From NCBI GenBank assembly GCA_018814305.1, contig JAHJAA010000041.1, positions 1 through 34,383 on the forward strand: a stretch of 34,383 bases of DNA. The letters are read 5' to 3'. The stretch's first letter is position 1. The number at the start of each line of letters is the position of its first letter. The notes under the pieces were generated by a model that saw only the letters and a list, made by a program, of their open reading frames with translations, made no database searches and had not been told where the DNA came from. Source of the stretch: Pseudomonadota bacterium (GTDB taxonomy: Bacteria > Desulfobacterota > Desulfobulbia > Desulfobulbales > JAGXFP01). This document shows positions 1-34,383 of the stretch, piece after piece. The translations under genes were made by a program, and so were the position numbers.

Positions 1-304
1 GCGCCGCTTTAAAATAAATTATAACCGTGAAAACAAAGTGTTATTGATTTTTGTGCCTCATTCTTAATGTCCAAAGTTTGCGAAGCCACTAACAACAAAC
101 CTTGATTTTATTGGGGTTATAAACACTTCGGGAATTGCTGTAGTAATTACTTTATTGATCGTCGAGGAAAGTATTGTAGAGAGCTAACTTGACATTAATA
201 ATATTGTACTTTTCTGTAAATTGTCGGTATTGCGGCTGAGAATATCGATAAATTCCCAATGTTTTTCCTCTAATTTTAATTCTCCTGAATTATTGCTGAA
301 ATGT

Positions 305-337
305 CAGACGAACCATTTGGAATTGTTCGTCTGTTTT
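305..337 (+). terminator. Terminator-like hairpin
   Basis: A perfect 9-bp inverted repeat, CAGACGAAC at 305-313 and GTTCGTCTG at 325-333, encloses an 11-nt loop and is followed directly by TTTTG. This fits a weak rho-independent terminator for a rightward transcript, although no upstream gene is visible in the window. The T-run is short, so it could also be a plain RNA-stabilising hairpin. Confidence 0.5.
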
Positions 338-694
338 GTGGTTGGATGAGTGTTTCTTTCGTATGTTGAGTCTGCCAAAATCCTCTGAATGTGGTCCGGG
401 GGATTATGCCGTCGTAGGGTTTGGAGCCTTGCCGAATATTAACCGGAACGATTATCTTGATGAAATAATAATCGGCTGTTGATTATGATTTTGAGCTAAT
501 TATGGTAGGATGGTTTATTTTTCTTGGAGGTTGAATAGGTTTTGGATTGTTCTATTAATGTAGATTGCATGTGATCTGAACGCATGGGGTTAAGAATTAG
601 TTTTTTGGCAGTGGAACAATATGGATATTGAAATCGATTTGAAAGGTAGAAGTTTTAATTAAAAGTAATTTGCTTTGATCTTTTTGAAATTTAC

Positions 695-723
695 TTGCTA
701 TTGTTATATGGGTGCGATATTGT
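695..723 (+). promoter_or_regulatory. Possible sigma-70 promoter for the MucR-type gene
   Basis: TTGCTA at 695-700 and TATTGT at 718-723 are separated by 17 nt; each matches 4 of 6 consensus bases. It lies about 45 nt before the start codon at 769. In an AT-rich region such matches arise by chance, so this is a weak call. Confidence 0.3.
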
Positions 724-768
724 CTGTGAAGGGTAAGATAAGGATATTTATTAATTAGGAGGTTCGAA

Positions 769-1260
769 ATGACTAAGTCACTTGTGGAAATGGCAGCTGC
801 CATTGTTCAAGCGCAAAGTGCATCAAAGAGTATGAGCACCGATGAGCTAACCTTTTCCTTGCAAAGTACATATAAAGCTTTGCAGGATTTGCAAAACGAT
901 GAATTGAGAAGTTCTGCAGATGGTACTGGAGGTGAAGGAAATTCACCTGCTCCAGCTATTTTACCGGAAAAATCAATTCAGAAGAATAAGATTATTTGTC
1001 TGGAATGCGGTCAGGAGTTTCGGATGCTTTCCCCGAAACATCTCCGTTCGCATGGTCTGACCGGTAGGGAGTATCGAACAAAATATGGATTTTCTCTCAG
1101 ACAACCGCTCTGTGCAAAATCGCTATCAGACCGAAGAAAGAAGGCAGGGAAGGCCCGTGGTCTCCCGGATAATTTGAAAAAAGCCATCGCCAAGCGGAAA
1201 AAGTCTCCTGACGAAGCTGCTCCCAAGAAGGTGGCTGTGCGGAAAAAGAAAAAAAGTTGA
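769..1260 (+). CDS. mucR: MucR/Ros-family zinc-finger transcriptional regulator
   Basis: This 163-residue protein belongs to the MucR/Ros family, whose members bind AT-rich DNA through a prokaryotic zinc finger and control exopolysaccharide, motility or virulence genes. The finger is visible at about residues 79-100: CLECGQEF, then the HLRSHGL segment, followed by the family signature REYRTKYGF. The N-terminal 60 residues form a helical, low-complexity segment, and the C-terminus is a strongly basic tail (RKKKKS) that may add non-specific DNA contacts. The start is supported by a perfect AGGAGG a few bases ahead of the ATG. The gene stands alone, with a strong terminator behind it, in AT-rich surroundings, so it is probably its own transcription unit. 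The family assignment is firm; its targets are unknown. The spacing between the second Cys and first His looks about one residue longer than in classical Ros. Confidence 0.85.
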   Translation: MTKSLVEMAAAIVQAQSASKSMSTDELTFSLQSTYKALQDLQNDELRSSADGTGGEGNSPAPAILPEKSIQKNKIICLECGQEFRMLSPKHLRSHGLTGREYRTKYGFSLRQPLCAKSLSDRRKKAGKARGLPDNLKKAIAKRKKSPDEAAPKKVAVRKKKKS

Positions 1261-1316
1261 TCCATCCGGAAATAATACACATGTGGTGATGGCCGTACGC
1301 TCATCGCATGGTGGAA

Positions 1317-1358
1317 AACAGGGGTGTCGTTCATTCGTGACGATCCCCTGTTTTTTTT
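1317..1358 (+). terminator. Rho-independent terminator after the MucR-type gene
   Basis: ACAGGGG at 1318-1324 pairs with CCCCTGT at 1345-1351, with additional pairing possible inside (TCGT with ACGA), and the stem runs into eight consecutive T residues. This is the strongest intrinsic terminator in the window and isolates the regulator from murI. Confidence 0.9.
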
Positions 1359-1380
1359 GTGTTTGATCGGGTATATACAC

Positions 1381-1484
1381 GTTGATCTGGTTTTGATGGT
1401 CTTATTGTTTCGGTTGTTGCCCCAAAGCTGTTAACCAATTCAACTGCTTTTTCAATCAATCCAACTAAATTTAGTCAAACAAAC
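1381..1484 (+). repeat. 9-nt-period intergenic repeat element, copy 1
   Basis: Reading from 1381 the sequence falls into 9-nt units beginning GTT (GTTGATCTG, GTTTTGATG, GTCTTATTG, TTTCGGTTG), passes a short turn around 1417-1432, and continues with complementary-type units beginning with AA or TC (AACCAATTC, AACTGCTTT, TTCAATCAA, TCCAACTAA) right up to the murI ATG at 1485. The two halves are degenerate reverse complements, so the RNA could fold into a long imperfect hairpin. This is the most degenerate of three related elements (others at 6262-6361 and 8185-8321). There is no room for a normal Shine-Dalgarno between the element and murI. Confidence 0.6.
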
Positions 1485-2264
1485 ATGATCGGTATCTTTG
1501 ATTCAGGGGTCGGAGGAATGACGGTTGCTCGGGCTATTGAGCAACTATTGCCCGAATATCCGTTGATTTATTACGGGGATCTGGCTCGGTCTCCATATGG
1601 CCCGAAAAGTCCGGAAAAGATCCGCGAATATGCCCGGGACAACACCCGATTTCTTCTTGATCGTGGCGCTAAGTTGATTGTTATTGCCTGTAATTCGGCG
1701 GCCAGTGTTGCTGCCGATGTTATTGATGCAGAATTTGATGTTCCTGTTTTTGAGGTGATTGAGCCTGCGGTTGCTGAAGCGGTCGCCGCGACCAACTCTG
1801 GTCGGATCGGGGTGATCGGTACCAGGGCCACTGTCAAAAGTAAGGTTTATGAAAAAAAAATTACCGCGGCTTTGCCGGGAAGTTATGTATTTCAGGTTCC
1901 CTGCCCCCTCTTAGTTCCTCTGGTGGAAGAGGGCTGGTTGAACCGACCAGAAACCAAGATGATCCTCCGTCATTATCTACACCCCATGCGGTCTCGGCAG
2001 ATTGATACCCTGGTGCTGGGCTGTACCCATTATCCCCTGTTGCGCACCCTGATTCAACCCCGGATAGGAAATCGAGTCCGGGTTATAGATTCTTCCGAGG
2101 CATTGGCCCAACGGCTGTTGGAGTATCTCGAGGCCAATCCAATTTTGGCGGAGACGTTAAGGACCGGTTGCGAGAATCGTTATTTTGCTTCTGATGTGAC
2201 CGATGCAGCCCTTGAAATTGCCGCAAAAATTTTTGGCAGAGCAATTTTAATCGAGCGGATCTGA
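1485..2264 (+). CDS. murI: Glutamate racemase
   Basis: This 259-residue protein interconverts L- and D-glutamate in the cytoplasm, supplying D-Glu for peptidoglycan. It starts with the family N-terminus IGIFDSGVGGMTV. Both catalytic cysteines are present: Cys69 in ACNSA and Cys180 in GCTHYPLL. The PYGPKSPE segment (about 37-44) is also typical. Length matches the family (about 255-290). The ATG at 1485 is the only start that keeps the conserved N-terminus, but it has no recognisable ribosome binding site; the 9-nt repeat element runs directly into it, so translation initiation may be weak or influenced by that element. It is not operonic with the MucR-type gene, which has its own terminator. 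Confidence 0.97.
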   Translation: MIGIFDSGVGGMTVARAIEQLLPEYPLIYYGDLARSPYGPKSPEKIREYARDNTRFLLDRGAKLIVIACNSAASVAADVIDAEFDVPVFEVIEPAVAEAVAATNSGRIGVIGTRATVKSKVYEKKITAALPGSYVFQVPCPLLVPLVEEGWLNRPETKMILRHYLHPMRSRQIDTLVLGCTHYPLLRTLIQPRIGNRVRVIDSSEALAQRLLEYLEANPILAETLRTGCENRYFASDVTDAALEIAAKIFGRAILIERI

Positions 2265-2436
2265 CTGTTCATCTGTTGCATTATCCCGATCACCGCTTTA
2301 TGGGTTGATTGAATACTGCTCGCTGTCTATTATGTTGTTTTAAATCTCACGGTTTGTTTATAGATGTAGGCCTCACTTTTGGCCGGATTTAGTCTTTTTC
2401 CCGCAGAATGTCCTGAAACCTTAAAATATGTGAAAG

Positions 2437-3138
2437 ATGATTATGAAAAATATGCTCCGCACAGTGGGTCATTATCCCGGGGTTTTGTTTCTTGTTTTGA
2501 TGGTATGGGTGGTATTTAATTTGATGAGTCCGCCATCTGGAGTAGCTCAAGATGAAAGTGTTCCCCAGATAATTGCCGCAAAACTCCAGAAAACCTATGA
2601 AAGGACAACAACCTTCCAGGCTGATTTCCAGCAGGTGACGTCCATGAAATTAAGCAGATTGGAACGAAAAGGCGCCGGATATATGGTGATCAGTAAGCCA
2701 GGATTGATGCGCTGGGATTATCGTGAACCTGATCAGCAGGTTTTGATCTGCGACGGAAAACAGGTTTCCATGTACTTTGCTAAATCATCTCAGATGATCG
2801 TGATGGACGCCAGGGAGTATTTGAAATCTGATGTTACCTATGCCTTCTTTTCCGGCCAAGGTGATCTCTTGCGGGATTTTGTGGCAACCACAGCAGGTGA
2901 TGATTTTTGTTGCGGCCCTCCACCGGATCTTCGATTGATTCCCAAAAACCCTCATCCCCAGGTTGATCATCTGGATTTCTGGATCAATGGTGAAGGTCTC
3001 GTGGAACGACTGCAGATCACCGATCATTTTGATAGTTTGACGGAGTTGGCATTTACCAATATCAAGCTGGATCAAGTGGTTGATGCGACCCGTTTTGAAT
3101 TTCTACCTCCATCCGGAACGGAAATTGTTGAACAATAG
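2437..3138 (+). CDS. lolA: Outer-membrane lipoprotein carrier protein LolA
   Basis: This periplasmic chaperone ferries mature lipoproteins from the LolCDE complex to the outer membrane. The 233-residue product has a signal segment (hydrophobic VLFLVLMVWVVFNLM at about 14-28, cleavage likely after SGVAQ). The mature part carries LolA hallmarks: TTTFQADFQQVT near the N-terminus, GYMVISKPGLMRWDYREPDQQVLICDG-type beta strands (about 80-108), and the terminal LTELAFTNIKLDQ strand. Length is close to the usual ~200-residue mature form. Two in-frame ATGs (2437, 2443) are equally plausible, and neither has a strong ribosome binding site. A CCGPPPD insertion at about residue 153 is unlike typical LolA and may be lineage specific. 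It is separated by 172 bp from murI and 137 bp from the radical SAM gene, so its operon status is unclear. Confidence 0.88.
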   Translation: MIMKNMLRTVGHYPGVLFLVLMVWVVFNLMSPPSGVAQDESVPQIIAAKLQKTYERTTTFQADFQQVTSMKLSRLERKGAGYMVISKPGLMRWDYREPDQQVLICDGKQVSMYFAKSSQMIVMDAREYLKSDVTYAFFSGQGDLLRDFVATTAGDDFCCGPPPDLRLIPKNPHPQVDHLDFWINGEGLVERLQITDHFDSLTELAFTNIKLDQVVDATRFEFLPPSGTEIVEQ

Positions 3139-3275
3139 AACGAAGCGCTTGACGTCTGTAAGAATTGGATGATCTTTGTTCTGTCAAAACACCCTGGCAA
3201 TTCTTTTTCAAGGGTCAATTGAGTCACGATTCTATTGCCATCCATATGCTAAAGCCCTCGGGGCTTATGTGATCA

Positions 3276-5168
3276 GTGATCCCCATGATCAATTCTTCAC
3301 CCTCGCTTTCTCCTTTTCAAATCCGGCTCATCTCAATGCCTTGGGCCATTTTCACCCGTCCGTCGATTCAACTTGCCGCATTAAAAGCCTCTCTAGCCGA
3401 GAAAGACCCGACCTTGACGGTCAACTGTCATCATCATTATCTTGAAGTTGCCTCCCGGTTAGGCGGTGAAGAATATCAATGGATGGCACGAAGTGGGTGG
3501 GCTGGTGAAGCCCTCTATGCCCCCTTGTTGTATCCCGAAATGGCAGATTCCTCGGCCCGGCTTTTTGGAAAAGAGCAAGCCCGTTTCCGGAAAGTGAGGC
3601 GTGGGGTCGATTTCGGCTGGGCCAGCGGAGAGATCTCTCGCTGCTTAGGGGATTTTATCAAAAGTATTCCCTGGCAGGATATTGATCTTGTCGGGTTAAC
3701 GGTCTGTTTTAATCAATTCATTCCAGCCTTGGTGGTGGCTCGGGAAATTAAGGCAATCCGGCCAGAGCTTCCCCTTGTCTTTGGGGGATCATCTTGCGCG
3801 GGTTTGTCTGCCCAATCCATTTTGGATGAATTTCAGTGGGTTGACTTTGTGATTTCCGGAGAAGGTGAGGCCCCTCTCGGTGAATTGGTCGATTTTCTCC
3901 GTGGAGAGGTGGGCCAGCTTGGGCCGAACGTTCTGACCAGAGAGGATACTTCTTTTAAAAAGAGCCCGCAAACACAGCTGCTCCTTGGGAAAAGGCAGGC
4001 TGAATTGGTTGTCGGATGCCCGTCCGCTCGAAATCAACTGGCATCTCTGCCGTGTCCTGATTACAGAGATTATTTTAATGAAATCGGGAGATATTTCCCT
4101 GGGGCGCCTTTTGTGCCGACCTTACCCGTGGAGTTTTCCAGAGGGTGTTGGTGGGGCAAGTGTACCTTCTGTAACCTGAACCTCCAATGGGATGGTTACC
4201 GAGCAAAAACCGCGGTCCAGGTGTATGATGAAGTGAAATCTCTGGCGGCAACCCACGGGTGCCTGGATTTTACCTTTACCGATAATGTCCTGCCTGTTCG
4301 TGAGGCCCGTGAGTTTTTTGCGATGATTGCCGCATCAAACTGTGATTATAGTTTTTTTGCAGAACTCCGGGCTAGTCAACGGTATGATTTTCCGGCTTTT
4401 CGGGTTGGTGGTTTACGCACGGCCCAAGTTGGGATAGAGGCCTTAAGCCCAGGATTGTTGCGCAGAATGAACAAGGGCGTTACCGTCATGGATAATGTGG
4501 CTGCAATGAAGGAGGCGGTCGCTGCCGGGATAGTCCTGGAGGGGAATTTGATTCTGGGCTTTCCGGGGAGTACTGCCGATGAGGTCAGAGAAACCCTGGA
4601 GGTTCTAGCCTTTCTGCTTCCGTTTTTGCCCCTTGATGCCGCTTTCTTTTTTCTGGGGCGCAACAGTCCGGTTGACCAGTTCCCAGACCAATACGGTATT
4701 CGGAGTACTGGGCCCCATCCTCGGATGAGAGCCCTTTTGCCAGCCGGGCCGGTCAAGCGCCTGGACTTTCTGGTTAAAGGATATCGGGGTGACCTGCAGC
4801 ATCAACAGAGAATTTGGCGGCCAGTGAAAATGGCTATTGCCAAATGGCACGATTTTCATCGGCGCAGGATTCAATCCGGTCTCTCTGGACCACCGCTGTC
4901 CTACCGGGATGGGGGGGGATTTCTTCTGGTCCGCCAGGAACAAACGAACAGTCCTGTCCTTCATCATCGCTTGCGGGGCCTATCGAGGCGGATCTATCTC
5001 GCCTGTGAAAAAAATATCGAACTGGATACCCTGGCTGAAATTTTTCCGGAAGTAAGTCGTCAACGGTTGGTTGCGTTCCTTGGGGATCTGGAGTTTAAAA
5101 AAATAGTGTTCAGGGAAAATGAAAATTATTTGTCTCTTGCTGTTCCCCAAAGGGGATTGGAGTGGTGA
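3276..5168 (+). CDS. B12-binding-type radical SAM enzyme, related to RiPP-maturation radical SAM proteins
   Basis: This 630-residue cytoplasmic protein has two parts. Residues about 18-220 resemble the cobalamin-binding-type Rossmann domain of B12 radical SAM enzymes, starting with SMPW and RPSIQLAALK, then FGGSSCAG and VISGEGEAPLGELVDFL. Residues about 285-500 are the radical SAM core, with SRGCWWGKCTFCNLN (Cys291, Cys296, Cys299), then FTFTDNVLP, GIEALSPGLLRRMNKGVT and ILGFPG. About 130 residues follow. The N-terminal SMPW/RPSIQLA pattern and GCWWG are what I know from the RiPP-maturation radical SAM C-methyltransferase family, but the cluster spacing here is CX4CX2C rather than canonical CX3CX2C. 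No classical DxHxxG cobalamin motif is obvious, so the cobalamin dependence is inferred. The start is GTG at 3276 or ATG at 3285, with no strong ribosome binding site. The stop overlaps the next gene by one base, so the two are probably co-translated. Substrate unknown. Confidence 0.75.
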   Translation: MIPMINSSPSLSPFQIRLISMPWAIFTRPSIQLAALKASLAEKDPTLTVNCHHHYLEVASRLGGEEYQWMARSGWAGEALYAPLLYPEMADSSARLFGKEQARFRKVRRGVDFGWASGEISRCLGDFIKSIPWQDIDLVGLTVCFNQFIPALVVAREIKAIRPELPLVFGGSSCAGLSAQSILDEFQWVDFVISGEGEAPLGELVDFLRGEVGQLGPNVLTREDTSFKKSPQTQLLLGKRQAELVVGCPSARNQLASLPCPDYRDYFNEIGRYFPGAPFVPTLPVEFSRGCWWGKCTFCNLNLQWDGYRAKTAVQVYDEVKSLAATHGCLDFTFTDNVLPVREAREFFAMIAASNCDYSFFAELRASQRYDFPAFRVGGLRTAQVGIEALSPGLLRRMNKGVTVMDNVAAMKEAVAAGIVLEGNLILGFPGSTADEVRETLEVLAFLLPFLPLDAAFFFLGRNSPVDQFPDQYGIRSTGPHPRMRALLPAGPVKRLDFLVKGYRGDLQHQQRIWRPVKMAIAKWHDFHRRRIQSGLSGPPLSYRDGGGFLLVRQEQTNSPVLHHRLRGLSRRIYLACEKNIELDTLAEIFPEVSRQRLVAFLGDLEFKKIVFRENENYLSLAVPQRGLEW

Positions 5169-6244
5169 TGGGTGCTTCTGGAGAAAGAATCAGTCATGGC
5201 GGTGATAGTATCGCCGTAGCCCGGCAGTTGGGATGTCGGGTGGAAGATCTTGCCGATATGAGCAGTAATCTCTCCCCCCTGGGGGTTGCCGACGGGGTTA
5301 TCGAGGCAGTGCGGGCAAGGGTCGATGAAATCGGCTTCCTCCCGGAATCGGGGAGCGAGGCTCTGCGGGAATGTTTTGCCGGAACGTATGGATTAAAACT
5401 CGATCAGGTTCTGGCCGGTAACGGGACCACCGAGTTTATTTTTGGTGCCCCCGCTTCCCTGCGGCCCAGTCGGGCGATTATCGTCAGTCCCACGTATGGT
5501 GACTATCGGGTTGCCTGTTCATGGGCGGGGATCGAGACCGAGACCTTCGCTTTGCCGGCTGAGAATGATTTTAACCTTGATCTTGATCTCTTGGCGGACC
5601 GCTTGCGCGGGGGGGAGATGGTGTTTATCTGTAATCCGAACAACCCCACCGGTGGTTGGGTCGACTCTGAACATCTCCATCGGTTCGTTGCGGCCCATCC
5701 GGCGAGCCGCTTTTTGGTTGACGAAGCCTATCTGCCCTTTACCGGCAAAAAGTCATTGATGGAACTCCCGCTGCTCAAGAATCTGCTGATCCTCTGCTCT
5801 TATTCGAAGATGTACTGTATTCCCGGGATCAGACTGGGGTTTCTGGTCGGAACCGGCGAATCTCTTGAGCAGTTGGGGAAGAGATTACGCCCGTGGGGGG
5901 TAAATCGGATTGCCCAGATTGCAGGAGAATATCTCTGCCATAATTCAGCCTCTTACGTGGAAACGGTCTGTCTTTTTGTGCAACGGGAGCGGCCGAAATT
6001 TGTAACGGCATTGACGACAATTCCTGGGGTAGAGGTTATTCCGGGGTGCACGAATTTCATTCTGGGACGTCTTCATGGAACCATGAGGGCTGGTCAGTTG
6101 CGGAACGAAATGCTGCAGCGACGGATCGTCATCCGGAACTGTGCCGATTTCGAGGGATTGGATGAGCGTTATTTCAGAATCTCATTGATGGATGAGGCCA
6201 CCAATGGCCGATGCCTGGAGGCGTTGGGAGAGATATTGGGGTGA
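5168..6244 (+). CDS. CobD/HisC-like PLP-dependent aminotransferase-fold enzyme
   Basis: This class I/II aminotransferase-fold protein of 358 residues binds PLP through the Lys of CSYSKMY (about residue 214) and has NPNNPTGG, DEAYLPF and the phosphate-contact GIRLGFLVG. The N-terminal SHGGDSIAVARQLG and MSSNLSPLG pattern is what threonine-phosphate decarboxylases (CobD, cobalamin nucleotide loop) show, while histidinol-phosphate aminotransferase (HisC) is the close alternative. The choice cannot be settled from sequence alone. The ATG at 5168 overlaps the TGA of the radical SAM gene (TGATG) with GGAG 6 nt upstream; a GTG at 5162 would add two residues. Translational coupling to a B12-type radical SAM enzyme makes a corrinoid-related role attractive, but this is inference. 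Confidence 0.8.
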   Translation: MGASGERISHGGDSIAVARQLGCRVEDLADMSSNLSPLGVADGVIEAVRARVDEIGFLPESGSEALRECFAGTYGLKLDQVLAGNGTTEFIFGAPASLRPSRAIIVSPTYGDYRVACSWAGIETETFALPAENDFNLDLDLLADRLRGGEMVFICNPNNPTGGWVDSEHLHRFVAAHPASRFLVDEAYLPFTGKKSLMELPLLKNLLILCSYSKMYCIPGIRLGFLVGTGESLEQLGKRLRPWGVNRIAQIAGEYLCHNSASYVETVCLFVQRERPKFVTALTTIPGVEVIPGCTNFILGRLHGTMRAGQLRNEMLQRRIVIRNCADFEGLDERYFRISLMDEATNGRCLEALGEILG

Positions 6245-6261
6245 GATTGCAGTTTAAGTTT

Positions 6262-6361
6262 GTTGAATTGGTTGAATTGGTTTGGTTAGTTCGGTTGAGT
6301 GTTGTTTTGAGTAGTTAACCAATACAACTAATTGAACGAATTGAACTAGTCCAACCGTAGT
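6262..6361 (+). repeat. 9-nt-period intergenic repeat element, copy 2
   Basis: The left arm consists of GTTGAATTG twice (6262-6279), GTTTGGTTA and GTTCGGTTG. After a three-base slip, GTTGTTTTG leads to the turn at about 6310. The right arm has AACCAATAC, AACTAATTG, AACGAATTG, AACTAGTCC and AACCGTAGT. The right arm is an imperfect reverse complement of the left, so a long interrupted hairpin is possible. It fills almost the whole gap between the CobD-like gene and the phosphoesterase gene, whose TGGAG ribosome site lies just beyond it. Confidence 0.75.
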
Positions 6362-6377
6362 CAATCTGGAGTATTGA

Positions 6378-6899
6378 ATGAGAATTGCCATAATGTCGGA
6401 TAGCCATGATCAGATTGCTAATCTGCGGGCGGCGGTTCTGGTTTGTAAAGAATTCGGGGTGGGGATGCTGATTCATTGCGGAGATTTGATTTCTCCGTTT
6501 ATGTTGAATGAGTTGGCTGGCTTTGGTGGACCTGTTCACCTGGTCTATGGTAATAATGTCGGAGATCAACATTTGATTTCCCAGTCGTGTGGAATCCGTT
6601 ACCCGACCATTACCCACCACGGCGGACTTGGAGCGGTGGAAGCAGATGGGGTCCGAATTGCCATAACCCATTATCCCGAGATGGCAAAAGGGATTGCGGC
6701 CCAAAGGAAATTTGATGTGGTCTGTTGTGGCCATAACCACCGGTATCAGGTGGAGCATCATGGTGAGACTCTGCTAATCAATCCTGGAGAGTTATTGGGC
6801 AAGGATGACCAGCCCGGTTTTTGCCTTTTTGACACGGTGAGCCGGGGAGTCGAACGGATTGAAGTAGGACGGAGGATGGAATTTGCTGACGAGATCTGA
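6378..6899 (+). CDS. YfcE/MJ0936-type metallophosphoesterase
   Basis: A 173-residue calcineurin-like phosphodiesterase. The metal-binding motifs are in order: SDSHDQ (residues 7-12), HCGD (about 34-37), GNNVGD (about 59-64), the THYPEMA histidine (about 97), and CGHNHRYQ (about 116-123). The family hydrolyses phosphodiesters with Mn2+ or a similar metal pair, but physiological substrates are mostly unknown. The third motif reads GNN followed by VGD instead of the usual GNCD or GNND; the key Asn is retained. The start is supported by TGGAG 8 nt before the ATG. The gene lies downstream of a 9-nt repeat element and 82 bp before the S1-domain gene on the same strand. Confidence 0.88.
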   Translation: MRIAIMSDSHDQIANLRAAVLVCKEFGVGMLIHCGDLISPFMLNELAGFGGPVHLVYGNNVGDQHLISQSCGIRYPTITHHGGLGAVEADGVRIAITHYPEMAKGIAAQRKFDVVCCGHNHRYQVEHHGETLLINPGELLGKDDQPGFCLFDTVSRGVERIEVGRRMEFADEI

Positions 6900-6981
6900 C
6901 CAGAGGCCGAGATCATAAAATCTGCTCGTCGCCAGCTGGAGGATTTATTTGCCGGCGTATAATAAAACAGGAATCGAGATC

Positions 6982-8175
6982 ATGGACGAAAAACAAGAGA
7001 AGAGTTTTGCTGAGATGTTTGATCAAGGCTTTCAAACGCCGGAACGATTTGATCCTGGTCAGCAGATCGAGGCGAGAGTGGTTCGAATCGGTGGCGATAG
7101 TGTTTTTCTGGATATTGGCGGCAAGAGCGAAGGCTATATCCGGAGGGAAGAGTTTCTTAGTAAGGATGGGACCGTCTCCGTCAAGGAGGGGGATCTGATC
7201 AATGCCTATTTCCTCTCAGCAGAGCGCAGTGAGATGCTCTTTACCACGAGCCTCGGGACCGGCCCTGCCGCCCGGGCCCATTTGCAGGAAGCCTACGCTA
7301 GCCGGATTCCGGTTGAAGGTTTGGTGGTCAAGGAAGTAAAGGGCGGTTTCGAGATTAAGCTTGCCGGGAGCCTTCGGGCCTTCTGTCCCTTTTCCCAGAT
7401 TGACCTGAGGCGGGTCGAGGGTGCTGATGACTGGGAGGGCAAAAGTCTTCCATTCTTAATTACCAAGTACGATGAGGCCGGTCGAAATATTGTCTTGAGC
7501 CGCCGGTTGCTCTTGGAGAATGAACGAAAAGAGCAGCGGGAAAAATTACGGGAACAACTGGTTGTTGGTCAGTTGATCAAAGGGAAAATTTCCTCGATCC
7601 GTGATTTTGGGGCTTTTGTCGATATCGGTGGGATTGAGGGATTGATCCCCGTTTCGGAAATTGGCTGGGGCCGGGTGGAAGATATCCATGCTATTTTGGA
7701 ACCCGGTCAAGAGGTGGAGGTTGCCGTCCTCAAGTTGGACTGGGAAAATGACCGATTTTCTTTCAGCCTGAAGCAGACCATGACCGATCCCTGGGAGGAA
7801 AATGCGCAAAAATTGCACGAAGGTGATTTTGTTTCAGGACTCGTGGTCAGACTGACCACCTTTGGGGCTTTTGTCAATCTGGGTGAGGGGGTTGACGGAT
7901 TGATTCACATCTCTAATCTTGGCGGGGGACGCCGGATCAATCATCCCCGCGAGGTGGTCACCGAAGGCGAAACGGTCGAAGTTCGAATCGACTCCATTGA
8001 TCTCAGCCAGCGCCGGGTCGGACTTTCCCTGGCCGCCTCGGTCAAGGCAGCTGAAGAGGAAGTACGAGAACAGGAGGAGGTCCGAAGTTATATCAAAAAA
8101 GAAACGATCACCGAGACCCAAACCATGGGGACCCTAGGTGATCTTCTAAAACAAAAACTGAAGGGGAAAGGTTGA
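6982..8175 (+). CDS. Four-S1-domain RNA-binding protein (short S1-like)
   Basis: A 397-residue cytoplasmic protein built from S1/OB-fold RNA-binding domains. Domains 3 (about 205-275, KGKISSIRDFGAFVDIGG) and 4 (about 290-360, GLVVRLTTFGAFVNLG) match the S1 consensus closely. Domain 1 (about 30-105, ARVVRIGGDSVFLDIGGKSEG) is good, and domain 2 is degenerate. A Glu-rich helix and a basic tail follow. At under 400 residues it is shorter than ribosomal protein S1 (about 550), so it is likely an S1-like translation or RNA-turnover factor, not rpsA itself. The start is ambiguous: ATG 6982 has AGGA 9 nt upstream and gives the family-like beginning MDEKQEKSFAEMF, while an in-frame TTG at 6949 has an excellent GGAGGA and would add 11 residues. 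Confidence 0.88.
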   Translation: MDEKQEKSFAEMFDQGFQTPERFDPGQQIEARVVRIGGDSVFLDIGGKSEGYIRREEFLSKDGTVSVKEGDLINAYFLSAERSEMLFTTSLGTGPAARAHLQEAYASRIPVEGLVVKEVKGGFEIKLAGSLRAFCPFSQIDLRRVEGADDWEGKSLPFLITKYDEAGRNIVLSRRLLLENERKEQREKLREQLVVGQLIKGKISSIRDFGAFVDIGGIEGLIPVSEIGWGRVEDIHAILEPGQEVEVAVLKLDWENDRFSFSLKQTMTDPWEENAQKLHEGDFVSGLVVRLTTFGAFVNLGEGVDGLIHISNLGGGRRINHPREVVTEGETVEVRIDSIDLSQRRVGLSLAASVKAAEEEVREQEEVRSYIKKETITETQTMGTLGDLLKQKLKGKG

Positions 8176-8184
8176 GGAAGGGCG

Positions 8185-8321
8185 GTTAAATTGGTTAGAT
8201 CGGTTTGATTTGTTTAATTGGTTGGATTTGTTAACTGCATTTATAGCTCCGATCAAATTAATTCAATCACTAAACGTTTCCAGCGAGTCAAACCAACTCA
8301 ACCAGTCTAACCAATTAAACC
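8185..8321 (+). repeat. 9-nt-period intergenic repeat element, copy 3
   Basis: This is the clearest copy. Left arm units are GTTAAATTG (8185-8193), GTTAGATCG, GTTTGATTT, GTTTAATTG, GTTGGATTT and GTTAACTGC, six in register with no slips. After a 47-nt middle, right arm units AGTCAAACC (8286-8294), AACTCAACC, AGTCTAACC and AATTAAACC follow in register. Read as reverse complement, the right arm gives GGTT-led units similar to the left, so the whole can fold on itself. It fills the gap between the S1-like gene and hgcA and ends 9 nt before the hgcA ATG. Confidence 0.8.
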
Positions 8322-8330
8322 GTAACTAAT

Positions 8331-9491
8331 ATGAACCAGAATTCCTTCCCCATACTTCAAACCCTGCCCATGGAAAGTACCCCTTGCTGTGGATCGACCG
8401 GTTCACCGCCTGCGGACCCGAATGAGCGGCCTGGATACGCTCTCTGCCCCTATGTCGTGGGTTTCATGGAAACGGTGGTTGGGCCGGTACCTCGGGTTGC
8501 AACCAGCCTCACCTGGCGTGATGATAGCGGGACGGTGCGGGCTCGGTTGGGGCTCTCACGCGAGAACTACAGGATTTCCCCAGGTCTGTACTGTGTCGGT
8601 TATCCCAACGCCCTCTCGCCGATTCTGGTAACCGCCAACTATAAACTGACGTTTGATGCCCTCCGGTGTGAATTGGTTGGAATGAACTGCTGGATTTTGG
8701 CCCTTGATACCAGGGGGGTGAATGTCTGGTGCGCATCGGCCCACAAGACCTTTGGCACAGAGGAACTGGTTAGGCAGATCAAGCGGTGGCGGCTTTCCGA
8801 TCTGGTTGAGCATCAGGAGGTGATTGTCCCGCAACTTGGAGCAAGTGGCGTTTCCGCCCGGGATGTTAAGCAATGGACCGGGTTCAGGGTAACCTGGGGA
8901 CCTATTCGAGCAGCTGATCTGAGAACTTTTTTGCGAAACGACAAGAAGGCCTCAGCGGGGATGCGCCAGGTTACCTTCGATTGGTCGGACCGTCTAATTC
9001 TTTCACCGGTTGAACTGGTGCTGTTCTGGAAACCGACTGTGATCTTGTTGGTGGCTCTGCTGTTACTTTCAGGGATTGGTCCCGATATCTTTTCGGCGTC
9101 CACGGCTTGGCATCGCTGGCGTTTGATTGCCTCGGCCTACCTGGGGGGGCTGTTGACCGGCACGGTTGTGGTCCCAGTCCTTCTGCCCTGGCTTCCGTTC
9201 CGCTCGTTTTATCTGAAGGGACTGCTGGCCGCTTTGCCGGTTGGTCTGGGGCTGGTCTGGCCGTACTTTCGGAGTGGAGAGTCCTGGATTACCCCGGCTG
9301 GTCCACTTCTCCTCTGTTTTGCCGTTGCATCGTATGCTGCGATGAACTATACCGGAGCAACTCCTTATGCTTCACCATCGGGTGTGGAAAAAGAAATGCG
9401 TCATGCCATTCCGGTTCAGCTTTTCTTATTTGTCGGGGCATTATTTTGCTGGTTGATTGAGCCGTTTATGATCACGGTCGGAGGCTTGTAA
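8331..9491 (+). CDS. hgcA: Mercury methylation corrinoid protein HgcA
   Basis: HgcA carries the methyl-corrinoid that donates a methyl group to Hg(II), forming methylmercury at the cytoplasmic face of the inner membrane. The 386-residue product has the corrinoid-binding globular domain at about 55-220: VTANYKLTFDALR (100-112), LDTRGVNVWCASAHK with the cobalt-ligand Cys134, FGTEELVRQIK, and LPQLGAS-like QLGASGVSARDVK plus GPIRAADL. About five membrane helices follow (about 235-385), including the family signature NYTGATPYASPSGVEKEM. The cap-helix motif usually reads N(V/I)WCA(A/G)GK; here it is NVWCASAHK, keeping the essential Cys but replacing the G-K with A-H. The ATG at 8331 has no strong ribosome site. 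hgcB follows with a one-base overlap. The S1-like gene is upstream on the same strand. The call itself is firm; methylation activity is not proven by sequence. Confidence 0.95.
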   Translation: MNQNSFPILQTLPMESTPCCGSTGSPPADPNERPGYALCPYVVGFMETVVGPVPRVATSLTWRDDSGTVRARLGLSRENYRISPGLYCVGYPNALSPILVTANYKLTFDALRCELVGMNCWILALDTRGVNVWCASAHKTFGTEELVRQIKRWRLSDLVEHQEVIVPQLGASGVSARDVKQWTGFRVTWGPIRAADLRTFLRNDKKASAGMRQVTFDWSDRLILSPVELVLFWKPTVILLVALLLLSGIGPDIFSASTAWHRWRLIASAYLGGLLTGTVVVPVLLPWLPFRSFYLKGLLAALPVGLGLVWPYFRSGESWITPAGPLLLCFAVASYAAMNYTGATPYASPSGVEKEMRHAIPVQLFLFVGALFCWLIEPFMITVGGL

Positions 9492-9778
9492 TGGAAGCGT
9501 TTCGGTATATCCCCGGAGTTGTCACCTTGCAGCTCAAAGAGGTGCTGTGTGTTGGTTGCGGGGCCTGCGAGAGTGTTTGCCCCCATCAGGTCTTTCAGGT
9601 GGAAAATGGGAAGGCTCAGGTTCTGGATCGTGACGGCTGCATGGAGTGCGGGGCCTGTGTCAACAATTGCCCCACCAAGGCGCTTACGGTGAATCCAGGG
9701 GTGGGTTGCGCCTCATATATCATTCAGAAGTGGTGGATGAAGCTTCGTGGGGTTGAAGGGGAGATCACCTGCTGCTAA
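9491..9778 (+). CDS. hgcB: Mercury methylation ferredoxin HgcB
   Basis: HgcB is a 2[4Fe-4S] ferredoxin that delivers electrons to reduce the HgcA corrinoid and is thought to help deliver Hg(II). The 95-residue protein has two CX2CX2CX3C clusters (Cys20, 23, 26, 30 and Cys50, 53, 56, 60), the conserved Cys73 in VGCAS, and a C-terminal vicinal pair Cys94-Cys95. Length and all three extra cysteines match what is described for the functional Desulfovibrio protein. The start ATG overlaps the hgcA stop by one base (TAATG), with GGAGG 6 nt upstream, so the pair is translationally coupled. No clear intrinsic terminator is visible after it; it converges on the DUF2807 gene at 9818. Confidence 0.96.
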   Translation: MEAFRYIPGVVTLQLKEVLCVGCGACESVCPHQVFQVENGKAQVLDRDGCMECGACVNNCPTKALTVNPGVGCASYIIQKWWMKLRGVEGEITCC

Positions 9779-9817
9779 TTCCATTGTCCGCTCAGTTATT
9801 CCGCCCGATACGTTCCC

Positions 9818-10498
9818 TTATTCCATCTCATTCAGGCTCCCGATGCCGATAATTTCCTTGGTTATCACTTTTGGTTGGCCAAAGTAATTGATATCGGAGA
9901 TCCCGGTAATGGTCACCTTTAGCGTTTCTGATGCAAAAATATTCGACACCCCGTTACCCGACATCGTAATGGATACCTCCTTGGCTTTCAGTTCCTGGGC
10001 AATAAGTTCGCCGGAGCCAGGGATATCTGCGTCGAAGGATTGGGCAATTCCTTGGAGGGTGACATCACCGTTACCAGTAAACATCAGAGAGAATTTTCCG
10101 GTGTTGATGTTGGAGATCTTGATCGAATCAGAGCCCGCTGCAATCAGGGCGTAAAAACTGTTAACCTGAATGTTGAGCACTATTCCAATGTCGGAACAGA
10201 GCGGTCGTTCCGGATAGATGGTCATTTTACTGCCCTGGGATATGGTGGAGATCAAGGGAATCAGATTTTCGTCGGCGGTGATTGAAAGTTTCTGGGCCCG
10301 GGCACCGCTGGTGACATTGACGGTAAAATCGCCGGAAACCTCAAGGATTGCGAAAGGGGGAAGGGGTCTCTCCACCGTGGCAACAATCTCGTTACCCCGC
10401 TCACAATCATCATAGAGATTAGGGGTATAGGCGTGAGCGCCGGAAAGAGTGGCTATGAAAAAAAACAAGGTTGGGAGAAGTAGACGAAAGAACTTCAT
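9818..10498 (-). CDS. Exported DUF2807 (GIN-domain) protein
   Basis: The 226-residue product starts with a clear Sec signal peptide (MKFFRLLLPTLFFFIATLSGAHA, likely cleaved after AHA). The mature part is one GIN/DUF2807 domain, a beta-helix-like fold: an LEVSGDFTVNV strand, DENLIPLI, then repeated short strands with G-S-G/G-N-G turns (GSDSIKISN, GNGDVTLQG, GSGELIAQE, GNGVSNIFA). Such proteins are predicted envelope adhesion or scaffold domains of unknown function. An upstream GTG at 10510 would add four residues before the signal peptide, but ATG 10498 gives the better signal sequence. The ribosome binding site is weak. It converges with hgcB and follows rlmB by 52 bp on the same strand, so it may be read through from the rlmB unit. 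Confidence 0.8.
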   Translation of the reverse strand: MKFFRLLLPTLFFFIATLSGAHAYTPNLYDDCERGNEIVATVERPLPPFAILEVSGDFTVNVTSGARAQKLSITADENLIPLISTISQGSKMTIYPERPLCSDIGIVLNIQVNSFYALIAAGSDSIKISNINTGKFSLMFTGNGDVTLQGIAQSFDADIPGSGELIAQELKAKEVSITMSGNGVSNIFASETLKVTITGISDINYFGQPKVITKEIIGIGSLNEME

Positions 10499-10550
10499 GA
10501 TTAGATGCACTCAATTTACTGATTAGCTTGTCGTTATCGCCTCTAAGGGG

Positions 10551-11300
10551 CTACGCAAGCCTGCGCTGCCGGGCAATTTCAAAAAGAATGATTCCGGCGG
10601 CGACGGCTGCGTTGAGCGAATTGATTCTTCCGGGCATGGGTATCATGACCAGATGATCACAACTTTTGCGTACTAATGGGCGGATTCCTTTCCCCTCCGC
10701 TCCTATAACAATACACACGGGACCGGAAAAGTCATCATCATAAATGGTTTTTTTTGCCTCTCCGTCGGCCCCGTAAATCCAAAATCCCGCAGATTTGAGT
10801 TTTTTCAGGCTATCGGTAAGGTTGGTTACCCTGGCGATTTTGATGTGGGCGAGGGCTCCAGCCGACACTTTGGCTGCGGCCCCGTTTAAAGGGGCCGTTC
10901 GATCCCGGGGCAGGATAACCCCGGCGGCCCCGGCTGCGGCTGCCGAACGGATTATGGCGCCGAGATTGTGGGGATCCTGGATGCTGTCCAGGGCAACGAA
11001 AAATGGCGCTGACTCTTCCTTGGCGGCCAGACGGAGTAGCTCATCCAGGTCCATAACCTGGGGCTCGGCCAGGATGGCGCAGACCCCTTGGTGGTTCGGG
11101 GCGTCCTGGCCGGTCAGAGGGAGGTGGCCGACCAACTGAACCGAAACCTGCTTTTCTCTGGCCAGCTCTGCAATTCGCTGAAGTTTTGCCGAAGTTCCAG
11201 GTCGCAGGATACTGATCGAGCGGATCTGTTCCGGTTGATTGATCAGGAATTCGAGAACCGGATGGATCCCCCAGATCGGTTGCAAAGGGTGGTCAGACAT
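10551..11300 (-). CDS. rlmB: 23S rRNA (guanosine-2'-O-)-methyltransferase RlmB
   Basis: A SpoU/TrmH-type SAM-dependent methyltransferase of 249 residues that 2'-O-methylates a guanosine in 23S rRNA. The N-terminal substrate-binding domain starts with IWGIHPVLEFL. The trefoil-knot catalytic domain has motif 1 SIQDPHNLGAIIRSA, motif 2 VIGAEGKGIRPLVR, and motif 3 IPMPGRINSLNAAVAAGIILFE; the last is usually SLN(V/A)SVA, so only small changes. The frame stays open upstream to 11438, but that part overlaps gmk and looks nothing like RlmB. The ATG at 11300 overlaps the gmk stop and gives the normal family length. The gene ends the yicC-remA-gmk-rlmB block. Confidence 0.9.
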   Translation of the reverse strand: MSDHPLQPIWGIHPVLEFLINQPEQIRSISILRPGTSAKLQRIAELAREKQVSVQLVGHLPLTGQDAPNHQGVCAILAEPQVMDLDELLRLAAKEESAPFFVALDSIQDPHNLGAIIRSAAAAGAAGVILPRDRTAPLNGAAAKVSAGALAHIKIARVTNLTDSLKKLKSAGFWIYGADGEAKKTIYDDDFSGPVCIVIGAEGKGIRPLVRKSCDHLVMIPMPGRINSLNAAVAAGIILFEIARQRRLA

Positions 11301-11922
11301 CGTTGGCATTCGCTTCGATGAGGACAGGAAGCGGGGCGCCGGAACGGAGTCGGCCGGACCTGCTTCGCTCCGCCAGGATGACTGCTTTGACCATCTCAAT
11401 CGCCTCGTCAAGCACATCGTTGACAATAATATGATCATACCGGTGCATATCAGCCATTTCGGTGATGGCGTTGTGAAGGCGGAGCCGAATGGTTTCAGGT
11501 GAATCAGTGGCGCGGCCGGTCAGGCGGTTACGCAATGCATCCAGAGAGGGCGGAGCAATAAAAATCGATATTGAAGGAATTTCCATGCTTTCCCGAACCT
11601 GTCTGGCGCCCTGGACATCAATATCGAGCAGGACATCAACCCCTGCGTTTAATTGATCGGTTACGGATTTTCTGCTGGTGCCGTAGAAGTTGTCATGAAC
11701 CTCGGCCCATTCGAGAAAGGCCTGAGCTTGGAGCATCTCCTGGAAGTAAGAGCGGGTCACAAAATGGTAATCCGTGCCGTCGATTTCACCGGTTCGAGCC
11801 TGACGGGTGGTATGGGAGACCGAGAAACCAAGGGCGGGAAGCGCGGCCATGATTTTCTTGAGAATGGTGGTCTTCCCTGCCCCCGATGGGGCCGAAATGA
11901 TAAAAAGTGCGCCGTGTTTCAT
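11293..11922 (-). CDS. gmk: Guanylate kinase
   Basis: Converts GMP to GDP with ATP in the cytoplasm. The 209-residue protein has the P-loop [10 protein letters not shown] (about 11-20) and the GMP-binding segment [20 protein letters not shown] (about 36-55), plus [13 protein letters not shown] and FIAPPS, all diagnostic. Length is normal (about 205). Its ATG overlaps the remA stop by four bases (ATGA), and its stop overlaps rlmB by 8 bases, so it is embedded in a translationally coupled unit. The yicC-remA-gmk order is standard in deltaproteobacteria and Firmicutes. Nothing unusual is seen apart from an A before PSGAGK where G is more common. Confidence 0.97.
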
Positions 11923-12200
11923 ACCGGATCCTCGTCAAGCTTAGGATTGGTCAAGGAGGCTGCAGAAAAACGCTGGGTGAGGGTTTCCGGCTGGACCGAA
12001 GAGAGAATCACATGTCCACTGTCCATGACGATAATGGAGCGGGTCCGACGGCCTTCGGTTACGTCCACCAATTTTTTCTGGTCCCGGGCCTCATCTTTAA
12101 GCTTTTTCATCGGCGAGGATTTGGGATTCACCACTGCGATAACCCGCCCGGCCACCACGGAATTACCAAAGCCGATATTAATCAGTCGTTGATCTGTCAT
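11919..12200 (-). CDS. remA: RemA-family (DUF370) regulatory protein
   Basis: A 93-residue DUF370 protein. The conserved core is [32 protein letters not shown], followed by [18 protein letters not shown]. In Bacillus, RemA is a DNA-binding activator of biofilm matrix genes and forms oligomeric rings; the role in Gram-negative anaerobes is not established, so the symbol marks family only. The C-terminal ten residues extend beyond the usual domain end and overlap the gmk start by four bases. Position between yicC and gmk is the usual one. Confidence 0.9.
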
Positions 12201-12220
12201 AATGTGATACCTGTATGAAG

Positions 12221-13108
12221 TTATTCGATGTTCTGTACCTGCTCCCGCATTTTTTCTATTTCGTTTTTTGCCTCAACGGTTAAATGGGCCACTTCGGCGT
12301 TGGAAATCTTCGAGGCAAGGGTGTTGACCTCACGGAGGAATTCCTGAAGGAGGAAATCGAGTTTTCGGCCGTTTGGTTCAACTTGATCGAGAAAGAGATC
12401 AAATTGTCGGAGATGGCTGCGGAGGCGGACCAGTTCTTCGGTGACGTCCAATCGATCCACCAGCATGGCCACTTCCTGGGCCAGGCGGATTTCATCCAGC
12501 TTGACGTCTCCCAGCAGGATCTCCAAGCGCTCCTTGAGGGCGGTCTTTTTGGCCTCAGCCAGTTCAGGAATCATAGTCTCGATGGAGTCGGCTGAATGGG
12601 TAATGATCTGGAGCCGATTCCGCAGGTCATGACGGAGGTGACTGCCTTCCGTGAGCCGCATGCTATGGGCGTTGGCCAGGGCTGATTCCAGAGCCGGATG
12701 GATCATCTCATTCCAGATGGCGTCAAGGTCTTCCTCCTGCTCTTCCGGGACGATGATGTCGGGATATCGGGTCAGAAGATCAATGGTCGGCGGTGACTCG
12801 GGTAGAAGCTCCGTTTGAATTTGTTTCAAACAGTTGAGATATTGGCGGGCCATTTCCAGGTCCGCCTTCAGGCGGATGGTTCCGGAGCGACCACCGGCAG
12901 GAGTAAGGGTCACCTCAATATGGCCCCTTGAATAGGCTTTCCCTACGAGTTTCCGGATCCGTTCTTCCAGACCGGCGTATTTTCGGGGGAGTTTGATTTT
13001 GATATCACAAAAGCGGTGATTGACTGATTTGATCTCGGCAACCCAGGTCCGTTCGCCAACCTGATGCTCACCCCGGCCGAAAGAGGTCATGCTTAAAACG
13101 CCGTTCAT
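12221..13108 (-). CDS. yicC: YicC/YloC-family endoribonuclease
   Basis: A 295-residue member of the YicC family, shown in E. coli and Bacillus to be an endoribonuclease linked to small-RNA turnover. It has the signature start [10 protein letters not shown], then [22 protein letters not shown] (about 25-46), the basic helix SRGHIEVTL, and the acidic C-terminal block [26 protein letters not shown] with [19 protein letters not shown] (about 235-285). These include the conserved Glu/Asp residues thought to bind metal. Its ATG at 13108 overlaps the stop of the upstream kinase (ATGA), so it is coupled to it; a second Met at residue 7 is possible. The downstream remA begins after 20 bp. Confidence 0.95.
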
Positions 13109-14091
13109 CGCATTGCTCCAAGAATTTCTTCCGGGGTTGCGGTTGCTGTCCCCAGTTTTCCGACCACTATGCCTGCTGCGTAGTTGGCCAGAGTTGCTGC
13201 TTCCTTAAAGGTCAAGCCTGCTGCAACGCCCAGGGCAAGAGTGGCCACCACTGTATCGCCGGCCCCGGTTACATCAAAGACCTCGCGGGCTACCGTGGGG
13301 ATACTGAATGGTGGTTGGTTTTGGCTGAACAGGGTCATTCCCGACTCGCCCCTGGTGATCAACAGGGCCTTACACTTCAGGTCCTCTTGAATCCGGCGGG
13401 CGGCCTCCATGAGACTTTCCTCGTCGACAATGGCCATGCCGGCCATGAGTGCTGCTTCATGGTGGTTTGGAGTAAGAATCGTCGTACCCCGAAAACGATC
13501 GATTTGCTTGGGTTTTGGGTCGACGATGACCGGCATGGAAGGCCGTTGGGCCAGTAACTCCATGAGTCGGGTCATTAAGGTTTGACTCACCAAACCTTTG
13601 TCGTAATCGGAGATGATAACCGCCTGGAAAGTTTCGATGTTTTCTTCGAGATAGCGGAGCAGGGAAGCTAGAGTTTCCTTGGGGATGGCATCGGTTTTTT
13701 CTCGGTCAAAACGGACAACCTGTTGATGCTGGGCGATGATTCTTGTCTTCTTGGTGGTAGGTCGATCCGGTGCCTGGATGACGCCCTGGGTGGATGAACC
13801 GAGCCCTTCGATGAGGCTCCGGAGATGCTCTCCCATGATATCTTGGCCGACAATGCCGCAGAGGGAGGCCTGTCCGCCCAGGCTGTAGATGTTGTTGAGA
13901 ACGTTGGCACCACCACCAAGCAGCAGGCTTTCTCTGGTAACATTCACCACCGGCACCGGGGCTTCGGGGGAGATCCGGGTGACGGTCCCCCAGATGAAGT
14001 GATCGACGATGATATCACCAATCACAAGGATTTTTGTCTGTTTGAATTTGGGCAGGACCTGCCTGAGACGATCGCTATTCAATGTTTGCAC
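13105..14091 (-). CDS. rfaE1: D-glycero-beta-D-manno-heptose-7-phosphate kinase (kinase domain only)
   Basis: A PfkB/ribokinase-fold kinase of 328 residues that phosphorylates heptose-7-phosphate to the 1,7-bisphosphate in ADP-heptose synthesis for LPS core. Motifs: IGDIIVDHFIWGTVTRISPEAPVPVVNV at about 24-51, GGGANVLNNIYSLGG, KTRIIAQHQQVVRFDRE, and the catalytic DVTGAGDTVVATLALG near 271-286. It has only the kinase half of HldE; the nucleotidyltransferase half must be a separate gene outside this window. The start overlaps the GT9-like glycosyltransferase stop by 17 bases, and its stop overlaps yicC by four, giving a tight LPS-to-housekeeping operon on the minus strand. Confidence 0.93.
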   Translation of the reverse strand: MQTLNSDRLRQVLPKFKQTKILVIGDIIVDHFIWGTVTRISPEAPVPVVNVTRESLLLGGGANVLNNIYSLGGQASLCGIVGQDIMGEHLRSLIEGLGSSTQGVIQAPDRPTTKKTRIIAQHQQVVRFDREKTDAIPKETLASLLRYLEENIETFQAVIISDYDKGLVSQTLMTRLMELLAQRPSMPVIVDPKPKQIDRFRGTTILTPNHHEAALMAGMAIVDEESLMEAARRIQEDLKCKALLITRGESGMTLFSQNQPPFSIPTVAREVFDVTGAGDTVVATLALGVAAGLTFKEAATLANYAAGIVVGKLGTATATPEEILGAMR

Positions 14092-15613
14092 CGAAGGGTT
14101 CTGTTTGCTTGGGATTTATGGTATTCAGAATTTTATCGATAATAGCGGCCATCATGAGCGGCGGATGGTCCGGGCCGGGCGCCACCGGGATGACCGTAAC
14201 CGGATTGTTTTTTGTCCATGGAGTCCACCGATGGATAAATCGTTCATTGGGAGCTCCGGCAAAAACGGTGATTGTTTCAATCCCGGCTGCTGCGGCGAGA
14301 TGTTGGCCGCAGGAGTCATAGCCGATATACGTATCCACCTGCCCAGCCATGGCTGCAAGTCCGCCGATGGAAGATTCGAATCCAACCAGTCCATGATTGA
14401 TCACCTGTCTGGGGGGCATGGAGTGGTGATCTGAAAGGAGGTCGGTGGGAGTTCCCTTTATCCCGATGGTTTTGAGCAATTTTTCGACCCTGATCTTTTC
14501 CTCCGATCCTGTTCCCATGTCAAGAAGAATAATTGTTTTGTCCCAATTCAACAACCGGGTAAGCAGCTCTTCTTCAAAAGGATCCCCCAGTCTCTTGCGC
14601 GGATTACCGCCGACCCCGAAGTTGATCAGTAAAAGATTTCGGCACCCTTGATCCCTGAAGGTTCGGCAGAGAAGCGCGCTTGATGTTCTCAAGGAGTGGG
14701 GAGGGCAGACTTGGGGCGAGTGATCAGCCGATTCGTTGAGGAGAAGGTTGAGCCACCGGTTCACAGCCAGGGAAAGGGAGTATGGTTCTAGGGCCTGGCC
14801 AAAGGACCTGGAGTTGAAGTGAAAGGTGTATGGGGTCGGTAGTAGGGGTAATAAGCCTAATTGGGTGAGTCGTGAATCCGGATCGAAGAGTAAGGTCGTC
14901 CCGGCCGGGGTATTTCCGATTTGTTGCTGAATGAGTTCCGCCAGTTGGGGCCAAAAGAGAATCCGTTCATCCAGATTCCCCTGGCGGTTGACCTCGAAAA
15001 GAGAGGCGGAAATGTGGGGGCAATCATGAAACATTATGCCAAGATGGGCCGGGCCCACCAAGATCACTTGGGCATTGGGGAAGGAAGCGGATAAACGGTG
15101 GGCCATGATTGAAGTGATGGCAATATCGGCACCCGAGGTGACCCGGGAAGGAATGAAAATTTTAGTAACCGTTTTTTTCCACAACTTAGGGATGGGAGGT
15201 TGGTTGGTCACCTTTTCCCAACGGAGGATCAGGTCTGACTCGTTATAGAGTTGCCAGTGGTCAAGGAGCTGTGAAAAAACCGTTTCCCGAGGGCGGCGGC
15301 CGACCTGATGGATGAGTCGGGCCAAGACCATATTGCCGGTCCGGGTGGAGGCTGGTTGAAAGTCATCACTGAGCGGTTCGATGATCCGATGGTACAGGGC
15401 GGCAACCGCCGGAAGGGATATACTGGAATTCTCGGCCAGGGCGAGTCGGCAGAGCAGGTCGACATAAATCAGGTTTTCCGGACTTTCCCGTTGGGTGGCA
15501 TCCATGAAGGAAATAGCCGCAGCCTGGGTGATTTGATCCACAGGATGACGGGAACGGGACAGTTCCTCGTCCGCCAAGAGTTGTCGGGCCGCATTGGGAG
15601 TTAGTGTGAGCAA
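14075..15613 (-). CDS. GT9-like glycosyltransferase (heptosyltransferase family)
   Basis: A GT-B-fold glycosyltransferase of about 512 residues. The C-terminal half fits family GT9: ADIAITSIMAHRLSASFPNAQVILVGP (about 182-208) resembles the donor-side GDxLLTTPLxxALRxxFP pattern, and YIGYDSCGQHLAAAAGIETITVFAGAPNERF is the acceptor-side variant of GNDSGPMHLAAALG. The N-terminal 150 residues are helical and not recognisable, which makes the protein longer than a standard 340-residue heptosyltransferase. It neighbours the heptose kinase, so a lipopolysaccharide or other heptose-glycan role is likely, but the sugar is unproven. The start is uncertain: TTG 15613 has no ribosome binding site, and the frame runs upstream into the GTGAGG repeat element. 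Confidence 0.75.
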   Translation of the reverse strand: MLTLTPNAARQLLADEELSRSRHPVDQITQAAAISFMDATQRESPENLIYVDLLCRLALAENSSISLPAVAALYHRIIEPLSDDFQPASTRTGNMVLARLIHQVGRRPRETVFSQLLDHWQLYNESDLILRWEKVTNQPPIPKLWKKTVTKIFIPSRVTSGADIAITSIMAHRLSASFPNAQVILVGPAHLGIMFHDCPHISASLFEVNRQGNLDERILFWPQLAELIQQQIGNTPAGTTLLFDPDSRLTQLGLLPLLPTPYTFHFNSRSFGQALEPYSLSLAVNRWLNLLLNESADHSPQVCPPHSLRTSSALLCRTFRDQGCRNLLLINFGVGGNPRKRLGDPFEEELLTRLLNWDKTIILLDMGTGSEEKIRVEKLLKTIGIKGTPTDLLSDHHSMPPRQVINHGLVGFESSIGGLAAMAGQVDTYIGYDSCGQHLAAAAGIETITVFAGAPNERFIHRWTPWTKNNPVTVIPVAPGPDHPPLMMAAIIDKILNTINPKQTEPFGANIE

Positions 15614-15633
15614 GGGGGTTCCATTTGAAAGAT

Positions 15634-15709
15634 AGTGAGGGGTGAGGTGTGAGGAGTAAGGGGTGAGGAGTGTTTTTGTTCAGTTACCCCTTACTCCTCA
15701 CACCTCACC
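15634..15709. repeat. GTGAGG-heptad hairpin, copy 1
   Basis: Five heptads in register (AGTGAGG, GGTGAGG, TGTGAGG, AGTAAGG, GGTGAGG; 15634-15668) are followed by a loop and a complementary arm at 15686-15709. Positions 15641-15664 and 15686-15709 are perfect reverse complements over 24 bp, enclosing a 21-nt loop that contains TTTTT. It separates the GT9-like gene from the stop of the rhodanese-heme gene, both on the minus strand, where it could act as a terminator or RNA-end stabiliser. A related element lies at 19923-20023. Confidence 0.9.
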
Positions 15710-15719
15710 AAGAGTTATC

Positions 15720-17141
15720 TTATTTTATCTCGATGGCGCCGTTTTTGAAATTGACGGTGGCGTTTAAGTATCGGTTGCGGCGTCCGGCCCGGTCGAGGAT
15801 TGTGTGGGCCATTTCTGCCCTGGTTCCCGAGGCGCAGAAGAGAATAAGTTCTTGGCCAGCGGGGATTTCCGCCAGCAGGCGTCCAATCCGGTCAACCGGG
15901 AAATTGAGGGCTTCGGGGATGCTGCCGGCGGCAAATTCCTCGGGATTGCGGACATCCAGATAGAGTTTATCCACCGGCTTTCCATGGGTGCCACGGGCAA
16001 ATTCCTCAACGGAAATGGTCCCACTTTTCGGCTGAGGATGATAGACGAGGTTCCGTCGGGTTGGTCCGGTTTCCACCGGATAGCCCGCCGCCTGCCAGGT
16101 CTCGAAGCTGACCGGTAGGATGGTTACGGCTCGATAGCCCCGGTCGATGAGGGTTGCTGCGACCTTCTTCCGTTCCGGGCCATAAAGGATGATCGGGGCG
16201 TTTTTTTCCTCCGGGAAAGAGGTTTTGCCTGATCTGAAGTTTGCTGGGGTTAGATTGACGCTGCCCGGAAGATGACTGCGGGTTGCTTGGATTTCCGAAC
16301 GCAGATCGATCAGTACATGGGGCGTGCCGTTTTTGATGGCGGATTTTAACCATTCGATTGAAGTGATAGCCCAGTCGTGCTCCACCCAATCCGGAAACCC
16401 TCCGGCATAGACGGAAATCTTGGTATATCCGAGGCTCTTGGCCGTAAGGGCTGCGGTCGGACCAAGACCGCCTCCTGTTCCGGAAAAGATAATGGGGGTG
16501 GTTTTGTCCATGGGCAGGATCGTGCTCATGGCTTCAAAATCAATAAGCGGCAGCAGCATGGCCCCGGGGATATGGCCCATGCTGTATTGCTCGAGGGGCC
16601 GGACGTCGTACACCCGCAGAGCAGGATTTTTTATCCTCTGGAGGAATTCCCCATGGGACAAAAACTCTTCTTCGGGAATGAGCTTGTGATAGTCGAACAA
16701 GGTGATTGCTGTTGCCACTTTATCGCCTTGAGCTTCGATATAGTCAATAATGAGTCCCTGGTTGAGGGAGGTGGCCAGATCCTCAAACGAATCCACTGAA
16801 GAGAGGTTCGTAAGATTGGTGTATTTGATTACTTCTTTATGGGTGATAAAATCCATCTGGATGGTTTGCGACGGTGGGGCAATGAGATCAAGAAAACCAA
16901 ACATGACTCCAGCCTTCAAGTCATGACAGTTTGTGCATAGACCCGTCGAGGGGAGCGGTTCGTCGGGTAAGGCAAAGGACGGTCGCGATAGGGACGTCAG
17001 GTTGCCACAGAGTACAATTATCAGCAAAAAAACGGCGCGCAAGGGAAAACGATGGTGGTGGGAGATAATACTTGAGGTTTGGTTTAATAGAACTTTAGAG
17101 GGGGTCGGGTGGGAGCATAGGCCCAAAAAAACTTTTTTCAT
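15720..17141 (-). CDS. Exported triple-rhodanese protein with one heme-c-type CXXCH motif
   Basis: A 473-residue exported protein. After a long N-terminus with a hydrophobic segment (about 33-46), the mature part opens with CTNCH (Cys69, Cys72, His73), a single c-type heme motif. Three rhodanese-like domains follow at about 155-245, 255-345 and 370-470. Only the third has an active-site Cys loop (LFCASGTR, Cys436); the first has IFSGTGGG and the second ILYGPERK where the catalytic Cys would be. It aligns domain-for-domain with the selenocysteine rhodanese upstream, including the shared TRAEMAH and NATV ends, so the two are paralogs. The ATG at 17141 with GAGG about 8 nt upstream is preferred over the adjacent TTG at 17144. 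The likely place is the periplasm or outer face of the inner membrane. Heme attachment and sulfur transfer are inferred from motifs. Confidence 0.8.
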   Translation of the reverse strand: MKKVFLGLCSHPTPSKVLLNQTSSIISHHHRFPLRAVFLLIIVLCGNLTSLSRPSFALPDEPLPSTGLCTNCHDLKAGVMFGFLDLIAPPSQTIQMDFITHKEVIKYTNLTNLSSVDSFEDLATSLNQGLIIDYIEAQGDKVATAITLFDYHKLIPEEEFLSHGEFLQRIKNPALRVYDVRPLEQYSMGHIPGAMLLPLIDFEAMSTILPMDKTTPIIFSGTGGGLGPTAALTAKSLGYTKISVYAGGFPDWVEHDWAITSIEWLKSAIKNGTPHVLIDLRSEIQATRSHLPGSVNLTPANFRSGKTSFPEEKNAPIILYGPERKKVAATLIDRGYRAVTILPVSFETWQAAGYPVETGPTRRNLVYHPQPKSGTISVEEFARGTHGKPVDKLYLDVRNPEEFAAGSIPEALNFPVDRIGRLLAEIPAGQELILFCASGTRAEMAHTILDRAGRRNRYLNATVNFKNGAIEIK

Positions 17142-17239
17142 CAATACGCCTCAAACAGGGGATCATACGGTATCAGGAGTACGCTCTTGGTCTCACGAAT
17201 GAAAGGGAAGAAGCGTCCGGCCTGGGGTTAAAATGAAAA

Positions 17240-17270
17240 CAGGTCGGACCCCGTGAGGAATCCGACCTGT
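17240..17270 (-). terminator. Terminator-like hairpin between the two rhodanese genes
   Basis: CAGGTCGGA at 17240-17248 and TCCGACCTG at 17261-17269 form a perfect 9-bp stem with a 12-nt loop. Read on the minus strand the stem is followed by TTTTCATTTT, a fair rho-independent terminator for the upstream selenocysteine rhodanese gene, about 270 bases past its stop. It lies about 100 bases before the next gene start, so that gene probably has its own promoter. Confidence 0.75.
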
Positions 17271-17310
17271 GAAACATACCATAATCTTTTAAAAAATGGA
17301 TGAAGAGATT

Positions 17311-17391
17311 AGGGGCCGTCATAAAACAACATGGCCATTTATAGTCATGTCACTCCGGCCCCTTATGCCATTCAGCTTGTTTGGCCATGTT
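17311..17391 (-). other. Interleaved inverted repeats (pseudoknot-like topology)
   Basis: AGGGGCCG (17311-17318) is complementary to CGGCCCCT (17356-17363), and AACATGGCCA (17328-17337) is complementary to TGGCCATGTT (17382-17391). The order is A, B, A', B', which is an H-type pseudoknot arrangement of 8 and 10 bp. It sits in the untranslated stretch just before the terminator at 17240-17270 as read on the minus strand. It could be a 3'-UTR structure, a small RNA, or a binding site; no known RNA family is recognised. Confidence 0.45.
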
Positions 17392-17538
17392 ATTTGTTGA
17401 CAGAGGCTTAGGGGTTGTTACGAAAGGTTCATTGTTTAATAGCTACAATCGAGCCAGCCCCCCATACCGATAAGGAATAATGTTAATGTACGGACTTTAT
17501 TTACCCTTGCTTCCTGCTCGTTTCCGGCTGGGAATTAG

Positions 17539-18864
17539 TTATTCTTCCGCAGTGCAGATACCCTCTTCACATTCGACAGTGGCTACCAGGAAGAGTGAAG
17601 TGAGTCCGGATTTTTTAAGGGTTTGATGGGCCATTTCAGCCCTGGCCCCGGTGGAGCAGTGAACCAGAATTTCCTTGTCCTTGGGCAGTTCCGTCAGGCG
17701 GTCATCGAGTTCATCCAGGGGGATGTTGATCGCGCCGGAAAACATGCCATCGGCGGTTTCGTCAAGATTACGGACATCGAGGATTATACGGCCCGTACCT
17801 TTGCCTGCAGCCACCTTATTGAAATCGTCGAGGCCGACTTCTCCTTCTTCAAGTTTGCGAACCCAATTGATCTCCGAAGCAGCGGGGCCAGTGACCAGGG
17901 TGTTGCCGGCGGCCTGCCAGCCGATCAACCCTCCCTCAACCAGTGAAATGGATTTGTATCCCCAGTCTTTAAGGGTTTTCATGGCCATTTTGATGTCAGC
18001 AGGTTCCCCATAGAGGACGAAGGGGGCAGCCTTGCTTGGGGGGAAATTGTCTTCGGCCTCAGCAAGTTCAGCCGCGGGGATGTTTACCGCCCCTTTGATG
18101 TGCCCGGAGGCTGCGGCCGGGGCGGGACGGAGGTCGAGAATAATGGCGTTGCCGTTTGCCACGAAATCATTACTGGCGACGAGTTTCTGCCCGGCCTTTT
18201 TCCAGCCCGGAGCTCCTTTCAGCATGACCTTGATTGAAGAATAGCCCAATTTACCCGCCAGACCGGCGGATGAGGTGCTCATCCCTCAGGTGGGGCCCCC
18301 GCAGTAAAAAATGAGCAGTTTGTCTTTATGGTCGTCGGGCAGCAGTGATTTTCCCTCACTTTTCATCTTCTCCACCGGGATGGAGACCGCGCCGGGAATA
18401 TGTCCTGCGGCATACGGTCCTGCCGGTCTGGAATCTATCAGTAAATAATTCCCTTGTTTGGGGCCAAGGGCGATCAGAGGAATCAGCTCCTCAGGTTGTA
18501 GCTCACTCACCCCGGGGGGCAGCTCAGCCAGTTTTGGTTCCACCGTGATCGCAATCTTGTTTTTTCCGTCCATCCGGTAGGTGATAATGGCCGCTTCGCC
18601 TTTTTGGGCATGTTCCATGCCGACGGTGGCATCGGTGAATTTGACATTGGCCGGGCCGGTTTTTTCTTCAATGGTGATGGTCCTGGCCTTGTTGGAGACC
18701 CCGAGGATTTTTCCTTTAGCCTTGGCGGTTTGGGTGGCGGTCGCGACCTTCTGGCTGCTGTCGGCCAGGTCGGTGGCGTAGGCAGAAACTCCAGAGGAAC
18801 CTGTGGTGATGAGTGTTGCCAGCATTATCGCCGGCACACTAAAGAGTAGTTTTCTTGAACGCAT
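17539..18864 (-). CDS. Exported triple-rhodanese selenoprotein (UGA read as selenocysteine)
   Basis: Read through the in-frame UGA at 18286-18288, this gives a 441-residue protein with Sec193. It has a signal peptide (MRSRKLLFSVPAIMLATLIT..., cleaved near SAYA), a small beta domain (about 50-112) and three rhodanese domains (about 120-225, 230-325, 340-435). In the first, the active-site loop reads IFYCGGPT-Sec-GMS where homologues I know have Cys; Cys188 is five residues earlier. The second lacks a Cys (VLYGEPAD); the third has HCSTGARAEMAH (Cys403). The reading frame, similarity and paralogy with the neighbouring gene all run on after the UGA, and a SECIS-like hairpin follows it. The start ATG has GGGAG 7 nt upstream. 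The C-terminus adds ECEEGICTAEE. Likely periplasmic sulfur or selenium-linked transfer. Without the UGA reading, it would be called two genes, 18286-18864 and 17539-18282. Confidence 0.85.
18253..18285 (-). promoter_or_regulatory. Bacterial SECIS hairpin candidate
   Basis: Directly 3' of the UGA on the minus strand, CCGCC (18269-18265) pairs with GGCGG (18259-18255), extended by a U-G and an A-U pair to about 7 bp, with apical loop GGUCU (18264-18260). The loop begins 21 nt after the UGA. E. coli fdhF has the same GGUCU bases in its apical loop, about 18 nt after its UGA, which is the element bound by SelB. The local sequence also allows an alternative 7-bp hairpin just upstream (GGAUGAG-CAC-CUCAUCC, 18284-18268) that cannot form at the same time. 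Confidence 0.8.
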
Positions 18865-18892
18865 GTCATTCTCCCTTTATTTGTTTATTCGG

Positions 18893-18911
18893 ACTTCGGT
18901 GAATCCGAAGT
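18893..18911 (-). promoter_or_regulatory. 5'-leader hairpin of the selenoprotein gene
   Basis: ACTTCGG at 18893-18899 and CCGAAGT at 18905-18911 form a 7-bp stem with a 5-nt loop about 30 bases ahead of the ATG at 18864 on the minus strand. There is no T-run, so it is not an intrinsic terminator. It could be an mRNA-stabilising hairpin or a regulator binding site in the divergent promoter region shared with the gene at 19142. Confidence 0.35.
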
Positions 18912-19141
18912 GCTATTTTGGTTATGTTCTCAAAAAATAGTTAAAAAGGTGTAACGAAAAAACGGGCGGACTCTGCTTTGTCCTCCATTAGAAAGGGTGA
19001 GGGTGGTGGAGATTGACCTTTCCAACTTTCAATGGTACTTTCTCAAGCGTTTTCTTTTAAGCGTCCAAAAGGGACTCTTTAAAGAAATTATTACAACTGT
19101 AATTTATACTATCGTAAATTTTCTAAATTGTTAACTACGAG

Positions 19142-19918
19142 ATGATTGATCACGAAAGAAAAATATTCCCCGAGGGGATGACTCCCCTCGGGGACGCTCC
19201 ATTTACCTTTGCCTGTCATTCCGGAGTAGGTTGTTTTACCCGGTGCTGCCGCAATCTAACCCTCTTTCTCTACCCCTATGACGTTCTTCGCCTGAAGCAG
19301 CGGTTGGGTATCACCTCCGAGGAGTTTCTCAACCAATATGCCGGGGTGGGGCCGGGATCTAATCCCTGTTTCCCCTCAGTGATGCTGGTGATGAGTGATA
19401 ATGAGGAAAAGACCTGCCCTTTTCTCGGTGATGGTGGCTGCACGGTCTACCAGGACCGTCCCACGGCCTGCCGGACATATCCCCTGGAAAGGGCGGTGGA
19501 CCGGGAGACAGCCGGTGGACGGATCCGTGATTACTACTTCATGACCGATCATGACTATTGCTTGGGGCATCTGGAGAAAAAAGAGCGGACCGTTAAGGAA
19601 TGGATCAGGGATCAGCAGCTGCAGTACTACAATCAGATGGACGATCTCTGGGCGGAACTGGATACCTTATTTGCCGACAGTCGAATCTGGCAGGGAGAAG
19701 GGGCGGCCGGCCCCCGGCAGCTTCTGGCCTTTATGGCCTGTTATAATGTGGATCGCTTTCGCCAGTACGTGAACGATCATGATCTGTTGCGTCAGTATCG
19801 GCTGGACAAGAGTCGCCGGAAACTGATCGAAAAAGATGATGAGACCCTGCTCATGTTCGGCTTTGACTGGCTCAAACTGGTCCTGGCCGGCAAGCCGACT
19901 TTACAGGCGAAGAGGTAG
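19142..19918 (+). CDS. YkgJ-family cysteine-cluster protein
   Basis: A 258-residue protein of the YkgJ/UPF0153 Cys-cluster family, thought to bind zinc or iron-sulfur; no catalytic role is known. The Cys set is visible as FACHSGVGCFTRCCRN (about 24-38) and CPFLGDGGCTVYQDRPTACRTYPL (about 92-115), followed by a DYCLG Cys. The C-terminal half is helical with no recognised domain, about twice the length of the minimal YkgJ domain. The start ATG has only GAG upstream, a weak ribosome site. An unusual perfect 10-bp GC-rich inverted repeat lies in the first 20 codons (19168-19193). It is divergent from the selenoprotein gene and convergent with the ACP-ligase fusion, with a GTGAGG hairpin between. 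Confidence 0.82.
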   Translation: MIDHERKIFPEGMTPLGDAPFTFACHSGVGCFTRCCRNLTLFLYPYDVLRLKQRLGITSEEFLNQYAGVGPGSNPCFPSVMLVMSDNEEKTCPFLGDGGCTVYQDRPTACRTYPLERAVDRETAGGRIRDYYFMTDHDYCLGHLEKKERTVKEWIRDQQLQYYNQMDDLWAELDTLFADSRIWQGEGAAGPRQLLAFMACYNVDRFRQYVNDHDLLRQYRLDKSRRKLIEKDDETLLMFGFDWLKLVLAGKPTLQAKR

Positions 19919-19922
19919 TGAA

Positions 19923-20023
19923 AGTGAGGGGTGAGGAGTGAGGGGTGAGGAGTAACTGACAACACGCGCTAAGGTAATTCCATCCTTTTTTTACTCCTTA
20001 CGCCTCACCCCTTACTCCTCACC
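19923..20023. repeat. GTGAGG-heptad hairpin, copy 2
   Basis: Left heptads AGTGAGG, GGTGAGG, AGTGAGG, GGTGAGG (19923-19950) are followed by a 52-nt middle that includes TTTTTTT at 19986-19992, and a right arm (20003-20023) that pairs with 19930-19950 over 21 bp with one mismatch. The element sits between two convergent genes, and the stop codon of the ACP-ligase-PlsC gene (20019-20021) is inside the right arm. It is likely to work as a bidirectional transcription barrier or RNA 3'-end structure. Confidence 0.85.
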
Positions 20024-22901
20024 TAAGTCTTTCCTTTTTCAACAACGGCTCGGGCTTCTCGTACTCCAAATCCGGTTCTCCGGTATGTTCCAACATCCAG
20101 GTTCGCACCCTCTTTCTGAGGGTGATTGCCGCTCCCCACTGTTCATCTGGTTCAAGAGTTCCAACAGGTTTTATGGTATTTCCGATTGCAATTCTAATTT
20201 TGCCCCGTCTTGGAAACCAGGAGTCGGCCCTGAGGATTGATCTGGTTCCCCTGAGTGCGATCGGGACAATGGGCATCTGTCCCTTGATTGCCGTTTCGAA
20301 GGCCCCCATTCGAAAGGGCAGGAGGCCCGGCATGCGCATGAAGGTCCCCTCGGCAAAAAACAGGATGGCCTTGCCCCGTTTGGCCAGTTGAAGAATTGAA
20401 GCCGCATCGGAGACTCCCTGTTGATGTTCGAAGCGTTCAACAAAGACTGTGCCCAGCTGTTTGAGCGGGAGACTGGTCAAGGGGTTTCTCCCTAACTCAC
20501 CTTTGGCAATGAAGATAAAAGGCAGCGGCAGGAAGGCGCCCAGGACAATGGCGTCCAGGTAACTTGCATGATTAACGACCAGGATGCAGGGTGTTTCAGG
20601 GGCGGGGAGCTGGTCAAGGCCCTGGATGGTTGTTTTGATTCCGGCAAGGCGCAGAACTGATCGAGCAGCGGCCCGCACTATACTGCGGCGCAGTCGCGGG
20701 CCGGGAATGGTGACTGCCAGAAGCCAGAGCAGCGGCACCGTTAGACCTAACAGTAGCCAACCATAAGAGGCGTAGGTTATGGCCTTCAAGCGACCGGCCA
20801 GGCGGCGCAGTTGCGGACGGGTCGATGAGGCGAGGAAGCTTGCCAGTTGCAGCCAGAGCGGGCGGCGTGGTTTCCCGATCTCACCTCGCTCATAGAGTTC
20901 CCGGGTGGCGTTACGCCGGATCTTGCCGCTGGAGGTTTTGAGCACACTATTGGGTGGGGCCAGGACCACTTCGTCCGGGGCCGACCCGGTGATATCGGCC
21001 ACAACCCCGTTTATAATGATTCGTAACCGGGACAGATCCGCCTCTTTTCGTTTTCTGGTTTCGGCCAGGACCACCAGTTTCTCGGTCCCGTTTTCCGGAT
21101 CGATACTTCCGAAAACCGCCACATTTCCTTGTCTGATTCCCTCAAGAGCGCTGATCGCCTCTTCAATTTCCACCGGATAGATGTTTCGACCGGCCTTGAT
21201 GATGATATCCTTGCTCCGCCCGGTGATGAACAGTTCTCCGTTGGCGATGTATCCCTTATCCCCGGAACGCAGCCAGGTATCCTGGAACAGTTCGGCGGTC
21301 TGCTCAGGATTCCTGAAATAGCCGCTGGTGGCCGAAGGACCGGCAAACTGGAGAAACCCTTCGAACCGATCGGGCAGTTCACGCCCTCCTCCATCAACAA
21401 CCCTGATCTGATGACCCGGCAGAGGGATCCCACAACTGGGCAGCTGGAGAGCATGGGGATGATCTGGCGGGACCGGAATAGCCTGTCCGGAATGCATCAG
21501 GGTCTGGCGATCAATACTCTCGATGAGGGGGGGCCGGCGGTGAGGGGGGAACGCGAGGCCCACCGAGGATTCCGCCAGCCCATAGACCGGCATCATTGCC
21601 TGGGCTTGAAATCCGGTCGGGGCAAACCGTTCGGTAAAACGGCCGATGGTGCCCGGATTGACCGCCTCCGCCCCGTTAAAAGCGCAACGCCAGGAGGAGA
21701 GGTCGAGGGTCGAAAGGTCCGGTTGTTCAATCCTTCTGGTGCAAAGTTCATAGGCGAAGTTGGGGGCCGCGGCGAGGGTGCCGTGATATCGGCTGATGGC
21801 CGTAAGCCAGCGGAGGGGGTTTGCCAGAAAAGTGAGTGGCGACATGACCGTCAAGGGGCAACCGAAGTAGAGACTGCCCAACCAGGCGCCGATCAGACCC
21901 ATATCATGATAGAGCGGCAGCCAGCTGACAAAGACATCATCGGAGGAGATCTCGATTGTTCGTCCCATGGCCCGGATATTGGCCAGGAGATTCTTGTGGC
22001 TGAGGATCACCCCTTTGGGGAGTCCGGTGCTCCCGGAAGTATACTGGAGAAAAGCCGTGTCTTTTCCAGATACTGCCGGGAGCAGGGGGGGGCGATTCCT
22101 CCCGGCTTCAAGGACCTCCGCGTAAGTGACCACCTGACCCAGGGTGGCGACCTGTTGATGCATTATTTTAGCAAACGGTTTTGCCTCGGGCATGGTGATT
22201 AATATTTTTGCCCTGCTGTTGGCGGCGATGGCGGCATGACGGATGAGATGCTCTTCAATCTGTTTAATCCGTCCAGGAGGGTAAGCCGGCACCGGGACTC
22301 CACCGGCCAGCAGGACTCCGAAAAAGCTCACGAAATAATGCCTGCCGGTGGGCAACATGAGCATCACCGATTCGCCCTTGGCCAAGGTCAGGCTCTGGAG
22401 TCCGGCGGCAATGATCGCCGCCTCCTGCCAGAGTTCGCCATAGGTAATGGTCTCACCGTCATCATCATCGCTGTAGAGCCTGATATGGAGGCGATTCGGA
22501 GACTGGGTGGCGTGAAGCTTAAGGACCTGGATCAGGGTTGAAGCATTGCCAGGTATGGTCGGGGTGGCATTGGCTTCGGCTAAGGGTGACGAGGGTATCT
22601 GTACTCTATTGGTGGACGCCTTTTCAGCAGGGATCTGGAGGGCCCTGAGGAGATCCCGGGGGGTCTCAGCGGAGGCAAAGATTTCATCCCGGAGGGTAAT
22701 CCGAAAGGCTTTCTCTAATCGGGCCAGGAGCTCCACCCGAGTGAGACTGTCGAGTCCTAAATCGCGGTCAAAAGAACTGTCCAGGTTAATTTCAACCAAA
22801 TGAGTGGCACCAGGATGGACTTCCCGGTGCAAACGCTCGATGAGCAGGAGGAGTTCGGGTTCGGTCCGATTGGTCTCTTGAATGGCTGGTTTGGCGCTCA
22901 T
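20019..22901 (-). CDS. ACP-acyl-AMP ligase-PlsC acyltransferase fusion
   Basis: A 960-residue three-domain protein. Residues about 15-90 are an acyl carrier protein-like domain with the phosphopantetheine Ser52 in LGLDSLTRVE. Residues about 120-690 form an adenylating enzyme of the fatty-acyl-AMP ligase (FAAL) type: YTSGSTGLPKGVILSH, SWLPLYHDMGLIGAWL, MMPVYGLAESSVGLAFP, GDKGYIANGELFITGR, KTSSGKIRRNATRELYERG. Residues about 740-930 are a PlsC acyltransferase with NHASYLD (HX4D), FIFIAKGELG and FFAEGTF. A membrane-like stretch lies between them (about 710-735). The likely role is to activate a fatty acid, hold it on the fused ACP, and transfer it to a lysophospholipid or glycerophosphate. The MFS transporter gene 12 bp upstream supports a lipid-transport-linked job. 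The start has a weak ribosome site. Confidence 0.88.
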   Translation of the reverse strand: MSAKPAIQETNRTEPELLLLIERLHREVHPGATHLVEINLDSSFDRDLGLDSLTRVELLARLEKAFRITLRDEIFASAETPRDLLRALQIPAEKASTNRVQIPSSPLAEANATPTIPGNASTLIQVLKLHATQSPNRLHIRLYSDDDDGETITYGELWQEAAIIAAGLQSLTLAKGESVMLMLPTGRHYFVSFFGVLLAGGVPVPAYPPGRIKQIEEHLIRHAAIAANSRAKILITMPEAKPFAKIMHQQVATLGQVVTYAEVLEAGRNRPPLLPAVSGKDTAFLQYTSGSTGLPKGVILSHKNLLANIRAMGRTIEISSDDVFVSWLPLYHDMGLIGAWLGSLYFGCPLTVMSPLTFLANPLRWLTAISRYHGTLAAAPNFAYELCTRRIEQPDLSTLDLSSWRCAFNGAEAVNPGTIGRFTERFAPTGFQAQAMMPVYGLAESSVGLAFPPHRRPPLIESIDRQTLMHSGQAIPVPPDHPHALQLPSCGIPLPGHQIRVVDGGGRELPDRFEGFLQFAGPSATSGYFRNPEQTAELFQDTWLRSGDKGYIANGELFITGRSKDIIIKAGRNIYPVEIEEAISALEGIRQGNVAVFGSIDPENGTEKLVVLAETRKRKEADLSRLRIIINGVVADITGSAPDEVVLAPPNSVLKTSSGKIRRNATRELYERGEIGKPRRPLWLQLASFLASSTRPQLRRLAGRLKAITYASYGWLLLGLTVPLLWLLAVTIPGPRLRRSIVRAAARSVLRLAGIKTTIQGLDQLPAPETPCILVVNHASYLDAIVLGAFLPLPFIFIAKGELGRNPLTSLPLKQLGTVFVERFEHQQGVSDAASILQLAKRGKAILFFAEGTFMRMPGLLPFRMGAFETAIKGQMPIVPIALRGTRSILRADSWFPRRGKIRIAIGNTIKPVGTLEPDEQWGAAITLRKRVRTWMLEHTGEPDLEYEKPEPLLKKERLR

Positions 22902-22913
22902 GTTCGTATGGGT

Positions 22914-24203
22914 TCAGCTCTGCCGAACAGCGCGAATCCCTTCGCGTTCATCGACCGTCAATAACAGGGCTGTTCCGGCCAGAAAGAGCAGGAGAACGAT
23001 GGACATCCCGGCCCGTTGTGATTGGAAGAGTTCGGTCAGTACACCGAGAAAAAAGGGGCCGATAAAGGCGGTGAATTTGCCGGAAAAGGCAAAGAATCCG
23101 AAGAATTCCGTTTCCCTCTCCGGGGGAATCATTCGGGCCAGCAGGGAGCGACCTGCGGATTGATTGGGCCCGGAAAAAAGTCCGATCAGCACCCCGGCCA
23201 ACCAGAGATAATTTTTGTCCGTCGCGGATAGGGCGATCATGGCAGCGACAATCAGCCCGATCAGGCTGATCAGGATAGTGGTCTTTCCTCCCAAATGGTC
23301 ATCGCAATAGCCAAAGGCAAAGGCCCCAAGGCCGGCGGCGATGTTTAAGACGATCCCGAAGACCATGATTTCCTGGAAGGTAAAGCCAAAGGTTCCGGCA
23401 GCATAAATCCCGCCAAAGGCAAAGATGGTGATGAGTCCGTCATTATAGATGAGCCGGGCCAGGAGAAAGCGGAAGACCTGGCGGTATTTCCGGATTTCCC
23501 GGAAAGTTGCGGCAAGTTCTTTGAAGATTGAGCCGGGACTGACCGAGTCGCCGGCCTTGCCTCGGGGAGGGTTCCCTTTGATAAACAGGAACATGGGCAG
23601 GCTGAAGAGCCCGAACCAGACCGCGACCAGCAGATTGGTTGCTCGGATATTCTGTCCCAGTTCCCGGGTCAGTCCAAACCAGGGTGTTTCCGGATTGACC
23701 ATGGTGACCATGGCCAGCATCATGGCGGCAAGTCCCCCGAGATACCCGAGTCCCCAGCCAAAACCGGATACTGAGCCGATTTTGTCAAGCGGAGCGATCT
23801 CAGGGAGAAAGGCATTGTAGAACACGCATCCCATCTCAAAGGCGATGTTTCCCAGAATAAACCAGGTCAAGGCCTGAACGGTCTGACCAGGCCTTGGGAA
23901 GTAAAGCAGTGTCGCGCAAAGCACGGCGATTATCGTGCTGATAATCAGATAACGTTTGCGGTGGCCTGAAATATCGGCCATGGCCCCGAAATATGGGGAC
24001 AGCAGGGCCACGGCCAGGGCGGAGATGGTCACGCCTCTTGACCACAGGGTGGTGCCGGTTATTTCATCCAGGGCGATGGCCTTGGTAAAATAGGTGGCGT
24101 AGATAAAGGTGACAATCAGGGTCGTGAATGAGGAGTTGGCAAAATCATACATCGCCCAGGAGAATATGGTTTTTTTGTCCGTGGTGACCTGGAGATCCTG
24201 CAT
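22914..24203 (-). CDS. UMF1-type MFS transporter
   Basis: A 429-residue membrane protein with about 12 predicted helices in the UMF1/Atg22-like branch of the major facilitator superfamily. The family start IFSWAMYDFANSSFTTLIVTF is present, with GMFW-type loops and GPNQSAGRSLLARMIPPERETEFFGFFAFSGKFTAFIGP, which is diagnostic. The frame is open upstream to 24284, but ATG 24203 has AGGA about 7 nt ahead and starts right at MQDLQVTTDKKT, so this start is preferred; the upstream 27 residues have no ribosome binding site. It is followed after 12 bp by the ACP-ligase-PlsC gene, so they are probably one operon. Substrate unknown; lipid or lysolipid handling is suggested by the partner. Confidence 0.85.
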   Translation of the reverse strand: MQDLQVTTDKKTIFSWAMYDFANSSFTTLIVTFIYATYFTKAIALDEITGTTLWSRGVTISALAVALLSPYFGAMADISGHRKRYLIISTIIAVLCATLLYFPRPGQTVQALTWFILGNIAFEMGCVFYNAFLPEIAPLDKIGSVSGFGWGLGYLGGLAAMMLAMVTMVNPETPWFGLTRELGQNIRATNLLVAVWFGLFSLPMFLFIKGNPPRGKAGDSVSPGSIFKELAATFREIRKYRQVFRFLLARLIYNDGLITIFAFGGIYAAGTFGFTFQEIMVFGIVLNIAAGLGAFAFGYCDDHLGGKTTILISLIGLIVAAMIALSATDKNYLWLAGVLIGLFSGPNQSAGRSLLARMIPPERETEFFGFFAFSGKFTAFIGPFFLGVLTELFQSQRAGMSIVLLLFLAGTALLLTVDEREGIRAVRQS

Positions 24204-24657
24204 TTCTCTTTCCTCATGAGATTCGAAGGGCTGAAACAGTCGATCGCAAAGACGAATGAGCAATGATCGGTTTGGTGGCGTCATTTGTCGGCCATATCAT
24301 AGCAGGATTTTTAACAAAGTGAATCCCTTTTGAAACCAAGGCTGTTCTTGTTGAAGACCGGGAGCGATGGTGTTTTGGAAAAGTAATAAGGGGGGATAAA
24401 ATAAAAGTGAAAAATTCGTCTGTCGGTGAGGTGCTTTTTCCTTGGTGGTTGAGGTACTATGAATAGAGTGGATACGGCAGACATTCGGTAAACACCATTT
24501 TGAAGAGGGTGAACGGGTATGCAGAGGATGACTTTAGTGGTGGCAGGGCTCTTGACCCTTCTGTCCGGGATGATGGTGGTTTAAAAGTCAGCTAAAATTA
24601 TGGAGTCTCCCCTGCTTCTTTGAGGAAGTAGGCTTGGAAGTGCCTTGGGGAAAATCG
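24204..24657. other. Intergenic region before the MORN-repeat gene
   Basis: About 450 bases between the divergent MFS and MORN genes. It holds both promoters, a purine-rich patch near 24391-24415 and one 21-codon reading frame with a good ribosome site (see entry at 24519-24584). No known RNA family or repeat is recognised here. Confidence 0.5.
24519..24584 (+). CDS. Possible 21-residue hydrophobic peptide
   Basis: ATG at 24519 with GAGGG about 8 nt upstream opens a frame encoding MQRMTLVVAGLLTLLSGMMVV, then TAA. It reads like a signal or lipoprotein-leader segment that stops before any mature sequence. It could be a small membrane peptide, a leader peptide in front of the MORN gene, or a remnant. 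There is no homolog that I can name, so this is a low-confidence call. Confidence 0.3.
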   Translation: MQRMTLVVAGLLTLLSGMMVV

Positions 24658-25713
24658 ATGGCCGAACATTCATCCAAAGAAGCTGAAATCATCTACAAAC
24701 ACGGCACCTATCGAGGTGATCTGGAGCAGGGACTTCCCCATGGAATGGGGATCTATTCCTGTGTCCAGTATACCTATAAAGGATTCTGGACCCATGGTTC
24801 GATGAATGGGATAGGCGAGATGACCGAAGCTGACGGCGCGGTATACAAGGGTGGATTCAGGGCGGATAGGAAGCATGGTCGGGGCACGTTCAAACACCCC
24901 AATGGGGTCAGATATGAGGGGTTCTGGGAAGATAACCTGCGACATGGGCATGGAACGCTCTTTCTTCCCGATGGCACCCGGAAAGAGGGGCTTTGGATTG
25001 AAGACCGGTATATAGGCGGGGCTGGTGATGATTTTGAAAACAGCATCGACCTGATCGTCGGTTTTGAGGAGCATCGTTTTTACCAAATGAATTCCGGAAA
25101 GGATGTGGTTCCCTTTCAAAACGGGACATACAGTGGAGATCTTAGAGATGGTAACCCCCATGGCAGAGGGACCTATCATGGCGAAGACTACATCTATGAC
25201 GGAATGTGGAAAAATGGGGTTATGGAAGGCCATGGAACCCTGGTAGAGCGGGATGGGGCGGTTTACGAGGGTGAATGGCGCGGGGGGAAGCGTTATGGCC
25301 AGGGGATAGAGATGACCCAATTTATTGGCGGGAAAACCAGGTATGAAGGGGCCTGGTCTGAGAATAAAAGGCATGGCCGGGGGATTCTCCGTTATTCCAA
25401 TGGAATGATTTATGATGGAGAATGGCTGGATGGAAAAAAACAGGGTTGGGGGGTCGAGGTCTCCAAGGTTCTTGGAATAAATACTCGGTTCGAGGGGGCC
25501 TGGGAAAATGATCAAAAGAACGGGCGCGGGATTGAACGTTCTTTTTTTGAGGGGATTGAGATCCGCTATGAAGGTGAGTGGAAAGATAATCGGAAAATCG
25601 GGGTGGGGGTTGAAACCACCGAGGATCATGTACTGATGAACACCCAGGGGCAATCTTCCCTGGCAAAACGGAAAAAGATCAAGGTCTACAGTCGATTCAC
25701 CGGGAAGAAGTGA
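24658..25713 (+). CDS. MORN-repeat protein
   Basis: A 351-residue protein made almost entirely of MORN repeats (YEGxWxxGxxxGxG), about 12 in all. Examples are VYKGGFRADRKHGRG, RYEGFWEDNLRHGHG, VYEGEWRGGKRYGQG, IYDGEWLDGKKQGWG and RYEGEWKDNRKIGVG. The two halves appear to be a duplication: GTYRGDLEQGLPHGMG at about residue 18 is repeated as GTYSGDLRDGNPHGRG at about 160, each followed by similar repeats. MORN repeats make an extended beta-solenoid that binds lipids or proteins; no enzyme domain is present. There is no signal peptide. The ATG at 24658 has GGGGA 6 nt upstream and is preferred over an in-frame TTG at 24634 that also has GAGGA. A basic tail closes it (KRKKIKVYSRFTGKK). Confidence 0.85.
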   Translation: MAEHSSKEAEIIYKHGTYRGDLEQGLPHGMGIYSCVQYTYKGFWTHGSMNGIGEMTEADGAVYKGGFRADRKHGRGTFKHPNGVRYEGFWEDNLRHGHGTLFLPDGTRKEGLWIEDRYIGGAGDDFENSIDLIVGFEEHRFYQMNSGKDVVPFQNGTYSGDLRDGNPHGRGTYHGEDYIYDGMWKNGVMEGHGTLVERDGAVYEGEWRGGKRYGQGIEMTQFIGGKTRYEGAWSENKRHGRGILRYSNGMIYDGEWLDGKKQGWGVEVSKVLGINTRFEGAWENDQKNGRGIERSFFEGIEIRYEGEWKDNRKIGVGVETTEDHVLMNTQGQSSLAKRKKIKVYSRFTGKK

Positions 25714-25775
25714 GCCGGCGCCGGAATCCGCATCGTACACCCCCTGATCGGATTCACATTATGCTCTTGAGGGAA

Positions 25776-26387
25776 TCACTCTTTTAAACGATTATTGTTG
25801 CCGTAGTTCCGGTCCATGATTCCCGGGTGCAGTTCTTCCAGACATTCAGGACAGATCCCATGGGAAAAACGGGCTTCAGAGTTTCGATGGATATAGGATT
25901 CAATCTGGGTCCAAGCCCCCTGGCCGTCACGGATTTTTTTGCAGTTCATACAGATCGGCAGCAACCCGCTGAGAATTTTCAGCTCGGAGCGGGTTTCGAT
26001 CAACTCCTGCTGGCGCATGCGCAAACTGTGAATCAGGGTGATAACCTGCTCACGGAGCCTTGAAACCTGGTCATCACCAATGACCAGGCGGTACACTTCA
26101 CAGGATGTACAGGAATCATATTTTGCAGCGAAGCGACCCTGGATTTCTCCCCCACACATCGTCCCGGCAATCAGCCAGCATCGTCCACACTCGTTTTTAT
26201 AGGCAGGGCAGTTGGTTTCAGAACAATTTTTCAATTCCCAACAACGACTTTCAACCCGGTTGATGGTTTCATCGATCCACTCACGCAGGGAGGCTTCGTC
26301 CCTGCCATGGATGGAGAGCTCGATAAAGACCTGGAGGTCATTGATCAACCCATTCAGTTCATCAGGTGCGGTTTTTTTTTCGGCCAT
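25776..26387 (-). CDS. Two-CW/Cys-cluster signalling protein
   Basis: A 203-residue protein without a signal peptide. A helical N-terminus is followed by a Cys-rich segment CWELKNCSETNCPAYKNE through CGRCWLIAGTMCGGE to CTSCEVY (about 53-99), which matches the two-CW domain found in sensor proteins of deltaproteobacteria. A coiled-coil helix follows (about 108-138), then a C-terminal LPICMNCKKIRDGQGAWTQIESYI with GICPECLEEL (about 143-185), the Cys motif frequently seen at the ends of PAS and response-regulator proteins. No kinase, GGDEF or HTH domain is present, so it looks like a stand-alone metal- or redox-binding sensor. The start codon lies just after GGAAG. It converges with the MORN gene. 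Confidence 0.7.
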   Translation of the reverse strand: MAEKKTAPDELNGLINDLQVFIELSIHGRDEASLREWIDETINRVESRCWELKNCSETNCPAYKNECGRCWLIAGTMCGGEIQGRFAAKYDSCTSCEVYRLVIGDDQVSRLREQVITLIHSLRMRQQELIETRSELKILSGLLPICMNCKKIRDGQGAWTQIESYIHRNSEARFSHGICPECLEELHPGIMDRNYGNNNRLKE

Positions 26388-26642
26388 GGCTTCCGGTGCT
26401 TACATCCTGTATTAACAATGGATATAAGATTGTCAGATTTAGTGAAAAGCGGCCGCTCAGCTCGTGGATTGTCAATACCACGGGAAAGGCGGCTTGCTAT
26501 TTTATTCCATGTTTAAGTCAACTGACCTTGGAATGCAAGGATCAAATAGGTTGCAAAAACGAAAGGCCGGCGGCGGAGTGTCAATGGACAGCTTCAGCGG
26601 AAGAGTCGAGGGGCATACCCTCCTGGTCAACAGGATTGGCTT

Positions 26643-27218
26643 TTAGCCGGCGGGAATGGGGATGATTGCAGCATCGGGTGCATTTTTGGTGAGCTTGGGG
26701 AGATCTTTTTTGTCAGTGGTCTGTTTGGTCATATCGCTAAAAAACGACAATAGTTGTTTCCGTACGGTTTCACTTTGGTGGAGGAAGCGGATTCCAACTC
26801 CGCGGTTAACTACCTTTTCGGTTGGTAAAGTGGTATTTCCCCAGATTACTTCGGCTTCGACCGCAAGGGGGGTTCCATCGGGCATTGAAATTGTCAGACT
26901 AAAATGAGTCCCCAGGGGGAGGGGGGTGTTCGGGCAGGAGATGAAGGCCCCTGATAAACTGAGATTGCAGGTTTTAAACCCAACTGTTTTGTCGCCAATC
27001 CGTCCTTGGGCCTCCAGTTTGATTTCGGCGCGCTCCACGCGCCTCCGGTCTTTGGGGTCGGTACAATAGGAGTCTTGCCCCTGGGTCTGACCGGCGTCGG
27101 CGAGAAGCTTGCCGGTCAAGCGTTCTTTGTATCTTGAAAGAAAGGCTGATGCGATCTGGATGAAAAGAACGGCGAGTACCAGGAGCAGGACGGCAACTTG
27201 GAAATCAATACTCCTCAT
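26643..27218 (-). CDS. Membrane-anchored PilZ-domain protein
   Basis: A 191-residue protein with one N-terminal membrane helix (about 6-28, FQVAVLLLVLAVLFIQIASAFL) and a PilZ domain (about 55-165). The c-di-GMP signature is present: RRRVERAEI (RxxxR at about 58-62) and NLSLSGAFI (N/DxSxxG at about 83-91), so it probably binds c-di-GMP. The C-terminus is a low-complexity Lys-rich tail. The start ATG has GGAG 7 nt upstream. It follows pilY1 by 136 bp on the minus strand and may couple c-di-GMP to pilus function, which is inference from position. Confidence 0.82.
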   Translation of the reverse strand: MRSIDFQVAVLLLVLAVLFIQIASAFLSRYKERLTGKLLADAGQTQGQDSYCTDPKDRRRVERAEIKLEAQGRIGDKTVGFKTCNLSLSGAFISCPNTPLPLGTHFSLTISMPDGTPLAVEAEVIWGNTTLPTEKVVNRGVGIRFLHQSETVRKQLLSFFSDMTKQTTDKKDLPKLTKNAPDAAIIPIPAG

Positions 27219-27285
27219 TATATTCTCCAGAGCAGGAAATTTCGGAAATAATCCAGTTTCTCCCTCTTTGTATATCGTATAGGTG

Positions 27286-27323
27286 TTCCCTCCGGAAACG
27301 AGAGAATTTGTTTCCGAAGGGAA
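27286..27323 (-). terminator. Hairpin downstream of pilY1
   Basis: TTCCCTCCGGAAAC at 27286-27299 and GTTTCCGAAGGGAA at 27310-27323 form a 14-bp stem with one mismatch and a 10-nt loop. It lies about 32 bases past the pilY1 stop on the minus strand. No T-run follows, so it is more likely an mRNA 3'-end stabiliser or a weak terminator than a strong intrinsic one. Confidence 0.5.
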
Positions 27324-27354
27324 GAAGTAAAAGCGAAAGAGTGGTCATCTGCGT

Positions 27355-30300
27355 TTAATTACTGAGTTCCCGCCAGGTCTGCATTCCACTCCTGATCGCC
27401 CCGGGATTACTTTGTTCAACGGTGATAATGGCACCCGTACTGGTTTGCACAAAGGCCTTGGTCCCGTCGGCTGAACCACTGTGGATATTTGGGGTGGTCG
27501 CCAGACCAATTCCAACATCGATTTTGCGGAGATTTGTGGTCACACCGGCAGTAGTTTGAGAACCGATCACTGACTTGCGATACGCCGTGCCGGTACGGTA
27601 GAACGGCGCCCAGAGATAACTGTATCCTTCCGGGCTGCAAAGGGTCTCGGAAGGAACAAAGGTCGTGAAGGTTACCACATTTCCCAGAATCGCCGCCTGG
27701 CCGAGGTTTCGCTCTCCGTCAAGATCAAAATCGATTTTCCAGCCATGGTAGTAGTCCAGCCCTCCAAGATCTCGTTCGCTGATCTTATTATTCAATTCGG
27801 TGAACGTTGCAGAGTTGATCAACGCACCGTCGGTGTCTTTGATGACCCCGTTTAGATCACCGCTGACATTTTCGACCCAGGCACTGGAAGTATCAATCAA
27901 CCGCGCGCTATTGGTGAGTGAAAGATCGAGTTGATCTGCGGCGTCATAGGTTTCTTTCAGGCCGTAGTAACTCTGTGGGGCCTTGGCTTTTTTGTCTGAT
28001 CCTGCGGCAAGATACCGACCGGTGCCGAAATAGACCCAGGCCCGGAAGCCGTCAGAGGCCACAGAAGGTGACGCCATGACCGGTTGATGACCGGGGGTGG
28101 CAAAGAAGGTATTCATGTACCATTGCGCCGGATCCAGATCATCGTCCAGGACCAGGCGGTGCATCCCGCCGGTATGAAGGTTGTGGTCAAGGTTCGAGTT
28201 GGCGATTGATCCGAAATAGAGACTGTCAACCTTGAAATTGAGGTCATGGTCAACCGCGATCACGTCACTGAAGAATGAGTTGGGGAATGTCCCCGGATCA
28301 TTCACTACTAGAGGGAAACCTGCTTGAACTGCAGGCATCCCGGCGGTGGTGACGTACGGCAAGGCAAATCCACCGGTGCCACCAAGCTTCAGGATATAGA
28401 GTCTGGCCAACTGGCTGCTTTGTCCCTGCATCGCCTGGAGTGGAAGGGCCGGATCATAGGGCCCGGAACTTAAGGCCAGGTACCAGTCCATGGGCCAGGT
28501 CGTGATGTCCTGGTCGGGGCAGCTTACCTTGAGTCCACACCGTAACATCGGGATGGCGGTGGGGGCACCGACGGTAAAACCCAGGTTGGGGTCGGTAAAC
28601 TCGGCAAGGAGTTTGGGAGGGACTTCCGGGTTGGTAATGTCGAGCATGATATAGGCCGAGCGCATGGTCTGATCGTCAGTGCCATCGCCATTAAGATCGA
28701 CCCCGATGTTACCGCCACCAAATCTCATCCCCGCGACCAGTATCGTGCCCCAGCCACCGGGATGGTCGGGGCCGCTGATGAGATCGGTAGGATCGAAGAT
28801 CTTGGCGTCAAAGATATACGGTTTTTGATCCACGTAAAAGACATGGGAATAATCAACATCGGTCAGCCACTTGAGGTGGGGCCAGAGATTCTTGGGGATG
28901 TACATCCACATCTCAGCTCCCAGGTCGTACTGGACCTTTCCTGGGGGGCCCTTGAGGAATGATCTGGTGGCTCGATCATAATGGCCCCCATTAAATGCGT
29001 GAAGACCTCCGTCATTACCGCCGGCATAGACCATGGTTCGGCGGTTCCGGTAAAGCGCCCGGAAGGCCTGATAGGATTTATCTTGGTAGATTGTGTCGTA
29101 GTCCTCGGCGGGTTGGCTGACCACGGTGGGGGTTGAATAAACAATATCACCGAGTTTCCAGATTTCAGTGATGCCGTCACCGTCCCAGTCAATCTCCCGT
29201 GAACGGTAGCCAACTTGATCGACTCCCCTGATGTAATTGACAATCTTGTCTGCCTCTGCCGCATCGGCGGCGTTGAAATAGCCGGGGTAGGTAGCACCCA
29301 GGGCCCCGGCAAGGGTGGCCGGGGTGAAGGCAATTGCAGTGGTGCCGTTGGTGCTGGTAAAAATATATCGGTCATTGGCGGTGGCGGCATAGGAACCCTT
29401 CTGGGCTGAAGAGGCCCCGGCCAACCATTCACCGGCACTCCAGAGATAATGCAATTCGTTCAATTTGACGTTGTCTTCCATAAAGTCCGCGGCGTCATAA
29501 TGATCATCACCATCCGCATCACTATAGCGTCGGGCCCGGGCAGAATTGTTGACGGGATCGGTATAAAATTCAAGGATGTTATCCATGTCTGAAACCAGGG
29601 TGAAATCCTGGGGTGTTCCGAGGCAACCCGTATCACTGCAGTCTTCCCGGATATTACCGCGATCATCCAACCACAGGGAGTGGACATCTCCGGCCCAGGT
29701 TATTTCCCGCAGGGAGCTATCGATCTGTTTGGGATAGAAAACCGCCTGGTAAATAGCCCCTTCACCGCTTCGAGAGTTGGAGATAACCGAGGCGGCGGAA
29801 CCGGAAGCCGGTTCACCACCAATGGACTCAAAGACATCCCGGAGGGATTGATCCAATTCATCCGGATTGCTGGCCTCAATGAGGACGGTTCCCGCGTTGG
29901 CGGAGGTCTCGCCGAGAATGTTTTTGGGCTCACATTCCAGGTTCGGATCTGCTGGAACTTGGAGGGTGTTGGCCACTACGATATGGGTGACGATATTCTT
30001 TTTGTCTTCTCCCTCAACTGTCTGGTAAGTGCCTTGGTAGATCGAGGCCCCGTTCTTGTTGGCATAATAGACCAAATCATCCATCATGGTGCTGCCGAAG
30101 AGGGTGCTTACGGGATTTCCGGTCACACTGTCGATGCCCTTGCATTCGTAACTGGTGCCTTCGGTAATTCCTGCCTGCCAGGTTTCAGCCAGGACGGTGT
30201 CATTATGGGTGGCAACAAAGTCGGTGACTGGACTGGTCGCGTTCACACCGTCATAATCGGCCGTGGCGGCACCGTCGGTGATGATCAGAATATTGTTGGT

Positions 30301-32622
30301 TTGGCAGGAGGCAATTATGGGATCATACGAGGTCCATTTTACCCCGAGATCATCTTCAATACTGCCGGTGGATGAATTGGAAGTCCCGCCGTCGTTGGTA
30401 AAATAGAGCTTGGTCTCGGTTTCATCAATCGCCCCGTCACCGTTGTGATCCCAGTTGTGGGTAAATTTGACCTTGTCGCCTGGATTGTAGAGGGTCGCAT
30501 TGGTCCAGCCACCAACACCTAAGGCTGCGGCGTCGTGATCCCAGATAAAGTCGGCGGGATCCAATCGGAGATTGTTGACGTTATCCTGGGTGTAATAGCC
30601 GATGGCGTTAAACAGGGCTTCGGAGGTGGGGGTCCAGGCAGTGGCCTCGATATTATTGATCGCGGTGACCAATTGACTGTTATGGGTGATTCCGTCATCT
30701 ATATAGGAAATGACTCGGCCACCGTTGCGTTTGCTTGGATCAGGGAGCGATCCGGCATGGATGGCGGCACCTTTGTCAAGCAGGCAGTCATAGAGTGAGG
30801 CGATATATCGTCCGGAACCAACGGGTTGCTCAAGGGGATAACACTCGGACTTGGGTCCGGTATTGAATTCCATGGCCCCGAGGCGCAGGTTGTACTTGAA
30901 TTCCTGGATCAGGCCGGCGGGAGGATTGGGCATCGCGATCCTGCCCATGGCGGAAAGCAGGGGATTCCCCAACTGGGATTGGGTAGCGGCGTCGACCAAC
31001 AGGGCCGGAAGCCCCCAAGCCGTCCCTTGGGGATCGGTATAATCGGAAGGGTCGATGGTGGTGGGTTCATCGAGTCCTTGGCAATATTTTTTTAAGGACG
31101 CATCAACGCAGGTATAACCCTGGGGTTTGGGATTCACATCCAGCCCGGGATCATCATTCGTCCAGTCTACTGAAGTAATTCCTCCAGCGCCGGGGACGGC
31201 ATCCTGGACCTTCACCCAGTTGCCGGGACTGCCGACGCATTTATGTTGGGAGGCATTATAGGAGCCGTCACAGACATACCAGACATTCACGGTGCCGAAG
31301 CCGGCATTGGTGTTGCAAAAGGGATTGGCGTTGGTGGTTGGATCGGAGGCGGGGATACAAGTCCGGTCTTGCCAGACAAAGGCGCCGGCCTGGGGTTCCC
31401 AACATTGGCCGATATAACCGACTCCCCAAGGGCCTCCAACCGGATGGGTAGGGTCGTACTGACCATAGCAGACATCCGAGCCATTTTGATCCTCCGGAGG
31501 GGAATAGCCTCCCCCAGGAGCTGCCCCCGGGGTTGCGTTGTAAACGTTTTCACAGTCATTCACCAGGGAAGTGACTGTCCCGTTTCCTCCCTGCCAGGCT
31601 TGGTGCTTGTTATAATACCAACACTCCTGCATGATGTGGTTAAAGGCGGTCTGTGAGGCGAACAGGCCGGTTCCCATGGGGTCGAGGCAGGCTTTTGTTT
31701 CACTTTTCACGTTACCGAGATTTCCAGCGGCAAAGGCCTCGATGGCATCGCTGCAATCGGCGAAGATCATGCCGGTTTTCGAGACGCCATAGATGTCCAA
31801 CCGGGTATTGCTTAAGGCGCCATTGAAGAGAAGATCCGCGTTCTTTTCCAAAGCGGTCGGGGGGCGGATCCCAAAGGTTGCCACATAATAGCTTCCACCG
31901 TTGCCAATGGGGATATCCTTGATGAAACGCTTGCTGTCGCAACCTCGGGACTCAAGGACTGCTTGGAAATGGACAGGGTCATATCTGCCACCGGTCAGGA
32001 CCTTTTTCTCCACATCAAACTTGGAGGACATCAGCCAGTTCAGCAAACGGCCTTTAGCTGCAAAGGCGGTGACCACATCGGGGGCGGGGGCGACCGGGGT
32101 TTCGTCGATGGTCAGGCATAACTCAGTGCCGGTATACTTGGTGCCTGCCGCCGTGCTGCAGAAGGTAGCGGCATCAGCAGCCGATACGGTTTCAAATTGG
32201 CCAGCAATATATTTGTACCAACTACCCGCCGCCGGATTGAAATAACCAGAATAGGTTACGGCAGCATCGTAATCAACGTCGAGAATACCGTCGCCATCCA
32301 CATCCTCGGTGTCTGAGGTTGTGGTGTTGCCGTCATTGTTGAGGTCGGTATCGATAGCCCCATCACCATCAAGATCTTCAACCCCGCGCACATAGCAGTA
32401 GTTGTCACCCTGGCTGTTGCGATAGGCGGGATCGAACATACTGGCCGAGTTATCGATCAACAAGAGCAGATTGGGGTTAAGACCAACCTCCAGGAAGGCG
32501 GGAATCTTGGTATAGTCATACATGGTCTCGGCAAAGACGATATTTACTCCTCCGGATAAAGTCGCCGAGAGTGCAATACCCCATAAGAGACGGTACATAA
32601 TCTTACTGATTGTATGCTTCAT
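27355..32622 (-). CDS. pilY1: PilY1-type pilus-associated adhesin
   Basis: A 1755-residue exported protein. After the signal sequence (MKHTISKIMYRLLWGIALSATLSGGVNIVFA) the mature part has a VWA-type MIDAS motif LLIDNSASM (Asp57, Ser59, Ser61), a calcium-loop-rich region with DLDGDGAID, NNDGN and DVDGDGILD (about 83-116), and further loops DHNGDGAID, DADGDD, DWDGDGIT and DLNGDGTDD later. The C-terminal third (about 1130-1755) is the PilC/PilY1 beta-propeller region, with VYAGGNDGGLHAFNGG, MWMYIPKNLWPHLKWL, VFYVDQKPYIFDA and WGTILVAGMRFGG. PilY1 sits at the pilus tip and acts in adhesion and surface sensing. The ATG at 32622 has AGGTGG about 5 nt upstream; a longer reading to 32886 overlaps pilX and was rejected. 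It follows pilX by 88 bp in the minor-pilin operon. Confidence 0.92.
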   Translation of the reverse strand: MKHTISKIMYRLLWGIALSATLSGGVNIVFAETMYDYTKIPAFLEVGLNPNLLLLIDNSASMFDPAYRNSQGDNYCYVRGVEDLDGDGAIDTDLNNDGNTTTSDTEDVDGDGILDVDYDAAVTYSGYFNPAAGSWYKYIAGQFETVSAADAATFCSTAAGTKYTGTELCLTIDETPVAPAPDVVTAFAAKGRLLNWLMSSKFDVEKKVLTGGRYDPVHFQAVLESRGCDSKRFIKDIPIGNGGSYYVATFGIRPPTALEKNADLLFNGALSNTRLDIYGVSKTGMIFADCSDAIEAFAAGNLGNVKSETKACLDPMGTGLFASQTAFNHIMQECWYYNKHQAWQGGNGTVTSLVNDCENVYNATPGAAPGGGYSPPEDQNGSDVCYGQYDPTHPVGGPWGVGYIGQCWEPQAGAFVWQDRTCIPASDPTTNANPFCNTNAGFGTVNVWYVCDGSYNASQHKCVGSPGNWVKVQDAVPGAGGITSVDWTNDDPGLDVNPKPQGYTCVDASLKKYCQGLDEPTTIDPSDYTDPQGTAWGLPALLVDAATQSQLGNPLLSAMGRIAMPNPPAGLIQEFKYNLRLGAMEFNTGPKSECYPLEQPVGSGRYIASLYDCLLDKGAAIHAGSLPDPSKRNGGRVISYIDDGITHNSQLVTAINNIEATAWTPTSEALFNAIGYYTQDNVNNLRLDPADFIWDHDAAALGVGGWTNATLYNPGDKVKFTHNWDHNGDGAIDETETKLYFTNDGGTSNSSTGSIEDDLGVKWTSYDPIIASCQTNNILIITDGAATADYDGVNATSPVTDFVATHNDTVLAETWQAGITEGTSYECKGIDSVTGNPVSTLFGSTMMDDLVYYANKNGASIYQGTYQTVEGEDKKNIVTHIVVANTLQVPADPNLECEPKNILGETSANAGTVLIEASNPDELDQSLRDVFESIGGEPASGSAASVISNSRSGEGAIYQAVFYPKQIDSSLREITWAGDVHSLWLDDRGNIREDCSDTGCLGTPQDFTLVSDMDNILEFYTDPVNNSARARRYSDADGDDHYDAADFMEDNVKLNELHYLWSAGEWLAGASSAQKGSYAATANDRYIFTSTNGTTAIAFTPATLAGALGATYPGYFNAADAAEADKIVNYIRGVDQVGYRSREIDWDGDGITEIWKLGDIVYSTPTVVSQPAEDYDTIYQDKSYQAFRALYRNRRTMVYAGGNDGGLHAFNGGHYDRATRSFLKGPPGKVQYDLGAEMWMYIPKNLWPHLKWLTDVDYSHVFYVDQKPYIFDAKIFDPTDLISGPDHPGGWGTILVAGMRFGGGNIGVDLNGDGTDDQTMRSAYIMLDITNPEVPPKLLAEFTDPNLGFTVGAPTAIPMLRCGLKVSCPDQDITTWPMDWYLALSSGPYDPALPLQAMQGQSSQLARLYILKLGGTGGFALPYVTTAGMPAVQAGFPLVVNDPGTFPNSFFSDVIAVDHDLNFKVDSLYFGSIANSNLDHNLHTGGMHRLVLDDDLDPAQWYMNTFFATPGHQPVMASPSVASDGFRAWVYFGTGRYLAAGSDKKAKAPQSYYGLKETYDAADQLDLSLTNSARLIDTSSAWVENVSGDLNGVIKDTDGALINSATFTELNNKISERDLGGLDYYHGWKIDFDLDGERNLGQAAILGNVVTFTTFVPSETLCSPEGYSYLWAPFYRTGTAYRKSVIGSQTTAGVTTNLRKIDVGIGLATTPNIHSGSADGTKAFVQTSTGAIITVEQSNPGAIRSGMQTWRELSN

Positions 32623-32710
32623 AATCCCACCTGGTTTATTGAATCTTTCCACTGCGCTTTGTTCTGGTCGGATTGTCGGTTTTTCCGACAACCGGAACAA
32701 ATGCCCGTGG

Positions 32711-33304
32711 TTACTTAGTGATATATCGGTAATGCATGGCCAGATCGGTTTGGGTCTGATCCGCATCGTGTCCCGTTGACACAAGATTGTAGACAATAGT
32801 GGCCCCGCCACCGCCGAGGCCTTTGCCGATTCCGGCATAACCTGCGGCAACCTGGAGGGCGCCGCCCTTGGTGATTTTGGCGACAAGCCTTTGGGGGCGA
32901 ATTTCGGCCTTCAGGTCACCTTTCATCCGGATTTTGACATCTCCGGTCACGTTTTCATCCATATAGAAAGAGCCGTCTCCCAGGATATCAATCTTATTTC
33001 CGGCTGAATCTCCGACATAATCCGGGCTGAGGTTCGGATAGGGAAAAGGAGCTGGATCGGCGGGATTGTCCCACCCGGCATTAAATGCATTGTCTTCAAG
33101 AATATCTCCCGCTGCAATCATTCCGCCTTCGGAAAAACCGAAGGAACGTGCTTTGAACTGTTGGTAGGCTGCGATCCTGACATCCATGGAGGTATCCATG
33201 CTGATGCCGACCACGGTCACTGAAATTACCAGGATTAACAGCAGGGCCGAGACCAGGGCCATACCTCGTTGGGAGGTCGGAATTTTAAGCAGTTCACTTT
33301 TCAT
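32711..33304 (-). CDS. pilX: PilX-type minor pilin assembly protein
   Basis: A 197-residue protein with the PilX N-terminal pattern SQRGMALVSALLLILVISVTVVGISMDTSMDVRIAAYQQFKARSFGFSEGGMIAAGD: a short leader, a Gly before Met (prepilin peptidase site), and a hydrophobic helix. The rest is a globular beta-rich domain. Its ATG overlaps the pilV stop by four bases (ATGA), so it is coupled to it. It helps prime the pilus with PilV, PilW and PilY1. Confidence 0.85.
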   Translation of the reverse strand: MKSELLKIPTSQRGMALVSALLLILVISVTVVGISMDTSMDVRIAAYQQFKARSFGFSEGGMIAAGDILEDNAFNAGWDNPADPAPFPYPNLSPDYVGDSAGNKIDILGDGSFYMDENVTGDVKIRMKGDLKAEIRPQRLVAKITKGGALQVAAGYAGIGKGLGGGGATIVYNLVSTGHDADQTQTDLAMHYRYITK

Positions 33305-33705
33305 GGCCGCACCATAACTTTTTTAATGGTCAGGGTTTTGGGCTTTATGGCTACCGCATTCCACGTGGAGGTGAATTCAATCATCTTGGTCAGGGGACTG
33401 GGGCAGGCATCACGAACCGTCCAGCGGACATCATCCAATTGGAACTTCCCAAGGGTGAAAGTATCCCCGGAAACATGGGAACCAAGGGCCATCAATGGGC
33501 TATTGTAGCCTTCCAGCCAGAAGCGTTCTAATTCGCCGTTGGACAGCATGATCGACTGGGAGAGTTCACTTGAGTATATACGGCTATATCTGCTGGAAGA
33601 TTTTAAGGTTGTGTAGGCCAGCATGGCAAAGGCAAGTATTGCAACGGCGAAGACCACCTCGAGCAGGGTGAATCCAGAGGTCTTTCTGAGGATGAGTGTG
33701 CTCAT
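33301..33705 (-). CDS. pilV: PilV-type minor pilin
   Basis: A 134-residue type IV prepilin. The N-terminus LRKTSGFTLLEVVFAVAILAFAML shows the G-F cleavage site, the Glu at mature position 5 and the hydrophobic helix. The C-terminal domain resembles PilV/FimT. The ribosome site before ATG 33705 is AGGAGG. It is separated by 15 bases from the pilW stop and overlaps pilX, so these genes form a tight minor-pilin operon. Confidence 0.85.
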   Translation of the reverse strand: MSTLILRKTSGFTLLEVVFAVAILAFAMLAYTTLKSSSRYSRIYSSELSQSIMLSNGELERFWLEGYNSPLMALGSHVSGDTFTLGKFQLDDVRWTVRDACPSPLTKMIEFTSTWNAVAIKPKTLTIKKVMVRP

Positions 33706-33720
33706 AGTTCCTCCTTCATG

Positions 33721-34245
33721 CTATTCTATGCCTGCATTACGCAGGTAAATGGTAGATGAGGCCAGCATGCGGTATCGGTATTCTCCTTTATCGGCCATAG
33801 GAGCCTGGGAAGCGGGTGAACCGCCGCCGCCATTGGCGCTCCCAAAGGTATTTACCACACTGTAATATGGACTGTTGGGGTAATCATAGGTGGTTTTGTT
33901 AAGGTAGCGATATATCGGTTCACTCCTGGCCAGTAAAAAGACCCGGATTGCCCGGGCGGCTTCTGCTGGATACGTGGTGCCGCCGACGGTGAAACTATTC
34001 TGCCAAGCTTCATCGGTCAGGTCGTTGTCCGCATCGGTATCGAAAATGAATTGAAACTGCAGGTCCTCGATGTTGTTGGCGATTTTATTGTTTGTTCCGT
34101 TGTAATAGAGGTCTTTGTCCCGGATGAAGTAGGTCGCAATATTGAGTCGGTATACACTGGCCTGATTGAGGGTTCCATAGGCTAATTCAAGGTCATTGGT
34201 CGTATTGAGCATCCCGGCAACATGTTCGATGGTTCCTAGGTTTCC
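33721..34245 (-). pseudogene. pilW: PilW-type minor pilin, 5' end lost to an insertion sequence
   Basis: The remaining 3' part encodes about 175 residues of a PilW-like pilin C-terminal domain (GTIEHVAGMLNTTNDLELAYG, ATYFIRDKDLYYNG, NIEDLQFQFIFDTDADNDL, AIRVFLLARSEPIY, YRYRMLASSTIYLRN). It lacks the N-terminal prepilin leader and helix. Reading upstream in frame, the pilW-like sequence runs to about 34246, where it meets the transposase end; the remainder is likely beyond the right edge. The ATG at 34212 is internal and would give a leaderless protein. Position and order (pilW, pilV, pilX, pilY1) fit a minor-pilin operon in which the insertion probably inactivates pilW and could also alter expression of the genes after it. 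Confidence 0.7.
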
Positions 34246-34383
34246 GGCTCCTCAGCAGAATCTGTGGGTGGATTTTGGTTCCGGTAAATTGCCAAGTGCA
34301 TGATACAAGGCGATTTTCAGCACATCAAATGACCTAAAACCATAGGATCTTTTTGTGACCACTTTTGCCTTGTTGTTCAAACC
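34246..34383 (-). mobile_element. ISL3-family-like insertion sequence, right end
   Basis: The element enters from the right edge. The probable tip is at 34246, where the plus strand reads GGCTCCTCAGCAG, similar to the GGCTCTT-type ends I associate with ISL3 elements. The transposase stop (34252-34254) is six bases inside. The far end, the other inverted repeat and the target duplication are outside the window. Confidence 0.65.
34252..34383 (-). CDS. ISL3-like transposase, C-terminal fragment
   Basis: The last 43 residues of a transposase, open to the right edge: NNKAKVVTKRSYGFRSFDVL, then KIALYHALGNLPEPKSTHRFC and a TGA stop. The NxKAKV...YGFR...ALYHxLGxLPEP...HRF pattern is the well-known C-terminus of ISL3-family transposases. 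Upstream sequence is outside the window. The TGA is treated as a true stop because it follows the usual family ending HRFC. Confidence 0.75.
   Translation of the reverse strand, partial: GLNNKAKVVTKRSYGFRSFDVLKIALYHALGNLPEPKSTHRFC

What the first reader, a model, noticed from the sequence alone, without database searches (positions are those of the whole stretch)
8331..9778. hgcA-hgcB mercury methylation pair with a non-canonical cap-helix motif
HgcA has all the diagnostic regions and HgcB has both clusters plus Cys73 and Cys94-Cys95 at the positions described for the functional protein. The HgcA cap helix is NVWCASAHK where I know N(V/I)WCA(A/G)GK: Cys134 is intact, but the following G-K is A-H. 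That Lys/Gly segment packs near the corrinoid, so this may be a functionally distinct clade or an adapted variant. A strict motif filter would miss this gene.
Basis: partly seen in the sequence, partly recalled or inferred. Interest (0 to 1): 0.85.

Follow-up and report, generated by a model that had tools for sequence, protein, structure and literature searches.

The report
Mercury methylase with altered cobalt-site helix
This is a genuine pair of mercury-methylating genes whose helix next to the cobalt cofactor has an unusual alanine-histidine sequence found in one bacterial family alone, and the standard PCR primer and motif filters used to count mercury methylators fit it poorly or reject it.

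Summary
Window 8331-9491 encodes HgcA (401.8 bits, cut-off 275) and 9491-9778 HgcB (115.2, cut-off 99; Cys73, 94, 95 and both clusters in place). The cap helix reads NVWCASAHK instead of NVWCAAGK. It is neither noise nor a private mutation: all five held genomes of this GTDB-type family (order Desulfobulbales) carry NVWCA(A/S)AH(K/Q), none of 237 other genomes of the class does, and a scan of 84,980 species found no further true case. The five HgcAs form one supported clade inside canonical HgcA, with conserved gene order and purifying selection. HgcB carries matching family marks (N58, W82); residue 58 is the published modelled contact of HgcA residue 96. Ala at 96 also occurs in CFeSP; His at 97, four residues after the cobalt-ligating Cys, is the real oddity. 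Most likely a working mercury methylase with a nitrogen side chain newly placed near the cobalt (inferred, untested). All five genes mismatch the 3'-terminal base of the standard hgcAB forward primer and fail three published motif filters. New variant of a known kind.

The parts
8331..9491 (+). hgcA: corrinoid-binding domain plus C-terminal membrane domain
   Evidence: NF040863 HgcA 401.8 bits, cut-off 275; tree inside HgcA; helices in the C-terminal half of the model (low confidence in the corrinoid domain)
8721..8747 (+). cap-helix codons NVWCASAHK; Cys134 (8730-8732), Ala137 (8739-8741), His138 (8742-8744)
9117..9119 (+). Trp263 of HgcA at a membrane-domain position that is Gly in most other HgcA; already Trp in the sister sequence L114
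9491..9778 (+). hgcB: dicluster ferredoxin with Cys73 and terminal Cys94-Cys95; family marks N58 and W82
   Evidence: NF040864 115.2 bits, cut-off 99
8183..8322 (.). imperfect 55-bp inverted repeat between the S1-domain gene and hgcA; parts recur elsewhere in the genome, so probably a genomic repeat and not an hgc-specific signal
6949..8175 (+). S1-domain protein, conserved upstream neighbour of hgcAB in all five family genomes
9818..10510 (-). DUF2807 protein, conserved convergent downstream neighbour

Best explanation
A genuine, vertically inherited HgcAB mercury-methylation pair of one Desulfobulbales family in which the HgcA cap helix changed once, on the family's stem, from WCAAGK to WCA(A/S)AH(K/Q). 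It most likely works as other HgcAB do: HgcB's clusters reduce the corrinoid to Co(I), Co(I) takes a methyl group, Cys134 below the cobalt forms the Cys-on methyl-Co(III) state, and the methyl passes to Hg(II) held by HgcB cysteines. [quoted passage not shown] Shown here: family membership, clade, single origin, conservation, partner changes. Inferred: activity and the role of His.
For: Curated HMMs passed by both proteins and by all five family members. Tree built without the cap columns: five sequences one clade 99/89, sister L114 canonical AAGK. 5/5 in family, 0/237 others in class, none in a 395-genome phylum sample apart from this one, no further true hit among 84,980 species. Ala-His invariant although most pairs of family HgcAs are only 53-67% identical; dN 0.11 against dS 0.49 for the closest pair. 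Only four positions conserved at 80% or more elsewhere are changed in the family, and two are these. HgcB residue 58, the modelled contact of HgcA Gly96 (PMC7305189), is Asn in 5/5 against 3 of 113 others; W82 in 5/5 against 1 of 113. Same chromosomal context in all five. Published: Cys93 to His keeps partial activity; Co(II) HgcAB shows an N ligand, assigned to benzimidazole because the model has no His nearby (PMC11588087).
Against: No assay exists for any member. The Lys position tolerates Glu, Arg, Ala and Gln in single or double cases elsewhere, so His could be a tolerated change. The HgcA and HgcB changes mark one branch, thus one event, not independent covariation; three canonical partners also have N58. 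The structure model was too poor in the corrinoid domain to place His138. One member (G004) carries an in-frame TAG in hgcA.
Confidence: 0.72

Rival explanations
1. Neutral variant: the two residues after WCA(A/S) tolerate change, Ala-His was fixed by drift on the family stem, and the enzyme behaves exactly like canonical HgcA.
For: Lys97 position varies in 7 of 126 non-family HgcA or HgcA-like proteins; Ala at position 96 occurs in CFeSP and is allowed by one published motif.
Against: Ala-His stays invariant within the family while about 40% of the rest of the protein differs between genera; Gly96 is invariant in all 126 non-family sequences; Lys to His needs at least two base changes.
Confidence: 0.3
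2. Shifted function: the pair has lost or changed Hg(II) methylation and serves another corrinoid methyl transfer.
For: Cap helix and HgcB interface both changed; the native role of HgcAB is not established (general knowledge); one member has a stop in hgcA.
Against: The residues published as essential (cap Cys, HgcB Cys73, terminal Cys pair, membrane domain) are kept; purifying selection; place inside HgcA.
Confidence: 0.12
3. Artefact of assembly or binning.
For: At least four of the five genomes are metagenome assemblies by their record titles; one has a stop inside hgcA.
Against: Five separate assemblies share the motif, the flanking genes and the partner changes.
Confidence: 0.01

Closest known systems
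HgcA/HgcB of Pseudodesulfovibrio mercurii ND132 (canonical HgcAB)
   Same: Domain plan, cap Cys, HgcB two clusters, Cys73, Cys94-Cys95, adjacent genes
   Different: Cap helix with Ala-His in place of Gly-Lys; HgcB Asn58 instead of Arg58; HgcB Trp82
Corrinoid iron-sulfur protein large subunit (CFeSP, AcsC/CdhE; PDB 4djd, 2h9a)
   Same: Homologous corrinoid domain (E 1e-8); Ala at the position that is Gly96 in canonical HgcA
   Different: Thr in place of the cap Cys, Asp or Ala in place of His; no membrane domain or HgcB partner; the genome has its own separate CFeSP
HgcAB-like fusion proteins (NF043039)
   Same: Related corrinoid and ferredoxin parts; NVWCA kept in the f6 HgcA-like examples here
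   Different: Query scores 185.5 bits against a cut-off of 285; separate genes here; tree places it apart from the f6 examples

Membership tests
HgcA | Curated profile score above cut-off | tested here: met
   401.8 bits, cut-off 275
HgcA | Cap-helix Cys in N(V/I)WCA | tested here: met
   Cys134; N, W, C and A invariant in 131 of 131 sequences, which were gathered by NxWC
HgcA | GK after WCA(A/G/S), used as a detection filter in surveys (PMC7438021, PMC7536318); not shown to be needed for activity and not invariant elsewhere | tested here: not met
   AH instead of GK in 5 of 5 family members; K is also replaced in 7 of 126 others
HgcA | C-terminal membrane domain with five helices | tested here: inconclusive
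   Profile covered end to end; model shows long helices over 225-383, partly low confidence
HgcA | Groups with HgcA, apart from CFeSP and HgcAB-like proteins | tested here: met
   Clade 99/89 inside HgcA, cap columns masked; the CFeSP row is a long branch
HgcA | Methylates Hg(II) | not testable with these tools
   Needs an assay
HgcB | Curated profile score; two CxxCxxCxxxCP motifs; Cys73; terminal Cys pair; next to hgcA | tested here: met
   115.2 bits, cut-off 99; Cys positions
HgcAB-like fusion (NF043039) | Curated profile score | tested here: not met
   185.5 bits, cut-off 285
CFeSP gamma subunit | Curated profile score (NF003195) | tested here: not met
   71.1 bits, cut-off 306

The most novel reading that the evidence does not exclude
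A natural HgcA lineage with a second possible cobalt ligand: His138, one turn after the ligating Cys, binds or tunes the cobalt in at least one redox state, together with a remodelled HgcB contact, giving a mercury methylase with different redox chemistry that current surveys do not see.
Probability: 0.25. Interest if true: 0.75.

Novelty: new variant of a known kind. Interest (0 to 1): 0.5.

Why it matters
Surveys of mercury methylators rest on the cap-helix motif and on primers laid over it. This family fails the published motif filters and mismatches the last base of the standard forward primer, so its share in methylmercury formation is probably under-counted. It also offers a natural test of an open question about the enzyme: which nitrogen ligates cobalt in the Co(II) state, which was assigned to the cofactor's own base because the canonical enzyme is modelled without a nearby His.

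Tried and rejected
Relatives by single-protein search in genome contigs found nothing; a DNA pattern was used instead, and 7 of its 11 hits are chance matches in short frames. HgcA was not found on viral contigs. The ND132 mutagenesis paper (AEM 2015) is not held. Text search for WCAAAH and WCASAH found no paper. The upstream inverted repeat was considered as an hgc regulator site and set aside, because parts recur at other loci. MerB was not found, but the control was silent too, so nothing is claimed. CFeSP-type and HgcAB-like placement were considered and rejected.

Full report
What is there. The window holds hgcA at 8331-9491 and hgcB at 9491-9778 on the + strand, overlapping by one base. 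HgcA scores 401.8 bits against the curated NCBIfam HgcA model (cut-off 275) and HgcB 115.2 against HgcB (cut-off 99); the HgcAB-like fusion and CFeSP models stay far below their cut-offs. HgcB has its cysteines at 20, 23, 26, 30, 50, 53, 56, 60, 73, 94 and 95, the published ND132 positions (PMC7305189). The genome has this one HgcA and, on another contig, separate CdhD-family (CFeSP-type) genes.

The motif. The cap helix is NVWCASAHKTFGT: Cys134, Ser136, Ala137, His138. I collected 131 HgcA or HgcA-like sequences from the class. The residue equivalent to Gly96 is Gly in all 126 sequences outside the window's family and Ala in all five inside it. The residue equivalent to Lys97 is Lys in 119, His in the five family members, and Glu, Arg, Ala, Gln or (in two HgcA-like proteins) Gly in the other seven. 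So the exact letters ASAHK were seen in this genome alone, and the pattern A(A/S)AH(K/Q) marks the family.

How widespread. The DNA pattern for NxWCAxAH is in 5 of 5 genomes of the family and 0 of 237 others of the class, and in a 395-genome sample of the phylum it is only in this genome. The order name Desulfobulbales rests on the title of the first record. Limits: exact codon patterns only, contigs under 3 kb are not held, and metagenomes could not be scanned. No held paper contains WCAAAH or WCASAH.

Origin and constraint. In a maximum-likelihood tree with the cap columns masked, the five sequences form one clade (99/89) inside HgcA; the sister L114 has the canonical AAGK. That gives one origin, on the family stem. 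Family HgcAs are only 53-67% identical, apart from one pair at 82%, yet the Ala-His pair never varies. For the closest pair dN is 0.11 and dS 0.49. All five genomes keep the same neighbours: MucR-like gene, murI, lolA-like gene, S1-domain protein, hgcA, hgcB and DUF2807 protein (gene names from sequence reading, with Pfam support for the S1 and DUF2807 proteins). Where the contig reaches far enough, a TrmH-type methyltransferase, a guanylate kinase and a YicC-type gene follow. The pair is therefore a resident chromosomal locus, not a mobile one.

Partner changes. Of HgcA positions conserved at 80% or more elsewhere, just four are changed in the family: Gly96Ala, Lys97His, a membrane-domain Gly to Trp (already Trp in the sister), and Thr to Ala or Val at TGATPY(T)SPS. 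HgcB has Asn58 in 5/5 (3 of 113 others) and Trp82 in 5/5 (1 of 113 others). In the published HgcAB model the Gly96 carbonyl contacts HgcB Arg58 (PMC7305189), so the two changed sites meet in the canonical complex. This is one branch, so it is suggestive and not statistical covariation.

How it most likely works. Published work gives the cycle: HgcB reduces the corrinoid, SAM is reported as methyl donor, the methyl-Co(III) state has a Cys ligand, and the methyl passes to Hg(II) (PMC11588087). The cysteines published as essential are present here. CFeSP has Ala at the Gly96 site and Asp or Ala at the Lys97 site, with Thr for the Cys, so Ala there is compatible with a cap helix under a corrin. 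His138 is at i+4 from Cys134, the same face of a helix. The PNAS study saw nitrogen coordination in Co(II) HgcAB and favoured benzimidazole because no His is near in the model; in this family a His is expected to be near. A Cys93 to His change in ND132 keeps partial activity, so this site can accept an imidazole. That His138 touches cobalt or its Cys is inference; the model made here is too poor to place it.

Practical consequence. [quoted passage not shown] PMC7573106) mismatches all five family genes at its 3'-terminal base, with up to two further mismatches; none of 126 other HgcA genes mismatches in the last two bases. Filters G(I/V)NVWCAAGK (PMC7438021), NVWCA(A/G/S)GK (PMC7536318) and N(V/I)WCA(A/G)(A/G)K (PMC8163782) all reject the family. 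HMM searches find it.

Verdict. It is a new, family-level variant of HgcAB, probably an active mercury methylase. Whether its function is altered is open and testable.

Noticed in passing
window 8183-8322; L160-L162: An imperfect 55-bp inverted repeat made of GGTTnnATTG-like units lies before hgcA; similar stretches occur at three other places of the genome, one of them between two genes before a CBS-like reading frame.
   Followed up: partly
L031 / L061 (genome G004): hgcA of this relative has an in-frame TAG at a conserved Tyr codon of VTANYKLTF; either an assembly error or a broken gene.
   Followed up: partly
L005 (genome G021): hgcA of this other-family relative has an in-frame TGA at a position that is not a Cys site.
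   Followed up: no
L038, L157 (genomes G047, G176; also G195 by score only): Three genomes of one genus carry HgcA-like proteins well under the HgcA cut-off; the two that were read have the cap NVWCAAGGDHF and may be a separate paralogue.
   Followed up: no
window 15720-18864: Neighbouring genes with repeated rhodanese-like segments on the - strand (read by eye, not tested).
   Followed up: no
window 27355-32886: An 1843-aa reading frame that looks like a PilY1-type pilus protein next to small pilin-like frames (read by eye, not tested).
   Followed up: no

Follow-up and report, generated by a model that had tools for sequence, protein, structure and literature searches.

A UGA codon almost certainly read as selenocysteine in a predicted periplasmic triple-rhodanese protein of Desulfobulbales

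Gene Layout and Reading Frame

The window, that is, the whole stretch of 34,383 nucleotides analysed here (contig JAHJAA010000041.1), carries on its minus strand a gene (17539-18864, stop codon included) whose 441-residue product comprises a signal-like sequence, a small beta domain and three rhodanese domains. With UGA read as selenocysteine (Sec), the complement of 17539-18864 reads without interruption over 441 codons, from an ATG at 18864 to a TAA stop at 17541-17539, its only internal UGA being codon 193 (18288-18286, followed by GGG). The original prediction had joined two open frames, 18286-18864 and 17539-18282; these coordinates proved right, both sharing one frame and yielding together 441 residues with U193.

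Standard annotation would give two ORFs at this place and, according to the ORF list, the downstream one has its own ATG two codons past the UGA, as would be expected if the UGA were a true stop and the ORFs were either the pieces of a pseudogene or two half-proteins translated independently. The UGA lies, however, inside a rhodanese domain: Pfam assigns three such domains to the joined product (E 3.8e-39) with the UGA within the first, confirming that this domain spans it, and the front piece by itself, because the UGA cuts this first domain, covers the Rhodanese model no further than position 70 of 102. Also against a true stop, pN/pS values relative to four relatives were 0.38-0.44 before the UGA and 0.35-0.44 after it, these codon comparisons indicating that purifying selection is equal on both sides.

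Upstream of the start codon, a perfect 7-bp inverted repeat (ACTTCGG-ATTCA-CCGAAGT, 18893-18911, minus strand) folds into a leader hairpin of -8.9 kcal/mol (z -3.6), a candidate operator or 5'UTR element. Elsewhere in the window, to judge by the sequence, 24634-25713 (plus strand) would encode a protein made almost entirely of MORN-like repeats, and 27355-34212 (minus strand) holds a putative type IV pilus tip/minor pilin cluster with a PilY1-like protein of 1843 aa and pilin-like proteins.

Protein Architecture

The predicted structure (mean pLDDT of 91) displays a small beta domain (residues 46-110) followed by three rhodanese domains. According to Pfam, domain 1 extends over residues 136-224 (18193-18459, minus strand) and bears the loop CGGPTU. 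Domain 2, placed by sequence, Pfam and the model at about residues 240-320 (17905-18147, minus strand, limits approximate), has the loop YGEPAD, and is probably not catalytic since this loop contains no Cys. Domain 3, placed by sequence and Pfam at about residues 358-424 (17593-17793, minus strand, limits approximate), exhibits the canonical loop C403-STGAR, with only one of 113 aligned rows lacking the Cys at this position. Classical rhodanese loops have six residues, with the Cys first and a basic residue (Arg or Lys) often closing them. Regarding this C-x4-R/K pattern of thiosulfate sulfurtransferases, CSTGAR of domain 3 fits, CGGPTU of domain 1 differs and domain 2 has no Cys.

Cys188 (18301-18303, minus strand), the equivalent of the rhodanese catalytic Cys, and Cys or Sec at position 193 are both invariant in 73 aligned relatives. 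Sec193 had been envisaged as a replacement for a redox or sulfur-transfer Cys; the classical sulfur-accepting Cys is, however, retained as Cys188, and Sec193 is therefore regarded as a second redox residue. Judged from the alignment, Sec193 takes the place of the closing Arg/Lys and, with Cys188 before it, forms a CxxxxU loop that reads CxxxxC in the Cys relatives.

A further Cys pair, C432-x4-C437 (17554-17571, minus strand), lies near the C-terminus and is fully conserved among the first 16 relatives to be aligned. When a simple sequence pattern was applied to 113 rows, an N-terminal CxxCH (heme c) motif was found in 20 and the tail Cys pair in 59, with 34 showing neither and none showing both, a distribution suggesting that N-terminal heme c and tail Cys pair may be alternative electron relays. 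This exclusivity follows clades, and thus represents few independent events.

The original view of an envelope protein agrees with the signal-like N-terminal sequence and with the lipobox-like sequences of many relatives (an N-terminal lipobox-like Cys in 40/113 rows by a crude pattern, absent from the window protein), from which we infer export to the periplasm. The closest solved relatives of domain 3 include the rhodanese domains of persulfide/CoA-disulfide reductases, the likeness to persulfide reductase amounting to 40% identity. A fold search with the whole protein matched rhodanese domains and gave poor multi-domain superpositions (rmsd over 12 A); resemblance is therefore drawn upon at the level of single domains only.

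Conservation of the UGA Codon

Searching the genomes of 194 relatives with stops read through returned more than 100 full-length homologs, mostly with exactly one internal TGA. In the alignments examined, this TGA sits at query codon 193, where other relatives have TGC or TGT, resulting in YCGGPT[U/C]GMS. For the column of residue 193 (18286-18288, minus strand; CGGPT-U-GMS loop of domain 1), 111 full-length relatives divide into 86 with a single UGA and 25 with Cys. The Cys homologs that the original prediction had proposed to look for thus exist among close relatives, with Cys exactly at this position (YCGGPTCGMS), and none of the homologs compared ends at the UGA, the pattern it had named as speaking against Sec. 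Because the UGA occupies the identical column in 86/111 relatives and Cys occupies it in the other 25, chance is excluded.

On a tree of these 111 proteins (86 Sec and 25 Cys), built with residue 193 masked, at least 12-13 changes between the Sec and Cys states were counted. One Sec/Cys pair (L101/L099) is still 92.5% identical, and stem loss has begun in its Cys gene. Named relatives are Desulfobulbales (Desulfogranum, Desulfofustis, Desulfoprunum and Desulfosediminicola), together with many metagenome genomes labelled Desulfobulbaceae, Desulfocapsa or Desulfurivibrio. A wider draw on the phylum detected the family in 42/395 genomes, mostly with one TGA, in the same column in those examined, and with UVLS in place of UGMS in some.

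A SECIS Hairpin Tied to the UGA

The predicted SECIS-like hairpin with loop GGUCU was found at 18269-18255 on the minus strand (CCGCC-GGUCU-GGCGG), with 21 nt between UGA and loop. In the bSECIS model, the hairpin lies ~16-37 nt from the UGA and has a G among its first two loop bases, and both features are present here. Taken singly, its folding energy is mildly better than that of shuffles (z -2.1), and a search of Rfam with the hairpin returned no matching model; the decisive evidence is comparative rather than the fold of a single sequence.

Across the order, 64/64 UGA genes versus 1/23 Cys genes retain the 4-bp core together with a G as second loop base (p=1e-19), a p value that does not tally independent events because the rows are related. 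Nonetheless, since Sec/Cys exchanges recur, common descent alone is an unlikely cause of the link between hairpin and UGA. Codon usage within the hairpin behaves similarly: Gly201 is GGT in 61/61 UGA genes versus 2/5 Cys genes, and Ala203 is GCG in 63/64 versus 5/22, synonymous codons in these alignments being frozen only where the UGA is present. Among 66 UGA sequences, four stem pairs have changed on both sides in a compensatory manner, the stem covariation score lies above all 500 shuffles (0/500) and clearly above slid controls, and RNAalifold recovered the same four-pair core.

Selenocysteine Machinery

All four genes whose presence had been proposed as a check were found in the genome, namely selA (624 bits), selB (356 bits), selD (384 bits) and selC, detected by ARAGORN as a tRNA-SeC with anticodon TCA (UCA). 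A second selD contains an in-frame TGA.

Considering that (i) the same UGA recurs in 86 relatives, with Cys in 25 and almost no other internal stops, (ii) the SECIS is tied to the UGA and lost with Cys, (iii) selection is alike on both sides of the UGA, and (iv) the genome carries Sec machinery, UGA193 should encode Sec, being neither stop nor pseudogene, with a probability that we put at about 98%. A true stop, despite the two annotated ORFs, is thereby reduced to a very slight chance and, on UGA conservation, SECIS and selection, was ruled out as a working explanation.

The genome also encodes, at G000:C19:1940-3979 (loci L010 and L001), a further SelB of 643 aa, which diverges from the usual one on contig C10 (~29% identity). 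It directly adjoins the sole tRNA-Sec found (59 bits, with 70-74 in four relatives), a selD lies nearby (C19:9783-10703), and the three possibly constitute a second Sec-insertion set. Among 116 genomes, a close copy of this SelB (80%) appears only in G012.

Across relatives, selA occurs in 76/80 genomes, Cys users included, so its presence is uninformative as a correlate of the Sec/Cys state. It was not detected in G042, G049, G073 and G111, some near-closed, all of which have selB and selC (loci L238-L241 and L246-L249) as well as a UGA-bearing copy of the gene; SepSecS, the archaeal-type substitute, was sought in these four and not found. These four relatives count against the overall reading.

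Relationship to Known Sec-Rhodaneses

As originally noted, Sec-containing rhodanese-related proteins are already known, having been predicted since 2005, and the window protein therefore adds to an already predicted sort. A 2026 review distinguishes five forms, of which form 1 (PF00581, UxxS, WP_010941598.1, Zhang and Gladyshev 2005) is listed with neither domain plan, CxxxxU pairing nor function (PMC13188914). The window protein resembles form 1, by motif alone, in its PF00581 rhodanese domain, single Sec and U-x-x-S (here U-G-M-S). We take the form 1 representative to be a Geobacter sulfurreducens protein.

Two other forms were excluded by score and motif. Form 3 (NF041203, rhodanese_LYCAU) is likewise rhodanese-related with Sec beside the active-site Cys, but its motif is CxU instead of CxxxxU and the window protein scores 46.5 against a cut-off of 115. 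Form 5 (NF045694, TsoB, a rhodanese/DsbD fusion) has a rhodanese part that matches domain 1 of the window protein, but it contains two Sec (UxxxxU) and a DsbD-like part, whereas the window protein has one Sec and scores 49.4 against a cut-off of 805. In general, no NCBIfam model reaches its cut-off for the window protein or for three related Sec forms, and the anticipated splitting of the gene by automatic annotation is for this reason likely; in the deep-Sep paper, 195/298 known selenoprotein genes were annotated correctly in the test genomes.

A likeness for the loop is offered by BH2092 (PDB 3nhv, 3o3w), a CxxxxC rhodanese with Cys at both loop positions that aligns to YCGGPT-U; it has one domain and no Sec, unlike the three domains and Sec of the window protein.

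A Probable Link to Thiosulfate Disproportionation

In genome G087, most probably that of Desulfolithobacter dissulfuricans GF1, an ortholog occupies 1,559,692-1,560,978. A rhodanese of GF1, GF1_13980, is reported as detected only during thiosulfate disproportionation (PMC9751629). With genes fitting the TtrA, PhsA, TusA, Dct and hydrogenase tags of that study as anchors, interpolation from GF1_10890 (~1228 kb) to GF1_18100 (~2013 kb) gives 1564 kb as the expected position of gene 13980. The Sec-rhodanese lies 3-4 kb away from this point, and the stretches examined between 1.44 and 1.645 Mb showed no further rhodanese. The ortholog is thus probably GF1_13980, by locus-tag interpolation rather than by annotation.

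Periplasmic rhodaneses are expressed yet unexplained in sulfur-disproportionating and sulfide-oxidising Desulfobulbales (PMC13047784, PMC9751629), strongly so in Desulfurivibrio alkaliphilus (PMC13047784), and in Desulfocapsa sulfexigens the rhodanese genes UWK_03368 and UWK_03369 lie side by side (PMC3739170) and may be one UGA-split gene of the Sec-rhodanese family. If such a periplasmic rhodanese is a selenoenzyme, models built on the split annotation lack its catalytic residue, and part of the sulfur cycle would be limited by the availability of selenium. The reason for using Sec could then be tested on the Sec/Cys pairs that numerous natural exchanges have already produced.

Proposed Function

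On balance, we lean towards a periplasmic sulfane-sulfur redox/transfer enzyme of sulfur-metabolising Desulfobulbales, probably involved in thiosulfate/sulfur turnover. The comparisons show UGA193 to be read as Sec under the direction of the hairpin immediately downstream and of the genome's own SelA/SelB/SelC/SelD. For the reaction, substrate and electron partner of the protein we infer the following. Domain 3, like classical rhodaneses, would form a persulfide at its C403-STGAR loop with sulfane sulfur taken from thiosulfate or polysulfide, and the Cys188-x4-Sec193 pair of domain 1 would attack or receive this sulfur. The pair would alternate between reduced thiol/selenol and selenenylsulfide, so that sulfur transfer is proposed to be coupled to electron transfer, and the C-terminal Cys pair (in relatives, the N-terminal heme c) would re-reduce or re-oxidise it. 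This mechanism is favoured by the invariance of C188 and C/U193, near-invariant C403, heme/tail exclusivity, the CxxxxC of BH2092 and the persulfide-reductase likeness of domain 3; the rows with neither heme nor tail Cys pair (34/113) speak against it.

A plain sulfurtransferase, in which Sec193 stabilises or carries a persulfide (Cys188-S-Se-Sec193) with no net redox and sulfur is delivered to another protein, is an alternative of lower yet appreciable likelihood. Rhodaneses commonly act as sulfur carriers, and both the rhodanese fold throughout and the canonical CSTGAR of domain 3 would suit this role. Electron transfer is, on the contrary, indicated by the CxxxxU/CxxxxC pair with its alternative heme c or dithiol modules, and redox roles are thought usual for most selenoproteins (PMC13188914).

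Conserved neighbours in the window and in relatives are housekeeping and regulatory, namely an rfaE-like kinase, yicC, gmk, rlmB and two-component genes, and no sulfur genes were found next to the selenoprotein gene in either, a point against the favoured sulfur role; the neighbourhood was accordingly set aside as a guide to function. Upstream of the gene, L052-L055, L064 and L065 have a sensor-kinase-like gene and a sigma-54-type response regulator, both absent beside the window copy.

The occurrence of these two regulatory genes in several close relatives, together with the resemblance of the CxxxxU and C-terminal Cys pairs to thiol-relay enzymes, would agree with an envelope-stress oxidoreductase using the rhodanese scaffold to act through CxxxxU on protein disulfides or peroxides. 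This is an unlikely assignment, considering that nearly all relatives keep the domain-3 sulfurtransferase loop intact, needless for a pure disulfide enzyme, and that the protein was probably detected during thiosulfate disproportionation.

More improbable still is a role in handling selenite/tellurite or metals instead of sulfur, of the kind put forward for the ext cluster of Geobacter. The comparison rests on descriptions of ExtH of the extHIJKL conduit, an exported rhodanese-family protein of similar size (49 kDa) from the same broad bacterial group. As described in the passages on the cluster, this lipoprotein adjoins ExtI, needed for selenite/tellurite reduction, and ExtKL, a predicted Sec cytochrome, and those passages mention no Sec in ExtH itself (PMC5877670, PMC6148476). 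ExtH is, however, set among the porin ExtI and cytochromes, whereas porin or multiheme cytochrome genes are absent beside the gene in the window and in relatives.

Returning to the sulfane-sulfur enzyme, a more specific version can be offered tentatively: a Sec-dependent periplasmic oxidoreductase with Sec-bearing, silent and classical rhodanese domains and a swappable dithiol/heme c module, serving thiosulfate or sulfur disproportionation and overlooked because annotation splits the gene at the UGA.

Related Triple-Rhodanese Genes

The neighbouring paralog (15720-17141, minus strand), a triple-rhodanese with an N-terminal CTNCH (heme c) motif, is not a selenoprotein. It had been said to align across the break, and does so (33% identity, tblastn E 9e-23). 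The alignment, however, opens a three-residue gap immediately before and at the UGA, leaving the paralog with no Cys or Sec at position 193. Its domain-3 loop, CASGTR, is intact, C188, U193 and the tail Cys pair are all absent, and by this alignment it has lost the equivalents of Cys188 and Sec193. The tandem of selenoprotein gene and paralog also occurs in two further genomes (G001 and G002).

A second Sec-containing triple-rhodanese is encoded on contig C55 of the same genome (G000:C55, L051:2960-4432, plus strand). It shows the loop YCRGFTUGMSPHF, an N-terminal NCAGCH heme motif and a different sequence after the UGA, and its type is common to three relatives (L127-L129).
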